Shown here in pieces: positions 1 through 64,000 of a DNA stretch of 64,000 nucleotides. The translations under genes were made by a program, and so were the position numbers. Position 1 is the first letter of the stretch. Each line of letters opens with the position of its first letter. Source of the DNA: Streptomyces sp. 11x1 (lineage in GTDB: Bacteria; Actinomycetota; Actinomycetes; Streptomycetales; Streptomycetaceae); contig NZ_CP122458.1 in the NCBI RefSeq assembly GCF_032598905.1, positions 5,791,001 through 5,855,000 of the forward strand, given 5' to 3'. The notes under the pieces are model-generated. The model did not search any database, was not told the origin of the DNA, and saw nothing but the letters and a program-made list of their open reading frames with translations.

Positions 1-83
1 CATTCCCGCGGTCGCCGGTGGCTGACCGCCGTCGTACCGGTCGGTAGTAACCGTCGGTAACTTTGATTACCGAGAGTTCACCG

Positions 84-120
84 AATTGCCCCCTCCGCGA
101 GAGAAGCGGAGGGGGCAATT
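84..120. terminator. perfect 15-bp stem-loop, terminator upstream of the cold-shock gene
   Basis: A perfect inverted repeat pairs 84-98 (starts AATTGCCCCC) with 106-120 around a 7-nt loop. Stem strength and T residues at both ends suit a bidirectional Rho-independent terminator. It probably ends a gene left of the window. Bases 1-83 hold no recognisable gene. Confidence 0.8.
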
Positions 121-400
121 CTCTATGGTTGAGCACTGTAGAGTTGGGGAACCCGGTCCGATCACCGTAGTGATTCTTGCCGGGCGCATATCCGATCGCG
201 CCGCACGCCCTATATGAAGTAGCCAAAGTGTGCAGGCCTTTTGCGTATTTCGTTCCTTTTATGGGGCCCGACTTGCCCTGAATTCAGACGAATTGTTCGT
301 ACATTCCCGACCGGTCGTGTCCAGAATTCTCGTCCGATTGACCTGTTGCAGAGGGCAGTTGGACAGATACATTCGGCCGCGGTCGACGCGTTCCGGCGCA

Positions 401-422
401 CACCCCCAACCGTTGGGGGGTG
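401..422. promoter_or_regulatory. near-perfect palindrome in the cold-shock leader
   Basis: CACCCCCAAC (401-410) is followed after one base by GTTGGGGGGTG, an inverted repeat with one extra G. It lies about 60 bp upstream of the cold-shock start codon, so it is either an operator or a very tight hairpin in the 5' leader. The rest of 121-484 is AT-richer than its surroundings, contains no ORF with coding character, and is probably promoter plus a long leader, which is common for cold-shock genes. A possible -35 TTGACC lies at 338-343, but no convincing -10 follows it. Confidence 0.4.
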
Positions 423-484
423 AGGTCTGACCCGGATCCGCGAAGTGTGGATCTGTGCAAGGGCCAGTAATAGGGGAGTTAGGC

Positions 485-691
485 ATGGCTCAGGGCACCG
501 TCAAGTGGTTCAACGCGGAGAAGGGGTACGGCTTCATCGCGGTCGACGGTGGTGCGGATGTATTCGTCCACTACAGCGCGATCCAGATGGACGGTTACCG
601 CACCCTGGAAGAGGGCCAGCGGGTCGAGTTCGAGATCTCGCAGGGTCAGAAGGGACCGCAGGCGGACATGGTCCGGCTCGCGGTCGGCTGA
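485..691 (+). CDS. cold-shock protein (CspA family), 68 aa
   Basis: A single cold-shock domain, the small OB-fold that binds single-stranded RNA/DNA and melts RNA structure at low temperature. It starts [10 protein letters not shown], has the RNP1-like stretch KGYGFI (about residues 14-19) and the RNP2-like stretch VFVHY. At 68 residues it has the usual family length. The ATG at 485 follows AGGGGAG (472-478). An in-frame upstream ATG at 455 is unlikely because it lacks a ribosome binding site and would add ten residues the family does not have. The gene is monocistronic, bounded by terminators on both sides, and precedes groEL as in other Streptomyces. Confidence 0.95.
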
Positions 692-736
692 AGTAACGCG
701 CCGGGTTTCACGCAGCGACGTTCTTCGTTCTTTTCG

Positions 737-772
737 GGAGGGCCCGCACCCCGTCAGGGGTGCGGGCCCTCC
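737..772 (+). terminator. Rho-independent terminator of the cold-shock gene
   Basis: A 16-bp perfect stem pairs 737-752 (GGAGGGCCCGCACCCC) with 757-772 around the tetraloop GTCA, 45 bp after the stop. A partial duplicate of the right arm (GCGGGCCCTCCTG) follows just after it. Confidence 0.85.
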
Positions 773-802
773 TGCGTGTGCTGCGGGCCCTCCTGTGTGT
801 GA

Positions 803-2680
<1,878 letters not shown>

Positions 2681-2710
2681 TCGACCCCGGTCGATCACCG
2701 TCCTGCGGTA

Positions 2711-2752
2711 CCGAGGGCGGCACTCCCTGGAAACGGGGGGTGCCGCCCTCGG
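2711..2752 (+). terminator. terminator of groEL
   Basis: A 17-bp stem (2711-2727 with 2736-2752) carries one G-T pair and an 8-nt loop, 30 bp after the groEL stop. The next gene is on the opposite strand, so it may also end transcription coming leftward. Confidence 0.8.
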
Positions 2753-2792
2753 GCGTTTCGGCTGAGAGGGGAGCCGGAGAGGGTCCCCCGGA

Positions 2793-3386
2793 TCAGCGGC
2801 GCGTGAGGTGGGTGAGGGTGACTCCGTTCGGGAAGGCCGTGCGTTCGGCGGTGTTGAAGGCGGTGGGGTCGAAGGCGCCGTCGACCATCGGGATTCCGGT
2901 GCCGGCGACGACCGGGTAGGTCTTGATCAGCAGCTCGTCGATCTCGGGCAGCAGGGTGCCCGCGAGCCGGCCGCCGCCGCAGAGCCAGATGTCCAGGCCG
3001 GTGCTCCCTTCGCCCTTGAGCTCACGGACGAGGGCGAGCGGGTCGCTCGGTACGACGGTGACGGCCGGGTCGGTGTCCGGTGCGAGGGTGCTGGAGACGA
3101 CGTACTGACGCAGGTGCGCGTACGGGCTGGTGATCCCGTTGTCGAGGGCGGGGCGGTAGGTGCCGAGGCCCATGACGACGGTGTCGAAACGCCGGTTGGG
3201 CGCGTCGGCGACGCCGACGGCCGCGCGGTAGGCGGTCGGGACGGTCTCCGGGTGCAGCGCGTTCATCCAGGTCGAGTAGGCGGCGGCCTGCTGCTCGTCG
3301 CCCTGCGGGAAGAAGTCGAATTCGCCGCCGGGACCGGCGATACGGCCGTCGAGCGAGACGCCGACGTAATACACGAGCTTTCGCAT
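2793..3386 (-). CDS. dihydrofolate reductase-like / RibD C-terminal domain protein, 197 aa
   Basis: NAD(P)H-dependent reductase fold of the RibD C-terminal family. MRKLVYYVGVSLDGRIAG opens with the usual first strand and SLDG motif. FDTVVMGLGTY, a cofactor-loop-like segment, is near residues 85-95, and DIWLCGGGRLAGTLL, the glycine-rich nucleotide-binding turn, is near 145-160. Length is normal. The ATG at 3386 follows a G-rich stretch (3394-3398). It is divergent from a TetR gene across a 70-bp region with two copies of GTAGTACT, so that regulator probably controls it. The true substrate is unknown; these enzymes are often not folate reductases. Confidence 0.85.
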   Translation of the reverse strand: MRKLVYYVGVSLDGRIAGPGGEFDFFPQGDEQQAAAYSTWMNALHPETVPTAYRAAVGVADAPNRRFDTVVMGLGTYRPALDNGITSPYAHLRQYVVSSTLAPDTDPAVTVVPSDPLALVRELKGEGSTGLDIWLCGGGRLAGTLLPEIDELLIKTYPVVAGTGIPMVDGAFDPTAFNTAERTAFPNGVTLTHLTRR

Positions 3387-3401
3387 CTCATGACCCCCAT
3401 G

Positions 3402-3440
3402 CGTAGTACTCTGCTTGAAGTGGTTTGAACGTAGTACTAC
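3402..3440. promoter_or_regulatory. duplicated TetR-type operator between divergent genes
   Basis: CGTAGTACT occurs at 3402-3410 and again at 3430-3438. The second copy extends to the perfect palindrome GTAGTACTAC (3431-3440). The two centres are about 28 bp apart, a little under three helical turns, in the short region between the reductase and its TetR neighbour. By analogy with other TetR loci the protein probably represses both directions from here. Confidence 0.6.
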
Positions 3441-3456
3441 ATCCGGAGTGGTGTCA

Positions 3457-4035
3457 ATGGTGAGACGGAACGAGCAGCGGCGCGCGGCCCTCGTCGACGC
3501 GGCGATCGAGGTGCTGGCCCGAGAAGGTGCACGAGGCCTGACTTTCCGGGCTGTGGATGCCGAAGCCGCCGTGCCCGTCGGCACGGCGTCCAACTACTTC
3601 GCCAACCGCGACGACCTGTTCACCCAGGCCGGCGCCCGGGTCTACGAGCGACTCCAGCCCGACGAGGCCACCATCGCCCGTCAGCGGGCGGCCGGACGCG
3701 ACCGGGAGACCTACGCCGAACTGATGCGCGAGCTCGTCGGCCGCATCGCCGCCTTCCGCACCGGTTACCTCGCGCTGCTCGAGCTGCGCCTCGAGGCCAC
3801 CCGGCGCCCCGAACTGCGCAAGGTCCTCACTGATCGGGTCCGAGCCGACGTCGACGCCAATGTCGCCTATCACGAGGCTTCCGGCCTCCCCGGCGACGCC
3901 ATGGCCGTCAAGCTGCTCATCCTGACGCTGAACTGGCTGATCGTCGAACAGCTCACGCTGCCGGACGTCTTCACCGAGGCGGAGCGTGAACAACTGGTGA
4001 CGGCCGCCGTGGAGCGCATCGTGGGGGCGGAGTAG
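3457..4035 (+). CDS. TetR/AcrR family transcriptional regulator, 192 aa
   Basis: An N-terminal TetR helix-turn-helix covers about residues 8-55: RRAALVDAAIEVLAREGARGLTF is not quoted whole here, but its core VLAREGARGLTFRAV and the recognition-helix region VGTASNYFANRDDLF are typical. The C-terminal part is a helical ligand/dimer domain (TetR_C_6-like). ATG 3457 has GGAG at 3445-3448. An in-frame ATG at 3415 would start inside the operator region and has no ribosome binding site. The divergent reductase is the obvious target. The ligand is unknown. Confidence 0.9.
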   Translation: MVRRNEQRRAALVDAAIEVLAREGARGLTFRAVDAEAAVPVGTASNYFANRDDLFTQAGARVYERLQPDEATIARQRAAGRDRETYAELMRELVGRIAAFRTGYLALLELRLEATRRPELRKVLTDRVRADVDANVAYHEASGLPGDAMAVKLLILTLNWLIVEQLTLPDVFTEAEREQLVTAAVERIVGAE

Positions 4036-4238
4036 ACCGTCGCGCTCGTCCGAAGGAGCCCCGGACGCTGCTGTGCCCGGGGTCACAGGGCGCCGTCGAG
4101 GTGGATCGGAATGCGGCAGGGGGAGCGGCCGTTGGGCTAGGGAGACGGTTGATGCATGTGCACATACCGTCAGGACTCGACGGTCCGACGCCGTCGACAC
4201 TCCTCGCTGTCCGACCGACGCCTCCAAGGAGTCCCCAC

Positions 4239-5381
4239 GTGACCACCGCTTCCACCGCCTCCACCACTGGTTCCACGTCCCGAGCCGCCGAGGTGCTGTC
4301 CCGGCCCGTCACGATCAACGGGCTGACCATCCCCAACCGGATTGCGATGGCGCCGATGACGCGGGTGTTCTCGCCCGGGGGTGTGCCCGGTGCGGACGTC
4401 GCCTCGTACTACGGACGGCGGGCGGCCGCGGGGGTCGGGCTGATCGTGACCGAGGGGACGTACGTCGGGCACGAGACGGCGGGTGACCTCGACGGGGTGC
4501 CCCGGTTCGCCGGTGAGGAGCAGCTCGCCGGGTGGGCGAAGGTCGCCGAGGCCGTGCACGCCGGGGGCGGGACGATCGTGCCGCAGCTGTGGCACATCGG
4601 GACCGTCCGGCAGCAGGGCAAGCTGTTCCCCGAGGCCCCGGTCCTCGGCCCCTCCGGTCTGCGGCCCGACGGCACCGAGGCCGAGGGCGGCCGGGCGATG
4701 ACCCAGGCCGACATCGACGAGGTCGTCGCGGCCTTCGCCAAGTCCGCCGCCGAGGCCGAGCGCATCGGCATGGACGGCGTCGAGATCCACGGCGCCCACG
4801 GCTACCTCGTCGACCAGTTCCTCTGGGCGCACACCAACCGTCGCACCGACGCCTACGGCGGGGACCTCGTCGCCCGTACGAAGTTCGCTGCGGAGGTCGT
4901 GGCGGCCGTACGGGACTCCGTGTCCGCCGACTTCCCCGTCATCTTCCGCTACTCGCAGTGGAAGCAGGACGCGTACGACGCGCGTCTCGCCGAGACGCCG
5001 GAGGAGCTGGAAGCGGTGCTGAGCCCGCTGGTGGCGGCCGGTGTCGACGCGTTCCACGCGTCCACGCGCCGCTACTGGCAGGCCGAGTTCGAGGGGTCCG
5101 AGCTGAACCTCGCGGGCTGGACGAAGAAGCTCACCGGCAAGCCGACCATCACGGTCGGTTCGGTCGGCCTGGACGGGGAGTTCCTCGCCGTGTTCACCGG
5201 GGAGGGGGCGGCGACGAAGAGCATCGACGACCTGCTGGACGGGCTGGAGGCGGAGGAGTTCGACCTCGTCGCCGTGGGCCGGGCGCTGCTCCAGGACCCC
5301 GAGTGGGCCGCGAAGGTGCTCCAGGGCCGCTTCGACGAACTGAAGACGTTCGAGCCGGCGGCGCTGGGCTCGCTCAGCTGA
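4239..5381 (+). CDS. NADH:flavin oxidoreductase (Old Yellow Enzyme family), 380 aa
   Basis: FMN-dependent TIM-barrel ene-reductase that reduces activated C=C bonds with NAD(P)H. Key features are the phosphate/FMN-proximal start VTINGLTIPNRIAMAPMTR (residues about 23-41), the catalytic-site stretch GVEIHGAHGYLVDQF (about 181-195), and the C-terminal FMN-phosphate region DLVAVGRALLQDP. The start is taken as GTG 4239, preceded by AAGGAG at 4226-4231. The open frame continues upstream without another ribosome binding site. The 4036-4238 interval has no other gene. It appears monocistronic. Confidence 0.92.
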   Translation: MTTASTASTTGSTSRAAEVLSRPVTINGLTIPNRIAMAPMTRVFSPGGVPGADVASYYGRRAAAGVGLIVTEGTYVGHETAGDLDGVPRFAGEEQLAGWAKVAEAVHAGGGTIVPQLWHIGTVRQQGKLFPEAPVLGPSGLRPDGTEAEGGRAMTQADIDEVVAAFAKSAAEAERIGMDGVEIHGAHGYLVDQFLWAHTNRRTDAYGGDLVARTKFAAEVVAAVRDSVSADFPVIFRYSQWKQDAYDARLAETPEELEAVLSPLVAAGVDAFHASTRRYWQAEFEGSELNLAGWTKKLTGKPTITVGSVGLDGEFLAVFTGEGAATKSIDDLLDGLEAEEFDLVAVGRALLQDPEWAAKVLQGRFDELKTFEPAALGSLS

Positions 5382-5481
5382 GTCGCCCCCGCGCCGGGGA
5401 TGTTTCGCCAAGTCTCCCCACTACCCGGCGGTAGCGAACCAATTCCGTCATATGTGTCGTTGTAGTGTCGTGGCACGACGC

Positions 5482-5528
5482 GTCGGCGCCCCAACTCCGT
5501 TGACATCAGCGGTAGTTGGGGCGCCGAC
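5482..5528. terminator. 15-bp perfect inverted repeat between OYE and SodC-like genes
   Basis: GTCGGCGCCCCAACT (5482-5496) pairs perfectly with 5514-5528 around a 17-nt loop that contains TTGACA (5499-5504). There is no T-tract. It could be an L-shaped terminator for the oxidoreductase gene. Because the loop carries a good -35 hexamer, it could instead be part of the promoter or operator of the SodC-like gene that starts 55 bp later. Confidence 0.5.
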
Positions 5529-5583
5529 TTGCCGATGACCATGCTGGTCCCTCCACCCCCCCCACGAATCGGACAAGATCCCC

Positions 5584-6216
5584 ATGGCACGACACAAGCT
5601 CACCCTGAAGAACAAGCGGCTCATCGCGGCCGGTGCCGCCGTCGCAGCCGTCGCCGGTGGACTCGGCGTCGCCGCGAACGCGGGCGCCAGCGAGACCGTC
5701 GCCGAGAAGGTGCCCGTCCCGAAGCTCGTCGTCAAGACGGTGTTCGCCCCGGCCGCCACCGCCGATGTGGCGCCCGCCGTCACCTACGACGCCGAACTGG
5801 TGCCGGTCGCAGGGCGGGTGCAGGTCAAGGAGGAGTTGCGGCGCGACGGCGGTACGCGGGTCGAGCTGCGGCTGCGGGATCTTGTCGCGAACCGCGCGTA
5901 CGGGGCGCACGTGCACACCAAACCGTGCGGCAAGCTGCCCGCCGACGCAGGGCCGCACTACCAGGACGAGGCCGACCCGAAGCAGCCGTCCGTCGACCCC
6001 GCCTACGCCAACCCCGAGAACGAGGTGTGGCTGGACGTGCGGACGAACGAGGACGGCTCGGCGCGCTCCGTCGCCGTCGTCGACTGGCGCTTCCGGGAGG
6101 GCGGGGCCCGGTCCGTGGTGCTGCACGAGGCGGCGACCTCCACGCACGAGGGACACGCGGGAACGGCGGGAGCGCGGCTGGCCTGCGTGAACGTGCCGTT
6201 CCGGGGTCAGGCGTAG
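5584..6216 (+). CDS. exported Cu/Zn superoxide dismutase-like protein, 210 aa
   Basis: A Sec signal peptide (KNKRLIAAGAAVAAVAGG, residues about 9-26) is followed by a SodC-like beta-barrel. The paired ligand segments GAHVHTKPCG (about 101-110) and HYQDE, the NEVWLDV strand, and the C-terminal LHEAATSTHEG...RLACVNV resemble the metal-binding and disulphide framework of Cu/Zn SOD. The two Cys are the expected pair. Some canonical copper histidines appear replaced or shifted, so dismutase activity is not assured. The Shine-Dalgarno is weak (AAGATC). It converges on the next gene, with the two stop regions overlapping by 10 bp. Confidence 0.75.
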   Translation: MARHKLTLKNKRLIAAGAAVAAVAGGLGVAANAGASETVAEKVPVPKLVVKTVFAPAATADVAPAVTYDAELVPVAGRVQVKEELRRDGGTRVELRLRDLVANRAYGAHVHTKPCGKLPADAGPHYQDEADPKQPSVDPAYANPENEVWLDVRTNEDGSARSVAVVDWRFREGGARSVVLHEAATSTHEGHAGTAGARLACVNVPFRGQA

Positions 6217-6884
6217 CCCTTCAGCTTCTCCGTCCTGAGGGTGATGCCGACGGGGGCGGGCAGCTCGACGGCCGCCCCCCAGGAATAGGACTCGGTCTGC
6301 TGGTAGCGGCCGTCCTTGGGCTCGCTGAAGACCTTGAGGGTGTGGTCGTCGCGGTCGATGAGGAGGCAGACGGGGATGTCGGCCGCCGCGTAGCCGAGGG
6401 GCTTGTCGACGCGGTCGCGCTGGTCGGTGTCGCGGTCGTGGGAAGTGATCTCCACGGCCATCAGGGTGCCGTCGGGGTTGGACCACTCGCCGTCGCCTCG
6501 GAAGTGATCCACCGGCACCAGGGTGCCGTCCGTGCGGGCGCGACCCTTCCGATATGCCTCGCCCTTCACTCCCGACTCAGGCACGAGATCCAGATCGGGA
6601 CGGTGTTGCATGCACTGGCGCAGCAGCCACATGAAGATCGACCGGTGGTTGCCGTCCGGCATGGCCTTGACCTCTACTTTTCCGTTGATGTACTCAAGCC
6701 GCACGGTCTCGGGAGCAACGGCGGCCAGCTCCTCGAACTCGTGGACGTCGAGCGGGCCGTGCCGGACGCGCAGCTTCCCGCCGAGAAACTCCAGCCGGTT
6801 CCGCAGCTCCCTCGGAGCCCTGCGGACGAGTTCCTCGAAGTCCTCGACGGACATCTGCGGGCGCTCGGCGGTGTCAGGGGTCAT
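6207..6884 (-). CDS. Uma2 family (DUF820) PD-(D/E)XK-like protein, 225 aa
   Basis: Uma2 proteins have a restriction-endonuclease-like fold and are abundant in Streptomyces and cyanobacteria with no settled function. Visible core elements: RLEYINGKVEVKAMPDGNH (helix and first acidic position), DGTLVPVDHF, and the MAVEITSHDRDTDQRDRVDK stretch, where E and K/R fit the E-x-K type active site; a strand VCLLIDRDDHTLKVF follows. ATG 6884 is preceded by GGAGG in a double ribosome binding site (GGAGGAAGGAGG region, 6891-6902). Length is normal. Confidence 0.85.
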   Translation of the reverse strand: MTPDTAERPQMSVEDFEELVRRAPRELRNRLEFLGGKLRVRHGPLDVHEFEELAAVAPETVRLEYINGKVEVKAMPDGNHRSIFMWLLRQCMQHRPDLDLVPESGVKGEAYRKGRARTDGTLVPVDHFRGDGEWSNPDGTLMAVEITSHDRDTDQRDRVDKPLGYAAADIPVCLLIDRDDHTLKVFSEPKDGRYQQTESYSWGAAVELPAPVGITLRTEKLKGYA

Positions 6885-6943
6885 GGTGTCGCCTCCTTCC
6901 TCCCATCGTGCCCCGGCGTGGTGTCGTCGGACCGTAGGAGCGG

Positions 6944-7875
6944 TCATACGGGCGTCCCCTCTCGTGGCTGTTGTGACATCGCCGCACGGATCTGGGCCAC
7001 GTGGGTGCGGACCGCGTCGGCGGACAGGGGCGCCTTGGGCTGGGCCGGGGCGCGTTCGCCACGGCACGCGCCGCAGACTCCGCCCGGGAGGGCTTCCGGC
7101 CGGCCCGGGGTGCGGCAGCGGGAGCATTCCAGCATGCGGAGGGGCGGGCGGGACGGGGGTGACTCCGGTGTGTGTGCCGGTGCCGGTGTTGGTGCCGGTA
7201 GTGGTTCTGGGGGGAGTTTGTCGCGTAGGCGGGTGCGGATCAGGGCCGCCGGGCTGTGGATGGGGGTGGGGAGGCCGTGGTGAGGGCGCGGATCACGGAC
7301 TCGTCGGTGGCGCCTCGCTCGAACCACGGGGTCAGTAGCGGGGCCAGGGTCACGCAATCGGCCTGGGAGAGGGGCAGGGCCGGGGTCGTACGGCCCAGGG
7401 CGGCCAGCAGGATGTGGGCGCGGGAGCGGGTGGGGCGGGCTCGGCCCGGTTCCTCTTCGGGTACGTCACCCCGGGTGAACCTCGCCCACCAGGTGTCGTC
7501 GCGCGCGGTACGGGAGAACCACGTTCGGGTGATCCATTGCGATGTCCCCGACTCGGCGGTCAGGTGTTCGCGGCCCCGGCGCAAGTGGCCCGCGTCCTGG
7601 ATCCTGTTGAGGGCCGTACGCAGCGCGCATTGGCCGTACGACAGCTCCTTGGCCAGCGTCTTCACGCTGATGTCGGCGCCGTCGGGCAGGCGGTCGAGGT
7701 ACGCGGCGATCGCCGCCTCGCGGGGTGGGAGGTCGGCGAAGTCGTGGGCCGTGCGCGGGAGTTGGCCGGGGGCGGTGCGCTTGCCGTAGCCCGGGTTGGC
7801 CATGGGGTGACGGTGCGGAGGGTGCGGGTCCGCGTGCGCGGGCAGGGGAGCGCCACTAAGGTTGGCAGCAGCCAT
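6944..7875 (-). pseudogene. frameshifted HTH/zinc-ribbon transcriptional regulator
   Basis: Two overlapping frames together make one family protein of about 310 aa. The first (7875 down to about 7275) carries a winged-helix segment (AAYLDRLPDGADISVKTLA, and LRTALNRIQDAGHLRRGRE) and ends abnormally after RALTT. The second, about 7275 to 6944, resumes with GLPTPIHSPAALIRTRL, a Pro-rich linker and a zinc ribbon (LECSRCRTPG...GGVCGACRG). One base missing in the CC at about 7274-7275 explains the break. It may be a real mutation or a sequencing error. The start at 7875 has AAGGAA further upstream; a second ATG at 7803 is possible but has no ribosome binding site. Confidence 0.75.
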
Positions 7876-7908
7876 GGGATCGAATCGTTCCTTCGATCTT
7901 GTAGGTCA

Positions 7909-7944
7909 AGCCCCCGCAGGTGTTGGTAGCACCTGGCGGGGGCT
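7909..7944. terminator. strong stem-loop in front of the HTH/zinc-ribbon gene
   Basis: AGCCCCCGCAGGTG (7909-7922) pairs with CACCTGGCGGGGGCT (7930-7944) with one bulged G; TGTTT follows on the + strand. It sits in the 5' region of the minus-strand HTH gene, so it could be an attenuator for that gene as well as a terminator. Confidence 0.5.
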
Positions 7945-7985
7945 GTTTCGTCTGCGGGCACCGTATCAGCACCGTCACGGTGCGT

Positions 7986-8015
7986 GGCAAGTTGAACGCG
8001 TGACGTCAACTTGCC
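7986..8015. promoter_or_regulatory. 10-bp perfect inverted repeat, probable operator
   Basis: GGCAAGTTGA (7986-7995) and TCAACTTGCC (8006-8015) are separated by 10 bp, giving a 20-bp centre-to-centre spacing suited to a dimeric helix-turn-helix protein. It lies between the HTH/zinc-ribbon pseudogene and the DinB gene, 110 bp upstream of the former, and may be its autoregulatory site. Confidence 0.55.
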
Positions 8016-8109
8016 GGGTGGGAGGGTGGGTTGAGGCCCTCCACCCATTCCGAAAAAAGAGGGCTCGCGGCTGGTGGCTTGAGCCTCGGGGCGGTCGGGC
8101 CTCGGTGCG

Positions 8110-8655
8110 TCAGGCCATGCTCTGGGCGCCGTCCAGGGACTCCCTGATGATGTCCGCGTGGCCGGAGTGCTGGGCCGTCTCGCCGATGATGTGCAGCAGC
8201 ACCCTGCGGGCCGACCAGTGCGGCTGGCCCTCGAACCAGGGCGCCTTCGGCAGCGGGTGAGAGACGTTCAGGTCGGGCAGTGCGGCGATCACCTCGTTCG
8301 TTCGGTCCGCCGTGCGCGCGTACGCGTCCAGTACGTCCGCCAGGGTCTCGCCGGGCAGCATGCGGAACTCGTCCGCGCGGCGGGCCCAGTCGGCGTCGGT
8401 CATCTTGGTGAAGTCGGGCATCGACGACGTGCCCTCCAGGATGAACGTCACCCACTTGCGCTCCACCGACGTGACGTGTTTGACCAGGCCGCCGAGGCAC
8501 AGCTCGCTGGCGGTCGTGCGTCGGCCGGCCTGCTCGTCGGTGAGGTCGCGGGTGGTGAGGCGCAGGAAGTCGCGGTGCTGCGCCAGGGCGTCCAGCAGGG
8601 TGGCGTGCTCTTCGGTGGGGAGGGTGCGGGCCGGGGTGTTCGTGGTGGTGTTCAT
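8110..8655 (-). CDS. DinB family protein (DUF664), 181 aa
   Basis: Four-helix-bundle DinB/MDMPI fold, usually binding a divalent metal through three histidines. Candidate ligands are His in LVKHVTSVERKW (near residue 60) and the pair in HIIGETAQHSGHADIIRE (near 155-170). Many actinobacterial members are thiol-dependent (mycothiol or bacillithiol) transferases or detoxification enzymes; the substrate here is unknown. ATG 8655 follows GGAG. It is the first gene of a short leftward stretch, without obvious operon partners. Confidence 0.88.
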   Translation of the reverse strand: MNTTTNTPARTLPTEEHATLLDALAQHRDFLRLTTRDLTDEQAGRRTTASELCLGGLVKHVTSVERKWVTFILEGTSSMPDFTKMTDADWARRADEFRMLPGETLADVLDAYARTADRTNEVIAALPDLNVSHPLPKAPWFEGQPHWSARRVLLHIIGETAQHSGHADIIRESLDGAQSMA

Positions 8656-8680
8656 GGCTCCACGCTAGGGAGTGTGTAGG

Positions 8681-8905
8681 TCAGATCCTGACCTCGTTGA
8701 CCTCGCTCTTCAGTTGTTCGATGAACAGGGACCAGCTCGCGGCTCGGAACACGAGCTTCGGACCGAGGGGGTTCTTGGAGTCGCGCACGGGGATGTGGGG
8801 GGAGGCGGAGAGGGCCACTTCGAGGCAGTTGCCGCCGCTGCCGTCGCTGTAACTCGACTTGTGCCATATCGCCGAGGGCAGGTGGTACTCAGGGCTGATC
8901 TTCAT
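8681..8905 (-). CDS. DUF397 protein, partner of the upstream XRE regulator, 74 aa
   Basis: Small DUF397 domain with its signature IWHKSSYSDGSGGNCLEVA and VRDSKNPLGPKLVF. In Streptomyces these proteins are encoded next to a WhiJ-type XRE/DUF5753 regulator and are thought to act with it in development or antibiotic control, possibly as an antitoxin-like or modulating partner. Here the gene overlaps the 3' end of the XRE gene by 17 bp, which implies translational coupling. Confidence 0.9.
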   Translation of the reverse strand: MKISPEYHLPSAIWHKSSYSDGSGGNCLEVALSASPHIPVRDSKNPLGPKLVFRAASWSLFIEQLKSEVNEVRI

Positions 8906-9728
8906 GGGCGCAATCCTCCGCCACTGATTCGATCAAGGCCAGAGATTCGTGGGGCGAGAGCGCGGTGGCCCCCAGCAAATCGTAGGCCAGTTCGTAGCGG
9001 GCGACGGTGGCCGGGTCGTCTTCCAGTCTGCCGGTCCCGGGGCCTTCGAAGTACACGAGCGGTGGGGCGTCGTCGAAGGTCATCAGCTTGAGGGCCCCGC
9101 CCATCAGGGTGTGGGCGCCGGCGTTGAACGGGATCACCTGTGCAATGACGCGGCGGCGGTTGACCAGGGCGGCGACGTGGTGCAGGGCCTCGGCCATGAC
9201 CGCTCGGTTGCCTGTTCTCCGGCGCAGGGCCGCCTCGTCGAGTACGACCCTCAACAGAGGCTTTGTCGGATGGCCGAGGAGCTTGGCTCGCTCCAGCCGC
9301 GCCAGGACGAGCTTGTCGATCTCGTCGTCAGGGGCCGTCGGCTGATGGCCGATGAACAGGGCCTCGGCGTAGGCCCGAGTCTGGAGCAGTCCGGGGATCA
9401 GCATGGGCGCGTACTCCCTGATCCTCGTGGCGACCGCCTCTGCCTCCGCCGCCTCCGCGAAGTGCTCCGGGTACTTGGACTTGGCTGTGGCACCGCAGTT
9501 TCGGCTGAAGAAGTCGTCCGTGCCGAGGGCGAGATCGGTGAGGCGGGCCAGATCCGGCTGCATACGTCGCATCCCCGCTTCGAGCTGGCTCACGAACGAA
9601 CCGCTCACGAAGAGCTGTTGGCCCAACTCCTCCTGGCTGAGGCCCGCCTTCTCTCGGGCGTGCCGCAATTCGGCGCCCAGCAGTGCGCGGGGGGATGACG
9701 ACGGGTCGAGGTCCCTCGGTCCTGGCAT
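8889..9728 (-). CDS. XRE family regulator with DUF5753 domain (WhiJ-type), 279 aa
   Basis: The N-terminal XRE helix-turn-helix (about residues 18-70) has LRHAREKAGLSQEELGQQLF and SGSFVSQLEAG. The DUF5753 effector domain follows, with the hallmark PMLIPGLLQTRAYAEAL (about 108-125), a VLDEAALRRRTG strand, and a C-terminal LMTFDDAPPLVYFEGPGTG. Length matches the family. ATG 9728 has GGGAG seven bases upstream. It forms a bicistron with the DUF397 gene. Target and signal are unknown, but the group includes regulators of sporulation and secondary metabolism. Confidence 0.92.
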   Translation of the reverse strand: MPGPRDLDPSSSPRALLGAELRHAREKAGLSQEELGQQLFVSGSFVSQLEAGMRRMQPDLARLTDLALGTDDFFSRNCGATAKSKYPEHFAEAAEAEAVATRIREYAPMLIPGLLQTRAYAEALFIGHQPTAPDDEIDKLVLARLERAKLLGHPTKPLLRVVLDEAALRRRTGNRAVMAEALHHVAALVNRRRVIAQVIPFNAGAHTLMGGALKLMTFDDAPPLVYFEGPGTGRLEDDPATVARYELAYDLLGATALSPHESLALIESVAEDCAHEDQP

Positions 9729-9843
9729 CGTGTTGCTCCCTGTTCGGCAGTCGCCGTTGTCAACGCTCCGCGTCTGGCCAGGTTAGGGCGATCTCGGACA
9801 CGCTGTGTCGTGAATCGGCAACCCAGCGTGGAGGAATGGCGAC

Positions 9844-10077
9844 GTGAAGAACAGAGCAGCGAACGGGCGGCGGCGCCGGTCCGCGTTCTCGACGGAGGAC
9901 GCCGTGGAGCAGCTCGACCAGGCGCTGCGCGGGGTCGGGATCATCCTGCCGTCCCTGCGCGTGGACCCGATCACCGGCGCCAGTGAACTGCCTTACCCTC
10001 TCGTCGAGTTGGGGCGCTGCAACCACCAGGTCGCCGCCAAGCTCGCCGCCGTCCTGCGCAAGGCGGCCGAGACGTGA
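9844..10077 (+). CDS. small conserved actinobacterial protein, 77 aa
   Basis: Not assigned to a named family. A basic N terminus (NGRRRRS) is followed by an amphipathic region (AVEQLDQALRGVGIILPSL), then LPYPLVELGRCNHQVAAKLAAVLRKAA. GTG 9844 has GAGGA at 9831-9835. It is divergent from the XRE gene and overlaps the next gene by four bases, GTGA, so the two are translationally coupled. The position suggests it belongs to the XRE/DUF397 module, but no function can be stated. Confidence 0.75.
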   Translation: MKNRAANGRRRRSAFSTEDAVEQLDQALRGVGIILPSLRVDPITGASELPYPLVELGRCNHQVAAKLAAVLRKAAET

Positions 10078-10292
10078 CCGCTCCGCGGGGCTCGCGGTCG
10101 TACGCCGTGGACGTACGGGACGGGCGGCTCGGGGAGGTCATGGGGCACGAGGGTGGTTACACGCAGTTGCGGCCGGTCGGGGGCGGGCGGGAGTGGGACT
10201 GCCCGCCGGGGTCGCTGCGCGAGGCCACGCCGGGGGAGGTGCTGCGGGCCCGGGTGCGCCGGGTCAACGAGGAGGGCCGGCTGCCGTGCTGA
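10074..10292 (+). CDS. small conserved actinobacterial protein, 72 aa
   Basis: Starts GTG within the stop of the preceding gene. The body (YAVDVRDGRLGEVMGHEGGYTQLRPVGGGREW and so on) suggests a small all-beta SH3/PRC-like fold: short strands, many glycines and a conserved-looking tryptophan. This type is often found beside XRE/DUF397 pairs in Streptomyces. No catalytic motif is visible. Function unknown. Confidence 0.75.
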   Translation: MTAPRGSRSYAVDVRDGRLGEVMGHEGGYTQLRPVGGGREWDCPPGSLREATPGEVLRARVRRVNEEGRLPC

Positions 10293-10310
10293 GCGACGGT
10301 CTCCCGGAGC

Positions 10311-10889
10311 TCACACGTTCCCCAGGGGCTCGATGTCCATGCGGACCGGCTCGCCCCAGATGCGGGTCACGTCGTAGTCGGTGAACTCCTGGACCAGGCG
10401 GTAGGCGATGGCGGGGCGGGGGCCGCGGCGTTGGGCGGCGAGGTAGAGCTCGGCCTCCCGGCGGTCGCGGCGGGGGGTACCGCACAGCTGCCAGACCTGG
10501 CCGTTCCACGCTTCCGGGAGCCAGCGCTGCTGGGGTTCGGGGCGGTCGTCCCGGATGCCGTAGCGGGAGGGGGCCGGAGTGGTGGGGCCGGTGGGACGGG
10601 GCGGGCCGTAGCTGTCGTTCAGCTGGGTGCGGCGGGCGGCTCGGCGGCGGGTCTCGCAGAGCAGGCAGCGGTCGGGGGCCTCCTCGTCCACCGGGCCGTT
10701 CGGGTGCTCGGCGCAGCGGGTGGTGGGGGCGGCCGTCGTGACCGTCTCGTCCAGCAGCTCCAGCGCTCGCTTGATGTCGGCCTTCACCTCGTGCAGCCGG
10801 GCGTCCGGGGTGTCGGCGTTCAGCGCCTCGCCGTGCTCCCCGAGGACACGCAGGGCACGGCCGAGGGCAGTGAGCTGGGCGTGGTTCAC
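10311..10889 (-). CDS. hypothetical protein with a Cys/His cluster, 192 aa
   Basis: Not recognised. The N-terminal 55 residues look helical (ALGRALRVLGEHGEALN, VKADIKRALELLDE). A zinc-knuckle-like CAEHPNGPVDEEAPDRCLLC (two Cys and His, then CxxC) follows near residues 62-81, then a basic linker and a C-terminal alpha/beta part (EAELYLAAQRRGPRPAIAY, VTRIWGEPVRMDIEPLG). GTG 10889 with GGAAGGA just upstream is preferred; an ATG at 10949 would add 20 residues with no ribosome binding site. It converges on the small-protein pair. Confidence 0.7.
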   Translation of the reverse strand: MNHAQLTALGRALRVLGEHGEALNADTPDARLHEVKADIKRALELLDETVTTAAPTTRCAEHPNGPVDEEAPDRCLLCETRRRAARRTQLNDSYGPPRPTGPTTPAPSRYGIRDDRPEPQQRWLPEAWNGQVWQLCGTPRRDRREAELYLAAQRRGPRPAIAYRLVQEFTDYDVTRIWGEPVRMDIEPLGNV

Positions 10890-10993
10890 GGGCTCGGTCC
10901 TTCCCGGAGGGGTGGGGGAGACGACAGCGACCCCACCACCGTGCCACACACCACTGACAGTCCCGTCGGGGCCGGGCTCGGTCGACGTGAGCT

Positions 10994-11033
10994 ATGTACA
11001 CTGCTGAGTGAGATCGCGGATGAATCTGTACAT
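10994..11033. promoter_or_regulatory. inverted ATGTACA repeat, probable VapBC operator
   Basis: ATGTACA (10994-11000) and TGTACAT (11027-11033) form a 7-bp perfect inverted repeat just upstream of vapB. VapB antitoxins typically bind such palindromes with VapC to repress their own operon. Centre-to-centre distance is 33 bp, about three helical turns. Confidence 0.6.
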
Positions 11034-11051
11034 CGCATCGCGGGAGTTCGT

Positions 11052-11276
11052 ATGTCCCTGACACACATCGACATCGACGACGAGGCGCTGGAGACCGCCA
11101 AGCGCCTGGGCGGGCACCGGACGAAGACGGCCGCGGTGGCGAAGGCGCTGGAGGAGTACAACCTGCGGTTGCAGCGTGGCACCGCCTACGACAAGTACTT
11201 CGACCTCGCCCAGGAGTGGGACATCGAAGGGGCCGAGGCCGCGCATCGCGCGGACAAGGAGGCCCACCGCGCGTGA
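11052..11276 (+). CDS. vapB: VapB-type antitoxin, 74 aa
   Basis: A short antitoxin of the DUF2191/VapB group. The N terminus (MSLTHIDIDDEALETAKRL) begins with the beta strand of a ribbon-helix-helix DNA-binding fold. KTAAVAKALEEYN is the helix pair, and the acidic, probably disordered tail would wrap the toxin. ATG 11052 follows GGGAG at 11042-11046. The stop overlaps the vapC start by four bases, the classic coupled arrangement. Probably autorepressed through the ATGTACA repeat just upstream. Confidence 0.88.
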   Translation: MSLTHIDIDDEALETAKRLGGHRTKTAAVAKALEEYNLRLQRGTAYDKYFDLAQEWDIEGAEAAHRADKEAHRA

Positions 11277-11701
11277 GCGGGTACCTGCTGGACTCGTCGG
11301 CCCTGTGGCGCCTGCTCAGGGACCGGCAGCTGCGCGACGCGTGGCGCCCGATCGCCATGGACGGCGACATCCGTTCGTGCTATCCGCAGCGGGCGGAGTT
11401 CCTTCGGTCGGCACGTGGCCTTAAGGAGTACGAGGCGTACAGCGCGATGTTCGCGGAACTCTACGACGACGTCTCCGTTCCGAAGCAGGCGCCCAAGTGG
11501 ATCGGCGGCCTGCAGCTGAGAGCCGCCGAGCGGGGAGAGCACCAGGCGCTGTCCGCCGTCGATCTCCAGATCTGTGCCACCGCCGCTCACCACGGCCTGG
11601 TCGTGCTGCACGACGACAGGGACTTCGTGACAGCCGCTCGCCTGGCGGTCGAGCTGCGACAGCTCAATGTGCATCAGGGGCCACTGCAGAGGTCGCTGTA
11701 G
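11273..11701 (+). CDS. vapC: VapC-type PIN-domain ribonuclease toxin, 142 aa
   Basis: PIN domain ribonuclease; VapC toxins cleave tRNA or rRNA in a Mg-dependent manner. The conserved acidic residues are in place: Asp7 in YLLDSSALWRL, Glu in RAEFLRS (about 44), Asp in SAVDLQICATA (about 96), and Asp in LHDDRDF (about 114). All four catalytic positions are kept, so the toxin looks active. GTG 11273 has AAGGAGG at 11256-11262, inside vapB. Confidence 0.9.
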   Translation: MSGYLLDSSALWRLLRDRQLRDAWRPIAMDGDIRSCYPQRAEFLRSARGLKEYEAYSAMFAELYDDVSVPKQAPKWIGGLQLRAAERGEHQALSAVDLQICATAAHHGLVVLHDDRDFVTAARLAVELRQLNVHQGPLQRSL

Positions 11702-11743
11702 ACGGCGGAGCCAGGGGTGCCTTCCGTGGGGTTCAGTGACTCC

Positions 11744-12778
11744 TCACCGCGTCGCCGCCGCCAACGCCGCCCTCAGGTGGCCCTCGTTCTCTGTCAGCAG
11801 GCGGGTCGCCGTGGGGGCGTCCACGCCGCTCAGGATCGTGAGGATGGCGTTCTTGACCTGGCCGTTCGTGGCGGTGAGGGCCGTTTCGATCTCATCGTCC
11901 GTCGCGCCGGTGGCGAGGGCGACGATGCGGTGGGAGCGGGCTCGGAGCTTGTCGTTGGTGGCCCGGACGTCGACCATCAGGTTCCCGTAGGTCTTGCCGA
12001 GGCGGATCATCGTGATCGTCGAGAGCATGTTGAGGACGAGCTTCTGGGCCGTGCCCGCCTTGAGCCGGGTCGAGCCGGTGACCAGCTCGGGGCCTGCGAC
12101 GATCTCGATGCCGTGGTCGGCCGCCGCCGCGAGCGCGCTGGCCGTGTTGCAGGACAGGCCCACCGTCAGCGCGCCGGCCGCCCGCGCGTGCTCCACCGCT
12201 CCCACCGCGTACGGGGTGCGGCCCGAGGCCGAGACGCCGACCACCGTGTCGTCGGGCGTCAGCGCGAGCGCGTCGAGGTCGGCGCGGGCCAGTTCCGCCG
12301 AGTCCTCCGCGCCCTCGATCGAGGTGACCATGGCCTCCCGGCCGCCCGCGATCAGGCCCACGACCTGCGTCGGGTCCGTGTTGAACGTCGGCGGGCACTC
12401 GGACGCGTCCAGCACGCCCAAGCGGCCCGCCGTGCCCGCGCCCGCGTAGATCAGCCGGCCGCCCCGGGCCATCCGCTCCGCGATCGCGTCGATCGCGGCC
12501 GCGATCAGCGGCAGCTGCGCGGCCACGGCCGTCGGCACCGCCGCGTCCTCGGTGTTCATCAGCTTGGCGATGTCGAGCGTCGGAAGCTGATCGATGTCGG
12601 CGAGCTCCGGCCGGAACGCCTCGGTCGTCAACGCCTCCAACTCGGCACGCACGGCGAGGTGGTTGGCGAGGGCGGAGGAGTTCGGGAGGGCGGAGGGGTC
12701 GGGGAGGGCTTGGCCGGACGGGTTCGGTGAGTCGGAGGTGTCGGGGCGAGGGGAGGCGTTGGGGCAGGTGGGTGGCAT
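11744..12778 (-). CDS. murQ: N-acetylmuramic acid 6-phosphate etherase MurQ, 344 aa
   Basis: Cleaves the lactyl ether of MurNAc-6-phosphate to GlcNAc-6-phosphate and lactate during recycling of cell-wall sugars; cytoplasmic, SIS fold. Visible signatures are GGRLIYAGAGTAGRLGVLDASE (substrate and active-site Glu), IEGAEDSAELA, the SIS segment GVSASGRTPYAVGA, and the terminal NGQVKNAILTILSG. About 40 N-terminal residues rich in Pro and Ser precede the conserved part, so the true start may lie downstream. It follows an RpiR regulator on the same strand, the usual arrangement. Confidence 0.93.
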   Translation of the reverse strand: MPPTCPNASPRPDTSDSPNPSGQALPDPSALPNSSALANHLAVRAELEALTTEAFRPELADIDQLPTLDIAKLMNTEDAAVPTAVAAQLPLIAAAIDAIAERMARGGRLIYAGAGTAGRLGVLDASECPPTFNTDPTQVVGLIAGGREAMVTSIEGAEDSAELARADLDALALTPDDTVVGVSASGRTPYAVGAVEHARAAGALTVGLSCNTASALAAAADHGIEIVAGPELVTGSTRLKAGTAQKLVLNMLSTITMIRLGKTYGNLMVDVRATNDKLRARSHRIVALATGATDDEIETALTATNGQVKNAILTILSGVDAPTATRLLTENEGHLRAALAAATR

Positions 12779-12882
12779 GGTGACTCATTCCGTGCAGGTG
12801 GAGCGACTGTGCCTGGTGCCTTCGGGGTGGATGCCGGGCGCTGTCGTGACGGTCGCCACGGGCGCCGTGCGCGCCGGCCCGG

Positions 12883-13818
12883 CTACCGCGAGGGGCCCCC
12901 GATCCGATGCCGATGGGCCAGCGCCTCGTACGACGCCGACAGCGCCGGCGCGGCCGACTCGTACGTCCGTTGCGCCACTCCGACGAACAGGCAGTCCACG
13001 ACGAGCAGTTGGCTCGTCCGGGACGACATCGCCGCCGGTCGCAGCTCGCTCTCCCGTGCCGTGGAGGTGGTCAGGACGTGGTCGGCGTACTGGGACACCG
13101 GTCCGTCCGGGCGGCCGGTGATCGCGACCGTCGTGGCCCCGTGGTCGAAGGCGACCCGCAGCGGCTCGATGACGTCGCCCGTCGAGCCGGAGTGGGTGAT
13201 CGCCACGGCCACGTCCTTCGCGCGGAGCTGCACCGCGTTGGTGACGGCGAGATGCGGGTCGCTGTGCGCCTGGGCTATCAGCCCTATGCGGAGCAGTTTC
13301 TGCGTGAGGTCCTGCGCGACCAGCCCGGACGCCCCGACCCCGTACACATCGATGCGCCGCGCCCCGGCGAGCGCTCCGACCGCCGCGCCGAGCTGGCCCA
13401 TGTCGAGTCCGGCCGCCGTGTCCGCGAGGGTCTGCTGCTCGTCGTACGCGAGCTTGGCGACCACGTCGGGCAGCGGGTCGTCCACCGCGATGTCGGCCGT
13501 GACCGAGGGCGCGCGGCCCGACTGCTGGTGGGCGGCGAGACCCGCGAGGGCGAGCCGCAGGTCCCGGTAGCCCGGGTAGCCGAGGAGGCGGGCGGTGCGG
13601 ACGACCGTCGCCTCGCTCGTCCCCGTGAGCTCGGCGAGGCCGGTGACCGTGAGCGCCGCGCAGGCGGCCGGGTCGTTCGCCACGGCCTCCGCGACGCGCT
13701 GCATGGAGCGGGTCATGGAGGGCGCCAGCGTCCGCACCTTCGCCGCGAGGGCGGCGGGGGCGGGCGGCGCGGGTGGACCGGACGCCGGGGAGGAAATTTC
13801 CTTCACGTCATCGCTCAC
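12883..13818 (-). CDS. MurR/RpiR family transcriptional regulator, 311 aa
   Basis: The N-terminal RpiR helix-turn-helix (about residues 30-105: AALTVTGLAELTGTSEATVVR) is followed by a C-terminal SIS sugar-phosphate-binding domain (GARRIDVYGVGASGLVAQDL and VAVAITHSGSTGDVIEPL). It precedes murQ on the same strand with a 104-bp gap, so it likely represses murQ and responds to MurNAc-6-P or GlcNAc-6-P. GTG 13818 is the only good start, but no strong Shine-Dalgarno is visible; it lies at the edge of the GAAA/TTTC operator. Acidic-Pro N-terminal extension of about 25 residues. Confidence 0.92.
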   Translation of the reverse strand: MSDDVKEISSPASGPPAPPAPAALAAKVRTLAPSMTRSMQRVAEAVANDPAACAALTVTGLAELTGTSEATVVRTARLLGYPGYRDLRLALAGLAAHQQSGRAPSVTADIAVDDPLPDVVAKLAYDEQQTLADTAAGLDMGQLGAAVGALAGARRIDVYGVGASGLVAQDLTQKLLRIGLIAQAHSDPHLAVTNAVQLRAKDVAVAITHSGSTGDVIEPLRVAFDHGATTVAITGRPDGPVSQYADHVLTTSTARESELRPAAMSSRTSQLLVVDCLFVGVAQRTYESAAPALSASYEALAHRHRIGGPSR

Positions 13819-13823
13819 ATCTT

Positions 13824-13836
13824 GAAAGATATTTTC
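13824..13836 (-). promoter_or_regulatory. RpiR-type operator (GAAA-N5-TTTC)
   Basis: GAAAGATATTTTC is a 4+4 inverted repeat with a 5-bp AT-rich centre in a very GC-rich region, immediately before the GTG of the regulator. RpiR proteins commonly bind TGAAA-N5-TTTCA type sites, so this is the probable autoregulatory site for the RpiR-murQ pair. Confidence 0.6.
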
Positions 13837-13873
13837 TGTCGGGCGGGATGGTCAAGGGCCGCACAATGGACGC

Positions 13874-14257
13874 ATGAGTACCGGCAGTGACCCCGTGAGC
13901 CCCCTTGAGCAGGCGCTGCACGCCGCCCGCGCCCTCGTGCTCGCCGATCTGGTGTCCGGGCAGGTCGCCGAGGCGGATGTCGTCTCGATGGTCGAGGAAT
14001 CCGTCGTACAGCGCCGCTGGTGGGTCGAGCAGTGGCCGGACGGCGCGGCGTACGTCGCCGGGCTCGTCGCCCAGGACGTCCAGGACGCCCTGCTCGAACG
14101 GTACGGCCGCTGGCCCCTCTGCCCGGTCTGCGGCACCGGTGACCCGCACGCGCTCGACGTGGAGCCGGAGCTCGGGCCCGATCCGCAGTGGGTGTGCCAC
14201 AAGGCCGGGGTGCGGGTCGCGGCGCTGGGCGCGCTCGGCGGGGCGACGGCCACGTGA
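13874..14257 (+). CDS. hypothetical protein with zinc-ribbon-like Cys motif, 127 aa
   Basis: Conserved in Streptomyces next to a DUF4031 gene; no named function. The first 70 residues are helical (LEQALHAARALVLADLVSGQ, DVVSMVEESVVQRRWWVEQ). The C-terminal third has LCPVCGTGDPHALDVEP and VCHKAG, so CxxC...CH could bind zinc. ATG 13874. It ends in a four-base GTGA overlap with the next start, so the two are translationally coupled. Confidence 0.8.
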   Translation: MSTGSDPVSPLEQALHAARALVLADLVSGQVAEADVVSMVEESVVQRRWWVEQWPDGAAYVAGLVAQDVQDALLERYGRWPLCPVCGTGDPHALDVEPELGPDPQWVCHKAGVRVAALGALGGATAT

Positions 14258-14526
14258 CCCTCTACGTCGATCCGCCCACCTGGCCGGGGCACGGGCGTAT
14301 GTGGTCCCACCTCGTGAGCGACGTGTCCTTCGACGAACTGCACGCCTTCGCCAGGGAGTTGGGCATCCCCGAGCGGGCCTTCGAGCGCGACCACTACGAC
14401 ATCCCCTCGCATCGCTACGCGGAGGTCGTGCGGGCGGGGGCCGTGGAGGTGGGCTCGAAGGAGCTGCTGCGCCGGCTGACGGGAGCGGGGTTGCGGCGGC
14501 CGAAGCGGCGGGGGACGGCGGTCTGA
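14254..14526 (+). CDS. DUF4031 family protein, 90 aa
   Basis: Compact protein matching the DUF4031 pattern: VTLYVDPPTWPGHGRMWSHL at the start, ELHAFARELGIPERAFERD in the middle, and HYDIPSHRYAEVVRAGA near residue 50-62. The His/Asp-rich core suggests a metal site, but the function is uncharacterised. GTG 14254 lies inside the upstream stop. An earlier in-frame ATG (14188) would overlap the neighbour by 70 bp and add non-conserved sequence. Confidence 0.88.
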   Translation: MTLYVDPPTWPGHGRMWSHLVSDVSFDELHAFARELGIPERAFERDHYDIPSHRYAEVVRAGAVEVGSKELLRRLTGAGLRRPKRRGTAV

Positions 14527-14581
14527 GGGTGCCGGGCCCCGGCCGGGGGCGATCGACCGGAGCGGTTGGGCCCGGCGTACG

Positions 14582-15724
14582 TCAGGCGCGCAGACGGAGT
14601 TCGTACGCGAACTGCTCCCCGTGCTCCCCGGCCTGCTCCCCGGTCTGCCCCCCGTCACCCCAGTCGTCGCTCACCTTCTCGAATCCGGTACGCGAAACGA
14701 CGCCCTGCGAAGGCAGGTTGGACTTTTCGACGACCGCGAACAGCGACCGTACGTCACCCCTCGCGCGGCCCCGCTCCCGCGCCCAGTCGGCCAGCGCGCG
14801 CACCGCCTCGGTCATGTAACCCTGCCCGCGCGCCCCCTCCACCAGGTCGTAGCCGATCTCGACGCGGCCCTCCTCGTCCGGCGCCCCGTGGTAGCCGAGC
14901 GCGCCGACGGCCAGCCCGTCCTCCTTGCGGACGAGCACGAACATGCCCCACTCCGGGCGGTGCACCCCCGCCTCGTACGCCTGGAACACCAGGCCCGCGC
15001 CGGTCCGGGTCCCGTCGACCGGGCCGCCCGCGATCCAGTCGAAGCCGCCGGTGCCGCCCTCGGTGAGATCGGCCGCGGCGGCCGGGTGGACGCCCTGGAG
15101 GACGAGGCGCCCGGCGTCGATGTGCAGCGGGTTGCTCCACTTCCACTCCGTGACGGGCGTCCGGCCCGGCAGATCGCCCCGGCCGGTGGCCCACAGCAGC
15201 GTCGCCCAGGGGTCGTCACCGGGCCTGACGTGCGGGAAGAGACGGGCGAGCACGGTCTCGCACAGGCCGAGCCCGGCGGGCGGCACGGCCGTGGCCGCCG
15301 GGAGCCCGAGGCCCTCGACGATGTCGTGCGTGTGCAGCAGCACCTCGGCGACGCCCATCGCCGCGAAGCCCTCGCGGTCGGCGGCGCGGAACGGGTACGG
15401 GTGGAAGGCGCGGACCGTGCGGGGCGTGGTGTGGACGACGGCCGTGAGCAGGGCGCCGGTCGTCCGGATCACCTCCAGCAGGTCGGCGTTGTTCTCGCAC
15501 TCCGCCATGTCGATCTCGAACGGTACGTAGCGCGCGGTCGGCCGCCCCGCCAGCTGCGCCGCGTACGCGATCAGGTCGCCTGCGACGTGCTCGGCGGTCT
15601 CCCGGCAGCTCCAGTCCAGCCGGCCGGCCTTGGTGCCTTCCCAGTCCCGGTCGGCCACCGCCCCCAGCACCGCGAGACAGTGCTCGACGGCTTCCCGTAC
15701 CTGTTCCCCACCCATTGGTCGCAT
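14582..15724 (-). CDS. MDMPI-fold domain fused to GNAT acetyltransferase, 380 aa
   Basis: Two domains. The N-terminal half (about 1-190) resembles the mycothiol-dependent maleylpyruvate isomerase/DinB fold: LDWSCRETAEHVAGDL with one candidate metal His, and GVAEVLLHTHDIVEGLGL with two more. The C-terminal part (about 225-375) is a GNAT acyltransferase with VGALGYHGAPDEEGRVEIGY, the acetyl-CoA loop EGARGQGYMTEAVRALADWA, and VEKSNLPSQGVVSRTGFEKV. Each half is usually a separate protein. Start 15724; a second ATG at 15715 is equally plausible. Substrates unknown. Confidence 0.85.
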   Translation of the reverse strand: MRPMGGEQVREAVEHCLAVLGAVADRDWEGTKAGRLDWSCRETAEHVAGDLIAYAAQLAGRPTARYVPFEIDMAECENNADLLEVIRTTGALLTAVVHTTPRTVRAFHPYPFRAADREGFAAMGVAEVLLHTHDIVEGLGLPAATAVPPAGLGLCETVLARLFPHVRPGDDPWATLLWATGRGDLPGRTPVTEWKWSNPLHIDAGRLVLQGVHPAAAADLTEGGTGGFDWIAGGPVDGTRTGAGLVFQAYEAGVHRPEWGMFVLVRKEDGLAVGALGYHGAPDEEGRVEIGYDLVEGARGQGYMTEAVRALADWARERGRARGDVRSLFAVVEKSNLPSQGVVSRTGFEKVSDDWGDGGQTGEQAGEHGEQFAYELRLRA

Positions 15725-15830
15725 GGCGGCGAGGATAGGCGGGGTCAGGCGTCCGTACGTACCGGATTTACGCCGCCGCCACTGCCGCCGCCGGTCAGCT
15801 CACCGCTCCCGGTGAGGAATCGCCGCCTGT

Positions 15831-16511
15831 TCAGCAGTCGGCCGCCGGTCCTGTCGGCCCCGTCAGACCTGCCAGCTCCGCCCGGAGGTTCTCCCGGGCC
15901 CGGTCCTCCCACTCCCGGCGGCCGTACGGGGTTCTGAACAGCCTTGGGAGGTCCAGGAGTTGTCGCAGTACCGCCGCTCGGCCCGCTCGGAACGCGTCGT
16001 CCGGGACGAAGCCGTACTCCTCCCGCACAGCGGCGGCGTACGCGGCGTACGCGTCCGGCGGTGACGCCAGGATCGCGAGGTCCGCGTCGCACAGGACCTG
16101 ACCGTTCGGGTCGTCGTCGGCCGGATCGTGCGTGACGGTGAGGCGCACCAGCCGCGCCACCTCCGCCGTCCTCTCCTCCGACACCCCGGCCTCCGGCAGC
16201 GCCCGCTCGGCGAGCCGCGCCGACCGCTCCTCGTTCTCCGACCGGTCCGGCAGATACACCGCGTCATGGAACCAGGCGGCCAGCCGGACTAGGTCCGGGT
16301 CCGTCGCGTGGTCCTCCAGCACCTCGATACGGTCCAGCACCGCCGTGAGGTGGTCGAGGGTGTGGTACTTCCGCTGCGGCTCGGCCCAGCGCTTGATCAG
16401 GTTGTCGCAGTACGGGAACGGATCGGGGTGGCAGGCCCCGTCCCGGGCCGACAGCAGCGCGGGCAGCCAGCGGTGGCGAAGGGCTTCGCCGGGGGACTGG
16501 GAGTCGGGCAT
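15831..16511 (-). CDS. predicted metal-dependent HD-domain phosphohydrolase, 226 aa
   Basis: Protein of the HD superfamily group found widely in Streptomyces. YHTLDHLTAVLDRIE supplies an upstream His and Asp, AAWFHDAVYLPDRSENEERSA is the HD motif (about residues 80-100), and LCDADLAILA provides the final Asp. The combination His...HD...Asp fits a divalent-metal phosphohydrolase, probably nucleotide-directed. No operon partner is evident; the neighbouring plus-strand gene starts 90 bp away. Confidence 0.87.
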   Translation of the reverse strand: MPDSQSPGEALRHRWLPALLSARDGACHPDPFPYCDNLIKRWAEPQRKYHTLDHLTAVLDRIEVLEDHATDPDLVRLAAWFHDAVYLPDRSENEERSARLAERALPEAGVSEERTAEVARLVRLTVTHDPADDDPNGQVLCDADLAILASPPDAYAAYAAAVREEYGFVPDDAFRAGRAAVLRQLLDLPRLFRTPYGRREWEDRARENLRAELAGLTGPTGPAADC

Positions 16512-16600
16512 GTACGCATTGTGCCGTGGTGGTGCGCCGTGCTGGTGGTGGTGCGCCGTGGTCGTGCGCCCGGCGGCCCTCTGCCCCTAGCGTGGAGTGC

Positions 16601-17278
16601 ATGACGACTGTGGCTGATACGCACGATGTACGGGACCCCGGACTCCCCGCGCGGCTGCTGGCCGGTGAGCGGGACGCGCTGGTGCCGCTGTTGCGGGGGA
16701 GGCCGGAGGCGGACTTCGGGGCGGCGACCTGTTGTCCGGGGTGGAGTGTGCGGGACATGCTGGCGCACTGTTCCGCCGTGTTGTCGCGGGTGGTGGAGGG
16801 CCGGTTCGAGAAGGGCGTGTTCAGCCCGGAGTCGAACGACCGGGACATCGCCGAGCGGGTCGAGTGGCCCGTCGCGCGGATCGTGGACGCGCTGGAGCGG
16901 GGCATGACCGAGGCCGGCCCGGTCATCGCCGACGCCGGTGGCGTCCTGGACGGCGTCGCTTTCGGCGAGTGGGTGCACGCCGGTGACGTACGCGAGGCGT
17001 GGAGTCTGCCAGGCGCGTACGACGGTCCCCACCTCGGCCTGGCGGTGGAGCTGTTGACCCACCTCACCCGGGTGGGCGGCACCCGCCCGCTGCACGCCGA
17101 CCTCGACGACGCCGACACGCCCCTGCTGCTCGGCGCCCCGAGCGGCGACGCCCCGCCCGCCCGCTACATCGGCGACGCCTCCACCCTCGTACGCCTCTAC
17201 TCGGGGCGTCGCCCGCCCGCCGGGACGTCGTACGAGCTGGCCGGCGCGACCGAGGCCGAGCTCATCCTCCATCCCTGA
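16601..17278 (+). CDS. maleylpyruvate isomerase-family (TIGR03083-like) protein, 225 aa
   Basis: Mycothiol-dependent isomerase/DinB-like fold: the early WSVRDMLAHCSAVLSRV region is the family's first helix with a metal His (about residue 52), and GVAFGEWVHAGDVREAW supplies the second cluster. A C-terminal domain (PPARYIGDASTLVRLYSGRRP) is typical of the actinobacterial family. ATG 16601 has GTGGAG just upstream. It may perform mycothiol-based isomerisation or detoxification; the substrate is unknown. It is divergent from the HD gene across 90 bp with short GGTGCGCCGTG repeats. Confidence 0.85.
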   Translation: MTTVADTHDVRDPGLPARLLAGERDALVPLLRGRPEADFGAATCCPGWSVRDMLAHCSAVLSRVVEGRFEKGVFSPESNDRDIAERVEWPVARIVDALERGMTEAGPVIADAGGVLDGVAFGEWVHAGDVREAWSLPGAYDGPHLGLAVELLTHLTRVGGTRPLHADLDDADTPLLLGAPSGDAPPARYIGDASTLVRLYSGRRPPAGTSYELAGATEAELILHP

Positions 17279-17301
17279 GCCCGGCCGCGGTCACGGGTCG
17301 G

Positions 17302-18105
17302 TCAGCCCCAGGTGGAGATGAACTTCGCCGCGTAGCCCTTCTCGTGGCCCGCCGCGTTGGGGTGGAAGGTCGCCGTCGTGTCGGACGTGTTGACGCCGTG
17401 GACCCACGGGTCGGTGCCGCACGCCCCGTGGCCGGCGAACGGCTTGCGCATGTCGACGAAGTGGACGCCCGCGTCGACCGCCGCCTTCGCGGTGCCCTCG
17501 GCGAGGGCGTCGGCCAGCCCGTTCATGTCGGCGCGCTTCTTTGCGCTGAGCTCGATCGGGGAGCACGCACCGGTGGTGGAGAGCGTCTGCGGGTAGCCGA
17601 AGACGAGTATCAGGGCCTTCGGCGAGCGCGCCTTGATGTCCTTGTAGAGACCGCTGAGCTCACCCACGAGCTGGTTCCTGGCGACAGCCGACATCCACCC
17701 GGTGGCCAGCGCGCAGGCGCTCTCGGTGTCGGTCAGGCACGTCCTGACCACCGTCGAGAACTGGGTGTCGTTGCCGCCCACCGTGAGCGTGACGAGGTTC
17801 GTCGACGCGCTCAGCGCGGACAGCTGCTCGGCCCGTACGTCCGCGATGGTCGCGCCGCTGCAGGTGACGTCCTTCAGCGTGTACTCGGGGTTGGCCGCCG
17901 CCCACAGGTGGGGGTAGTTCTTCGTGCTCCGCTTGCAGTCGCCGCTCCCCGGGTCGTACGAGCCCGCGCCGACGCCGGAGGCGTACGAGTCGCCGAGCGC
18001 GACGTACTCGGCGGTCGGCGTCGCCGCCTGGGCCGGGGCGCCCGCCGCGACCAGTCCCGCGAACGTCATCAGACCTGCGGCGACGGCCGCTGTGATTCTG
18101 CGCAT
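17302..18105 (-). CDS. exported SGNH/GDSL hydrolase (lipase/esterase), 267 aa
   Basis: Sec signal peptide MRRITAAVAAGLMTFAGLVA with an AQA cleavage site near residue 27. The mature enzyme has the block-I motif YVALGDSYASG with nucleophile Ser40, the oxyanion residues in VTLTVGGNDTQF, and the C-terminal catalytic His in FHPNAAGHEKGY. Cys pairs fit secreted Streptomyces GDSL lipases. ATG 18105 has GAGGGAA ten bases before it; the frame is open farther upstream but without a signal peptide or ribosome binding site. Probably hydrolyses lipid or acetyl esters outside the cell. Confidence 0.92.
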   Translation of the reverse strand: MRRITAAVAAGLMTFAGLVAAGAPAQAATPTAEYVALGDSYASGVGAGSYDPGSGDCKRSTKNYPHLWAAANPEYTLKDVTCSGATIADVRAEQLSALSASTNLVTLTVGGNDTQFSTVVRTCLTDTESACALATGWMSAVARNQLVGELSGLYKDIKARSPKALILVFGYPQTLSTTGACSPIELSAKKRADMNGLADALAEGTAKAAVDAGVHFVDMRKPFAGHGACGTDPWVHGVNTSDTTATFHPNAAGHEKGYAAKFISTWG

Positions 18106-18321
18106 GACTTCCCTCTGCGTCGATCTCTGAAGCTTGAAGCCGGAATTGATCGCAGAGCGTACAGCGGGAAACGGTCCCCGCAATTCACTGTGCACGGGAG
18201 GGCAACTGCCTCTGCCTCCAAGGGCATTGGTGTGAAAAATTCGCCGATACGAAGCAACCTGACGAGCTTTCCGGCACTCTCACTTGCCGCATACCAGTCG
18301 TGAGAGCCAGAGGGGTCCTCG

Positions 18322-18699
18322 ATGAACCGTTCGCTCGCCCGCCGCGCGCTCCGCTTCGCCGGTGTCACCGGTGCGGCGCTGGCGGCCACCGTCGCCACCG
18401 CGCTGCCCGCGCACGCCATCAACCGAGTGGACTGCGGGGACCGGAGTGACTTCCTGTACTTCGAGGTCGACGGGGTGAATCCCTGCTTCGCCAACGCCGG
18501 CACCATCGATGTCGCCATCTACGGCGTGGGCTGGATGAACACCGGCAACAACGAGGTGAGCTTCAAGTACCGCACGGTTCTGGGCGGCCCTCAGTGGGAC
18601 TCGGGCCGCCTCCCGAAGTGGTACGCCTTCGACCTCGGCCTCGCCTCCGGTTCCCCCAGCGGCAAGGTTCACAAGATCGAGCAGATCACCATTTACTGA
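18322..18699 (+). CDS. exported beta/gamma-crystallin-like small protein, 125 aa
   Basis: Signal peptide in the first 33 residues, basic RRALRF then a hydrophobic core ending ALPAHA. The 90-residue mature part shows a beta-gamma crystallin-like Greek key: DCGDRSDFLYFEVDG, PCFANAGTIDVAIYGV, then NTGNNEVSFKY. This pattern is seen in Streptomyces killer-toxin-like (SKLP) and related secreted crystallin proteins. The two Cys probably form a disulphide. ATG 18322 follows GAGGGGTC. Converges on the DUF397 gene with a 7-bp overlap. Confidence 0.78.
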   Translation: MNRSLARRALRFAGVTGAALAATVATALPAHAINRVDCGDRSDFLYFEVDGVNPCFANAGTIDVAIYGVGWMNTGNNEVSFKYRTVLGGPQWDSGRLPKWYAFDLGLASGSPSGKVHKIEQITIY

Positions 18700-18908
18700 G
18701 GGGCGCGGAGTTCCCGGGCCGCCGCCGCGACAAAGCACGACCAGGCGGCGGCCTGGAATACGAGAACATCGCCGGTCGCGATTTTGCTGTCGCGGACGGG
18801 GACGATTCCGGGGAAGTCGTCGGAGACTTCGACGCACTCCGCGCTGTTGCCCCCGCTGTAGCTGCTCTTACGCCAAGTCGCGGTCCTCAGATCGGGTGCG
18901 TTGCGCAT
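18693..18908 (-). CDS. DUF397 protein, partner of the frameshifted XRE gene, 71 aa
   Basis: Second DUF397 copy in the window: WRKSSYSGGNSAECVEV, then VRDSKIATGDVLVFQAAAW. It appears intact. It overlaps the 3' end of the XRE/DUF5753 pseudogene by 41 bp, as such pairs normally do. If the regulator is truly broken, this gene may no longer have a partner, or may be translated only from a separate start. Confidence 0.88.
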   Translation of the reverse strand: MRNAPDLRTATWRKSSYSGGNSAECVEVSDDFPGIVPVRDSKIATGDVLVFQAAAWSCFVAAAARELRAPQ

Positions 18909-19739
18909 CCTCGTACTCCTTGGCCGCCTGCTCGATCAGGGCGAGGGACACGCCAGGCGACAGTGCCGCACCCCCAATCAGATCGTAGGACAGCGTGGAA
19001 CGCGTCACTACGGCAGGATCGTCCTGGAGACGGCCAGTTTCGGACCCGTCGGCGTAAGCAAGGGGAGGGGCGTCCTCGAACGTCATGAGCTTGAACATGC
19101 CCGTCATCCCGGCATTCGCTCCCTCCGCCAGCGATGGCACCTGGACGATGATCCGGTGGCGCCTGGCCATCGCCGCGATGTGCTCCATCTGCGCGGCCAT
19201 GACCGCCGGTCCGCCCACCGGGCGACGTACGACCATCTCGTCCAGCACAGCCCAGTACTGAGGCTTTCGCGGGTTCTCGAAGATGTGCGCTCGTGCGCGG
19301 CGGGCCGCTACCCGACCCTCGACCGCGTCCTCCGGCAGGAACGGGTCGTAGGCCCGGACGACCGCGCGCGTGTACTCGGCCGTCTGCAGCAGGCCCGGCA
19401 CCAGGATCGGCGCCCAGTCCTTGATCGTGAGCGCCAGGCCCTCGAACTCCACCACATCTGCGAAGTGATGCTCGTACGGGGACTGTCGTGCCGCCTCCAG
19501 GTTCCGCGTGAAGAGAACCCGTCCGCGCTCAGCACCTCGTCCGCCATCCTCGCGAACTCCGGCTGCATCCGGCGCGTCCCGACCTCCAGCATCCCCACGT
19601 ACGCCCCGCTGATGAACATCGCGGCCCCCAGGTCCTCCTGGGACAGGCCCGCCCGTTCGCGCCGGTGGCGCAGTTCCGCGCCGCACATCGCCCGCGTGGA
19701 CTGGGACGGGTCGATGGTCCTGGGCTTGGGCATGGGCAT
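18868..19739 (-). pseudogene. frameshifted XRE/DUF5753 (WhiJ-type) regulator
   Basis: The N-terminal helix-turn-helix is in one frame from ATG 19739 (MPMPKPRTIDPSQSTRAM; RBS GAGGGAG): LRHRRERAGLSQEDLGAAMF, up to EVLSADGF. The DUF5753 part continues in another frame: LFTRNLEAARQ, ILVPGLLQTAEYTRAVV, VLDEMVVRRPVGG, LMTFEDAPPLAYADG, stop at 18868. Removing one TC unit from TTCTCTTC (19511-19519 region on the + strand) restores DGFFTRNLE, which is what relatives, including the intact copy at 8.9-9.7 kb, have. Either a slippage mutation or a read error. Confidence 0.85.
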
Positions 19740-19862
19740 GGGCAACTCCCTCTCGTACAGCCGGTCTTGTTGCTGCGCGCCGATTCGAGGGTAGATGCGG
19801 AGGGTGGTCGGGTGCGTGCTGAACGTGACGGCCGCGTCCAACAGCCCGGGTTGTTGGTAAAT

Positions 19863-19874
19863 TGGACTAGACCT
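19863..19874 (+). promoter_or_regulatory. dre-like site (candidate DasR operator) upstream of cutC
   Basis: TGGACTAGACCT matches the core palindrome recognised by the GlcNAc regulator DasR (TGGTCTAGACCA) at 10 of 12 positions; flanking ATT and GT also fit. It lies 35 bp upstream of the cutC start. Single near-palindromes occur by chance, so this is only a candidate. Confidence 0.35.
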
Positions 19875-19909
19875 GTTGTCGTCACGCGAAGCCCGAAGAA
19901 AGGGGCCCC

Positions 19910-20626
19910 ATGACCACGCGCGCGCTTCTGGAGGTGATCGCCCTCGACGCCGAGGACGCCGTCGCCGCCCAGGCCGGAGGTGCCGACCGGCTGGAGCTGG
20001 TGGCCGACATGGCGGCCGACGGGCTCACCCCGGCGGTCGCGACGTTCGTGGAGGTGCAGGCCGCCGTCGACATCCCCGTACGGGTCATGTTGCGGCTCGC
20101 GGACGGGTTCGCGGCGGGGCGGGTGGACGCGTTGGTGCGGGTCGCGTGCGACATGCGGGCGGCCGGGGCGGAGGAGTTCGTGCTCGGGTTCCTCGGGGAG
20201 GACGGCGGGCCCGATCTGGACGCCGTCGAGCGGGTGGTCGCCGAGCTGGACGGTCGCGCGTGGACGTTCCACCGGGCGATCGACCGTGCCGCCGACCGGG
20301 ACGCCCTGCGCAAGCAGCTCGCCGACCTGCCGGGGCTGGACACGTACCTGACGGCGGGGTCGGCGCGGGGCGTGGACGACGGGATGCCGGTCCTGCTGGC
20401 GGAGGCCGCGAGACGCGGGGACCCCGGCTACACGCAGCGCCTCATGATCGGCGGTGGTCTCCGCCTCGACCACATCCCCCGGCTGCGCGCCGCCCGCGTG
20501 GACGCCTTCCACATCGGCGGCGCGGCCCGCCCGCACGGCTGGGACGCGCCGGTCGCCGCCGAGGCCGTACGCGCGTGGCGCGCGGCCCTCGACGCGCGCC
20601 CGGCCCGCGCGACCGCTTCGCGCTGA
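19910..20626 (+). CDS. cutC: copper homeostasis protein CutC, 238 aa
   Basis: TIM-barrel CutC. LLEVIALDAEDAVAAQAGGADRLELVADM (first strand and helix) is followed by PVRVMLR, EFVLGFLGEDG, WTFHRAIDRA with the family's active-site-like His, and IGGGLRLDHIPRL and DAFHIGGAARPHG, the C-terminal phosphate-binding-like loops. Length is normal. ATG 19910 follows AAAGGGG. The enzyme's role in copper is weakly supported in bacteria generally; the biochemical activity is unknown. Possible DasR control is discussed separately. Confidence 0.93.
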   Translation: MTTRALLEVIALDAEDAVAAQAGGADRLELVADMAADGLTPAVATFVEVQAAVDIPVRVMLRLADGFAAGRVDALVRVACDMRAAGAEEFVLGFLGEDGGPDLDAVERVVAELDGRAWTFHRAIDRAADRDALRKQLADLPGLDTYLTAGSARGVDDGMPVLLAEAARRGDPGYTQRLMIGGGLRLDHIPRLRAARVDAFHIGGAARPHGWDAPVAAEAVRAWRAALDARPARATASR

Positions 20627-20660
20627 CGCGCGGGGGTGCGTTGCCGGCCGCGGGCCCGGC

Positions 20661-20931
20661 GGGGCTTCTCGCGCAGTTCCCCGCGCCCCTGAAGGCCAGG
20701 CCCTGCGGGTCTGAAGGCGACGCGGCGGCGGGTCTGAAGGCGGCGGGGCGGCGGGTCTGGAAGGTGGTGGGGCGGCGGGTCTGAAGGTGGGGGGCGGCGG
20801 GTCTGAAGGTGGAGGGCGGCGGGTCTGGGAGGTGGTGGGGCTGTGGGCCTGGAGGCGGCGGGGCGGCGGGGTGAAAAGCACGGGGCGCAGCCCCGGCTTT
20901 TCAGGGGCGCGGGGAACTGCGCGAGAACCCC
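20661..20931. repeat. long inverted-repeat block (family copy A)
   Basis: The left element GGGGCTTCTCGCGCAGTTCC (from 20661) is met by its inverted partner (20897-20931, ending GCGCGAGAACCCC). Between them are imperfect tandem units of about 21 bp (GGCGGCGGGTCTGAAGGC type) and a nested hairpin GAAAAG...CTTTTC (20873-20902). The same elements occur at 44.3, 59.3 and 60.8 kb. It fills the 370-bp gap after cutC; no gene is visible. Confidence 0.85.
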
Positions 20932-20997
20932 CACCCACCCGCACCCGACAAACGCACCCACCCCACAGCGCACCCCCCGGCCAAGCAGCCCGCAGGG

Positions 20998-21783
20998 CTA
21001 CGCGTTGGGGTCGAAAGCGATCCCCGACGGTTTGGCCTTGGCGAGGTTGGAGGCGAAACTCCCGTCCTTGAGGCCGAAGTTGGCGCTGCCGAAGTCGTGC
21101 GAGACGAGGATGTCGCGGACGCCGGCCGGGTAGCCGTTCCAGCCGACGAGCGGCGGGTACTGCCAGGTGCCCTTGTGGTTCTCCGGCGGCTCGTCGTTGG
21201 AGCCCGCGAGCCGGAAGCAGTGCGTCCGGATGCCGTCCTTGTGGTAGACGATCTTCGGGTGCGTACCGTCCCAGCGGACCGAGGACGCGGCGTGCACGCT
21301 GAAGCCGCCGTGGGCGGAGGTCGAGACGTACTGGGCCGTGCCGTTCTGCACCCAGACCACGACGTGCTCCCAGTCGTGCCGGTGGCCGCCGATGCTGCTG
21401 CCGGGGACCGCCTGGTCCTTCTCGAAGTAGAGGTCGTACATGATCGCGCACCAGCCGTTGTTGCACTTGTAGCGCGAGTAGCCGTTGGTGTTGTCCAGGT
21501 CGGACCGGTCGCGGCAGTCGCCGCGCAGTGAACCGGTGGGCTTCAGGCCGCCGTTGACCGTGCCCGTCGGACCGATCGCGGGCGTCGAGTAACAGCCGTC
21601 CGTGTCGTAGTCGTACGCCGGCTGCCAAGTCGTCTCAAGCGCCTCCGCGTTGGCGGGCAGCGCGGCGGGCGGAGCCGCGTACGCGCTGCCGGCGACGCCG
21701 ACCACCAGGGTGACGGTGGCGCCGAGCACCACGGCGGATCTGCGGAAACGACGCGAAGTGCGCGTGCGCGAACCTGTCTTCAC
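20998..21783 (-). CDS. exported NPP1 (necrosis-inducing, NLP-type) protein, 261 aa
   Basis: Signal peptide after a basic RFRRS stretch, ending near SAYA (about residue 35-40). The mature protein carries the NLP heptapeptide GHRHDWE (about residue 135) with its surrounding CAIMYDLYFEKDQ and VVVWVQNG strands. In plant pathogens these proteins bind sphingolipids and permeabilise membranes; in soil Streptomyces the role is unclear. The start is GTG 21783 with AGGAGG six bases upstream; a farther ATG at 21831 lies within a palindrome. Divergent from the serine protease gene. Confidence 0.9.
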   Translation of the reverse strand: MKTGSRTRTSRRFRRSAVVLGATVTLVVGVAGSAYAAPPAALPANAEALETTWQPAYDYDTDGCYSTPAIGPTGTVNGGLKPTGSLRGDCRDRSDLDNTNGYSRYKCNNGWCAIMYDLYFEKDQAVPGSSIGGHRHDWEHVVVWVQNGTAQYVSTSAHGGFSVHAASSVRWDGTHPKIVYHKDGIRTHCFRLAGSNDEPPENHKGTWQYPPLVGWNGYPAGVRDILVSHDFGSANFGLKDGSFASNLAKAKPSGIAFDPNA

Positions 21784-21811
21784 TACGGCCTCCTGAGCCT
21801 GCCGCGAGGGA

Positions 21812-21830
21812 TGGCGCATGTCATGCGCCA
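21812..21830. promoter_or_regulatory. 19-bp perfect palindrome upstream of NPP1
   Basis: TGGCGCATG, T, CATGCGCCA is a 9-bp perfect inverted repeat with a one-base centre, 29 bp upstream of the NPP1 start. A second overlapping copy of its half (GCCATGGCATGCGC) follows at once. It looks like an operator for a dimeric regulator. The remaining 21840-22071 between the divergent genes shows no gene. Confidence 0.5.
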
Positions 21831-22071
21831 TGGCATGCGCAGGTCAGATTGGCGCTACTCGCGGGTAGTGCACAAGGGTCCGGAGGTGTCGGAGTGATGA
21901 AGAATCAATCATTGTGAAAAACCTGTGAGTTGCGAGCCCGTGGCTGGGGATGGGTGGGGACGGGGCGCGGACGCGCCACATCACAGGTAGATATCCGCCA
22001 CGTAGTTGTTGTGTGCGAAGTCGCCGTGCAGGGCCTTCCGGAGATCATCCCGGGCTTCCGCGCGTGCATAG

Positions 22072-22089
22072 TTGTCTCGCCCCAGACAA
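22072..22089. promoter_or_regulatory. TTGTCT-N6-AGACAA inverted repeat upstream of the protease
   Basis: A 6-bp perfect inverted repeat (22072-22077 and 22084-22089), 40 bp upstream of the serine-peptidase start and close to a GCATAG hexamer (22066-22071) that could be a -10. A plausible operator, though short. Confidence 0.35.
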
Positions 22090-22129
22090 GCGGGGGCATG
22101 ACAAGTTTCATCACACGGGGACGGGCTCC

Positions 22130-23386
22130 ATGCCATTCATACGCCGCCGCGGCCTCACGGCCGCAGCCGCCGTGATCGCCGCGGTCATGGTCACTACCAC
22201 CGCCTGCAGCAAGACCGAGGAGAGCGGGGCCAAGGCCTCCGACTCCACGACCGCCCAGGCGGACGCGGGCGACAGCATCGACACCGGCGAGAACGAGAGC
22301 GGCGGTGACACGACCGTCGGCGGGTTCAAGCTCCCGAAGGGTGTGCCGACCGAGCTCACCGGTGACGCGTTGCAGAAGTGGAAGGACGGTGGCTGGCAGG
22401 ACTTCAGCGGCGACTGGGCCTCCAAGGCGGAGGACTTCGCCAACCCGTACATCGAGAACTTCTGGACGCCGGAGCGTATCGCCGAGGCCAAGGAGAACCT
22501 GCCGGACCTGCCGGCGGTCGCCGAGGCGGGCAACACCGCCACCGGGGCCGGCAAGACCACCCAGGTCTGGCTGCCCGACGGCAAGGTCAAGAAGCAGCAG
22601 GCCGGCAGGGTCAAGGCCACGTACCACAAGTACGCGCCCCCGGTCGGCAAGCTCTTCTTCACCACGCCCCAGGGGTCGAGCGTCTGCTCCGCCGCGGTCG
22701 TGAAGGACCCGGCGCACCCGGGCAAGTCCAACCTGGTGTGGACCGCCGGGCACTGTGTGCACGCGGGCAAGGGCGGCGGCTGGTACCGCAACATCGCCTT
22801 CGTACCGTCCTTCAACAACACGGGCAAGCTGAACATCAGCCAGGCGTCCGCGAACTACCGCGCGAGCAACGTCTCCCCGTACGGGATCGCCTGGGCCGAC
22901 TGGGCCACCACCTCCGGCACCTGGATCAAGGGCGGCGCCGCGAGCGAGGGCACCGTGGCCGCCGCGTACGACTACGCGGTGCTGCACGTGAAGCCGGAGA
23001 AGGGTTCCAAGTCCCTTGAGGAGCGCCTCGGTTCGGCCCTGCCGGTGTGGTTCAACGCCCCCGCCGCCAACAAGGTCAAGAACATGAAGGTGCGCGGCTA
23101 CCCGGCCGAGGCCCCGTACGACGGCTCGAAGATGTACCACTGCCAGGGCGCCACCAAGCGCTTCGTCCTCGGCTACAGCTACCCGAGCGACCACCCGGCC
23201 CAGTACATGGTCGGCTGCACCATGAACGGCGGCGCCTCCGGCGGCCCCTGGTTCATGTCCCACAAGGGCCGCACCTACCTGGTCTCCAACAACTCCCTGA
23301 GCGACCGCTCCACGTTCATCACGGGGCCGCGCCTCGGCAAGAACGCGAAGCAGGTCTACCTGGCGACCAGCAACAAGTTCAAGTAG
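22130..23386 (+). CDS. exported trypsin-like serine peptidase (lipoprotein), 418 aa
   Basis: The N terminus has RRRG, a hydrophobic core and TTTAC with Cys26 followed by SKTEES, a lipoprotein-like signal although the lipobox is imperfect. After an acidic linker the chymotrypsin-fold domain shows all three catalytic residues: His in VWTAGHCVHAG (about 205), Asp in YDYAVLHV (about 285) and Ser in NGGASGGPW (about 370). Cys pairs surround the Ser and His regions. ATG 22130 follows GGGGACGGG. Similar lipoproteins occur widely in Streptomyces; substrate unknown. Confidence 0.9.
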   Translation: MPFIRRRGLTAAAAVIAAVMVTTTACSKTEESGAKASDSTTAQADAGDSIDTGENESGGDTTVGGFKLPKGVPTELTGDALQKWKDGGWQDFSGDWASKAEDFANPYIENFWTPERIAEAKENLPDLPAVAEAGNTATGAGKTTQVWLPDGKVKKQQAGRVKATYHKYAPPVGKLFFTTPQGSSVCSAAVVKDPAHPGKSNLVWTAGHCVHAGKGGGWYRNIAFVPSFNNTGKLNISQASANYRASNVSPYGIAWADWATTSGTWIKGGAASEGTVAAAYDYAVLHVKPEKGSKSLEERLGSALPVWFNAPAANKVKNMKVRGYPAEAPYDGSKMYHCQGATKRFVLGYSYPSDHPAQYMVGCTMNGGASGGPWFMSHKGRTYLVSNNSLSDRSTFITGPRLGKNAKQVYLATSNKFK

Positions 23387-23457
23387 GTCTTTGGAGGAGA
23401 TACGCCCGAAGGGCGCCCCCGCGGGGGCGCCCTTCGGGCGTATCTCCTCCAAAGACC
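23386..23457. terminator. 72-bp perfect palindrome, terminator of the protease gene
   Basis: Bases 23386-23421 are the exact reverse complement of 23422-23457; the left arm begins at the last base of the TAG stop. The predicted 36-bp stem with almost no loop is extreme for a terminator. The interval to 23651 holds nothing else recognisable. Confidence 0.85.
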
Positions 23458-23651
23458 AGAGACCTGTTGGTGGGGCACATCCCTCGGCTAGTGAATACGC
23501 AGAGTGATGACCGAGAAGAGAACTTCTCCCACCCGCTGCCAACTATGCCGGTTTCAGACGGGCTGAGTAGGGCCGGGGGCTGGAAACGGAGCCCTCACAG
23601 GCCACCGCGCCAGTCCCCGACCCTACTGAACCTGGCCGACCCCAGTCAGCC

Positions 23652-24260
23652 TCAACCGCCTGCCACGGGCCTGGAGCCGATGGCCGCGCAGGCCGCCTTC
23701 TTCGTGGGGTAGCCGTCCGCCGGGTAGATCACCGGCCCGCCGAGTTCCGCATGGCCGTCGGTAGCGGAGGACTCGCCGCTGTCGGGCTGCGCGTTGGGGA
23801 AATAGCAGGCCGCGAACCGGGTCGGCCTGGGGGTCTGTGGCACTGTGCCCTGTGCCGGCTGGTTCCACATCCGGTCCCAGGACGCCGCGCAGGAACGCGC
23901 CGCGTCCTGCGGATCGAAATCCTTCATGGCTTTGAGCGGCAGCTGGCTCAGGTCCGCCTCGGGCGACAGCGTGCGAGCGCACATGACGTTGCGCCCGTCC
24001 TCGCCCCATGGCCCGAATGTGGCTACGGCAGCCGTGGTGGCGCCCCCGAGGAGGACGGCCGTGACCGCACCCACCATGAACAGGTGCCGGCGCCTCCCGG
24101 AACCGGCCGTGTCACGCGGCTGCTCGCTACGGCGCAGGATCTCCCGCAGGACGGCCTTGCCGTCTGCGGACGCTGCCCAGCCTTCGGTGCCGTCGGGGCG
24201 CAGGGCACGGATGGCGGCGAGGTCGGGCGCCTGGCTGTGCTGGGTGACGGTCTGCTTCAT
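23652..24260 (-). CDS. membrane protein paired with an ECF sigma factor, 202 aa
   Basis: The cytoplasmic N-terminal part (about 1-58: DLAAIRALRPDGTEGWAAS, KAVLREILRRSEQ) is followed by one transmembrane segment (LFMVGAVTAVLLGGATTAAV, about 61-80) and an extracytoplasmic domain with several Cys (VMCARTL, ARSCAASW, FAACYFPNAQ, KKAACAAIG). Topology and coupling to the sigma gene (start overlaps its stop by 4 bp) suggest an anti-sigma or sigma-linked sensor. No zinc-binding ZAS motif is visible, so this is inference. ATG 24260 has GGGAG. Confidence 0.75.
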   Translation of the reverse strand: MKQTVTQHSQAPDLAAIRALRPDGTEGWAASADGKAVLREILRRSEQPRDTAGSGRRRHLFMVGAVTAVLLGGATTAAVATFGPWGEDGRNVMCARTLSPEADLSQLPLKAMKDFDPQDAARSCAASWDRMWNQPAQGTVPQTPRPTRFAACYFPNAQPDSGESSATDGHAELGGPVIYPADGYPTKKAACAAIGSRPVAGG

Positions 24261-24844
24261 GCTGACTCCCGTTGGGTGAAGTGGGGCTGGGCAAGAGCGC
24301 CATGGACCGGCTGTGCATGGCCTGCACGGGGCAGCGCTGCCCTGAACCGTTTGCGCGCCCGGTGTAGGCGCACAGCGAAGGCGGTGGCCGTGCAGCCTGC
24401 GACCACGGCCGCCTGCTTGGCCGTCAAGCCGTACCAGGCGCTCAGCACGAGTACTTCCCGGTCCTGTTCGGAAAGCGCCGACAGCGCGGCGGCCACCTCG
24501 GCACGCGTCCCTATCGCGTCCCCGATCTCCGCAGCCCCTGTCCGGTCGGCCATCACCGCCAAGCGCTCGGTCAGTGCGCGGTGCCGCTGGTCGGACCGCA
24601 CGCGGTTGGCGAGCAGCCGCCGGGCCGAGGCGAGCAGCCACGGCAGGGCATCATCGGGTACGGACCCGGACTTGCGCCAGGCCAGCACGAAGGTCTCCGA
24701 CAGGATGTCCTGTGCTGTCTCCCGGTCCGTACGGTGCAGCAGATACGCCAGTACCCGATCAGCATGAGCCGTATAGAGAGCCTCCAAGGCCCGGTGTCCG
24801 CCCGGATCCCCGTACTCCCCGGCGGTTGTTCGTCGTCGTCTCAC
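24257..24844 (-). CDS. ECF-type RNA polymerase sigma factor, 195 aa
   Basis: Sigma-70 region 2 lies at about 15-85 (LEALYTAHADRVLAYLLHRT, DILSETFVLAWRK, PWLLASARRLLANRVRS) and region 4 at about 115-170 (LSALSEQDREVLVLSAWYG, LTAKQAAVVAGCTATAFAVRL, helix-turn-helix). No extra C-terminal SnoaL domain is present. GTG 24844 has GGAGG upstream. TTGACG stands about 50 bp before the start as a possible -35. It is cotranscribed with the coupled membrane protein; its stimulus is unknown. Confidence 0.92.
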   Translation of the reverse strand: MRRRRTTAGEYGDPGGHRALEALYTAHADRVLAYLLHRTDRETAQDILSETFVLAWRKSGSVPDDALPWLLASARRLLANRVRSDQRHRALTERLAVMADRTGAAEIGDAIGTRAEVAAALSALSEQDREVLVLSAWYGLTAKQAAVVAGCTATAFAVRLHRARKRFRAALPRAGHAQPVHGALAQPHFTQRESA

Positions 24845-25147
24845 AGCACCTCCATGTTCCGTCCATCAACGGCCGTCAACCGGGAGATGTACGGCCGGGC
24901 CGGATCTCTTACAGCCTCTGGCGCTTCAGGTTCGGGCCGTCTCGGCAGGCGTGACACGGAGCACGAGCCTGCCGTGAGTACACACCCCGCGCGAGTCGCC
25001 CGTGTGCGATCGCCACCGGTTCCAGAGCGAAGGGCTCACCACCTCGTCCAACCACCCATGGCCTGGCCCTTGAGAGGTGCTCGCCAGGCGCCCTGCCCCA
25101 CAGGCCCGGGGAAGATTCTGTTCGCGTCCTTTGCCGCGACGGCGGAG

Positions 25148-25285
25148 ACCAAGCGGGTGGCTGAGCGCGGCGATGTCGCCGGGGTTTACCTCCCGGCCTT
25201 GGGCGGCCATCTGGCGCAGGGTTTCGGTCGTGTCGACGGTGGTGGAGAAGATGATGCTGTCGGCCATCAGGTCGAGAAACTTGAC
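25148..25285 (-). mobile_element. Tn3-family transposase C-terminal remnant
   Basis: About 45 codons on the minus strand read KFLDLMADSIIFSTTVD and then AAQGREVNPGDIAALS, resembling the C-terminal end of actinobacterial Tn3 transposases (a strand followed by the LSP motif, here LSH). After LSHPL the homology stops, and the rest of the frame (to 24926) is unrelated. It is a degenerate fragment. The neighbouring 24860-25147 has no recognisable gene. It abuts the 5' end of the hypothetical plus-strand gene. Confidence 0.6.
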
Positions 25286-25766
25286 ACTCGCAGGTCAGGA
25301 CGCCTTGCTCCCGGCGATCCGCGCCGTCCTCGCCGCCGGCCGCGTCCACGGTCTCGGCCTGGCCGACGCCCAGCACGTCGTCCGCGACCGCTACCTCCAC
25401 CACGGCGACCGCGTCGCCCGCACCCCCGACAGCCCCCTCGACCTGGACTCCCTGACCGCCCTCGCCACCGGCCTCCCCAGCCGTCTCGTCGCCATCGAGG
25501 CGGTCTGGGACGGCGACACAGTCCACGACTGGTTCGTGATCCTGCTGGCCCACACCGCCGACCCCGAGGGCGAGCACCCGCTGGCCACCACTTATTGGGG
25601 CACGGCCGAGCGCCACCTCGGAGCGGACAGGGCGGCCCGCACCCCGGGCCACCCGTCCGCCGAGGCCGCCACCCACGCCGGCCGGGCCCTGGCGGCCCAC
25701 CTGTCGGTCCCCTTCCGTTTCGCCAGCCCCGACACCCCTGACGAAGAGGCGAGATGGGAGAGGTGA
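25251..25766 (+). CDS. hypothetical protein with uncertain or damaged N terminus, 171 aa
   Basis: Unrecognised alpha/beta protein; the coherent part begins LTLAGQDALLPAIRAVLAAG and continues with AQHVVRDRYLHHGDRV, RLVAIEAVWDGDTVHDWFV and THAGRALAAHLSVPFRF. Coding bias is good from about 25290 on. Possible starts are ATG 25251 (GGAG just upstream but inside the transposase remnant) or TTG 25281. An insertion may have removed the original start. It overlaps the CPCC gene by 13 bp, so the two are coupled. Confidence 0.55.
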   Translation: MMLSAIRSRNLTLAGQDALLPAIRAVLAAGRVHGLGLADAQHVVRDRYLHHGDRVARTPDSPLDLDSLTALATGLPSRLVAIEAVWDGDTVHDWFVILLAHTADPEGEHPLATTYWGTAERHLGADRAARTPGHPSAEAATHAGRALAAHLSVPFRFASPDTPDEEARWER

Positions 25767-26080
25767 CGAGCACCGAGAGCGAGCCGGGTCTGCTCCCGTG
25801 CCCTTGCTGCTTCCAGCCCACCCTGGAGGAGCGCGCCAACTTCGAGATCTGCCCGGAGTGCGGCTGGGAGGACGACGGGCAGGACGACGCCGACGCTCAT
25901 GTCGTCCGGGGCGGCCCCAACGGCTCGCTGAGCCTGACCCGGGCCCGGGCGGAATTCGCGGAGGCGCTGACCGAGGACCAGCACGACGAGTCCCTGACGC
26001 GCGGCGGCGCGGGAATGTGGCTGGCGGAGGCACGACGTCAGCCGGGTGCCCTGCCCGGTGGCCCGGCGGGCCTGCTCTAG
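25754..26080 (+). CDS. CPCC family cysteine-rich protein, 108 aa
   Basis: Matches the small cysteine-rich CPCC family: LLPCPCCFQPTLEERANFEICPECGWEDD not quoted in full, with CPCC near residue 16 and CPECGWEDD near 34, a likely zinc ribbon. The following DDADAHVVRGGPNGSLSL and RAEFAEAL are typical too. Often found in immunity or stress loci but uncharacterised. The start is within the upstream gene; the stop overlaps the converging helicase gene by 4 bp. Confidence 0.85.
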   Translation: MGEVTSTESEPGLLPCPCCFQPTLEERANFEICPECGWEDDGQDDADAHVVRGGPNGSLSLTRARAEFAEALTEDQHDESLTRGGAGMWLAEARRQPGALPGGPAGLL

Positions 26081-28155
26081 GCCAACTGCGGCGGCAGCGG
26101 CGCCGCATGGGTCACGATCAGGCCCGAGACCGCTCGGGTGAGGGTGACGTAGAGGCGGCGTAGGCCCGTGCGTTCGTCCGGTTCGGCGTCGACGATCGCC
26201 TGGGGCTCGTCCAGGACGACATAGTCGTACTCCAGGCCCTTGGCGAGCGAGGCCGGGACAAGGGTCAGGCGGGTCTCCTGCGTCGTCTCCTCGCCGGGGG
26301 ACAGGTGGGCGAGGCCCGCCGCCGTCAGCGCCTCGGCGAGGGCGGGGATGCGGGTGTCCGCTGCGATCAGGCCGGTCGAGCCCTCGTTGCGGAGCAACTC
26401 CTCGCAGGCGGCGATGACCTGGGAGTCGCCGGTGCTCGGCCGTACGTCGAAGAAGCCCGGGTTCTCGCGGACCGACGCCACCGGGGTCAGACCGGGCGCG
26501 ATGTGCGGGAGAAGCCGGGAGGCGTACGTGATCACGTCCGTCGGGACGCGGAAACCGGCCGTCAGCTCCTCCACATGGGCCTCCCCCTTGCCGAGGTGCG
26601 CCAGCGCCTCCTGCCAACTCCGCGTCGCCCAGGGGGTCGTGCCCTGCGCCAGGTCGCCCAGGACCGTCGCCGAACCGGTGGTGCAGCGACGGCCCACCGC
26701 CCGGTACTGCATGGGCGAGAGGTCCTGCGCCTCGTCGAGGACGACATGGCCGAGGGAGTGCGTGCGCTGCACCAGGTCCGTCGCCTCGTCGACCAGGACC
26801 GCGTCGGCGGCCGACCACTTCACCGACTTCACGCTCCGCGCCGGCTTCGCCCACAGGATCGCCTTCTGCTCGTCGTCCGTGAGGATCCCGTCCGCGTGCT
26901 CGGCCAGGAAGTCCGCGTCGGAGAGCAGCCGCAGCACGAGCTTCGCGGGGTCGACGGGCGGCCAGATCGCCTTGACGGCCGCCTTCACCGCCGCGTTGCG
27001 CGCCACCGCGTCCTGCACCCGGTCGTCGGGCGCCTCCCCGGACCGCTCCATCTGCACCAGCACCGCGTGCGCGATCCGCTGCGGCAGGGCGTCCCGCGCG
27101 GCCCCGTAGCGGATGTCCCGGTCGAGCAACTCCCGCACGATGCCTTCGAGTTCGTACGCCGGCACGCGCCAGCGACGCGAACCACGGACGACCACGACGG
27201 GCTCGGTGGGCAGCGTGACGTGCGAGCGCACCGCCCGGCGGAGGACTTCGGCCATCCGGGCGTCGCCCTTGACGACGGCGGCCGCCGCGTCGTCCGTGCC
27301 CCGCACCTCCACATGCGCGACGAGGTCGCCGACGGTCGCCTGCTTGACCTCCAGCTCGCCCAGCGCGGGCAGGACCTGCTCGATGTAGTGCAGGAAGGAG
27401 CGGTTCGGCCCGATGACGAGGGTGCCGGTGCGGGACAGACGCTCGCGGTGGGCGTAGAGGAGATAGGCGACCCGGTGCAGGCCGACCGCGGTCTTCCCGG
27501 TGCCGGGTCCACCCTGCACGCAGAGGCTGCCGGACAGGTCCGAGCGGACGATCTCGTCCTGCTCCGGCTGGATCGTCGCCACGATGTCCCGCATCGGGCC
27601 GACACGCGGACGCTCGATCTCCTGCTGGAGCAGCTTGCTGGTGGCGGCCGCCTCGGCGGGGTCGGAGAGGTGCTCGTCCTCGTACGCGGTCAGGTCGCCG
27701 CCGGTGTACCCGAAGCGGCGCCGCAGCCCGACGTCCATCGGGTCCTTCTTCGACGCCCGGTAGAAGGGCTGCGAGACGGGGGCACGCCAGTCGATGACCA
27801 TCGGGTCGCCGTCCGCGTCGTGCACGTGCCGGCGCCCGATGTAGAACTGTTCCCCCTCCGCGCCCTCCGCCCGGTCCGCGCCGGGCGCGTGCAGGTAGTC
27901 GAGCCGGCCGAAGAAGAGCGGGGTGTGGTTCAGGTCCGCCAGGGCCTTGATCCGCTCCTCGATCTGGCGGGCCAGCACCTCCGCGTTCACCCAGTTCGCG
28001 GTGACGTCCCTGATGTCCAGCGCCTCCGCGTCCTCCCGCATGGCCCGCAGCGCGGACCGGGAGGCGGCGAGGTGGGAGCGCTCGCGGGAGAGGGGATCGG
28101 CCGGGTCGCTGAGGGCGGCGGGGCCGGCGGGGCCGGCGGTGGGCTGCGCGGACAA
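26077..28155 (-). CDS. HelD-type superfamily 1 helicase (RNA polymerase recycling), 692 aa
   Basis: UvrD/Rep-like ATPase of the HelD group, which releases stalled RNA polymerase. An N-terminal coiled-coil arm (SRERSHLAASRSALRAMRED) is followed by a secondary-channel region, Walker A GGPGTGKTAVGLHR, HVVLDEAQDLSPMQ (Walker B) and C-terminal KGLEYDYVVLDE and RLYVTLTRA motifs. The start is taken as TTG 28155, with GGAGG 7 bp upstream; an ATG at 28242 would add 29 Pro/Arg-rich residues. Bases 28156-28459 hold an acccctagggggt palindrome-like site (28336-28348) and no gene. No rifamycin-associated element is seen. Confidence 0.88.
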   Translation of the reverse strand: MSAQPTAGPAGPAALSDPADPLSRERSHLAASRSALRAMREDAEALDIRDVTANWVNAEVLARQIEERIKALADLNHTPLFFGRLDYLHAPGADRAEGAEGEQFYIGRRHVHDADGDPMVIDWRAPVSQPFYRASKKDPMDVGLRRRFGYTGGDLTAYEDEHLSDPAEAAATSKLLQQEIERPRVGPMRDIVATIQPEQDEIVRSDLSGSLCVQGGPGTGKTAVGLHRVAYLLYAHRERLSRTGTLVIGPNRSFLHYIEQVLPALGELEVKQATVGDLVAHVEVRGTDDAAAAVVKGDARMAEVLRRAVRSHVTLPTEPVVVVRGSRRWRVPAYELEGIVRELLDRDIRYGAARDALPQRIAHAVLVQMERSGEAPDDRVQDAVARNAAVKAAVKAIWPPVDPAKLVLRLLSDADFLAEHADGILTDDEQKAILWAKPARSVKSVKWSAADAVLVDEATDLVQRTHSLGHVVLDEAQDLSPMQYRAVGRRCTTGSATVLGDLAQGTTPWATRSWQEALAHLGKGEAHVEELTAGFRVPTDVITYASRLLPHIAPGLTPVASVRENPGFFDVRPSTGDSQVIAACEELLRNEGSTGLIAADTRIPALAEALTAAGLAHLSPGEETTQETRLTLVPASLAKGLEYDYVVLDEPQAIVDAEPDERTGLRRLYVTLTRAVSGLIVTHAAPLPPQLA

Positions 28156-28459
28156 GGGGGTGCCTCCGGGGGCCTGCGGGGAGCTGGGGGTACGCCTGAC
28201 GACGGTGACCGACCGGTTTCCGTCCGGGCGGCGGCGCTCCACGGACGGGAGGCGGGCAAGAGCGGAGAGTGTAGGTGAGGGGAGGGGGCGGAAGCCAACG
28301 GATTTTTTTGCCGCCGCGTCCGCCGTGCCCGCCGTACCCCTAGGGGGTCCCTACACCGCCGGTATTACGGGCGAGCTGGACCTGAGAGGGAGCCGGGGGC
28401 TCAGCGCGTTCACTCCGCAGACCGACGCGGTTCGAAGGCGGGCGTTCCACCATGGAGAT

Positions 28460-28657
28460 ATGAGTGCAGCGACCTTCATCCCAGCCTCGGCCTCCGGCCG
28501 AACCGGTCCGCCGCCCGGTGCGACCGGCCTCGACGACCACCACAACCGCCACCGCCTCGCCGACGCCCTGCGCGCCGTCAAGGTCTTCGCGAGCGCCGCG
28601 TTCGGCGTCGTCATCCTCGGCGAGTACGCGGAGGAAGCGGGCGTACGCCGCCGGTGA
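28460..28657 (+). CDS. small conserved Streptomyces protein, 65 aa
   Basis: Starts MSAATFIPAS, then a variable Pro/Gly part and the conserved end LADALRAVKVFASAAFGVVILGEYAEEAGVRRR (about 34-65), of which the hydrophobic VKVFASAAFGVVILGEY is diagnostic of a small family seen repeatedly in Streptomyces. Too short and too charged at the end for a clear transmembrane protein. ATG 28460 follows GGAGA. Function unknown. The 255 bp downstream shows only Pro/Arg-rich non-coding sequence. Confidence 0.7.
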   Translation: MSAATFIPASASGRTGPPPGATGLDDHHNRHRLADALRAVKVFASAAFGVVILGEYAEEAGVRRR

Positions 28658-28912
28658 AGGCCGGACTCCCGGCCCACACCTCTCCGAGCCTCGCGCAGCT
28701 CGCGGGGCCGTCATCCCTGCCGGACCACCTGGCCCGACCCGGCCGACGGAACACCCGGACCACCTGGACCACCCGGACCACCCGAGCCCCTCGGCCGTCA
28801 GCCGCGCTCTCCCGGACGGCCGCCTCGATCTGACCCTCACCTGACCGCCTGCCTGACCGCCCGCGCGGGCAACTCCCTACGGCCCAGCCCTCCTCCGCCC
28901 CCGTCGGCGGTC

Positions 28913-29197
28913 TCAGCCTTCCTCGGGCAGCAGGATGTCCGCGTCGTCGAAGATCCGCAGCATCACCAGGAGCAGGCGACCGCGGGAGACCATGTACTCC
29001 GCGACGATCTGTGAGGTGAGCCGGATCTCGCGGTCCTGGTCGCCCACTCCTATGGTGCGGGACAGCTCGGTGTACGGATCACGGGCGAGCAGTTCGATCG
29101 CCTTGTCGAGGGAGGCACGGCGCGTGGGGTCCAGCCGGTCGCGGTCACGAGCCGCCGGCTCCGTGTACAGCACCTCGTAGATCTCCTCGTGAGGCAT
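28913..29197 (-). CDS. RelE/ParE-like toxin-fold protein, 94 aa
   Basis: Fits the compact RelE/ParE fold: IYEVLYTEPAARDRDRLDP, then a helix DKAIELLARDP, then strands EIRLTSQIVAEYMVSRGRLLLVMLRIFDD. The arginine and lysine pattern of active RelE enzymes is not obvious, and no antitoxin gene is adjacent. It may be an orphan, or controlled by a distant partner. ATG 29197 has AAGGAGGG. It is followed by nothing on its strand within 800 bp; the XPB helicase lies upstream, 74 bp away. Confidence 0.65.
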   Translation of the reverse strand: MPHEEIYEVLYTEPAARDRDRLDPTRRASLDKAIELLARDPYTELSRTIGVGDQDREIRLTSQIVAEYMVSRGRLLLVMLRIFDDADILLPEEG

Positions 29198-29271
29198 GCC
29201 GCCCTCCTTGACCTGGCTCGCGCTGGTACGGCTCAGCGTACCGAGCGCGGGCACCCCCTGTGACCCCTCGC

Positions 29272-30912
29272 TCAGCCCTCCGCCAGGAGCTCGTCCGCGT
29301 CCATGATCCGGTAGGCGTAGCCCTGTTCGGCCAGGAAGCGCTGGCGGTGCGCCGCGAAGTCCTGGTCGATGGTGTCGCGGGCGACCACGGAGTAGAAGTG
29401 GGCCTGGTGACCGTCGGCCTTCGGGCGCAGGACCCGGCCGAGACGCTGCGCCTCCTCCTGGCGGGAGCCGAACGTGCCGGAGACCTGGATGGCGACGGTG
29501 GCCTCGGGCAGGTCGATGGAGAAGTTCGCGACCTTCGACACGACGAGGACGTTGATCTCGCCCTCGCGGAACGCGTCGAAGAGCTTCTCGCGCTGGGCGT
29601 TGCTGGTCTCGCCCTTGATCACCGGTGCGTCCAGATGGGCGCCCAACTCGTCGAGCTGGTCGATGTACTGGCCGATGACGAGGATCTGCTGGCCCGCGAA
29701 ACGGCGGACGATCGCCTCGGCCACCTTCCGCTTGGTCGCGGTGGTGGAGCAGAAGCGGTACTTCTCCTCCTGCTCGGCGGTGGCGTAGGCGAGCCGCTCG
29801 GAGTCGGTGAGGTTCACCCGGACCTCGACACAGTCGGCGGGCGCGATGTACCCCTGTGCCTCGATCTCCTTCCACGGCGCGTCGAACCGCTTGGGCCCGA
29901 TGAGGGAGAACACGTCCGACTCCCGCCCGTCCTCCCGGACCAGCGTGGCCGTCAGCCCCAGCCGTCGGCGCGCCTGGAGATCGGCGGTGAACTTGAAGAC
30001 CGGCGCGGGCAGCAGGTGCACCTCGTCGTAGACGATGAGGCCCCAGTCACGGGAGTCGAAGAGCTCCAGGTGCGGGTAGACGCCCTTCCGCCGGGTCGTC
30101 AGCACCTGGTACGTGGCGATGGTGACCGGCCGGATCTCCTTCCTCGTCCCGCTGTACTCGCCGATCTCCTCCTCGGTCAGCGACGTCCGCTTCACCAGCT
30201 CGTGCTTCCACTGCCGCGCGGAGACGGTGTTGGTGACGAGGATGAGCGTGGTCGACTTGGCCTGGGCCATGGACCCGGCGCCGACCAGGGTCTTCCCGGC
30301 GCCGCAGGGCAGCACGACGACCCCGCTGCCGCCGTGCCAGAAGTTCTCCACGGCTTGCTTCTGGTAGGGCCGCAGCGCCCAGCCGTCCTCGGCCAGCTCG
30401 ATCGGGTGGGCCTCACCGTCCACGTACCCGGCGAGGTCCTCGGCGGGCCAGCCCAGCTTCAGCAGGGTCTGCTTGATCTGACCGCGCTCGGAGGGGTGCA
30501 CGGCCACGGTGTCGGGGTCGATCCGCGCCCCGACCAGCGGAGCGATCTTCTTCGACCGCAGGATCTCCTCCAGCACCGGCCGGTCGGTGGTGGTGAGGAC
30601 GAGGCCGTGGGTCGGGTGCTTGGAGAGGGTGAGGCGGCCGTAGCGGTCCATCGTCTCGGCGACGTCCACGAGCAGCGCGTGCGGCACCGGGTAGCGGCTG
30701 TACTGCACCAGCGCGTCCACGACCTGCTCGGCGTCATGGCCGGCGGCCCGCGCGTTCCACAGCCCGAGCGGTGTCACCCGGTAGGTGTGGATGTGCTCCG
30801 GCGCCCGCTCCAGCTCGGCGAAGGGCGCGATGGCCCGACGGCACTCGTCCGCCTGCTCGTGGTCGACCTCCAGGAGCAGCGTCTTGTCGGACTGGACGAT
30901 TAGGCAGGACAC
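29272..30912 (-). CDS. XPB/Ssl2-type DNA repair helicase, 546 aa
   Basis: SF2 helicase of the XPB family. An N-terminal domain (about 1-170) is followed by the ATPase core: LRPYQKQAVENFW (Q-like), VVLPCGAGKTLVGA (Walker A, about 202), IVYDEVHLLPA (DEVH, about 296), LGLTATLVREDG (motif III), then the C-terminal LVVSKVANFSIDLPEA and QRLGRVLRPK (motif VI). GTG 30912 has GGAGG five bases upstream. The open frame continues upstream without a better start. Bacterial XPB has 3'-5' helicase activity; its role may be repair or transcription-linked. Confidence 0.94.
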   Translation of the reverse strand: MSCLIVQSDKTLLLEVDHEQADECRRAIAPFAELERAPEHIHTYRVTPLGLWNARAAGHDAEQVVDALVQYSRYPVPHALLVDVAETMDRYGRLTLSKHPTHGLVLTTTDRPVLEEILRSKKIAPLVGARIDPDTVAVHPSERGQIKQTLLKLGWPAEDLAGYVDGEAHPIELAEDGWALRPYQKQAVENFWHGGSGVVVLPCGAGKTLVGAGSMAQAKSTTLILVTNTVSARQWKHELVKRTSLTEEEIGEYSGTRKEIRPVTIATYQVLTTRRKGVYPHLELFDSRDWGLIVYDEVHLLPAPVFKFTADLQARRRLGLTATLVREDGRESDVFSLIGPKRFDAPWKEIEAQGYIAPADCVEVRVNLTDSERLAYATAEQEEKYRFCSTTATKRKVAEAIVRRFAGQQILVIGQYIDQLDELGAHLDAPVIKGETSNAQREKLFDAFREGEINVLVVSKVANFSIDLPEATVAIQVSGTFGSRQEEAQRLGRVLRPKADGHQAHFYSVVARDTIDQDFAAHRQRFLAEQGYAYRIMDADELLAEG

Positions 30913-31021
30913 ACATACCTCCACGGATTGGATCTCCAGCGTGACAGACAGTGCACCTGTCACCGCTCGGGCCATGCCCCGTGCCCGGCGCCGAAAGGGC
31001 GTTCCGGCCAGCGCGCCGGGG

Positions 31022-32036
31022 ATGCGCGCCGCTATCTATGTTCGCCTATCGCGTGAAACGGACGAGACGACTTCTCCTGAGCGCCAGAGAGCGGCTTGCG
31101 AGGCGTTGTGTGAGGCACGTGGCTGGAACGTCATGGTCGTCGAGGAAGACATCGATGTTTCCGGCTTCTCGCGAGGCCTCGACCGGCCGGGCCTGCAATG
31201 CATCCTGACCAGACTCGCCGAGCTGGACGTGATCGTGTTCTTCAAGATCGACCGGCTTGCACGCTCGACGCTCGACTTCGCGGAGATCATGCGACTCGCC
31301 GAGCATCAGAGTGTAGCGCTCGCGTCGGCGACAGAGCCGCTCGATCTCACGTCGTCCATGGGCCGGGCCATGGCGAAGGTGATCGCTGTCTTCGCCGAGC
31401 CGGAGTCCGACACCATGGGCATGCGGGTGTCCAGCGCGCACGAGCACCTGCGCCGCGAGGGGCGCTACACCGGCGGTCGGGTCCCGTACGGGTACATGGT
31501 CGTCCCCAACCCCAACGGGGCGGGCAAGGTCCTTGCGGTCAACGAGGACGAGGCCAAGACGATCAAGCGGTCGTGGAGCGGGTCCTGTCCAAGGACTCGC
31601 TCATGCAGATCATCAACGACCTCAACAAGGAGGGCATCCCGTCGCCGGGACACACCTCACGCCAGACCACGGGCAAGCGCAGCGACTCCAAGCAGTGGTA
31701 CACGACGACGCTGCGCAGCCTCCTGGGCAATCCCCAGTTGCTCGGCCAGGTCATCGAGGACGGAAAGCCGATCCTGCGGACGGACGGCCTGCCGCTGGTC
31801 AACCGGCCGCCGATCCTCGACACGGACACCTGGCAGACGCTCCAGGACGAGTTGGAGCGCCGGGCCAACCCCGGTGAGAAGCGCCGAGAGGGTACGTCGC
31901 TGCTCCGCGGCATCATGCACCGCGGAGTCTGCGGTGAGCGCATGTACACCTTCAGCGGGCGCAACGGTCAGCTTCGGTACCGGTGCATCGGCCCGCTGAA
32001 GTACCGCCAGCGGGCGGCCAAGGGGGAGGGAGCAGT
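31022..32036 (+). pseudogene. frameshifted serine recombinase (phage/ICE-type integrase)
   Basis: Starts MRAAIYVRLSRETDET with catalytic Ser10 and runs through the resolvase domain (FKIDRLARSTLDF, MAKVIAVFAE, SSAHEHLRREGRYTGGRVPYGY). At about 31573 the frame breaks (TIKR then SWSGS); one missing base restores a VVERVLSKDSL-type continuation, and the rest follows in the next frame: LMQIINDLNKEGIPSPGH, WYTTTLRSLLGNPQLLGQV, RYRCIGPLKYRQRAA. Beyond 32036 the C-terminal domain is lost. Remnant of a serine-integrase element. Bases 32037-32307 contain no convincing gene. Confidence 0.88.
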
Positions 32037-32307
32037 ACGCCAAGCCGGTCCCTCAGTGGAGAGAACAGGGTGTGGGCGCCCTCCGCGACCTTACGTCGCA
32101 GCGCCGCCCGCAGTTCCGACGCCGGCCGCCCCGCGGCACCCGCCGCGTACGCCGGGCGCCCTGACCTGGGCGGTCGCCAGGTGCGGGAGGGCACTGGGCG
32201 TCATAGGCTGACCTTCGGGGGCCTGTGCCTTCGTGGAACGAGGCACGGCCGGAATGGCCTGGCGGCCACGCGGTGAAGTCCGTGGCAGTGCAGTGGAGTG
32301 AGAGCCC

Positions 32308-33384
32308 GTGAACTCTCCGTACACCCTCACGTTCGACAGCTCTGCCGAGGCCGGGACGAGCAGGCTCGGCGGCAAGTGCGCCGCGCTCATCGTGATGACC
32401 CGTGCCGGTGCTCCGGTGCCGCCCGGGTTCGTGGTGACCATGGATGCCTTCGAGGCGCTGCTCGACCGCGGCGGGTTGCGCCGGGCCGTCGACGCCGCCC
32501 TTGCCGGGCTCGTCGCCGATCCGGGTGCTGCGGCGGCGCGCGGCGCCGAGATCCGCTGCATGGTGATTGACCAGCCCGTGCCCTCACCGGTCGCGTCGGC
32601 GGTGACGGCGGCGTACGAGGAGCTCTGCCGGGCCGTCGGCTGCCCGGATGTCGCGGTGGCCGTCCGGTCGAGCGCCGAAGTGGAGGACCTGCCCGAGGCG
32701 AGCTGCGCCGGTCAGCACGACACGTTCCTGTGGATCCGGGGTGCCGACGCCGTGCTCGGGGCCGTCCGGCGTTGCTGGGCGAGCCTGTGGAACGACCGCG
32801 CGATCATCTACCGAGCGGCCCGTGGGCTGCCCCAGACGGTGCTGCACATGGCGGTCGGGGTGCAGCAGATGGTCGATGCCCGTACCTCCGGCGCCGCCGT
32901 GACCGTCAACCCGGCTGACGGCGACCCTTCGAAAATACGGGTGGAGGCGATCTGGGGACTGGGGCAGCTCATGGTGTCCGGCGAGGTGACCCCGGACGCC
33001 TACCTGGTGGACAAGGTACTGCTCAGCACGGTGCGGACGACGGTGTCGCCGAAGCACCAGGAACTGGTTCCCGCCCCCGACGGGCACGGGCTCGCTCGGA
33101 GGGTGGTCGAGGAGGGCCGTCAGCAGGTCCCCTGCCTGGCTCAGGGGGAGGTCGTGGAGATCGCCCGCCTGGCCAAGACCGCCGAGCGGCAATACGGCTG
33201 CCCGCAGGACATCGAGTGGGCCGTCGACAAGCACCCGAACGGCTCCACGGATACGGGCGCCGTGAGACTGCTCCAGACGCGGCCCGAGACGGTCTGGAGC
33301 CGTCGGCCGAGGACACCTGCCCGGGCCAGCCACGGCGCGGGCGTCTCCAGCATCCTCGACACCCTCCTTCGACCTGGGAGGTAG
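32308..33384 (+). CDS. PEP synthase N-terminal-like ATP-grasp subunit (stand-alone), 358 aa
   Basis: Corresponds to the PPDK/PpsA ATP/pyruvate-binding N-terminal domain only. Signatures: LGGKCAALIVMTRAGAPVPPGF (about 17-38), VAVRSSAEVEDLPEASCAGQ (about 117-136), then VQQMVDARTSGAAVTVNP, WGLGQLMVSGEVTPDAYLVD, and DIEWAVDKHPNGS with LLQTRPETVWS. No mobile-His or PEP domain is attached. That matches the ~40-kDa subunit of phenylphosphate synthase or the ATP domain of rifampicin phosphotransferase. GTG 32308 has GGAG at 32295-32298. First gene of the 31-39 kb operon. Confidence 0.85.
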   Translation: MNSPYTLTFDSSAEAGTSRLGGKCAALIVMTRAGAPVPPGFVVTMDAFEALLDRGGLRRAVDAALAGLVADPGAAAARGAEIRCMVIDQPVPSPVASAVTAAYEELCRAVGCPDVAVAVRSSAEVEDLPEASCAGQHDTFLWIRGADAVLGAVRRCWASLWNDRAIIYRAARGLPQTVLHMAVGVQQMVDARTSGAAVTVNPADGDPSKIRVEAIWGLGQLMVSGEVTPDAYLVDKVLLSTVRTTVSPKHQELVPAPDGHGLARRVVEEGRQQVPCLAQGEVVEIARLAKTAERQYGCPQDIEWAVDKHPNGSTDTGAVRLLQTRPETVWSRRPRTPARASHGAGVSSILDTLLRPGR

Positions 33385-33478
33385 CCGATATGCCCCCCTC
33401 GTCTCGGCCGCCGTCGAAAGACTCGTCCACGCCGAGTCGGCATCGCCCGCCTGCGAGCCCTGTGAGGAGCACGTCAAG

Positions 33479-35293
33479 ATGACGGTCTCGCGCACAGCCT
33501 TCCCGAGCCCCTACGAGATGACCTCCCCTGCCGGTGCGGAGGGCTGGGAGCAGCTGTACCCGTACTACATGGTCTTCCAGCCCTGGCGGCGCTCGGCCGA
33601 GGAGGAACGCTTCTGGTTCTGCGACAGCCAGCACTGGCCCACCGTGGTCAAGCCGTTCGAGACGGTCGTCACCGAGCTCGCGTTCAAGGGCCAGGGCCAG
33701 TTCAACACCCGGCACTTCGTCGTACCGCCCTCGTACGGCGTCACGTTCCGCATCCACCAGGGCTACGTCTACCTGAGTCCGGTGGCCGCGCCGGAGAGCC
33801 GGATCCCTGCCCGAGCACAGCAGTTCCTGGAACGCGCCGGGTACTACTACGCGAACTGGGACAGGCTGCTGGAGAACTGGAAGGGCAAGGTCCTCGGCAC
33901 CATCCGTGAACTGGAGTCCATCAGCTTCGGCGAGCTACCGGAGGTCCAGCCGTACGAGGACATCGAAGCGGGGGTCGGCCTGGGCGCGGCCGATGCCCTG
34001 ATCGGCGGGTACGACCGGCTCCTCGCCCTGTGCCAGCGCGCCTTGCAGTACCACTTCGAGTTCCTGAACCTCGGCTACGCGGCCTACCTGGACTTCTTCC
34101 AGTTCTGCAAGCAACGGTTCCCGGGCATCCCGGACCAGGGCATCGCGGCGATGGTCACGGGCGTGGACATGGAGCTGTTCCGTCCGGACGAAGAGCTCAG
34201 GAAACTGGCAAGGCTCGCTGTCGAACTGGGCGTCGACAGGGCACTGACCGTGCCCGACCCCGGGGAGCACACTCTGACCGCCCTCAGCCGCGAGCCGGGC
34301 GGCCGCGACTGGCTCGACGCCTGGAACGCCGCCCGCGATCCCTGGTTCAACTTCACGTCGGGCAACGGCCTCTACAGCAGCGACCGGTACTGGAGGGACA
34401 CCCCCTCGCTTCCCCTGGGGTACATCCGCGACTACATCCTGCGCCTGCGGCGGGGCGAGGCCATCGACCGGCGCCTCGCCGAGCTCGCCGCCGAGCGCGA
34501 GCGGATCACCGGCGAGTACGCCGCGCTGCTCGACCCCCCGGCACGTGCCGACTTCGAGGCGAAACTGGGCCTCGCCCGCCAGGTCTACCCGTATGTGGAG
34601 GACCACAACTTCTACATCGAGCACTGGACGATGGGCGTCTTCTGGCGCAAGGCCAGGGAGCTGTCCGCCCTGCTGCACCGGGCGGGGTTCTGGCCCGAGC
34701 CCAACGACATGTTCTACCTCACGCGCGACGAAGTCCGGACCGCGCTGTTCGACCACGCGTCCAGCTGGGCCATCGGCGTCGAGCCGGCCGGCCCCGGTCA
34801 CTGGCCGGCGGAGGTGGAACGGCGACGCCGGATCGTGGCCGCGCTCGCACGGCAGCACCCCGAACCGGCGCTGAACGAACCGCCGCGAGCCATCACCGAG
34901 CCGTTCAGCGTCATGCTGTGGGGCATCACCAGCGAGCGCATCCGGTCGTGGCTGGCAGCCCCCGGCGACCTGGGCGACCTGACCGGCATGGCCGCCTCGC
35001 CGGGCGTCGCCGAAGGCACGGCCCGGGTGATCCGCAGCCCCGACGAGCTGGACCGCCTCCAGGAGGGCGACATCCTGGTCGCCCCGGTCACCGCGCCTAG
35101 CTGGACGCCGGCCTTCGTGAAGGTCCGCGCGACCGTCACCGACATCGGGGGAGTCATGTCCCACGCCGCCATCGTCTGCCGCGAGTACTCCCTGCCCGCC
35201 GTCACCGGGACGGGCTCGGCGTCCACCCGCATCAAGTCCGGCCGTCGGATCCGTGTGGACGGCACGGCCGGCACGGTCACCCTTCTCGACTGA
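33479..35293 (+). CDS. PEP-utilising mobile-His domain enzyme (large dikinase subunit), 604 aa
   Basis: A long, poorly characterised N-terminal region (about 1-480; PWRRSAEEERFWFCDSQHWP, then YHFEFLNLGYAAYLDFFQ) precedes a C-terminal mobile phosphohistidine domain: DLTGMAASPGVAEGTARVI, DELDRLQEGDILVAPVT, and GGVMSHAAIVCREYSLPAV with catalytic His562. The layout resembles the ~70-kDa subunit of phenylphosphate synthase, which takes phosphate via this His. The predicted reaction is ATP-driven transfer to a small hydroxyl compound, probably with the upstream ATP-grasp subunit. Substrate unknown. ATG 33479 has GAGGAG upstream. Confidence 0.82.
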   Translation: MTVSRTAFPSPYEMTSPAGAEGWEQLYPYYMVFQPWRRSAEEERFWFCDSQHWPTVVKPFETVVTELAFKGQGQFNTRHFVVPPSYGVTFRIHQGYVYLSPVAAPESRIPARAQQFLERAGYYYANWDRLLENWKGKVLGTIRELESISFGELPEVQPYEDIEAGVGLGAADALIGGYDRLLALCQRALQYHFEFLNLGYAAYLDFFQFCKQRFPGIPDQGIAAMVTGVDMELFRPDEELRKLARLAVELGVDRALTVPDPGEHTLTALSREPGGRDWLDAWNAARDPWFNFTSGNGLYSSDRYWRDTPSLPLGYIRDYILRLRRGEAIDRRLAELAAERERITGEYAALLDPPARADFEAKLGLARQVYPYVEDHNFYIEHWTMGVFWRKARELSALLHRAGFWPEPNDMFYLTRDEVRTALFDHASSWAIGVEPAGPGHWPAEVERRRRIVAALARQHPEPALNEPPRAITEPFSVMLWGITSERIRSWLAAPGDLGDLTGMAASPGVAEGTARVIRSPDELDRLQEGDILVAPVTAPSWTPAFVKVRATVTDIGGVMSHAAIVCREYSLPAVTGTGSASTRIKSGRRIRVDGTAGTVTLLD

Positions 35294-35318
35294 CCGGCCC
35301 CGTACGACAGGAGACGTC

Positions 35319-36032
35319 ATGACGCCCGACCGGGCGGCCCGCAATCCGCTGCCGACGCTGCCGCTCGCAGCCTCGGAGATTCCCCTGAGTGACCCCCTCC
35401 CTTCGCCCGTGCCGTTGACCGGCGTCCGGCGGGAGATATGGGACCGCGCCCTTCCCTACCTCGACGTGCGCGACAACGACGCCCATTCGCTGTACGCCTT
35501 CGCGCTGGCGGCCGCACTGCTGCACACCCTGCCAGGAGCACGGGAGGACGTCGTGCTGCCCGCCGTCCTCCTGCACGACACCGGCTGGAAGAAGGTCTAC
35601 CCTGCGGACATCCTGCCCGCCATCGCCGGGCGGGCCGGACCTGCCGGGCAGGAGACGATACGCAGGCACGAGTCCGAGGGTGCCGCCATCGCCGCCCGCA
35701 TCCTCGCCGATGTCGGCTACCCGGCGCGGGACACCGAGCGGATCGTCACCATTATCGACGGGCACGACACCCGCAGGGATGCCCTCGACCTGGACGACGC
35801 CGTGGTGAAGGACGCCGACAAGCTGTGGCGGCTGACCCCGCACGGCCTGCGGACCGTCGGTGCGTGGTTCGCCCTGGACCCGGGCCGGACACTGCGGTTC
35901 GTGGCGGCACGTACCTACGACCGGCTGCTCACCGAACCCGCCCGTGCCGTCGGTGCCGCATTCACCGTGCTGGCCCGTACCGATGTCAGCGTGCAGCGAA
36001 GCGGCCTGAACCCCCCATCACGCAGTGAATGA
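35319..36032 (+). CDS. HD-domain hydrolase in the dikinase operon, 237 aa
   Basis: Metal-dependent HD superfamily protein. NDAHSLYAFALAAALL has the first His, VVLPAVLLHDTGWKK the HD motif (about 84-98), and EGAAIAARILADVGY then TIIDGHDTRRD (second His) and VVKDADKLWRLT (final Asp). This set is typical of HD phosphohydrolases. Sitting between a phosphotransferase and a phosphatase regulator, it plausibly dephosphorylates a product or intermediate of the dikinase. ATG 35319 has AGGAG at 35309-35313. The last 8 bp overlap the next start, a coupling signal. Confidence 0.82.
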   Translation: MTPDRAARNPLPTLPLAASEIPLSDPLPSPVPLTGVRREIWDRALPYLDVRDNDAHSLYAFALAAALLHTLPGAREDVVLPAVLLHDTGWKKVYPADILPAIAGRAGPAGQETIRRHESEGAAIAARILADVGYPARDTERIVTIIDGHDTRRDALDLDDAVVKDADKLWRLTPHGLRTVGAWFALDPGRTLRFVAARTYDRLLTEPARAVGAAFTVLARTDVSVQRSGLNPPSRSE

Positions 36033-38544
36033 CTTATTTCGGTTGCTTATGGATATTTCCGGCGTGAGTCTTGACTGCATGGACGCCTATCCGCCACTCG
36101 GAGTGGTCGTGACCGACCGGCAGGGCCTCGTCGTCGGGTGGACGCCCGGAGTGGAACGCCTGCTCGGTCACACGAGCGCCGAGGCCCGCGGCCGGTCCGT
36201 GGCGGAGCTGCTGGACGCCCCCGTGCTCGCGGGCGGGGAGCCTGCTCGAGGTGAAGGGGCTGCCGAGCTCGGCGAACGGCATCCGGACGTGAGCGTATGC
36301 CACAAGGACGGGCACCGGCTGGCCGTGGCCGTCTCCCGCTACCGCCTCGCCCCGGGGGTGGACGGCATCGGAGGAGGACCCGGCACCGTCCTGCTCGTCG
36401 CCCCGCGGTCCGGGTCGGCGGCGGAGCGCCTGCGGCAGTCGCTGTCCGGCTGGGTTCTGCAGGACTCGCCCCTGGCCCTGACGGTGTACGACACCGATCT
36501 GCGCAGCGTGTGGCAGAGCGCCGCGATGCACCGCCTCAGCGGCCTGCCTGACGAGGAGCCATGCGGACGCCGGCTGACGGAGGTCTTCGCAGGCCCCGAC
36601 GCGGTGGAGTGGGAGGAGCGGATGCGGCTGGCCATGGCCACGGGAGAGGAGCAGGTCAGCGAGCTCAAGGGCACCGGCCTGACCGGCCTCGGATCCCGTG
36701 TCTTCAGTGTCTCGGCGACGCCGCTGCGGGACGCGGAGGCCCGTACGCTCGGAGTCTGTGCTCTCGTGAGTGATGTGACCGAGAGGCGCCGTGCCCGCGA
36801 GCGGCTCTCTCTGCTGAACGACGCGAGCCTGCACATCGGCAGCACCCTCGACATGGTACAGACCGCACGGGAGCTCACCGAGGTGGCCGTACCCAGGTTC
36901 ACCGACTTCGCCCGCGTGGACCTGCTGGACGTCATCCTCCAGGGCGACGAACCCGCTCCTGGGCCGCTGGCCGGCCCCGTGCGGCTGCGGCGCATCGCGG
37001 AACTGTTCCTGCTCGAGGGGGTCACCACGGAACAGCGCACCGTCGGCGAGGCGGACGTCTACCTCGCGAACTCGCCGACCGCCCTGTGCCTGGCCAGCGG
37101 CCGGCCGACGCTGTACCGGGACAACACCGCCCCGCCGATCCGCTCCTACTACGAGATCGACGCGACCCCCGAGCGGCGGGCGAGGGTCCGGCGGATGGGC
37201 CCGCACTCATGGATCATCGTGCCGGTGAAGGCCAGGGGCACGACCCTCGGCGTGGTGTGGTTCACCCGCATGCGGGAGACTCCGGAGAGCTTCGACGAGG
37301 ACGATCTTCCCCTCGCCGAGGACCTGGTGGCAAGGGCGGCGGTCTGCCTGGACAACGCCCGGCGCTTCACCCGCGAACGCGCCGCGGCTCTCACTCTGCA
37401 GCGCAGCCTGCTGCCGCAGCGGATGCCGGAGCAGTCGGCGGTGGAAGCCGCCTTCCGCTACCTCCCCGCCGAACAGCGTTACGGGGTGGGCGGCGACTGG
37501 TTCGACGTGATCCCGCTCTCCGGAGCCAGGGTCGCGCTGGTGGTCGGCGACGTGGTCGGCCACGGCATCCACGCGGCCGCCACGATGGGCCGGCTGCGCG
37601 CCGCCGTGCAAACCCTCGCCGATGTCGACCTCGCTCCCGACGAACTGCTCACCCGCCTCGACGACCTGGTCCTCCGGCTGTCGGCGGAGTCCGGGGCCGA
37701 CACGGAGCCGCCGGGGGCGGAGGCCGCCGGGGACATCGGGGCCACCTGCCTGTACGCGGTGTACGACCCGGTCTCCAGGCGCTGCTCCATGGCGCTTGCC
37801 GGCCACCCGCCGCCCGCCGTCGTCGGTCCGGACGGCACCGCTGAGTTCCTGGACGTCCCCGTGGGACCGCCACTCGGACTGGGTGGGCTGCCGTTCGAAT
37901 CGATGGACGTCACCCTCCAGGAAGGCAGCCTGCTCGCCCTTTACACCGACGGCTTGATCCATTCCGGCCACCGCGACCTCGGGGAGGGGCTTGAGGCCCT
38001 GCGGGAGGCGCTGGCCGTTCCGACGGGCACGCTGGACTCCCTGTGCGACCACGTCGTACGCGAGCTGCTGCCCGAGGGCCCCGCCGACGATGCGGCCCTG
38101 CTCCTGGTGCGGCCCCGGGCCCTGGACGCGCGCAGGGTCGCCGTGTGGGACGTGGAGGCCGACCCCGCCGAGGTGGCGCGGATACGGTCGAACGCCGTCC
38201 GTGCCCTGGCCGAGTGGGGGCTGGAAGAAGCCGCGTTCGTCACCGAACTGGTGGTCAGTGAACTGGTCACCAACGCCATCAGGTATGGCGACCCGCCGAT
38301 CCAGTTGCGGCTCATCCACGACCGCGGGCTGATCTGCGAGGTCTCCGACTCCAGCAGCACCGCACCGCATCTGCGGCGGGCTCGGGTGTTCGACGAGGGC
38401 GGTCGGGGGCTGTTGCTGGTCGCGCAGCTCACGGAGCGCTGGGGCGCCCGGCAGACGGCGGCCGGCAAGACGATCTGGTGTGAGCAAACCCTGGCCGCGG
38501 CCGACGGCCCGCTCCTCTCCCTGGAGGGAACTGCCGCCATCTGA
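36025..38544 (+). CDS. PAS-PAS-GAF-SpoIIE phosphatase with HATPase domain, 839 aa
   Basis: Domain order: PAS1 (about 20-110), PAS2 (about 140-250), GAF (about 265-450), PP2C/SpoIIE (about 465-690: VGGDWFDVIPLSGARVALVVGDVVGHG) and an anti-sigma-like HATPase (about 700-835: ELVVSELVTNAIRYG, GGRGLLLVAQL). Such proteins dephosphorylate STAS anti-sigma antagonists and bind sigma factors. The GTG at 36025 overlaps the HD gene and is followed by a TTA leucine codon at 36034-36036, suggesting bldA dependence; if translation starts at ATG 36049 the codon is excluded. Ribosome binding sites are poor for both. Confidence 0.88.
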   Translation: MNDLFRLLMDISGVSLDCMDAYPPLGVVVTDRQGLVVGWTPGVERLLGHTSAEARGRSVAELLDAPVLAGGEPARGEGAAELGERHPDVSVCHKDGHRLAVAVSRYRLAPGVDGIGGGPGTVLLVAPRSGSAAERLRQSLSGWVLQDSPLALTVYDTDLRSVWQSAAMHRLSGLPDEEPCGRRLTEVFAGPDAVEWEERMRLAMATGEEQVSELKGTGLTGLGSRVFSVSATPLRDAEARTLGVCALVSDVTERRRARERLSLLNDASLHIGSTLDMVQTARELTEVAVPRFTDFARVDLLDVILQGDEPAPGPLAGPVRLRRIAELFLLEGVTTEQRTVGEADVYLANSPTALCLASGRPTLYRDNTAPPIRSYYEIDATPERRARVRRMGPHSWIIVPVKARGTTLGVVWFTRMRETPESFDEDDLPLAEDLVARAAVCLDNARRFTRERAAALTLQRSLLPQRMPEQSAVEAAFRYLPAEQRYGVGGDWFDVIPLSGARVALVVGDVVGHGIHAAATMGRLRAAVQTLADVDLAPDELLTRLDDLVLRLSAESGADTEPPGAEAAGDIGATCLYAVYDPVSRRCSMALAGHPPPAVVGPDGTAEFLDVPVGPPLGLGGLPFESMDVTLQEGSLLALYTDGLIHSGHRDLGEGLEALREALAVPTGTLDSLCDHVVRELLPEGPADDAALLLVRPRALDARRVAVWDVEADPAEVARIRSNAVRALAEWGLEEAAFVTELVVSELVTNAIRYGDPPIQLRLIHDRGLICEVSDSSSTAPHLRRARVFDEGGRGLLLVAQLTERWGARQTAAGKTIWCEQTLAAADGPLLSLEGTAAI

Positions 38545-38569
38545 CGCGCCGTACGCGGCGCGTGACGAC

Positions 38570-39540
38570 GACACGGAGGGGTTGGCCCAGATCGCCGAGT
38601 TGCTGGAGAAGGTGGCCGACGAGGAGGCCCCGCTGCTGGACATCGAGGCGACCCGCAGGCGTCTCAGTCACGGCCTGGACCTGACGAGCCGACTCACGGT
38701 CGGCGAGTGGTTGGACATGTGGCCGGCGGGCAAGAAGGGGCGGCAGAGCGCCATCAGTCGCGACGAGAGCGACATCCGGGTGCACCTCAAACCGCGGATC
38801 GGGCACCTGCGGCTCGACCGCCTGCGGGTCACTCACCTGTCGGAGATGTTCGAGGCCATCGCCGAGGCCAACGTCGAGATCGCGGAGGGCGACGCCGCCC
38901 GCCGCAAGGCGTTCGAGGACCTTGCCCAGATCCCCTGGAAGGGGCGCGAGCACGGTGCCCGCCGCAAGGCGATGAAGGCGGCCATCGCCGAGATGGAGCC
39001 CTACCGCCGCATCGTGGGCCCGGCCACGCGGCAGCGCGTCCGCTCCACGCCGCGGGCCGCGCTGAACGCCGCGATCGCCCAGCAGCTGATCACCTTCAAC
39101 CCGGCAGCCACGTCGAGTTGAAGGCGGGCAAGCGGCCCAAGGCTCTCGTGTGGACCGAGAAGCGCATCCTGCACTGGAAGCGCACCGGCGGGAAGCCGTC
39201 GTCGGTGATGGTGTGGACGCCGGACCGCACTGGCCTCTTCCTCGATCACGTCGCGGAGGACCGCCTGTACGCGCTGTTCCACTTGATCGCCTTCTGCGGA
39301 TTGCGACGAGGCGAGGCGTGCGGGCAGAAGTGGACCGACACCAACTTCGATGCCGGGCTCATTACGGTTGTCAAGCAACTTGTCGTGGACGGCTGGGAGG
39401 TGTACGAGGACGACCCCAAGACCGACGCCGGCGCCCGGACGATCGCGCTGGACACCGACACGGTCCAGGCCCTCAAGCGGCACCGCGCCCAGCAGGACAA
39501 GGACCGCGAGGAATGGGGGGGGGGACCGCCTGGACGATGA
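38570..39540 (+). pseudogene. decayed tyrosine recombinase (integrase) with frameshift and truncation
   Basis: First frame: LAQIAELLEKVADEEAPLL, a SAM-like region LTVGEWLDMWPAGKKGRQS, RPRIGH-type LKPRIGHLRLDRLRVTHLSEM, and PATRQRVRSTPRAALNAAIA, ending at 39121 in NPAATSS. Deleting no domain but adding one C near 39107 gives NPAAHVELKAGKRPKALVW and continues: YALFHLIAFCGLRRGEACGQKW (first catalytic Arg in LRRGE), then DAGARTIALDTDTVQALK. It stops at 39540 after a run of ten G; the distal catalytic His, Arg and Tyr are missing. Lacks a clear start. Element remnant. Confidence 0.87.
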
Positions 39541-39686
39541 GGGAACCGTTCACGCGCGACACCTTTCGATTCGGCCGAACGTCCAATTTGCCCGATCGTT
39601 CCCCCTGGCAGGGTTCCGGTCCTATTGGATGTCTATTCATTCCGATGAGTGGCTGGAATTCAGATTTGCGGCAGCGGTTCCGAAGA

Positions 39687-41111
39687 ATGCGAACCGTGCA
39701 CCCTCCCACCCAGGCCGACGCCGCTGAACCGGTCGCCCCGTCCATCGCCCCGTCCGTCTCGCCGCAGGGCACCACACTCGGCTACGCCCTCTTCGCCACG
39801 CGCTGGCTCCAGGCGCCGCTGTACTTCGGTCTGGTCGCGGCGCAGGGGGTGTACGTCTACAAGTTCTTCAACGAGCTGTGGACGTTAATCGTCCGCTGCG
39901 TGAGCGGGAGCGCCACCGAGACGTATGTGATGCTCGCCGTGCTCAAACTGGTCGACGTCGTCATGATCGCCAATCTGCTGATCATGACGATCGTCGGCGG
40001 CTACGAGACCTTCGTCTCCCGCATCGGCCTCCAGGGCCACCGTGACCAGCCCGAATGGCTGTCGCACGTCAATTCCAACGTGCTGAAGGTCAAGCTCGCC
40101 ACCGCCATCGTGGGCATCTCCTCGGTGCATCTGCTCCAGATGTTCGTGGACGTCCACCACACCTCCCAGCACGCGCTGCTATGGGGCACGGTGATCCACA
40201 TGGCCTTCATCGCCTCGGCGGTGCTCCTGGCGTACATGTCGGGGCCGATGCTGCGCGAGGACAAGGGCCACGGCTCCCACCACGACCCGTCCGACGACCC
40301 GAGGCCGCCGAAGAGCCCGCGCGGGCCCGCCGAGCCGACGGAACGGAGCGAGCCGACGGAGCGGACTGAGCCGGCGGCGGCCACCCCCGTGATGTCCCGG
40401 GCGCCGCTGCCGATCCCGGCCCAGGCGACGTCCCCCGAGACCCGCTTCACGCGGGGCGGGACGCGGCTGGTGCAGTACGAGACCTGGCGCGCGCCGTACA
40501 CGGCCGGGAGCGAGGGCGGTCTCGGTGCCGGGGGCGGGACCGGGGTCGAGGGGCGGGTACGGGCGGCCGGGTTCCCGGCGCGGAAGCTGCTGGAGGAGTT
40601 CGACGAGGGGCACCCGCGCTCCTTCGACCGGCGGCTGCTGGCCCGGCTGGGCACCCTGGACTTCCTCGGCACCGGACGGAACGTGGTGTTCGTCGGCGCC
40701 CCCGGCACCGGCAAGACGCATCTCGCGATCGGTCTCGGCGTACGGGCCTGCCAGGCCGGACACCGGGTGATGTTCGCGACGGCGACGGAGTGGGCGGCCC
40801 GGCTGGCCGGGGCACGGGCCGAGGGCAGGCTCGCCGAGGAACTGTCCGCGCTCGACGCCTGCCCCCTGCTGATCGTCGACGAGGTCGGCTACCTCCCCTT
40901 CGACACGGACACCGCCCGGCTCTTCTTCCAGCTGATCGCCCACCGCTACGAGCGGGCCTCGCTGATCGTGACCAGCGACCGCCCGCTCGGCCGCTGGGAG
41001 GAGATCTTCGGCGGGGCCGCCCCGGCGATGGTGGACCGCCTCGCGCACCACGCCGAGATCGTCCTCCTCGAAGGGGACAGCTACCGGCTGCGCACTACTT
41101 CAGCAGGCTGA
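39687..41111 (+). CDS. UPF0114/YqhA-type membrane domain fused to IstB-type ATPase, 474 aa
   Basis: Residues about 25-195 are an UPF0114 membrane protein: four hydrophobic segments such as LYFGLVAAQGVYVYKFF and VVMIANLLIMTIVGGYETFV, and an intact VSRIGLQGHRDQPEWLSHV. After a Pro/Ser/Thr-rich linker (about 200-290) comes an IS21 IstB-like AAA+ domain: VFVGAPGTGKTHLAIGLGVR (Walker A, about 337), CPLLIVDEVGYLPFDTDTA (Walker B, about 396), IVTSDRPLGRWEE and VLLEGDSYRLR. No istA transposase is adjacent. It has a TTA codon at 39885. ATG 39687 has a weak GAAG. Bases 39541-39686 are AT-richer non-coding. Confidence 0.8.
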   Translation: MRTVHPPTQADAAEPVAPSIAPSVSPQGTTLGYALFATRWLQAPLYFGLVAAQGVYVYKFFNELWTLIVRCVSGSATETYVMLAVLKLVDVVMIANLLIMTIVGGYETFVSRIGLQGHRDQPEWLSHVNSNVLKVKLATAIVGISSVHLLQMFVDVHHTSQHALLWGTVIHMAFIASAVLLAYMSGPMLREDKGHGSHHDPSDDPRPPKSPRGPAEPTERSEPTERTEPAAATPVMSRAPLPIPAQATSPETRFTRGGTRLVQYETWRAPYTAGSEGGLGAGGGTGVEGRVRAAGFPARKLLEEFDEGHPRSFDRRLLARLGTLDFLGTGRNVVFVGAPGTGKTHLAIGLGVRACQAGHRVMFATATEWAARLAGARAEGRLAEELSALDACPLLIVDEVGYLPFDTDTARLFFQLIAHRYERASLIVTSDRPLGRWEEIFGGAAPAMVDRLAHHAEIVLLEGDSYRLRTTSAG

Positions 41112-41283
41112 CGTTCTGGATCAGCGGCCCCTCCACGCCGATGCCCTCACCCACCAGGGTGCCGAGTTCGGGGAGGGGCAGCGGCGGGTTCGCGGCGGCC
41201 GGGGCGGCGAGCGCGCCCACCAGGACGACGGCTGCGGCGACGGAGACGGTGAATGCGGTCAGGAGCGTGGCGAGAGGGCGCAT
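41095..41283 (-). CDS. small exported protein, 62 aa
   Basis: MRPLATLLTAFTVSVAAAV is a Sec signal with an APAAA cleavage region near residue 30, leaving a mature peptide of about 32 residues (NPPLPLPELGTLVGEGIG...). No Cys, so it is not a typical bacteriocin or spore-coat peptide; it could be a surface or aerial-hyphae peptide. ATG 41283; the frame is open farther upstream but lacks a signal peptide there. Its stop lies inside the 3' end of the fusion gene on the opposite strand. Confidence 0.7.
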   Translation of the reverse strand: MRPLATLLTAFTVSVAAAVVLVGALAAPAAANPPLPLPELGTLVGEGIGVEGPLIQNVSLLK

Positions 41284-41483
41284 GCGTGCGTGTGGGCCTT
41301 TCGAGCGCAGGAGTCGATCTCGATCGGACACAGGGTGGCTGCCCCGCACGCCCCGAGAGGATGCCCCGGGGGACCCGCGCTCGCCCATGAGGGGGAAAAA
41401 CGAGCGTGGCCTGCACGAACACCCGCGTACGCCCGAACGGGTGATGCGCGGGAGACGGTTTGATCAACCAGGGGGTGGCTGAG

Positions 41484-44201
41484 TCAGGTCGCGTCGTCCG
41501 CGAGTTCCGCGACGCCCGTGATCCGGTGGAGCGGGAAGGTGCGCACCTCGTCCGCCGTGTGGTCGTACGCCGTCACGAAGCCGCCTTCGACGCGGACCGG
41601 CGCGATGACCCGCTGGCTGGCGGAACCCTCGGCGTTGACGTAGCCGATCCAGAGGGCCTCGCCGGTGAGGACGGCGGCCTGCATCGTCGCGAGCGTCTCG
41701 GCGGAGCCGGTCCGGGGCAGGGTGCCGGGCGGGGTGGCCGGGCCGCCGGGAGTCCGGCGCGGCGCGGTGGAGGCGAGATCACCGGCGCGGATGGCGCGGA
41801 TCGCGGCGCCCAACAGGGTGTCGTCCGGGGCCGGGGGGCCGTCCGGGACGGGCTCCGGTGCCGTGCGGGGCGGGGTGCGGTGGGCGTGCGCCCGCGTGAT
41901 CAGCACATCGCCCTCCGCCGACTCGGCCGCCGGCGCATACCCCATCGCCCGCAGCCCGTCGAGCAGCGTCGCCGGGTCGGCCTGGGCGGCGAGGACGGTC
42001 GGCGCGAGCCGCCGCAGCCCGAGCCCCTGCGACCGCTTGTCGGCGAGGATCTCGCTGAGCATCGCGTCGTCGTCGCAGCGGACGTACGCCGACGCCGCGC
42101 CGATCCGCAGATGACCGTGACGGCGGGCCACGTCGTCGATCAGGTACGCGAGCGGCTGCGGGACCGGCGTACGGGAGTGCGCGGTCAGGAAGTCGTGCAG
42201 GTCGGAGGCGCTGCGCCCCGCGTCCAGCGCCCGGCGTACGGACCCCGGCGTGAACCGGTACACCGTCGCGCCACCCTTCGACTCCACGTCCGCCAGCACG
42301 CCCAGCACGTCGGCAAGCGGACGCTTCAACGGGCCGGGCGCGACCGCCGTCAGGTCGGCCTGGAGCAGGACGTGGTCCAGCGGCTCGGGCAGCAGCGGCG
42401 CGAGCAGCCGGGCGGCCCGGGAGGCGGCTGCGGCCTGCTCGGCGACGGGGTCGGGGGAGGGGGAGGGAGCCGGGGAGGGGACCGGCGGACGGTCGGGGAG
42501 GGGCACGTGGTGGGCGGGGAGCTTGTCGCCCGGGGTCTCCGGCAGTTCGACCGTGGCCGGGGTCTCGGGAGGCAGCCCGAGGAGCGCGCGACCGTGCGAG
42601 GACAGCGCGCCGCGCCCGGTGACCCCGAGCGACTCGGCCTCGGAGAGGGTCCACCGGGCGATCCGGGCCCGCAGGTCCTCGCCCTGACGCTGCCGCGCGG
42701 ACGGCTGCAGGGCCGACTGGGCCGATGGGGACGATGGCGCCGACTGGGACTGCGCGGGCTGTTGCGTCTGCGTCGGCGCCGACGAGGGCTGGGCGGGGGC
42801 CTGGTGGGACTGCTGGCCGCCGCGCGTGGGGTGTTCCCAGTGGAGGCGGGCCAGTACGGAGTCGTGGGTGGCCGAGGTGCCCTCGGGGAGCCCGGCGAGC
42901 AGGGTGAGGACCCGGTGGCGCACCTCGGGCGCGGCCGACCGGTCCAGCCCCGGGCCCAGCGCCGACAACGTACGGTCCTTGGCGTCCCGTTCCCCGATCA
43001 CGCCCGGCGTACGGGTCGCCGTCAGCCAGGCCGTGGCGAGCCGCGCCCAGCGCTCGGCGGCGGGCAGCTCCAGCCACTCGTCGTACGCGGGTGTCGCGGC
43101 GTACCGTTCGTCGGCCTCGCCGTCGGAGGCCAACAGCCCTGCGGCGTAGGCGAGTTCGACCCAGAAGGCGGCCACCGGCTCGGGCAGGTCGAGGGCCACG
43201 GCGGTCCGTTTGAGGTCCCGCACGCTCAACCCGCCCGCGCGCAGGACACCGGGGCCGCCCTCGTCCCAGTCCTTCAGCAACTCCTCCACGGTCGCCAGCG
43301 CGGTGTACGCCTGCCCGGCCGCCGTCGCGTCCACAACCTGTGGACGGTGCGCATCCGACGCCTCGACGGGCGGCGGCACGGGCTGCACCTCCCGGTGCGC
43401 GCGGCCCCCGCGCAGGTGCAGGGCGACCTCGCGGGGCAGGACGACCGTGCCGGGGGCGGTGGGCAGCAGCAGCCCCCGGTCCAGCAGCCAGCGCAGATGG
43501 GCCGCCGGGTTGGCGGTGACCTGGCCGTACGGCGGCCCCCACACCAGCCGGGTCAGGACGTCGAGGGACTCCGGGGGCGCGGCGGCGAGGAGCGCGGCCA
43601 TGCGGCGGCGGTCGGTGAAGAGCGTGGCGAGGGCCGTGACCGCCGAGACCGAGTCATGGGTGCTCGGCAGGCCGGCCGCCGCGACGATCTCCTGGACCCG
43701 CCCCGGCGACATGCCCGCCGTGGCCTCCGCGACCGTCGGGCCGAGGCCGGTGGGGGAGGGGTGCTGCGGGGAGGGGGCGAGCAGCTCACGGGCCGTGCGG
43801 ACGAGGCGGAGCCGGTCGTCGGGGCCCCACACGAGGGCCTGGTCGCGCAGGGTGGCGAGGGCGCGGGGCAGCGCGGCGGTGACGGCGGGGTCCGCGTCGT
43901 CACCGGCCAGCAGGGCGGCGAGTTCGGCGTACGGCGCCGGGTCCGCCGCCACGGCCAGGGCCTGGGCGGTCTGCAGGGCGAACCGGTCCAGGCGTTCCAG
44001 GGCCCGGACCACCGAGGCGCGGGTGCCGGCGCGGGTGGCCAGCTGGGTCAGGTCGGTGGGCACGGGTGTGATGAGGTCCGGCCGGGTCCGGAGCAGCACG
44101 GCGAGCGAACGGTCGTCGCGTCCGCGTAGCGCCTCCGCCAGGGAACGGGGGGCTCCGCCGGTGGGGGCCGCCTCCGTGGGGGTGTGCTCCTCGGTGCTCA
44201 T
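41484..44201 (-). CDS. helicase-associated domain (HelC-like) protein, 905 aa
   Basis: Large actinobacterial protein related to the C-terminal helicase/DEDDh-associated domain proteins (often annotated helicase C-terminal domain protein). N-terminal winged helix-like repeats (SLAEALRGRDDRSLAVLL, GLPSTHDSVSAVTALATLF) are followed by a Pro/Gln/Ser-rich linker (about 440-510), then a helicase-like C-terminal part: VLLQADLTAVAPGPL, DVLGVLADVESKGGATVYRF, and a WYL-like end (WIGYVNAEGSASQRVIAPVRVEGG and TAYDHTADEVRTFPLHRITG). The WYL-type C terminus suggests ligand or nucleic acid sensing. ATG 44201 is preferred over a longer open frame that runs back through the repeat block. Confidence 0.82.
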   Translation of the reverse strand: MSTEEHTPTEAAPTGGAPRSLAEALRGRDDRSLAVLLRTRPDLITPVPTDLTQLATRAGTRASVVRALERLDRFALQTAQALAVAADPAPYAELAALLAGDDADPAVTAALPRALATLRDQALVWGPDDRLRLVRTARELLAPSPQHPSPTGLGPTVAEATAGMSPGRVQEIVAAAGLPSTHDSVSAVTALATLFTDRRRMAALLAAAPPESLDVLTRLVWGPPYGQVTANPAAHLRWLLDRGLLLPTAPGTVVLPREVALHLRGGRAHREVQPVPPPVEASDAHRPQVVDATAAGQAYTALATVEELLKDWDEGGPGVLRAGGLSVRDLKRTAVALDLPEPVAAFWVELAYAAGLLASDGEADERYAATPAYDEWLELPAAERWARLATAWLTATRTPGVIGERDAKDRTLSALGPGLDRSAAPEVRHRVLTLLAGLPEGTSATHDSVLARLHWEHPTRGGQQSHQAPAQPSSAPTQTQQPAQSQSAPSSPSAQSALQPSARQRQGEDLRARIARWTLSEAESLGVTGRGALSSHGRALLGLPPETPATVELPETPGDKLPAHHVPLPDRPPVPSPAPSPSPDPVAEQAAAASRAARLLAPLLPEPLDHVLLQADLTAVAPGPLKRPLADVLGVLADVESKGGATVYRFTPGSVRRALDAGRSASDLHDFLTAHSRTPVPQPLAYLIDDVARRHGHLRIGAASAYVRCDDDAMLSEILADKRSQGLGLRRLAPTVLAAQADPATLLDGLRAMGYAPAAESAEGDVLITRAHAHRTPPRTAPEPVPDGPPAPDDTLLGAAIRAIRAGDLASTAPRRTPGGPATPPGTLPRTGSAETLATMQAAVLTGEALWIGYVNAEGSASQRVIAPVRVEGGFVTAYDHTADEVRTFPLHRITGVAELADDAT

Positions 44202-44281
44202 CCGGCCAACGGTAGCGGCTGCGCCGGGCTGGGGCGCCAGTAGCTCGGGGGTGCGCGTCTCGTCGGCGGGTGCGGGTGCGT

Positions 44282-44357
44282 GGGGCTTCCCGCGCAGTTC
44301 CCCGCGCCCCCTGAGAAGCCGGGGCTGCGCCCCTTGCTTCTCAGGGGGCGCGGGGTT
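44282..44357. repeat. inverted-repeat element (family copy B)
   Basis: GGGGCTTCCCGCGCAGTTCC begins at 44282; a hairpin pairs CGCGCCCCCTGAGAAG (44303-44318) with 44336-44353 around CCGGGGCTGCGCCCC. The outer flank GGCGGGTGCGGGTGCG (44265-44281) is shared with other copies. A second partial CTGAGAAG element (44362-44370) follows. It occupies the 260-bp gap between divergent genes, in which no gene is seen. Confidence 0.85.
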
Positions 44358-44465
44358 CGGTCCTGAGAAGTCGGGGTTGCGGCCCCTGCTCTCGGGCCAT
44401 GACCTCCGGATGCCCGGAAGCGATACGGTCGGAGGAGTATGCGTGGCCGATCCCGGAGGGGCTTC

Positions 44466-45521
44466 GTGGGGATTGAGAGCGACCAGGTCGTCTACGAGTA
44501 CCTGAGCCGGGTCGGTGATCTGGCCCAGCAGCGGCAGTTGCCGTCCTCGACTCGGATGCGTCTCGTGTCGGGGCTGCGGGACGAGATCGACCGGCGGCGG
44601 GCGAAGGCGCCGGTGGACAGTCCGGCCGCCGTACGCCGCATCATCGCCCGCCTGGGGACCCCGGACGAGGTCGTCGAGGCGGCGGGCGGGCCCGGTGCCG
44701 TACCGGAGCCCCTGGCGGCCGCCGTGCCCGTGCAGCGGGTGACCGGTGGGGACGTGACCGCCGAGGACACCGGGGAGCGGGCCAAGGGGCTGCGGCGGGT
44801 CGTGCCGCGACCCCGTTCCGCCGACGCCGCGCCGCCGCCGGTGGCGGGTGGTGCCGCTCCGCCGCATCTCGCCCCGCTGCACGAGCTGGGCGAGGGCGAC
44901 GCACAGCCCGACTGGTGGCGGGTCGGCGGGGGCGGGGGACCCGGCGGCGACATCGGGTTCGGGATCGGGGACTCCGTGCCGGGGTTCGTCGGGGGTGTGG
45001 AGATTCCCGAGTTGCTGAAGCCGCCGCCTCCGGCGAAGGCGGACGGGGACCGGGATGGCAAGGCCGAGGGGAAGCCCGGGGCTGTCGTCGAGAAGGGGGC
45101 GGCGGCTTCGGCGGGGGGCGTGGAGGAAGAGGCTCCTCGGCAGCGGCGGCGGCTGCCGTTGCCCCGGCTGCGGCCCGTGGGTGGGGGGTGGAGCAATCCG
45201 CTGCTGTTGCTGGCGGCCGTGCTGTTGGTCGCGGGAGCGGTCATGGGGAGTCTGGTGCCGTTGGGGCTGGGGTGGTTGATCGCCTATCTCTCGCGGAGGT
45301 TGACGCCCGCGGAGTCGAAGTGGGCGGTGATGGGGGTACCGGGGGCGGTAGCCGCGGGTGGGATCGTGTGGCTGTGGGGGCGTAGTGACGGGCGGTGGGG
45401 GGATTCCATTGCTCGGGGGGAGATGAATGTGGCGGTGGCGGAGACGTGGCCGTGGGTGCTTCGGGTCGCCGCGATCTCGTCGGCGCTCTATCTTCTCTGG
45501 CGGTCTCAGCGACCTCGTTGA
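44466..45521 (+). CDS. HAAS-domain membrane protein, 351 aa
   Basis: The N-terminal region (about 1-85) is a HAAS-type helical domain (YEYLSRVGDLAQQRQLPSS, LVSGLRDEIDRRRAKAP, RRIIARLGTPDEVVEAAG), usually found on sensor or transporter-associated proteins. A long Gly/Pro/Ala-rich linker follows, then four hydrophobic segments in the last 110 residues (LLLLAAVLLVAGAVMGSLV, GLGWLIAYLSRRL, VMGVPGAVAAGGIVWLW, LRVAAISSALYLLW). Membrane location is likely; no function is known. GTG 44466 has GGAGGG at 44455-44460; ATG 44439 has its ribosome binding site too close. Confidence 0.78.
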   Translation: MGIESDQVVYEYLSRVGDLAQQRQLPSSTRMRLVSGLRDEIDRRRAKAPVDSPAAVRRIIARLGTPDEVVEAAGGPGAVPEPLAAAVPVQRVTGGDVTAEDTGERAKGLRRVVPRPRSADAAPPPVAGGAAPPHLAPLHELGEGDAQPDWWRVGGGGGPGGDIGFGIGDSVPGFVGGVEIPELLKPPPPAKADGDRDGKAEGKPGAVVEKGAAASAGGVEEEAPRQRRRLPLPRLRPVGGGWSNPLLLLAAVLLVAGAVMGSLVPLGLGWLIAYLSRRLTPAESKWAVMGVPGAVAAGGIVWLWGRSDGRWGDSIARGEMNVAVAETWPWVLRVAAISSALYLLWRSQRPR

Positions 45522-45590
45522 CCCGAGAGTGTCCCGCCCCCGCCGCCCCATGCTCGGCATCCGCCCGGGGCCTGGCCCCGGGCGAACACA

Positions 45591-47792
45591 TCAGTCTGCG
45601 GCGGGCCGCCAGCCGCGGGCCGACACGACTGATACCCGAGCGCCCCACACCGTGAGCACGATGGCGCCGCACAGCGCGGCCAGAGTCGTCGGAGCGAGAG
45701 AGGCCAGGGAGATCACCGTGGGCCGGTCGATCTGGATGGGTGTGGCGAGCCAGACCGAGGTGAGGACACCGATCCCCACAGCCAGCAGGGAGGGCACCAG
45801 AAGCGACCACACGGCCGTGGTCCCGAACACCGTCCGACGCCCGGTCAACACGCTGAGCGGGGCCAGCTCACGCCCGTACCGGACGAACTCGCCCATCGCC
45901 CCCAGCCCTGCCGCCAGAGCGATCACGAACATGCCGGTGGACGCCAGCAGCCGGATCCAGCGCGTGGCGGCCTCCAGGCCACCGACGGCACTGTAGAAGC
46001 CGCCCACCGACGTGACGGTCGCGTCCACGCCCAGATGCCGGTACGCCAGTTCCTTCAACAGCCCCATCGGCAGATCCTCGTGCGGTCCCGCGGCGTTGAC
46101 GAGCAGCAGAGTCACGGATGTGTTGTCCGTCGTCCGCCAGCCCGACGTCCTGCCCTGTTGCGCGTCGACCGATGCGGTGTCGTACGTGCTCCACGCCACC
46201 AACTCCCGCAGCCGCGGATCAGGTCCGCCTCCCGGGACGGACACCGGCGTGGAACTGCAGGGCGTGTTCAATGCCTTGAGCGCATCGCATGAGCCGATGA
46301 GCCTGGCCGTGCTCCGCACGGTCTCGTCATCGGTCACCACGCGCAGCACCGCGCTTTCCACCCCGTCGGGAAGCGACTTCTCGAAGGCGGCAAGTCGCTT
46401 GGAGGACTGCGGATAGTCCACGGTGAGCACGCTGTTGCCGACTCTGTCCAGAGTGGTCAGGGCACGGGCGGCGTTCTCGCCGAACACCCCGCCCCACAAC
46501 TGGGCCTGCGCCGCTAGTCCGACGGCCAGCGTCAGTGAGGCCACGAGGCGGACCGTGGCCTGCGGATGGGCGGCCAGGCGGCGGCCCGCGATGATGCTCC
46601 CGCTGGATCCGATACGGCGTCCCCACCTGGCCAGTCGTCCGCCGAGCCCTACGCAGAGCATGCTCACGGCGGCGGGAAGGGTGGCGAAAACCAGAACAGT
46701 GCCGAGGACGTAGAACGGGAGCTTCATGTCGTCGGACATGAGCTCGGTGCCCCGCACGGTCACCAGGAGAACGGGCGCGAACGCGAACCCGCCGATCCGG
46801 TACAGCCTGCCGCGGCGTACCGCCGGTTGGGAGCCGCCTTGCTGCGCGCCGTCGGCCTTCGGCTGCAGCAGTACCACCGTCGCGAGCACGACGACCGGAG
46901 CGGCCAGCAGAGCACCGATGAGTCCCGGTACGGCGGCGGTCGCGTCCGGGCGATAGAGCTGGAAGTCGACCATGGGGAGCGGCAGGTCGATCAGAAGGGC
47001 GGGAGTGAGGGCGAGAGCGGCCGCAAGCGTGCCGACGAGAACCGGCACAGACGCCTCTCCGAGGGCGAAACACGCACGCGCACGCGCACCGGCGCCCAGC
47101 ACGGCGAGCAGTCGCGATCGCCGGTCCCGTGCCACCGCGCCGACGCGGGCCGCCACGGTGACCAGGAGGACCACGGGCAGGAACACCAATCCCGCCAGGG
47201 CACCGTAGAACTGCTCGGAGGGTGGCAGATTGTCGTCCTCGCCGAACGTGGACGCGCCGGCCCCGCCGAACCCCACCGCCCCGAACGACTCCGCGTCGAG
47301 GTCGTCCGCACCACCGACGGGTCGGGCATACGCCAGCAGCTCTGCCGGGGCCTGCAGACCCTCCGCGCCGATAGTGCCGACGGACTTCCCGTATCGGCTG
47401 CCGATGCGCTCCACGGTACCGGCACCGGCTTCCGCGAGTGCGGGCGACAGAACGGCCTCCCCCGGCCCCGGCCAGCGGTCGAGGCCCGGCGGCAGCGGGG
47501 CGTCCGCCCGCAGCGGCTCCAGCCACACCACCTGAAAGGCGGTTGTCCCCACCATGTCGGTCACAGGCTGCGCTATCAGATTGGCGTCGCGGGTCCCGGT
47601 CGTCCAGTCAACGGCACGCTCCTGGGTCCGCTGCGCCCGGCCGTCGAACGAACTCTGCGCCAGCGCGAGGACACCGAGACTCGCGGCGAGCAGAAAGGTG
47701 GCGGCGGCCAGCAGCCAGGTTCGGATCGTGCCCGCCTCGGCTGCGGCAGCCGCTCCCCGTCCGATCCGCAGCATGTGCGTCATCGCGCTCAT
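45591..47792 (-). CDS. ABC transporter permease (FtsX-like, large), 733 aa
   Basis: Integral membrane subunit with about ten hydrophobic segments: WLLAAATFLLAASLGVLAL near the N terminus, FLPVVLLVTVAARVGAVA, LVGTLAAALALTPALLIDLP, VIGALLAAPVVVLATVVLL-type region near 300, and a C-terminal FtsX pair (MFVIALAAGLGAMGEFVRYG, LLVPSLLAVGIGVLTSVWLA). Two large extracytoplasmic parts, including one with Cys near residue 500 (GSCDALKALNTPCSS). Start overlaps the ATPase stop by 4 bp, so the two form one transporter. May export a peptide or lipid, or act as a sensor. Confidence 0.85.
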   Translation of the reverse strand: MSAMTHMLRIGRGAAAAAEAGTIRTWLLAAATFLLAASLGVLALAQSSFDGRAQRTQERAVDWTTGTRDANLIAQPVTDMVGTTAFQVVWLEPLRADAPLPPGLDRWPGPGEAVLSPALAEAGAGTVERIGSRYGKSVGTIGAEGLQAPAELLAYARPVGGADDLDAESFGAVGFGGAGASTFGEDDNLPPSEQFYGALAGLVFLPVVLLVTVAARVGAVARDRRSRLLAVLGAGARARACFALGEASVPVLVGTLAAALALTPALLIDLPLPMVDFQLYRPDATAAVPGLIGALLAAPVVVLATVVLLQPKADGAQQGGSQPAVRRGRLYRIGGFAFAPVLLVTVRGTELMSDDMKLPFYVLGTVLVFATLPAAVSMLCVGLGGRLARWGRRIGSSGSIIAGRRLAAHPQATVRLVASLTLAVGLAAQAQLWGGVFGENAARALTTLDRVGNSVLTVDYPQSSKRLAAFEKSLPDGVESAVLRVVTDDETVRSTARLIGSCDALKALNTPCSSTPVSVPGGGPDPRLRELVAWSTYDTASVDAQQGRTSGWRTTDNTSVTLLLVNAAGPHEDLPMGLLKELAYRHLGVDATVTSVGGFYSAVGGLEAATRWIRLLASTGMFVIALAAGLGAMGEFVRYGRELAPLSVLTGRRTVFGTTAVWSLLVPSLLAVGIGVLTSVWLATPIQIDRPTVISLASLAPTTLAALCGAIVLTVWGARVSVVSARGWRPAAD

Positions 47793-48520
47793 GTCGCCGC
47801 CTCGGCGAGCCGCCCCTCGGCAAGGTGCACGGTCCTGTCGGCGCGTGCGGCCACCGCGGCGTCGTGTGTGACGACCAACAGTCCGCAGCCGGTCTCCTTC
47901 GGAAGACCGAAGAGCAGATCCGAGACCGATTCCCGATTCCGATCGTCGAGAGCGCCGGTGGGTTCGTCGGCGAGCAGCAACGACGGCTTGTTGATCAATG
48001 CTCGTGCGACGGCGGTCCGTTGGCGTTCACCGCCGGACAGCTGGGAGGTGGCGACCGTGTCGGGGGAGACCCCGAGCCGCGTCAGCAGCGACGCCGCCTG
48101 CTCGAACGCCGCGGACCGGCGGGCGCCGGACAACAGCGCCGCCACCGCGACGTTCTCCACCGGAGTCAGTTCCGGCAGCAGTTCGCCGAACTGGAAGATC
48201 GTGCCGATGTGCGTACGCCGGTGCCTGGCGAGCGCACGGGGCCGCATCGCGGTGACGTCGGCACCCGCCACCTTCACCTGCCCGGCCGTCGGCCGGCTGA
48301 GCCCCAGAACGCACATCAGCAGCGTGCTCTTGCCGCTGCCGCTCGGCCCGGTCACCGCGACGGACTCTCCGCTGCGCACCGTCAGGTCCGTGTCGTCGAG
48401 CAATAACCGCTCCGACACCCGCACACGGAGTCCCCGTACTTCGAGCATGAGTTGCCCGGTAGGAGGCGCCTTCGCTGCTACGGCGAGCCCTTCGGCCAAT
48501 GAGCGCTGAGAGTCAGTCAT
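47789..48520 (-). CDS. ABC transporter ATP-binding protein (MacB/LolD type), 243 aa
   Basis: Complete nucleotide-binding domain: Walker A VTGPSGSGKSTLLM (about 57-70), Q-loop TIFQFGELLPELT, ABC signature QLSGGERQRTAVARAL (about 158-173), Walker B LLLADEPTGALDD and switch His in VVTHDAAVA. The FtsX-permease-coupled subclass (LolD/MacB) is indicated by the EPTGALD sequence. ATG 48520 has GAGGA just upstream; a TTG immediately before is possible. It precedes and overlaps the permease gene. Confidence 0.93.
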   Translation of the reverse strand: MTDSQRSLAEGLAVAAKAPPTGQLMLEVRGLRVRVSERLLLDDTDLTVRSGESVAVTGPSGSGKSTLLMCVLGLSRPTAGQVKVAGADVTAMRPRALARHRRTHIGTIFQFGELLPELTPVENVAVAALLSGARRSAAFEQAASLLTRLGVSPDTVATSQLSGGERQRTAVARALINKPSLLLADEPTGALDDRNRESVSDLLFGLPKETGCGLLVVTHDAAVAARADRTVHLAEGRLAEAAT

Positions 48521-48658
48521 CAATCCTCGAGAATGGATCTGTGCGCCAGGGTGGAGGGACCTGAACGGTCACCCCCACCCTGAACCCCGGACAGGCATCC
48601 GGTAAGGCTACGCGTGCTCGGTAGCGACACCGCCGCACGATCGCAGACGTGACTCGCG

Positions 48659-48997
48659 TCAGCGAGTGACCCAGTTGCTGCAGTCGTCCGGCCAGTTGTT
48701 CTTGTACTCGCAGGCCTTGACCGCGTAGATCCGCGCCCCGGTGCCGCTCTTCACGGTGCTGGCGTACTCGTTCTTGTTCCAGATGGTACGGACCGAGCCG
48801 CCTTCGCCGTTCCGCTTGTACTGGCCCTTGACCTGCGCGTCGTTGTCGTGGGTCTTGGTGACGGCGATGCGCTTGCGGTCATCGATGGTCTTGACGGTGA
48901 CTTCGTCGACCGAGGCCGTGAGGGCGAAGGCAGGGGCGGCTGCGGTCAGCGCCATGACGGCCAGACCCGACAGGGCGATCTTCTTCATCGTGATCAT
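48659..48997 (-). CDS. small exported protein, 112 aa
   Basis: Starts MITMKKIALSGLAVMALTA with a signal peptide ending near APAFA (about 27). The mature part (about 80 aa) is rich in Lys/Asp/Thr with four Trp in or near its end (RTIWNKNEYA, NNWPDDCSNWVTR) and two Cys near the C terminus (VKACEYKNNWPDDC), probably one disulphide. ATG 48997 has GGAGGG 7 bp before it. Next to the ABC exporter operon on the same strand, 138 bp away; it may be the exported substrate or an unrelated secreted protein. No family recognised. Confidence 0.72.
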   Translation of the reverse strand: MITMKKIALSGLAVMALTAAAPAFALTASVDEVTVKTIDDRKRIAVTKTHDNDAQVKGQYKRNGEGGSVRTIWNKNEYASTVKSGTGARIYAVKACEYKNNWPDDCSNWVTR

Positions 48998-49447
48998 GTG
49001 GAACCCTCCGTTTCTTCCCGGCACTTCGCGCCCTGATCGGAGCGGTCAGCGCCTTGGGTGTACACATCCTCGGCGCGGTCCGGACGACAACGGCATCCGC
49101 TCTTGGGTAGCACTCCCCAATTCCGCCTGCCGATCGTGGGATTGACATCGCCCGGATGTTGCGCAAGCCGCGCCGACGCCGAGTGACCGTGTCGGTCGAC
49201 AGCACTTCCACCCCGAACGGACAGGCTGTGGTGAAAGCCACAACCGATCCGACTCGGATACACGCGGCAACAATGCGCTCGACCCCAGGCGTAGACATCA
49301 CCCCTATATCCGCCATCGGTCCGGTATGCCGTGTCACGCGGTGCAACCGCCAACGGGACACCGAACCAAAGGGATCTGATAAGGCGATGGACTCGTCTCC
49401 GCCCCCCGTCATACCCTTCCTGGAATCGTCGTGAGGGCTGACCTCCC
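48998..49447. other. 450-bp divergent intergenic region
   Basis: No ORF with coding bias. AT-richer and compositionally unlike its neighbours. It carries the promoters of the exported-protein gene (leftward) and the LuxR gene (rightward); AAAGGGATCTGATAAGGC near 49370 could include a -10-like TGATAAG. An open frame at 49156-49434 has no ribosome binding site and unusual codon use, so it is not called. Confidence 0.5.
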
Positions 49448-50197
49448 TTGTCGGCGATGAATGACGACTTACGGGGGATCGAAATCTTGATACGTGTCGG
49501 AGTGGTAGCCCCGGAGGATTTGCTCCGGGCCGGTATTCGTAACGCCCTTGAAGGCGACGCCAGAGTGAGCGTCGTCGCCGACGGACACACCAGCCGAGTG
49601 CTGGACGTGATGAATCGCCTGTCGCTCTCTGTCCTGGTGGCCAGCCCGGCCACCGAAGACGAGGCGCTGCGCTTGCTCCGCACCATCAACTGTCAGCCGG
49701 TACCACCACGTACCGTGGTGCTCGCCGACCGGATCAGCAAGAAGGCTGTCCGCGCGTTGCTCGACGCGCGCGCGGCCGGGATACTCCGCCGCAGCACCGC
49801 ACGGCTTCATTTGCCCTGGGCCGTGCAGGCCACGGCCCAGGGCGCACTCGCGCTGGAACCCGCACTGGCGTCTCTGCTGGTCGACAGCTATCTGGAACCT
49901 CTGAGGCGGGATCAGACGCAGTCGGAGGCGGAAAGCCTGCTCACCAGACTCACCGCTCGTGAACGAGAAGTCCTCACCCTGCTCGCAGACGGTTATGCCG
50001 CACCCGAAATAGCGGCGATGCTCTCCCTCGCCACCGGCACCGTGAAGAGCCATATGCGCAGCGTCTACGACAAACTCGGTGTGAGTAACCGCATTCAAGC
50101 CGCCCGAGTTTTCTGGTCAGCCGGCTCCGCTCCAACTCCCGTGCCGCGCCATGACGCCAACCGCTCGGCGGACAACACTTTTTCGCGTTCCGCATAA
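49448..50197 (+). CDS. LuxR family regulator with receiver-like domain, 249 aa
   Basis: The N-terminal half (about 13-135) has a response-regulator-like fold (RVGVVAPEDLLRAGIRNALE, RVSVVADGHTS, SVLVASPATEDEALRLL), but the phospho-acceptor Asp expected after the VLVA strand is not there, so it may be phosphorylation independent. The C-terminal LuxR helix-turn-helix (about 165-225) is complete: LTAREREVLTLLADGYAAPEIAAML, VKSHMRSVYDKLGVSNRIQAARVF. Three possible starts: TTG 49448, ATG 49457, or TTG 49487 (best ribosome binding site, GGGGGA). With the first two, a TTA codon falls at 49469. Divergent from the exporter genes. Confidence 0.83.
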   Translation: MSAMNDDLRGIEILIRVGVVAPEDLLRAGIRNALEGDARVSVVADGHTSRVLDVMNRLSLSVLVASPATEDEALRLLRTINCQPVPPRTVVLADRISKKAVRALLDARAAGILRRSTARLHLPWAVQATAQGALALEPALASLLVDSYLEPLRRDQTQSEAESLLTRLTAREREVLTLLADGYAAPEIAAMLSLATGTVKSHMRSVYDKLGVSNRIQAARVFWSAGSAPTPVPRHDANRSADNTFSRSA

Positions 50198-50286
50198 CAG
50201 CCCGACTGCTGCGGCTGGTCGTCGGCGACATGGCCGTGGACGGCCCCGGCCGACCGCATCACATGATAAGACCGAGGGAAATTCTC

Positions 50287-51564
50287 GTGCACATAGCCTT
50301 CTTGCTGCACAACGCCTATGCGACCGGTGGCACCACACGGACGAGCATGACGCTTGCCGAGACGCTGGGCAGGAACCACCGTGTGGAACTCGTGTCGGTC
50401 TTCCGGCACCGCGAGAAGCCGCAGTTCGGTCAGCCGTCGGGGGTTCAACTGCGGGCCCTGGTGGACCGGCGCAAGCAATCCCCGGACGCGACACATCCCC
50501 TCGCGGCGCAGGCTGGAACGGTCTTCCCCAAGGGGGACAGCCGTGCGGGCCAGTACCACCGGCTCGCCGAGCAACGCATCATCGAATGGCTGGGGGAGAC
50601 GAAGGCCGACGTCGTCGTGAGCGCCAGGGCCGGACTCAATGTCCTGCTGGGCCGCTTCGGCCCCCGCGACGCCGTCCTCATCGGCCAGGAGCACCTCACC
50701 CACGACAACCACCCGCACAGGCTGCGCAAGGACATTCAGCGCTGGTACGGCGGCCTCGACGCCCTCGTCACCATGACCGAGGCGGACGCACGCGACCACC
50801 GGCGCGGCCTGCGACTGCCGCGTGTTCGCGTACTGGCCATCCCCAACAGCGTCCCCGAACCTGCCGTGTCACCGGCCGACGGAGACGCCAAGGTCGTGGT
50901 CGCGGCCGGCCGGCTGGCCCGTGTGAAACGGTACGAGATGCTGGTCGACGCCTTCGCCATGGCCGGCGAGGACTGCCCTGACTGGTCCCTGCGCATCTAT
51001 GGGGACGGCGTGGAGCGCGCCCGGATCGCCGAGCGGATAGCCCATCACGGCCTAGGCGACCGGGCCCTCTTGATGGGGATGGTCACCCCGATCGAGAACG
51101 AGTGGGTCAAGGGATCCATCGCCGCGGTCACCTCGGCCCAGGAGTCGTTCGGCATGACCATCGTGGAGGCCATGCGGTGCGGCCTGCCTGTGGTGAGCAC
51201 CGACTGTCCGCACGGCCCCGGCGAGATCATCCGCCATGGGGTGGACGGTCTGCTCGTCCCGCGTGACAGTACCCGGGACATGGCCGACATGCTGACGGCG
51301 CTGATGCAGGACACGGAGCGGCGCAAGGCGATGGGCAGGGCGGCGAGAGCCGGCGCGACCGATCGCTTCGCACCGGAGGACATCGCCGAACGCTACGAGC
51401 GCCTGTTCCGCACCCTGGCCGATGAGCACTCCACAAGGCCGGCTCCCACACGGCTGGGCTCAGCCGGATGGCGCGGCCGGGCCACCGTGCTCGCCGCCAC
51501 GGCGCGGATACTCTCGCGCGGTGTGGTCCGCCGCGGCCGCCGCACGCTGCGCCGAGCCGCATGA
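50287..51564 (+). CDS. glycosyltransferase family 4 (GT-B fold), 425 aa
   Basis: GT-B retaining glycosyltransferase. N-terminal domain begins VHIAFLLHNAYATGGTTRT; the donor-binding C-terminal domain has VVAAGRLARVKRYEMLVDAF, LRIYGDGVERARI, and the E-x7-E site ESFGMTIVEAMRCGLPVVS with both Glu (about 305 and 313). The last 30 residues are Arg-rich. GTG 50287 has GAGGG upstream; the frame opens further upstream (50230) without a site. It is followed by a membrane protein with a 4-bp overlap, probably acting on the same glycan. Confidence 0.9.
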   Translation: MHIAFLLHNAYATGGTTRTSMTLAETLGRNHRVELVSVFRHREKPQFGQPSGVQLRALVDRRKQSPDATHPLAAQAGTVFPKGDSRAGQYHRLAEQRIIEWLGETKADVVVSARAGLNVLLGRFGPRDAVLIGQEHLTHDNHPHRLRKDIQRWYGGLDALVTMTEADARDHRRGLRLPRVRVLAIPNSVPEPAVSPADGDAKVVVAAGRLARVKRYEMLVDAFAMAGEDCPDWSLRIYGDGVERARIAERIAHHGLGDRALLMGMVTPIENEWVKGSIAAVTSAQESFGMTIVEAMRCGLPVVSTDCPHGPGEIIRHGVDGLLVPRDSTRDMADMLTALMQDTERRKAMGRAARAGATDRFAPEDIAERYERLFRTLADEHSTRPAPTRLGSAGWRGRATVLAATARILSRGVVRRGRRTLRRAA

Positions 51565-52982
51565 GGGCCCTGAGCATGCGGGGTGCGGCCCACCGGATCG
51601 CGCGGGTCCGAGCCCACAGGATGCTGTGGATCGTGTCCGGAGCGTTCTGCCTGGTCTCGGCCGCGCTGGTACCGCTCACGATGCCACTCGGCTGGGACGA
51701 GATCGTGTACGCCAGCCGTTTCTCGCCCTATGATCCCGCGACCCCGTTCAGTGCCCCGCGCACGCGCGGCGTCCCCCTGCTGTTGGCGCCGGTGGCCTCC
51801 TGGAGCGATTCGACGGTTCTGCTCAGGGTCTGGCTGCTCATGCTGGCCGGTGGCGCTCTGTGGCTGGGCTTCCGGCCCTGGCTGCGGGTCCTGCACCGGC
51901 CGACGGCGGTCTGGGTGGCGGCCGGCCTGTACAGCAGCCTGTGGATCACCCTGTTCTACGCCGGTTCCGCGATGCCGAACCACTACACCGCGATGGGCGC
52001 TACCGCCGCGACGGGCTACCTTCTCGCACCTCGGCCCCGGTACGCCGGTGTGGCGGTGAGCCTCGCCGTGGTGTTCCTGATGCGGCCCAACGACGGCGTG
52101 GCCATCGCCATACCGCTGCTCGTGGCCGCCGCGCTGATGCCCGCGCTGCGCAACCAGGGCCGCCTGTACGGGCGACTGTCGGCGGTGGCGGCCGGGGCCG
52201 TGGCGGGTGTGCTGCCCTGGATTGTCGAGGCCCACCTGCGATTCGGCGGGGTGGGACACCGGCTCGCGGAGGCCGGTGAGATCCAGGGCGGCCTACGCCC
52301 CGTCTTCTCGCTGGGCGCGCATCTCACCGCGCTGGACGGTCCGTTGCTGTGCCGCCCCTGCGCGGGAGATACCGTGCAGTCGCCCGTGGCGGAGTGGTGG
52401 GTGCTGCTCCCGCTGCTGGCCGCTCTGGGGTTCTGGGAGGCACGCCGGGCACGTCGTTCCACGGCGCCGCTGTGGCTGGCGGTGGCGGTGGCGGTGGCCG
52501 CGTCGGCGCCGTATCTCCTGCTCGTTCCCTACGCCGCCGCCCGGTTCCTGCTGCCGGTGTACGCACTGCTGGCGCTGCCCGCCGCCCTCGGGATCCTCGC
52601 CGTCCTTCGCCGGGTCCGCACGGCCGGCTCGCGGTGGGCGGTCGTCGTGCTCGCGCTGACTGTGATCGGCCACTTGGGGATACAGGCCACACTCGCGCAC
52701 ACCCACGCGGACATCCAGCAGCGCGCCCGCGGGGACTGGGACCGCATCGCCTCGGTACTGCGCGAGCACGGAGTGCGCCCGCCGTGCCTCATCCAGGGAA
52801 ACGCCTCGACCGTCCCCATCGCTCACACGGCGGGTTGCTCCTCCGCCGACACAACTGCCCCGGAACGTTCCAGCGCACTGGTTCTCCGCGGCGGGAAGCC
52901 GCCGCGCTGGGCCCACGACTGGCCGAGTTTCCGCGTGCCGGACACCTACAACCCGGGCTGGACCGTCCTCGTACGCCCATGA
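51561..52982 (+). CDS. polytopic membrane protein, GT-C-like, 473 aa
   Basis: About ten transmembrane segments between residues 20 and 390. After the first, a periplasmic stretch with acidic WDEIVYASRFSPYDP (about 42) is consistent with the D/E active site of GT-C glycosyltransferases such as dolichol-phosphate mannosyltransferase-type enzymes, but no family-specific motif is clear. The C-terminal 80 residues form an extracytoplasmic domain with three Cys (VRPPCLIQGNA, AGCSSADTT). ATG 51561 overlaps the stop of the glycosyltransferase. Function unproven. Confidence 0.75.
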   Translation: MRALSMRGAAHRIARVRAHRMLWIVSGAFCLVSAALVPLTMPLGWDEIVYASRFSPYDPATPFSAPRTRGVPLLLAPVASWSDSTVLLRVWLLMLAGGALWLGFRPWLRVLHRPTAVWVAAGLYSSLWITLFYAGSAMPNHYTAMGATAATGYLLAPRPRYAGVAVSLAVVFLMRPNDGVAIAIPLLVAAALMPALRNQGRLYGRLSAVAAGAVAGVLPWIVEAHLRFGGVGHRLAEAGEIQGGLRPVFSLGAHLTALDGPLLCRPCAGDTVQSPVAEWWVLLPLLAALGFWEARRARRSTAPLWLAVAVAVAASAPYLLLVPYAAARFLLPVYALLALPAALGILAVLRRVRTAGSRWAVVVLALTVIGHLGIQATLAHTHADIQQRARGDWDRIASVLREHGVRPPCLIQGNASTVPIAHTAGCSSADTTAPERSSALVLRGGKPPRWAHDWPSFRVPDTYNPGWTVLVRP

Positions 52983-53073
52983 CCGTCAGCGGTGGGACAC
53001 GGCCGCGTGCGGCCGAACCGCCGGCCTCTTCCGCCCCGTGTCGGGCCGTGGACGCGCCCGGCACAATGGGGGC

Positions 53074-53700
53074 ATGACCTCTCGCAAGCTGACCGTCGGA
53101 TTCGATCTCGACATGACCCTGATCGATTCTCGGCCGGGAATTCACGCCTGTTTCGAGGCGTTGGCGGAGAGGACGGGGGCGTGCATAGACGCCGATCTGG
53201 CGATCACGCGGCTGGGGCCGCCGCTGGTGGATGAGCTGGCGTACTGGTTTCCGGCGGAGGAGGTGCCGGCCGCGGCGGACATGTATCGCGCCATGTACCC
53301 GTCCATCGCCATCGCCGCCACGCTCGCGATGCCCGGCGCAGTGGAGGCGATCGCCGCGGTCCGGGCGGCCGGCGGGCGAGCCATCGTGGTCACCGCCAAG
53401 TACGAGCCGAACGCCAAGCTGCACCTGGAGCACCTCGGCATCGAGCCCGACGTGGTCGTGGGCGACCTGTGGGCGGAGGCCAAGGCGGACGCCCTGCGCG
53501 AGCACGGCGCGAGCGTGTACGTCGGCGACCACATCGGCGACGTACGCGGCGCGCGCACGGCACGGGCGTACTCGGTCGCCGTCGCCACCGGCCCCTGTGA
53601 CGAGCAGGAGCTGCGCGAGGCGGGCGCCGACGTCGTCCTCGCGGACCTGGTGGCGTTCCCGCGGTGGCTCACCGGATACCAGCGGACGCGCTCCCGCTGA
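53074..53700 (+). CDS. HAD superfamily hydrolase, 208 aa
   Basis: Motif I is VGFDLDMTLIDSRPG with nucleophile Asp11 and Asp13, motif II VVTAKYE (Thr, about 110), motif III Lys in AEAKADALREHG, and motif IV VYVGDHIGDVRGA. This complete set predicts a phosphatase/phosphoglycolate phosphatase-like enzyme with a helical C1 cap (about 20-85). Substrate unknown. ATG 53074 follows GGGGG. It converges on the small membrane protein gene with a 3-bp gap. Confidence 0.9.
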   Translation: MTSRKLTVGFDLDMTLIDSRPGIHACFEALAERTGACIDADLAITRLGPPLVDELAYWFPAEEVPAAADMYRAMYPSIAIAATLAMPGAVEAIAAVRAAGGRAIVVTAKYEPNAKLHLEHLGIEPDVVVGDLWAEAKADALREHGASVYVGDHIGDVRGARTARAYSVAVATGPCDEQELREAGADVVLADLVAFPRWLTGYQRTRSR

Positions 53701-53703
53701 CGC

Positions 53704-53955
53704 CTAGAAGCGCGCGTCGCGTGCCCTTCTGCGGCCCGCCGCGACCGACTGGAGGACTCCGGCGCCGGCGATGAGGAATCCGACGCCCATGAGCATGCTC
53801 AGGACGAACATGTAGACGGGGAACGGAGTCGTTCCGAGGAACAGCGGGGCCACGGTGACCAGTGTGGCCACGGCGCCGATGACGAAGACGATGCCGCCGA
53901 CACGGATCAGTCGGTCACCGGGTTCGGCGGAATTCGGTTGGGTTTTGTCACGCAC
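53704..53955 (-). CDS. small membrane protein, two TM segments, 83 aa
   Basis: GTG start (53955), short charged N terminus, then two hydrophobic segments (VGGIVFVIGAVATLVTVAPLF and VYMFVLSMLMGVGFLIAGAGV) and a basic tail (AAGRRRARDARF). Conserved-looking but unnamed in Streptomyces; the positive C-terminal tail suggests the C terminus is cytoplasmic. No function visible. Confidence 0.75.
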   Translation of the reverse strand: MRDKTQPNSAEPGDRLIRVGGIVFVIGAVATLVTVAPLFLGTTPFPVYMFVLSMLMGVGFLIAGAGVLQSVAAGRRRARDARF

Positions 53956-54003
53956 CCGACCAGGGTAGTTCCCAGCGCGAGGGAACAGTCGGCCGACGTC
54001 TTG

Positions 54004-54159
54004 TCACCCGCCCACGGACCAATGGGCCGGGGAGACCTTGCCCGGGTCGTGCACCGTCCGCGGCTTGCGCCACGGCGTCAGTGCCGCCGATATCGCACTG
54101 TCCAGGCCGGACTTGCGGACCGTCTCGACCAGCAGCACCGCCCCGGCCTGCGAGACCAC
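54004..54159 (-). mobile_element. IS1380-family transposase N-terminal remnant
   Basis: Minus-strand frame from 54159 reads VVSQAGAVLLVETVRKSGLD, then SAISAALTPWRKPRTVHDPGK, matching the start of actinobacterial IS1380 transposases (the AGxxLLVE and PWRKPRxxHDPGK pattern). It stops at TGA 54004-54006 after PAHWSVGG, where the homology ends; the rest of the transposase is absent. It lies next to the DUF6069 remnant, so IS activity probably scrambled 54.0-54.7 kb. Confidence 0.65.
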
Positions 54160-54266
54160 CTTTCCGTGCAGCCAGCAGAACCCTGGACGAGTCCCATCGT
54201 TGCGTCAGAAGCACTCTCCGCTTATTTGATCGAGGCATGGACGAGCACGTTCATGAAAGCGCGAGG

Positions 54267-54620
54267 CTAAATAGCGGCACCGGCTCCTGCCCCGGGGGAC
54301 CTGCCGCCCAGCCCCGGGATCAGCACCGCCGCCACCGCCAGGTGCATCAGAGCGAGGGAGCCCCGGGTGCCGCTGCCCATGCTGTCGCCGATGAGCGGCA
54401 GGAAGGACACGGCCAGTACGGCGCCGGCCACCCCGGTCCAGATGGCGCGGGCACGCCGCGCCCAGAGCCGCTCCAGGGCGGCCAGCAGTCCCCAGCCGGA
54501 GAGCGACGCGAGCAGCGCGACGACCGCAACGGGCAGGGCGCCGACGTCGAGCGTCTGCTCGCCGTCGGCGATCCGCAGCCGGTGCCCCAGCAAACGGGTG
54601 ACGGTCTCCCGAGAACGCGG
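54267..54620 (-). pseudogene. N-terminally truncated DUF6069-like membrane protein
   Basis: About 117 codons resemble the C-terminal two-thirds of DUF6069 proteins: LLGHRLRIADGEQTLDVGA, VAVVALLASLSGWGLLAAL, WTGVAGAVLAVSFLPLI, and ALMHLAVAAVLIPGL. The expected first transmembrane segment and start are missing; the frame continues upstream into unrelated low-quality sequence. Probably damaged by the IS1380 event whose remnant lies 110 bp downstream. Confidence 0.6.
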
Positions 54621-54984
54621 AGCGCCCTGGCCTCTTCTCCGCTCTCGACTGAATGTGTGAGGGAGGCACCCTCGGTGTGTGGAAGCTGACCGGTTGGGCC
54701 GTTCAACTAAGGACGTACTGACGATCGCTGGGGACTTGCACACGCGTGGAATCGCGCTCCGCATCCTCACTGGAACTCTCGCCGGTAACTACTGGCCTAA
54801 GGGGGAAGACCGGCACATTGGGTAGCCCCTCACGCTTCCCGTACCACTTTGAGCCGCTGCCTTCACTGGCAGGGGCTCAGTCCCGTTTTAAGGCGTGTTC
54901 GGCTGGAGAGACCCCCGGTAGGCTGTCTCAACGGCAGATCAAGGGTGTCCGGCCAGTCCGGGAGCGATCGAGGGAGTGTGTGCT
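54621..54984. other. intergenic region upstream of the second cold-shock gene
   Basis: 364 bp without a convincing gene; AT content is slightly raised and the region includes GTTTTAAGGCG (54884-54894). It should contain the promoter and leader of the cold-shock gene. No clear -35/-10 pair or conserved structure could be picked out by eye. Confidence 0.4.
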
Positions 54985-55368
54985 TTGCCGACTGGCAAGG
55001 TCAAATGGTTCAACAGTGAGAAGGGCTTCGGCTTTCTCTCCCGCGACGACGGCGGTGACGTCTTCGTCCACTCCTCCGTACTGCCCGCCGGTGTCGACAC
55101 CTTGAAGCCGGGCCAGAAGGTCGAGTTCGGAGTCGTCGCCGGTCAGCGCGGCGACCAGGCCCTTTCCGTGACGATCCTGGAGCCCGCCCCCTCGGTCGCC
55201 GCCGCCCAGCGCAAGAAGCCCGACGAGCTGGCCTCGATCGTGCAGGACCTGACGACGCTGCTGGAGAACATCACGCCGATGCTGGAGCGGGGCCGCTATC
55301 CCGACCGTGCCGCCGGCACGAAGATCGCGGGTCTGTTGCGCGCCGTGGCCGACCAGTTGGACGTGTAG
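54985..55368 (+). CDS. cold-shock domain protein with C-terminal extension, 127 aa
   Basis: Residues 1-66 are a cold-shock domain ([47 protein letters not shown]) and 67-127 form an actinobacterial extension ([39 protein letters not shown]). A start at TTG 54985 with GAGGGAG at 54970-54976 gives the usual 127 residues; the GTG at 54976 lies too close to that ribosome binding site. Precedes the mqn genes, convergently, as in related Streptomyces. Confidence 0.92.
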
Positions 55369-55458
55369 ACCAGCCGACTCCAGGCGAATCCCGCCGGATT
55401 CGGCTGGATCCCGCTGGGTCCCGCCGAATCCACCGACCACCACCGATTCCCCTGGTTC

Positions 55459-56361
55459 TCAGGGGAATTCGAGCGCGTCCGGGCCGAGGGGCGGTACCAG
55501 TCCCTCGGCCGCCGCGCGCGTCAGCAGGCCCCTGACCGCCGCGTAGCCGTCCTCGCCGAGATCGGCCGTGAACTCGTTGACGTACAGGCCGATGTGCTGG
55601 TCGGCGACGGCCGGGTCCATCTCCTGGGCGTGTTCCAGGACGTAGGGCCGGGAGGCCTCGGGGTCGTCCCAGGCCGCGTGGACGGAGGCGCGGATCGTCT
55701 CGGCGAGCGTGGTCAGGGTCGCCTCGCCCAGCGAACGCTTGGCGATGATCGCGCCGAGCGGGATCGGCAGTCCCGTCGTCTCCTCCCAGTGCTCGCCCAT
55801 GTCGGCGAGCTTGTGGAGGCCGTAGTTCCGGTAGGTGAAGCGGGCCTCGTGGATCACGAGTCCGGCGTCGACCTTCCCGTCCCGTACGGCCGGCATGATC
55901 TCGTGGAACGGCATCACGACGATCTCGCCGACCCCGCCGGGCAGCGTGTCCGCCGCCCAGAGACGGAAGAGCAGATACGCGGTCGAGCGCTTGCCCGGCA
56001 CGGCCACCGTACGGCCGGTGAGGTCCGAGCCCGGCTCCCGCGTCAGCACCAGCGGACCGCAGCCCCGCCCCAGCGCACCGCCGCACGGCAGCAGCGCGTA
56101 CTCGTCGAGGACGTACGGCAGGACGGCGTACGACACCTTCAGTACGTCGAGGTCGCCGCGTTCGGCCATGCCGTTGGTGATGTCGATGTCCGCGAACGTC
56201 ACGTCGGGCGCGGGCGCGCCCGGGATCCGGCCGTGGGCCCAGGCGTCGAAGACGAAGGTGTCGTTCGGGCAGGAGGAGTACGCCATCCGCAGCGCGCCGG
56301 TGCCGGTGCTGGCGGCGGCGGCTTCCGCGGGGGCGCTCTCGGGGCTCGTCTCAGGGCTCAT
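55459..56361 (-). CDS. mqnD: 1,4-dihydroxy-6-naphthoate synthase MqnD, 300 aa
   Basis: Enzyme of the futalosine route to menaquinone; converts cyclic dehypoxanthinyl futalosine to 1,4-dihydroxy-6-naphthoate. Family features: YSSCPNDTFVFDAWAHGRI (about 26-45), then DVLKVSYAVLPYVLDEYALL, GRGCGPLV and IHEARFTYRNYGLHKLADMG, a periplasmic-binding-protein-like fold. About 20 N-terminal residues are a variable Glu/Ala/Ser extension. ATG 56361 overlaps the 3' end of mqnB by 11 bp, so the two are coupled. Confidence 0.95.
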   Translation of the reverse strand: MSPETSPESAPAEAAAASTGTGALRMAYSSCPNDTFVFDAWAHGRIPGAPAPDVTFADIDITNGMAERGDLDVLKVSYAVLPYVLDEYALLPCGGALGRGCGPLVLTREPGSDLTGRTVAVPGKRSTAYLLFRLWAADTLPGGVGEIVVMPFHEIMPAVRDGKVDAGLVIHEARFTYRNYGLHKLADMGEHWEETTGLPIPLGAIIAKRSLGEATLTTLAETIRASVHAAWDDPEASRPYVLEHAQEMDPAVADQHIGLYVNEFTADLGEDGYAAVRGLLTRAAAEGLVPPLGPDALEFP

Positions 56362-57154
56362 AGGGGTTCCAACTCTCCAGCACGGGCGTCAGCTTCCCGA
56401 AGGCCGTGGTGAGTGCGGTCAGGGCGTCGCCGATCCGCCAGGCGGCGCGGTCGCGCGGGCCCACGGGGTTGGAGACGGCCCGCAGTTCGAGGACGGGTGT
56501 CGCGTGCGCGGCGGCGGCCTCGGCGACCCCGAAGCCCTCCATCGCCTCGGCCAGCGCGCGGGGGTGACGGGCGCGCAGCTCGGCGGCGCGCCCGGCGCTG
56601 CCGGTGACCGTGGAGACGGTGAGCACGGTGCCGGTACGGGCGCCGGTGGCGGTCGCGGCGGCGCGCACGAGGTCCCGGGGCGGGTGGTGGGTGACGGTGC
56701 CGAAGCCCAGGTCGGTGACCGGGAGGAAGCCGTCCGGTGTCTCGGCGCCGAGATCGGCGGCCGTGATCTCGTCGGCGAGGACGAGCGAGCCGAGGGGTGC
56801 GTCGGGCGCGAACCCGCCCGCGATCCCCGCAGACACGACCAGCCCGTACGGCGTGCCGTCGAGGACCGCCGCTGTCAGCGCACCGGCGACGGACGCGGCG
56901 GCGAGCGCGGGGCCCACACCGGCGGCGAGGAGGTCGTACTCCGGGCCGGCGGGGGGTGGGGGCGGGGTGTCGCCGCGGTCATCAGGTGCGGTGGTCGTCG
57001 CCCCGTAGTGCGGCGTCGCGTCCAGTTCGTGGGCCGAGGCGTGGAACCGGTGGAGGGTGCCGGCCGGGAGGCGGGACTCGGTCGCCGGGCCCGGAAACGC
57101 TCGTGCCACCGCGTCCCGTTCGGCCGGGACGGCGGTGGCTACGAGGATGCGCAT
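56351..57154 (-). CDS. mqnB: futalosine hydrolase MqnB, 267 aa
   Basis: Nucleosidase of the PNP/UDP family that splits hypoxanthine from futalosine. Signatures: MRILVATAVPAERDAVARAF at the start, LLAAGVGPALAAASVAGALT (about 93-112), LVVSAGIAGGFAPDAPLGSL (about 124-143), GTVLTVSTVTG, and MEGFGVAEAAAAHATPVLELRAVSNPVGP, where the Glu binds ribose. The His/Pro-rich insertion at about 60-80 is unusual. Forms an operon with mqnD and the lipoprotein gene upstream. Confidence 0.95.
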   Translation of the reverse strand: MRILVATAVPAERDAVARAFPGPATESRLPAGTLHRFHASAHELDATPHYGATTTAPDDRGDTPPPPPAGPEYDLLAAGVGPALAAASVAGALTAAVLDGTPYGLVVSAGIAGGFAPDAPLGSLVLADEITAADLGAETPDGFLPVTDLGFGTVTHHPPRDLVRAAATATGARTGTVLTVSTVTGSAGRAAELRARHPRALAEAMEGFGVAEAAAAHATPVLELRAVSNPVGPRDRAAWRIGDALTALTTAFGKLTPVLESWNPYEP

Positions 57155-57170
57155 GGGGGTCGGCCGTGGA

Positions 57171-57641
57171 TCAGGCGTCGGGGTTCTTCAGCTCGAAGTT
57201 CCACACGCCCTCGATCTTCGAGCCCTCGGCGTTCTGCTCGACGACGCTGATGGTCAGCGACTTCTGGGCGGCCTGACCCGGCTGGGTGGCGAACAGGTCG
57301 GCGTTCTCGAAGGACCAGTAGGTCTTGTCGAACGTGTTGTTGGTGGCCTGCTCCCCGTTGATCCACAGGGCCCAGCCCGTCTCCGACACCTCGGGGTCGA
57401 CACCGATGCGCAGCGTCTCGCCCTGGGGCAGGTCGATCGACTTGGAGGGCTTCTTCTGCGCGCACTCCCTGGCCTTTTCGGCGGTGAGGGTGCGGTAGCA
57501 GGCGGCCTCGGAGCTGATCGAGTCGGTGCCGATCGTGACGGTGGCCATCGGCGTGGGCTCATCGCAGGCCGACAGGACGAGGAGTCCGGCGGAAACGGCG
57601 CCGAGAGTGGCTGCGGCGCGACGGGAACGCGGGGAGGTCAT
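57171..57641 (-). CDS. DUF2771-like lipoprotein, 156 aa
   Basis: Lipoprotein signal peptide with lipobox LLVLSAC (Cys26). The mature part is compact: VTIGTDSISSEAACYRTL, KPSKSIDLPQGETLRIGV, TGWALWINGEQ and VWNFELKNPD; the two further Cys (ACY and ECA) likely form a disulphide. It resembles DUF2771-family lipoproteins placed beside the mqn genes in Streptomyces. Stop is 16 bp before mqnB, so probably co-transcribed. Function unknown. Confidence 0.82.
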   Translation of the reverse strand: MTSPRSRRAAATLGAVSAGLLVLSACDEPTPMATVTIGTDSISSEAACYRTLTAEKARECAQKKPSKSIDLPQGETLRIGVDPEVSETGWALWINGEQATNNTFDKTYWSFENADLFATQPGQAAQKSLTISVVEQNAEGSKIEGVWNFELKNPDA

Positions 57642-57716
57642 GGGCGAAGGCTATCTGGCGTGTCCAGGGGTGCCCTTATGTGGGGTACGGCGTGCCGGGG
57701 TCGGCCGGGCCGTGGG

Positions 57717-59105
57717 TCAGGCCACCCGGGCCCGGGGCGCGCCCCCGTGCCGGGCGGAGGAGAGCAGGCCGCGGACCGTGGTGAGCCAGCCGGCGGCGAC
57801 GATCGCGGCGGCCACGGCCATCCCCAGGGTGCCGTTGAGGGGCAGGGCGATCCCGAGGGCGCCGCCGACCACCCAGGACATCTGCAGCAGGGTCTCGGAG
57901 CGGGCGAACGCGGAGGTGCGCACGAGTTCGGGGACGTCACGCTGGATCAGGGCGTCCAGCGACAGCTTGGACAGCGCCTGCGAGAAACCGGCGACCGCGG
58001 CGAGAGCGGCGACGAAGAACGTGCTGAAGAACAGCGCCGCCAGGATCGCCACCACCAGCTCCACGGCGACCACGGTCACGATGATCAGCTCCGGCGAGCG
58101 CTGCTTCACCCACGCGCCGACGGCCGTGCCCAGCGCGTTCCCCGTACCGGCGGCCACGGCCACCATGCCCAGCGACAGGGCCGCGCTCTGCCCGTGCAGC
58201 GGGTGGATGCGCAGCAGGAACGCCAGGTAGAAGATCAGGAAGCCGGAGAGGCCGCGCAGGGCGGCGTTCGCGCCGAGCGCGTGGGTGACCGCCGGGCCGA
58301 CCGTCCGCAGCCCCGGCCGCTTGAGAGTGCTGCTGCGGTGCGGGCCGTGCAGGTGTTCGGCGTCGGCCGCGAGCAGGGCCCGGTCCTCGCCCTTCGCCGA
58401 GTCGACCTTCGCGGGCAGGGTGAAGGAGAGGAACGTACCCGCGATGAAGATCAGGCAGGCGCCGTAGAGCGGCCAGCGGGGGCCGAGTGCCTGGAGTCCG
58501 GCGCCGATGGGAGCGGCGACGCCGGTGGCGAGCAGGCCGCTGAGGGTGACCCGGGAGTTGGCCTTCACCAGGGAGAACTGGGGCGGGAGGAGACGGGGGA
58601 CGACCGCGCTCCGGACCACGCCGTACGCCTTCGACGCGACCAGGACGCCGAGTGCGGCGGGGTAGAGCTCGATGCGGCCCGTCTCGACGGCGCCGACCAG
58701 GATCAGGGCGAGGAACGCCCTGGCCAGCATGGCGCCGGCCATCGCGGCGCGGCGGCCGTGCGGGAGGCGGTCCAGGAGGGGGCCGACGACCGGGGCGAGC
58801 AGGGCGAAGGGGGCGAGCGTGATGGCGAGGTAGAGGGCGACGCGGCCGCGGGCCTCGTCGGTGGGGACGGAGAAGAAGACCGTGGAGGCGAGGGAGACGG
58901 TGATCATCACGTCGCCGGCGCCGTTCACTCCGTGCAGTTCGATCAGTTTGCCGAGGCCGGACTCGCCGGCGCCGTGGGCGTGGGTGGCCTTGCGGATGCC
59001 TCGGGCCGGGCCGGTGAACGGGAGGTGCAGGGCGCGGCCCACCGAGCGGACCGCGCCGGTCACCCGACCCGATCCGCGCGCTCCGCTCCGCTCGGCGCCG
59101 GTCAC
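57717..59105 (-). CDS. MFS transporter, 462 aa
   Basis: About eleven to twelve transmembrane segments in two halves. Typical features: VMITVSLASTVFF in helix 1, a loop PVVGPLLDRLPHGRRAAMAG resembling MFS motif A, and helices such as LLATGVAAPIGAGLQALG and LRGLSGFLIFYLAFLLRIHP. The N-terminal 40 residues contain basic and variable sequence (AVRSVGRALHLPFTGP). GTG 59105 is preferred; upstream the open frame runs into the repeat block. Substrate unknown; location 75 bp upstream of the lipoprotein gene suggests co-transcription with the mqn cluster. Confidence 0.85.
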   Translation of the reverse strand: MTGAERSGARGSGRVTGAVRSVGRALHLPFTGPARGIRKATHAHGAGESGLGKLIELHGVNGAGDVMITVSLASTVFFSVPTDEARGRVALYLAITLAPFALLAPVVGPLLDRLPHGRRAAMAGAMLARAFLALILVGAVETGRIELYPAALGVLVASKAYGVVRSAVVPRLLPPQFSLVKANSRVTLSGLLATGVAAPIGAGLQALGPRWPLYGACLIFIAGTFLSFTLPAKVDSAKGEDRALLAADAEHLHGPHRSSTLKRPGLRTVGPAVTHALGANAALRGLSGFLIFYLAFLLRIHPLHGQSAALSLGMVAVAAGTGNALGTAVGAWVKQRSPELIIVTVVAVELVVAILAALFFSTFFVAALAAVAGFSQALSKLSLDALIQRDVPELVRTSAFARSETLLQMSWVVGGALGIALPLNGTLGMAVAAAIVAAGWLTTVRGLLSSARHGGAPRARVA

Positions 59106-59234
59106 CTCGTCATAGTGCCCCGAGATGGCGGGGCGTAGTGCGGTTACCGCTCGTATGGCCGTGGGGTGGGCGGGTGCGGGGCCGGGCGCCTCATGGGGTG
59201 GGGGTGCGTGGTTCGTCGGCGGGTGCGGGTGTGT

Positions 59235-59388
59235 GGGGCTTCTCGCGCAGTTCCCCGCGCCCCTCAAGAGCCAGGCCCTGCGGGCCTGAAAGCCGATGGC
59301 TCGGCAGAGGACGGCGCTCGGTGGCCGATGAAAAGGCCGGGGTGCAGCCCCGCTTTTCAGGGGCGCGGGGAACTGCGCGAGAAGCCCC
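59235..59388. repeat. inverted-repeat element (family copy C)
   Basis: GGGGCTTCTCGCGCAGTTCC (59235) faces its inverted copy at 59353-59388 (ends GAAGCCCC), with a shared outer flank GGCGGGTGCGGGTG. About 80 bp of unrelated sequence lies between. It sits in the 665-bp gap 59106-59771, whose remaining part should hold the divergent promoters of the transporter and DUF3027 genes; no gene is seen. Confidence 0.85.
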
Positions 59389-59771
59389 ACCGGGCCCGCA
59401 CCCGCCCGACAACCCGGTCTCCCCCGACCCCTCGCGCGGAGCCGACCGCAGGCCACGGCGGTTTTTCGCCAACCGTCGGCCGCACCCGAAGCCGCCCCCA
59501 CCCCCCGTCGTCGGCCAAAGCCAAGCGCAGCGGAATCGCGGAACCCTTACGTCGGTGTGGGCGACGAGCCTCGGAGAAGGTAGCGTGCATAGCGCGCCTG
59601 CGGCGGTTGTTCTCGGCCGCGCGCCTCTCGTTCATCCCGCAGAATGGATGACATAGGTGCGCCCGAGTGCGATCGGGCGCGGACGTCGACGCGGCCCCTT
59701 GGTCCGCTCCGTCCGCACCCCCCGCCGAGGGAGGCGCACTCGTGAGACGGCGTAGGAGAGAAGCGATACCT

Positions 59772-60704
59772 GTGAGCGCAGCGACAACGCGAAGCCGCAC
59801 CCCCGACCGTCTGTGCGCCGAGGCCGTCGACCTCGCCCGCTCCGCCGCCGAGGAGGCCGCCGCACCCGGCGTGGTGGGCGAACACGCGGGCCTCGTCTCC
59901 GAGGGCGACCGCGTAGTGACGCACTTCTTCGAGTGCAAGGAGATGGGGTACCGCGGCTGGCGCTGGGCCGTCACCGTCGCCCGCGCCTCCCGCGCGAAGT
60001 TCGTGACCCTGGACGAGGTCGTGCTGCTGCCCGGCCCGGACGCGCTGCTCGCGCCGGAGTGGGTGCCGTGGAGCGAGCGGCTCCGGCCCGGCGACATGGG
60101 CCCCGGCGATCTGCTGCCCACCGAAGCCGACGACCTGCGGTTGGAACCCGGGTACTCCGGCGAGGACGAACCGCTGCCCAACTCGCCCGTCTCGCACGAC
60201 ATGGCCGAGCTGGTGGAGGCGGAGGACGCCGAGGTCACCGGTGGGGTGCCGGCGAACCTGCCGCTCGCGCCGAGCCGTGGGTCGATCGCCGCGGTCGCCG
60301 AGGAGCTGGGGATGCGCCGGGCGCGCGTCCTGTCCCGGTACGGGCTGCACACGGCGGCGGACCGGTGGGAGGAGGGCTTCGGGGCCAAGACCGCGATGGC
60401 CCAGGCCGCGCCTGCCGCGTGTGTGAGCTGTGGGTTCCTCGTGCCGATCGGGGGGTCGCTCGGGCAGGCCTTCGGGGTGTGCGCGAACGAGTTCGCCCCG
60501 GCGGACGGGCGGATGGTGTCGCTGACGTACGGGTGCGGGGGGCACTCGGAGGCGGCGGTCATGCCGAAGCCGCCGAGGCCGGCTCCGCCGCGGCTCGACG
60601 AGACCCGCGTGGACCCCTTCCCGCTCCGGCCCGCTCCGGATTCCGGGTCGGTCCCGGTGGGGTCGGAGGAGGCCGAGTCCGAGGCGGACCTGGGGCACTC
60701 GTAA
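59772..60704 (+). CDS. DUF3027 family protein, 310 aa
   Basis: Conserved actinobacterial protein. The typical start is followed by DRLCAEAVDLARSAAEEAAA, a WRWAVTVARASRAKFVTLDEVVLL core (about 65-88) and the diagnostic PEWVPWSERLRPGDMGPGDLLP (about 96-117); then a helix-turn-helix-like RARVLSRYGLHTAADRW and a C-terminal Cys segment (ACVSCGFLVPI...YGCGG). GTG 59772 was chosen; GTG 59742 has a better ribosome binding site (GGGAGG). Known members occur near sigma factor or stress genes. Function unclear. Confidence 0.82.
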   Translation: MSAATTRSRTPDRLCAEAVDLARSAAEEAAAPGVVGEHAGLVSEGDRVVTHFFECKEMGYRGWRWAVTVARASRAKFVTLDEVVLLPGPDALLAPEWVPWSERLRPGDMGPGDLLPTEADDLRLEPGYSGEDEPLPNSPVSHDMAELVEAEDAEVTGGVPANLPLAPSRGSIAAVAEELGMRRARVLSRYGLHTAADRWEEGFGAKTAMAQAAPAACVSCGFLVPIGGSLGQAFGVCANEFAPADGRMVSLTYGCGGHSEAAVMPKPPRPAPPRLDETRVDPFPLRPAPDSGSVPVGSEEAESEADLGHS

Positions 60705-60754
60705 GGGCGCCTGGTAGCTCGGGGGCGCGGGAGCGATGGCGGGTGCGGCCCGGT

Positions 60755-60901
60755 GGGGCTTCTCGCACAGTTCCCCGCGCCCCTGAAAGACCAGGCCCCT
60801 GCGGGCCTGGAAAGACGGCGGGGCTGCGGGCCTGAAAGGACGGCGGGGCTGCGGGCCTGAAAAGCACGGGGCGCAGCCCCTGCTTTTCAGGGGCGCGGGG
60901 C
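60755..60901. repeat. inverted-repeat element (family copy D)
   Basis: GGGGCTTCTCGCACAGTTCC (60755) faces a partly degenerate inverted partner at 60883-60901. In between are two near-identical 22-bp units (GGCGGGGCTGCGGGCCTGAAA type) and a GAAAAGCACGGGGCGCAGCCCC hairpin that also appears in copy A. It lies in the 350-bp gap before the ATPase gene; no gene is visible. Confidence 0.85.
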
Positions 60902-61057
60902 TGTGTCCTTATGCGGCTCCGCCGCGTGGGCGCGAGAAGTCCCCACCCACCCGCACCCGCCCACGTACCAGCTACCCCCACCCCCTGGGCGCCCGGCCCG
61001 AGCCAGCGCAGCGACCCGGTACCTTCGTGTCCACCAGGCGACAGGGAGATGTGAACC

Positions 61058-64000
61058 GTGAGCAAGTTCGTGCGGCCGGCGGCCGAGGGTGCGGACCCGT
61101 TCGGGACAGCGCGACTGCGGCGGGGCGTGCTGGACGCCTGGGCGACCAGCCCCGCCCGGTTCCGCGAGGACGCCAACGCCGAGGAGGACCTCGTCCTCGG
61201 CGGCTACCGGGACCGCCTCGTCGTGGAGCTGGCGCAGAACGCCGCCGACGCGGCAGCCAGGGCCAAGGTCCCCGGGCGGCTGCGGTTGACCCTCCGGGAC
61301 GGTGTCCTCGTCGCCGCCAACACCGGCGCCCCGCTGGACGCGGGCGGCGTCGAGTCGCTGTCCACGCTCCGCGCGTCCGCGAAGCGGGACAGCCACAGCG
61401 GCGGCCACGAGGGCGCGGTCGGCCGGTTCGGCGTCGGCTTCGCCGCCGTGCTCGCCGTCACCGACGAGCCCGCCGTCGTCGGACGGCACGGCGGTATCCG
61501 CTGGTCCCTCGCCGAGGCCCGGCTGCTCGCCGCCGACACCGCCCGGCACAGCCCCGGCCTGGGCGACGAGATCCGCCGCCGCGACGGTCATGTGCCGCTG
61601 CTGCGGCTGCCGTTCGCGGCCGAGGGGTCCGCTCCGGAGTCGTACGACACCGTCGTGATCCTGCCGCTGCGCGACACCGCCGCCGCCGATCTCGCCGAGC
61701 GGCTGCTGCACGCCGTCGACGACGCGCTGCTGCTCGCCCTGCCCGGCCTCGACGAGGTCGTCATCGAGGTCGGCGCCGGTGAGGCGCGGACGCTGCGACG
61801 GCGCGTGGAGGGGGCGTACGTCGTCGTGGAGGACTCGCGGGACGGTGTGACGCGTTGGCGGACCGTCGCCGAGCACGGGGCGATCGAGGCCGCGCTGCTC
61901 GCCGACCGGCCCGTCGAGGAGCGGCTGCGGCCGCACTGGTCCGTCACCTGGGCCGTGCCGACCGGGCCCGACGGCGCGCCGGTCCGGCCGCGCACGAGTG
62001 CCGTGGTGCACGCGCCGACGCCCAGCGACGAGGCCCTCGGAGTGCCAGCGCTGCTCATCGCCTCCTTCCCACTGGACACGACCCGGCGGCACGCGGCGCC
62101 CGGGCCGCTCACCGACTTCCTCGTGCAGCGCGCGGCCGACGCGTACGCCACGCTCCTCGCCGCCTGGGAGCCGGTGGGCGAGGGCATCATCGACCTCGTC
62201 CCCGGCCCGCTGGGCAAGGGCGAGCTGGACGGGGCGCTGCGCCAGGCGATCCTGGAGCGGCTGCCCAGGACCGCGTTCCTGCCGCGTGCCGTGATGCCCG
62301 AACCCGACGACGAGCTGGACGCGTTGTCCGCCGCGCTGCGTCCGCGTGACGCCGAGGTCGTCGAGGGCGCCGGCGCCGAGACCGTACGGGTGCTCGCGGA
62401 CGTCCTGCCCAGCCTGCTGCCCGCCGGGCTCGAACGGCGCGCGGAGTTGCGGACGTTGGGCGTGGCGCGCCTGCCGCTGGGGGACGCGATCGACCGGCTC
62501 GCCGGGCTGGAGAAGGCCCCCGACTGGTGGCGGCGGCTGTACGACAGCCTCGCCGGCGTCGATCCGGACCGTCTGTCCGGGCTCCCGGTCCCGCTCGCCG
62601 ACGGCCGGACCACCATCGGGCCCCGGCAGGTCCTGCTCCCGGCCCCCGACGACCCGCGGACGGCGGCCCGCCCCGACACCCTCGCCCGCCTCGGGCTGAA
62701 GGTCGCGCACCCGGATGCCGCGCATCCCCTCCTGGAGAAGCTGGGCGCGCTGCCCGCGACTCCGCGTGCCGTGCTCACGACGCCGCAGGTACGGGCGGCC
62801 GTGGCCGCCTCTCTGGACGACGACGGCGGCGCCTGGGACGAGGAGGACGGACGGCCCGACGCCGACGAGCTGGCCGACCTCGTCCTCGCCCTGGTCCGCG
62901 ACGCGGGCCTCGAACCCGGCGACGAGCCGTGGCTCGGCGCCCTGGCGCTGACCGACGAGGACGGTGAGCTGGCCCCCGCCGGTGAACTCGTCCTCCCCGG
63001 CAGCCCGTTCGCCCGGGTCATGCGCGAGGACGAACTCGCCTTCGTCGACGCCGAACTGGCCGACCGCTGGGGCGAACAGCCCCTGGCCGCCTGCGGGGTC
63101 CTCGCCACCTTCGCCCTCGTACGGGCCACCGACGTCGTCCTCGACCCCGACGAACTGGAGCCGCGCGACGGGGACTTCGCCGAGCCCGACGACGCCGGGC
63201 TGCTGGACGCGGTGGACGTGTGGTCCGAGGACGTCCTCGACCGGTTCCCGGACAGCCCGGTGCCGCCGGTCGCGACGGAGATCGTGGCCGTGCGCGACCT
63301 GGACCTCGTCGACGAGGACCGCTGGCCGGAGGCGCTCGCGCTGCTGGCGAAGCCGCCGCTGCGCGACGCGCTGGTCCAGCCGGTGCGCATCCTGCTCGCG
63401 GACGGCACGCACGAGGTCGTCCGCCCCTACACCGCCTGGTGGCTGCGCGGTCACCCCGTCCTCGACGGCCGCCGCCCGGCGGGCCTGCTCGCGGCCGGCG
63501 GCGACCCGCTGCTGCGCGGTCTGTACGACGAGGCCGACGCCACCGGCTTCGACGACGAGCAGGTGCTGCGGGCGCTGGGCGTGCGGACCTCGGTGGCCGC
63601 GCTGCTGGACGAGCCGGGTGGCGCCGCCGAACTGCTGGACCGGCTGGCCGACCCCGATCTGCCGGTGGGAGCCGCGCAACTGCACGGTCTGTACGGTGCG
63701 TTGGCCGAACTGGACCCCGAACAGGTGACTCTCCCGGACGAGTTGCGCGCGGTGCTGGACGGTGAGGTGACCGTCGTGGACGCGGCCGATGCCGTGGTCG
63801 TCGACTCGCCCGACCTGCTGCCCTTCACCTCCGGTGTGCCCCTGTTGCCCGTACGGCCTTCGCGGGCTGCCGAGTTGGCCGAGCTGTTCCAGGTGCGGCG
63901 GCTCAGCGAGTCGGTGACGGGTGAGGTCGACTCCGAGGGCACGGAGCACGACGTACCGGAGTCGGTCCGGGTCCTGCTGGGCCCGGCCACGCCCGCGTCG
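61058..64000 (+). CDS. sacsin/Hsp90-like GHKL ATPase, partial (981 aa seen)
   Basis: Bergerat-fold ATPase: LVVELAQNAADAAARAKV (N box with catalytic Glu near 57 and Asn61), LVAANTGAPLDAGGVESLSTL (G1 region), GRFGVGFAAVLAVTD (G2 box, about 128). The rest is a long alpha/beta region rich in Asp/Leu/Arg without recognised catalytic motifs, as in bacterial sacsin N-terminal-like proteins linked to stress or phage defence. GTG 61058 has AGGGAG 9 bp upstream. The ORF is open to the right edge, so the C terminus is outside the window. Confidence 0.85.
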   Translation, partial: MSKFVRPAAEGADPFGTARLRRGVLDAWATSPARFREDANAEEDLVLGGYRDRLVVELAQNAADAAARAKVPGRLRLTLRDGVLVAANTGAPLDAGGVESLSTLRASAKRDSHSGGHEGAVGRFGVGFAAVLAVTDEPAVVGRHGGIRWSLAEARLLAADTARHSPGLGDEIRRRDGHVPLLRLPFAAEGSAPESYDTVVILPLRDTAAADLAERLLHAVDDALLLALPGLDEVVIEVGAGEARTLRRRVEGAYVVVEDSRDGVTRWRTVAEHGAIEAALLADRPVEERLRPHWSVTWAVPTGPDGAPVRPRTSAVVHAPTPSDEALGVPALLIASFPLDTTRRHAAPGPLTDFLVQRAADAYATLLAAWEPVGEGIIDLVPGPLGKGELDGALRQAILERLPRTAFLPRAVMPEPDDELDALSAALRPRDAEVVEGAGAETVRVLADVLPSLLPAGLERRAELRTLGVARLPLGDAIDRLAGLEKAPDWWRRLYDSLAGVDPDRLSGLPVPLADGRTTIGPRQVLLPAPDDPRTAARPDTLARLGLKVAHPDAAHPLLEKLGALPATPRAVLTTPQVRAAVAASLDDDGGAWDEEDGRPDADELADLVLALVRDAGLEPGDEPWLGALALTDEDGELAPAGELVLPGSPFARVMREDELAFVDAELADRWGEQPLAACGVLATFALVRATDVVLDPDELEPRDGDFAEPDDAGLLDAVDVWSEDVLDRFPDSPVPPVATEIVAVRDLDLVDEDRWPEALALLAKPPLRDALVQPVRILLADGTHEVVRPYTAWWLRGHPVLDGRRPAGLLAAGGDPLLRGLYDEADATGFDDEQVLRALGVRTSVAALLDEPGGAAELLDRLADPDLPVGAAQLHGLYGALAELDPEQVTLPDELRAVLDGEVTVVDAADAVVVDSPDLLPFTSGVPLLPVRPSRAAELAELFQVRRLSESVTGEVDSEGTEHDVPESVRVLLGPATPAS

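Follow-up and report, generated by a model that had tools for sequence, protein, structure and literature searches.

A Streptomyces operon combining a CreHI-type two-component dikinase, an HD phosphohydrolase and a putative partner-switch regulator

Known phenol dikinases and the layout of the locus

The two-component dikinases HpeHI, CreHI and PpsAB phosphorylate phenols via a histidine of their swivel domain (PMC12167813, PMC9618137), and the reaction of HpeHI releases AMP (PMC12167813). The swivel motif has been defined as T/SxxGGxxxH, with Met at position -2 and Ser or Cys at -1 (PMC12167813), a Ser before the catalytic His being reported for CreH and PpsA (PMC12167813, PMC9618137). CreHI and CreD belong to the 4-cresol pathway of Corynebacterium glutamicum, where the gene order is creJ-I-H-G-F-E-D-C (table in PMC7764795). 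PpsAB is the phenylphosphate synthase of anaerobic phenol degradation and is linked to phenylphosphate carboxylase, and HpeHI and AcvAB are hydroxyphenylethanone kinases, the hpe clusters having a biotin-dependent carboxylase and another phosphatase. The ATP-grasp and swivel His domains are shared with rifampicin phosphotransferase (Rph) and PEP synthase, which are single chains with a different substrate region. As for the kind of regulator discussed below, OsaC and Rv1364c are described as general-stress phosphatases (PMC12143880), and OsaC is reported to modulate sigma-B (PMC10117811).

The locus analysed here lies in Streptomyces sp. 11x1 (NZ_CP122458.1; host genome of 10.67 Mb), within a stretch of 64,000 nt that we call the window and whose coordinates are used throughout. 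Its four genes are contiguous, intact and all on the + strand, between broken integrase remnants (L numbers denote loci and G numbers genomes):

31022..32046, + strand: serine integrase remnant in two frames, 3'-truncated; a flank outside the shared unit (PHROG 95, homology limits)
32047..38731, + strand: longest continuous stretch shared with close relatives, at about 95% identity (in L020 to 38725, in L137 to 38731)
32308..33384, + strand: small subunit, a stand-alone ATP-grasp domain, CreI/HpeI/PpsB-like (PF01326, E 7e-93)
33479..35293, + strand: large subunit, substrate-binding region and swivel domain with phosphocarrier His562, CreH/HpeH/PpsA-like (NF006150, PF00391, motif, tree)
35319..36032, + strand: HD-domain phosphohydrolase, clade HDa; a paralogue of the CreD-position HD protein (PF01966, E 1.5e-7; conserved residues, tree)
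36025..38544, + strand: putative PAS-GAF-PPM(SpoIIE)-HATPase partner-switch regulator (Pfam, 3ke6 match, tree)
38546..39540, + strand: tyrosine integrase remnant in two frames, truncated, its 5' part common to L020 and L137 (PHROG 1)

The list of open reading frames and the Pfam domains (PPDK_N in gene 1, the PEP-utilizers mobile domain at residues 528-598 of the large subunit, HD in gene 3 and PAS/GAF/SpoIIE/HATPase_c_2 in gene 4) confirm the four genes and domains of the original prediction, and the operon does appear intact, as had been proposed: the frames are unbroken and co-directional, and dN/dS ranges from 0.24 to 0.60 in 28 of 28 gene comparisons between the window and seven relatives (for the HD gene of L019, over its first 173 residues only). 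The operon is thus under purifying selection and looks maintained. The last 8 bases of the HD frame are also the first of the SpoIIE frame, and the HD gene has an alternative in-frame GTG at 35253, from where the frame is open too. Scanning for promoters and terminators yielded no signal better than chance and no promoter-like site. The tRNA-Arg (gcg) called by ARAGORN at 33584-33675, within the large-subunit gene, is probably a false positive.

Both integrases had been put forward as dead borders of the operon. Frameshifted they are, since PHROG 95 matches the serine recombinase over positions 21-268 in one frame and 269-410 (of 651) in another, with the 3' part missing, and PHROG 1 matches the truncated tyrosine integrase over positions 157-254 and 264-358 (of 611), split over two frames. 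The serine recombinase remnant, however, lies outside the shared unit: the three closest relatives become homologous to the window only from 32047 on (L020 and L137) or, in direct orientation, from 32130 on (L019, which carries its match to 32047-32161 inverted, some 500 bases off). These three have as much as about 530 bases of upstream DNA in common. At the other end the tyrosine integrase remnant is shared to 38725 in L020, and to 38731 and again over 39045-39129 in L137; homology to L019 stops at 38578, leaving it without the integrase part. L019 also has a divergent open frame upstream. In the window the integrase remnant is followed by an open frame (39150-41111) with a membrane-protein-like stretch, read by eye, and another that we take, also by eye, to be an IstB-like ATPase.

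The kinase, the HD protein and the regulator

The large subunit is of the PRK08296 type (NF006150, 929 bits against a cut-off of 650). Its motif TDIGGVMSH fits the dikinase swivel motif with Met at -2 and Ser at -1, the latter as in CreH and PpsA, and His562 does not vary among 47 aligned sequences. The small subunit keeps 58 of the 58 columns in which the other 89 rows are at least 98% conserved, and its best solved relative is 9goj (E 6.5e-74), which is HpeI (PMC12167813). Judged by sequence, the pair is a member of the known family of two-component phenolic dikinases (PpsAB, CreHI, HpeHI), and by analogy it is predicted to phosphorylate phenols at the expense of ATP.

Within this family the pair is closest to the Cre type. 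In a quick tree of 92 large subunits, with SH-aLRT support only and a long-branch warning, the kinases of cre-type clusters form one clade (87 rows, SH-aLRT 100) that includes ours, and the seven four-gene rows form one group (SH-aLRT 100) beside other actinobacterial rows. A second, equally quick tree of 42 rows, also with SH-aLRT only, gives the same picture and places G244, G290 and G474 in the four-gene group as well; in both trees the reference rows were typed as Cre, Pps or Hpe/Acv by gene neighbourhood, not by accessions of characterised proteins. The two-subunit split had been likened to phenylphosphate synthase, and this holds as sequence homology, the large subunit being 46% identical to a homologue beside phenylphosphate carboxylase genes on an Azoarcus plasmid; it is closer still to the kinases of cre-type clusters (58-63% identity among the best 80 of 551 confirmed loci). 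Hpe-like Streptomyces kinases (G254, G262, G350), by contrast, are only 47% identical, and the HD gene was not found in those genomes. The proposed likeness to a split rifampicin phosphotransferase fails, with 225 and 112 bits for the NCBIfam Rph model against a cut-off of 999; on the large subunit this model matches only the swivel domain, and the two chains are separate. PEP synthase is likewise rejected, TIGR01418 giving 279 and 94 bits against a cut-off of 740 and only PF01326 and PF00391 being found. Elsewhere, small and large subunits do occur in one continuous frame (L017 8421-11351, L018 1440-4379 and L022 8822-11806) and as annotated single proteins with both domains (P0149 and P0160, of 987 and 1012 residues), fusions that restore the one-chain order of Rph.

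Five positions of the four-gene clade depart from otherwise conserved residues, compared with none to three in six other groups, because of which the substrate may not be 4-cresol; the clade's long stem may also explain these departures.

The place of the HD protein is best seen against a Rhodococcus ruber plasmid, where the order is HD, IclR regulator, P450, small subunit, large subunit, short-chain dehydrogenase, ferredoxin, reductase, HD, aldehyde dehydrogenase, adjoining a toluene monooxygenase. From P450 to aldehyde dehydrogenase this is the creJ-I-H-G-F-E-D-C order, so that the second HD protein (HDb) occupies the CreD position, an assignment made by gene order and not by comparison with a CreD sequence. 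The window HD groups with the other one, HDa: in a quick tree, from which two short rows were left out and whose rows were assigned by their distance from two references, its path is 1.84 to the HDa reference and 4.67 to the HDb reference, which makes it a paralogue and not an orthologue of the CreD-position protein. H56, H86-D87, H117, H149-D150 and D167 are invariant in 46 sequences, and the window HD agrees at all 17 columns whose conservation reaches 97% in both HD groups (labelled here by best-matching query, not by the tree). The AlphaFold model is all helical (pLDDT 90.9). A sequence search of the PDB with the window HD returned nanobodies only, judged chance matches, and the HDb reference gave one weak HD match, 2pq7. 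HDa is found as a second HD protein beside the CreD-position one in many cre-type clusters (e.g., L101 8086-8697), and its role is apparently undescribed in the accessible part of the literature on these clusters.

The regulator carries the motifs GGDW, GDVVGHG, YTDG and DDAALL and an N-box, ELVTNAIRYG, which we take to be intact PPM and HATPase signatures. Its closest solved relative is 3ke6, of Rv1364c (E 7.8e-21), and it resembles OsaC/Rv1364c-type regulators in combining PAS (and GAF) sensing with a PPM phosphatase and an anti-sigma-type HATPase domain. It differs from them in being encoded in a small-molecule kinase operon, and Pfam detected no STAS domain in the protein. This SpoIIE protein, first suggested to act as a phosphatase on a small molecule, is better read as a partner-switch regulator, that is, a putative protein phosphatase with an anti-sigma-type kinase.

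Since 197 of 199 genomes of the genus have a SpoIIE-type match at E 1e-120, presence alone is uninformative and therefore only the regulator tree was used. In these genomes two operon-linked copies, besides the window's own, exceed 65% identity to it, the next best match being 60% identical. The nine operon-linked copies are monophyletic (100/100), apart from the nearest unlinked ones tested, in a topology resembling that of the kinases. Given this monophyly, and since G474 keeps kinase and regulator together, the regulator joined this kinase clade and has since been inherited with it. In S. brasiliensis, a full cre cluster has another SpoIIE-type regulator some 5 kb away on the opposite strand (L072 12618-14966); this one shows 52% identity to the window's and groups outside the operon-linked copies.

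Gene neighbourhood and distribution

The gene content of related kinase loci was tabulated for 84 of them, the best 80 of 551 confirmed loci by similarity to the query, plus four more. P450 is present in 76 of the 84, short-chain dehydrogenase in 78 and aldehyde dehydrogenase in 75. The set that marks a Cre pathway, i.e., linked P450, electron transfer chain and dehydrogenases, is missing from the six four-gene Streptomyces loci among the 84, where P450, short-chain dehydrogenase and aldehyde dehydrogenase each score 0/6; one of these, L022, has a reductase match of 127 residues at the very edge of the locus, which does not reach the gene-content threshold. The other two loci without P450 (L037 and L080) both end at contig ends. 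Compared with Cre, the four-gene loci lack P450, ferredoxin, reductase, dehydrogenases and IclR regulator, their HD protein is HDa and not of the CreD-position clade, and the PAS-GAF-PPM-HATPase regulator is an addition; they resemble it in the large and small subunits, the HD family and the Ser before the catalytic His. Elsewhere in the window's own genome, the best CreJ-like P450 reaches no more than 35% identity, compared with 75% for a genome that does carry a cre cluster. One further stretch (L173, of G724) holds a cre-like cluster with P450, dehydrogenases and HDa and with no CreD-position HD, beside which an opposite-strand kinase is only 48% identical to the window's.

The pairing of this kinase with HD and SpoIIE partners had been thought unusual. 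As far as HD is concerned it is not, because a relative of it, HDa and HDb being cross-matched and not separated in the table, lies nearby in each of the 84 loci; what is unusual instead is the absence of the oxidative enzymes. In a sample of 199 genomes of the genus, the HD gene and the full-length kinase go together, both being present in the same five genomes; a sixth kinase match is partial (34%). No HD lies near the kinases of about 52% identity (six loci inspected) or near the hpe-like ones (three). As separate observations, one of the former loci carries Rieske, HAD and extradiol-dioxygenase-like genes instead, and one of the latter acyl-CoA-synthetase-like and biotin carboxylase genes.

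Ten loci of the four-gene clade were examined (window, L015, L016, L019, L020, L021, L022, L137, L139 and L147), with apparently identical genomes counted once (L136/L019, L138/L022 and, outside the clade set, L140/L072). The regulator is present in nine and the HD gene in eight, one locus having neither, so the neighbours do recur together in other genomes, the outcome on which the original prediction had been made to depend. In L019 the HD gene is split over two frames. G474, from another genus, has small subunit, large subunit and regulator with no HD in its whole genome, and G290 has the kinase alone, the regulator being absent and HD missing genome-wide; the HD protein is therefore not indispensable. 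Seven loci (window, L015, L016 and L019-L022) have no genes in common beyond the four (blastp at 1e-12 over at least 80 residues), their surroundings being otherwise unrelated, and a Pfam scan of ten flanking proteins in four loci found no shared partner and no biosynthetic genes standing out.

Kinases of any of these types occur in 13 of 392 genomes of the genus, 3 of 394 in a family draw and 21 of 394 in a class draw (the draws overlap), and 7 of the 13 kinase-bearing genus genomes belong to this clade. G254 has two equal-scoring hpe-like kinase copies (C1:311371 and C1:11227666) one towards each end of its 11.5 Mb chromosome, and these probably belong to terminal inverted repeats. A search of the open literature, to which most subscription papers do not belong, found no paper on this operon, and PMC12167813 and PMC9618137 make no mention of Streptomyces.

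Possible function

We propose, at about even chances, that a CreHI-type dikinase and an HD phosphohydrolase would phosphorylate a phenol reversibly and that a partner-switching regulator would tie this to a stress-type sigma-factor switch. What was observed is the family, the conserved catalytic residues, the gene linkage, the shared descent and the absence of linked oxidative genes; from these we infer the substrate class, the direction of the HD reaction, the target of the regulator and the purpose. If the enzyme works like HpeHI and PpsAB, the small subunit would present ATP and His562 of the swivel domain would take its beta-phosphate, ATP yielding AMP and phosphate; the phosphoryl group would then be transferred to the hydroxyl group of a phenolic substrate in the large subunit. 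The aryl phosphate so formed is most likely hydrolysed by the HD protein, which would set the phenolic compound free. Since the neighbourhood offers no oxidative pathway, the probable role of the pair is to trap, mask or detoxify its compound reversibly and not to degrade it. A kinase and a phosphatase acting simultaneously on one compound would waste ATP, and the two activities would therefore have to be separated in time, or the HD substrate be a different one. The PAS/GAF-controlled PPM phosphatase and the HATPase kinase, in turn, most likely set the phosphorylation of a STAS protein encoded elsewhere, and through it the sigma-factor switch.

The kinase could instead start phenol degradation as in the Cre pathway, with the later steps carried out by unlinked enzymes of the same genome. 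We find this rather unlikely, even though homologues of known function do start phenol catabolism (PMC12167813, PMC9618137), nearly all relatives outside the clade in the 84 loci (the best 80 of 551 plus four) sit with oxidative genes, and eight of the ten clade loci have kept HD. Against it stand the absence from the six four-gene loci of linked genes for P450s, dehydrogenases and aldehyde dehydrogenases, the distance of the best P450 in the genome from the CreJ type, and seven neighbourhoods with nothing but the four genes in common; the missing oxidative steps could nevertheless come from unrelated enzymes encoded elsewhere. The sporadic distribution and the changing surroundings would also suit an accessory trait such as resistance, the kinase inactivating a phenolic antibiotic of the host or of a competitor by a logic comparable to that of rifampicin phosphotransferase, with which it shares the mechanism class (PMC12167813). 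This seems improbable to us, as the substrate-binding region is like that of simple-phenol kinases and not that of Rph, a co-encoded phosphatase would reverse the inactivation, and among the ten flanking proteins scanned in four loci no biosynthetic genes stood out.

Doubt may also be raised about the HD protein itself. Nucleotides are frequent substrates of HD phosphohydrolases, and the protein might act on some phosphate ester other than the kinase product, for instance on the AMP that this kinase type, as known for HpeHI (PMC12167813), releases; the survival of kinase and regulator in G474 without HD would agree with this. We hold it to be quite improbable, given that HD paralogues accompany this type of kinase in all 84 loci, one of them at the CreD position, and that none lies at those inspected kinase loci that are of the hpe type or otherwise more distant.

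Returning to reversible phosphorylation coupled to a regulator, its furthest extension would be a writer-eraser-reader device, in which an aryl phosphate serves as a small-molecule signal: the dikinase would be its writer and the HD protein its eraser, and the regulator would sense its level through the PAS/GAF domains and switch a sigma factor accordingly. This is a long shot; if true, a catabolic kinase would have been turned into a signalling kinase.

The kinase family itself is known; what is new is the combination of a cre-type kinase, an HD protein and a regulator without the usual oxidative genes. The 2025 work on HpeHI considers the purpose of phosphorylating these phenols unclear and calls for homologues in other processes (PMC12167813). 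A clade that has kinase and phosphatase, has gained a sensor-regulator and has no adjacent degradation genes offers a natural test of whether the phosphorylation of phenols has a purpose of its own, be it trapping, detoxification or signalling.
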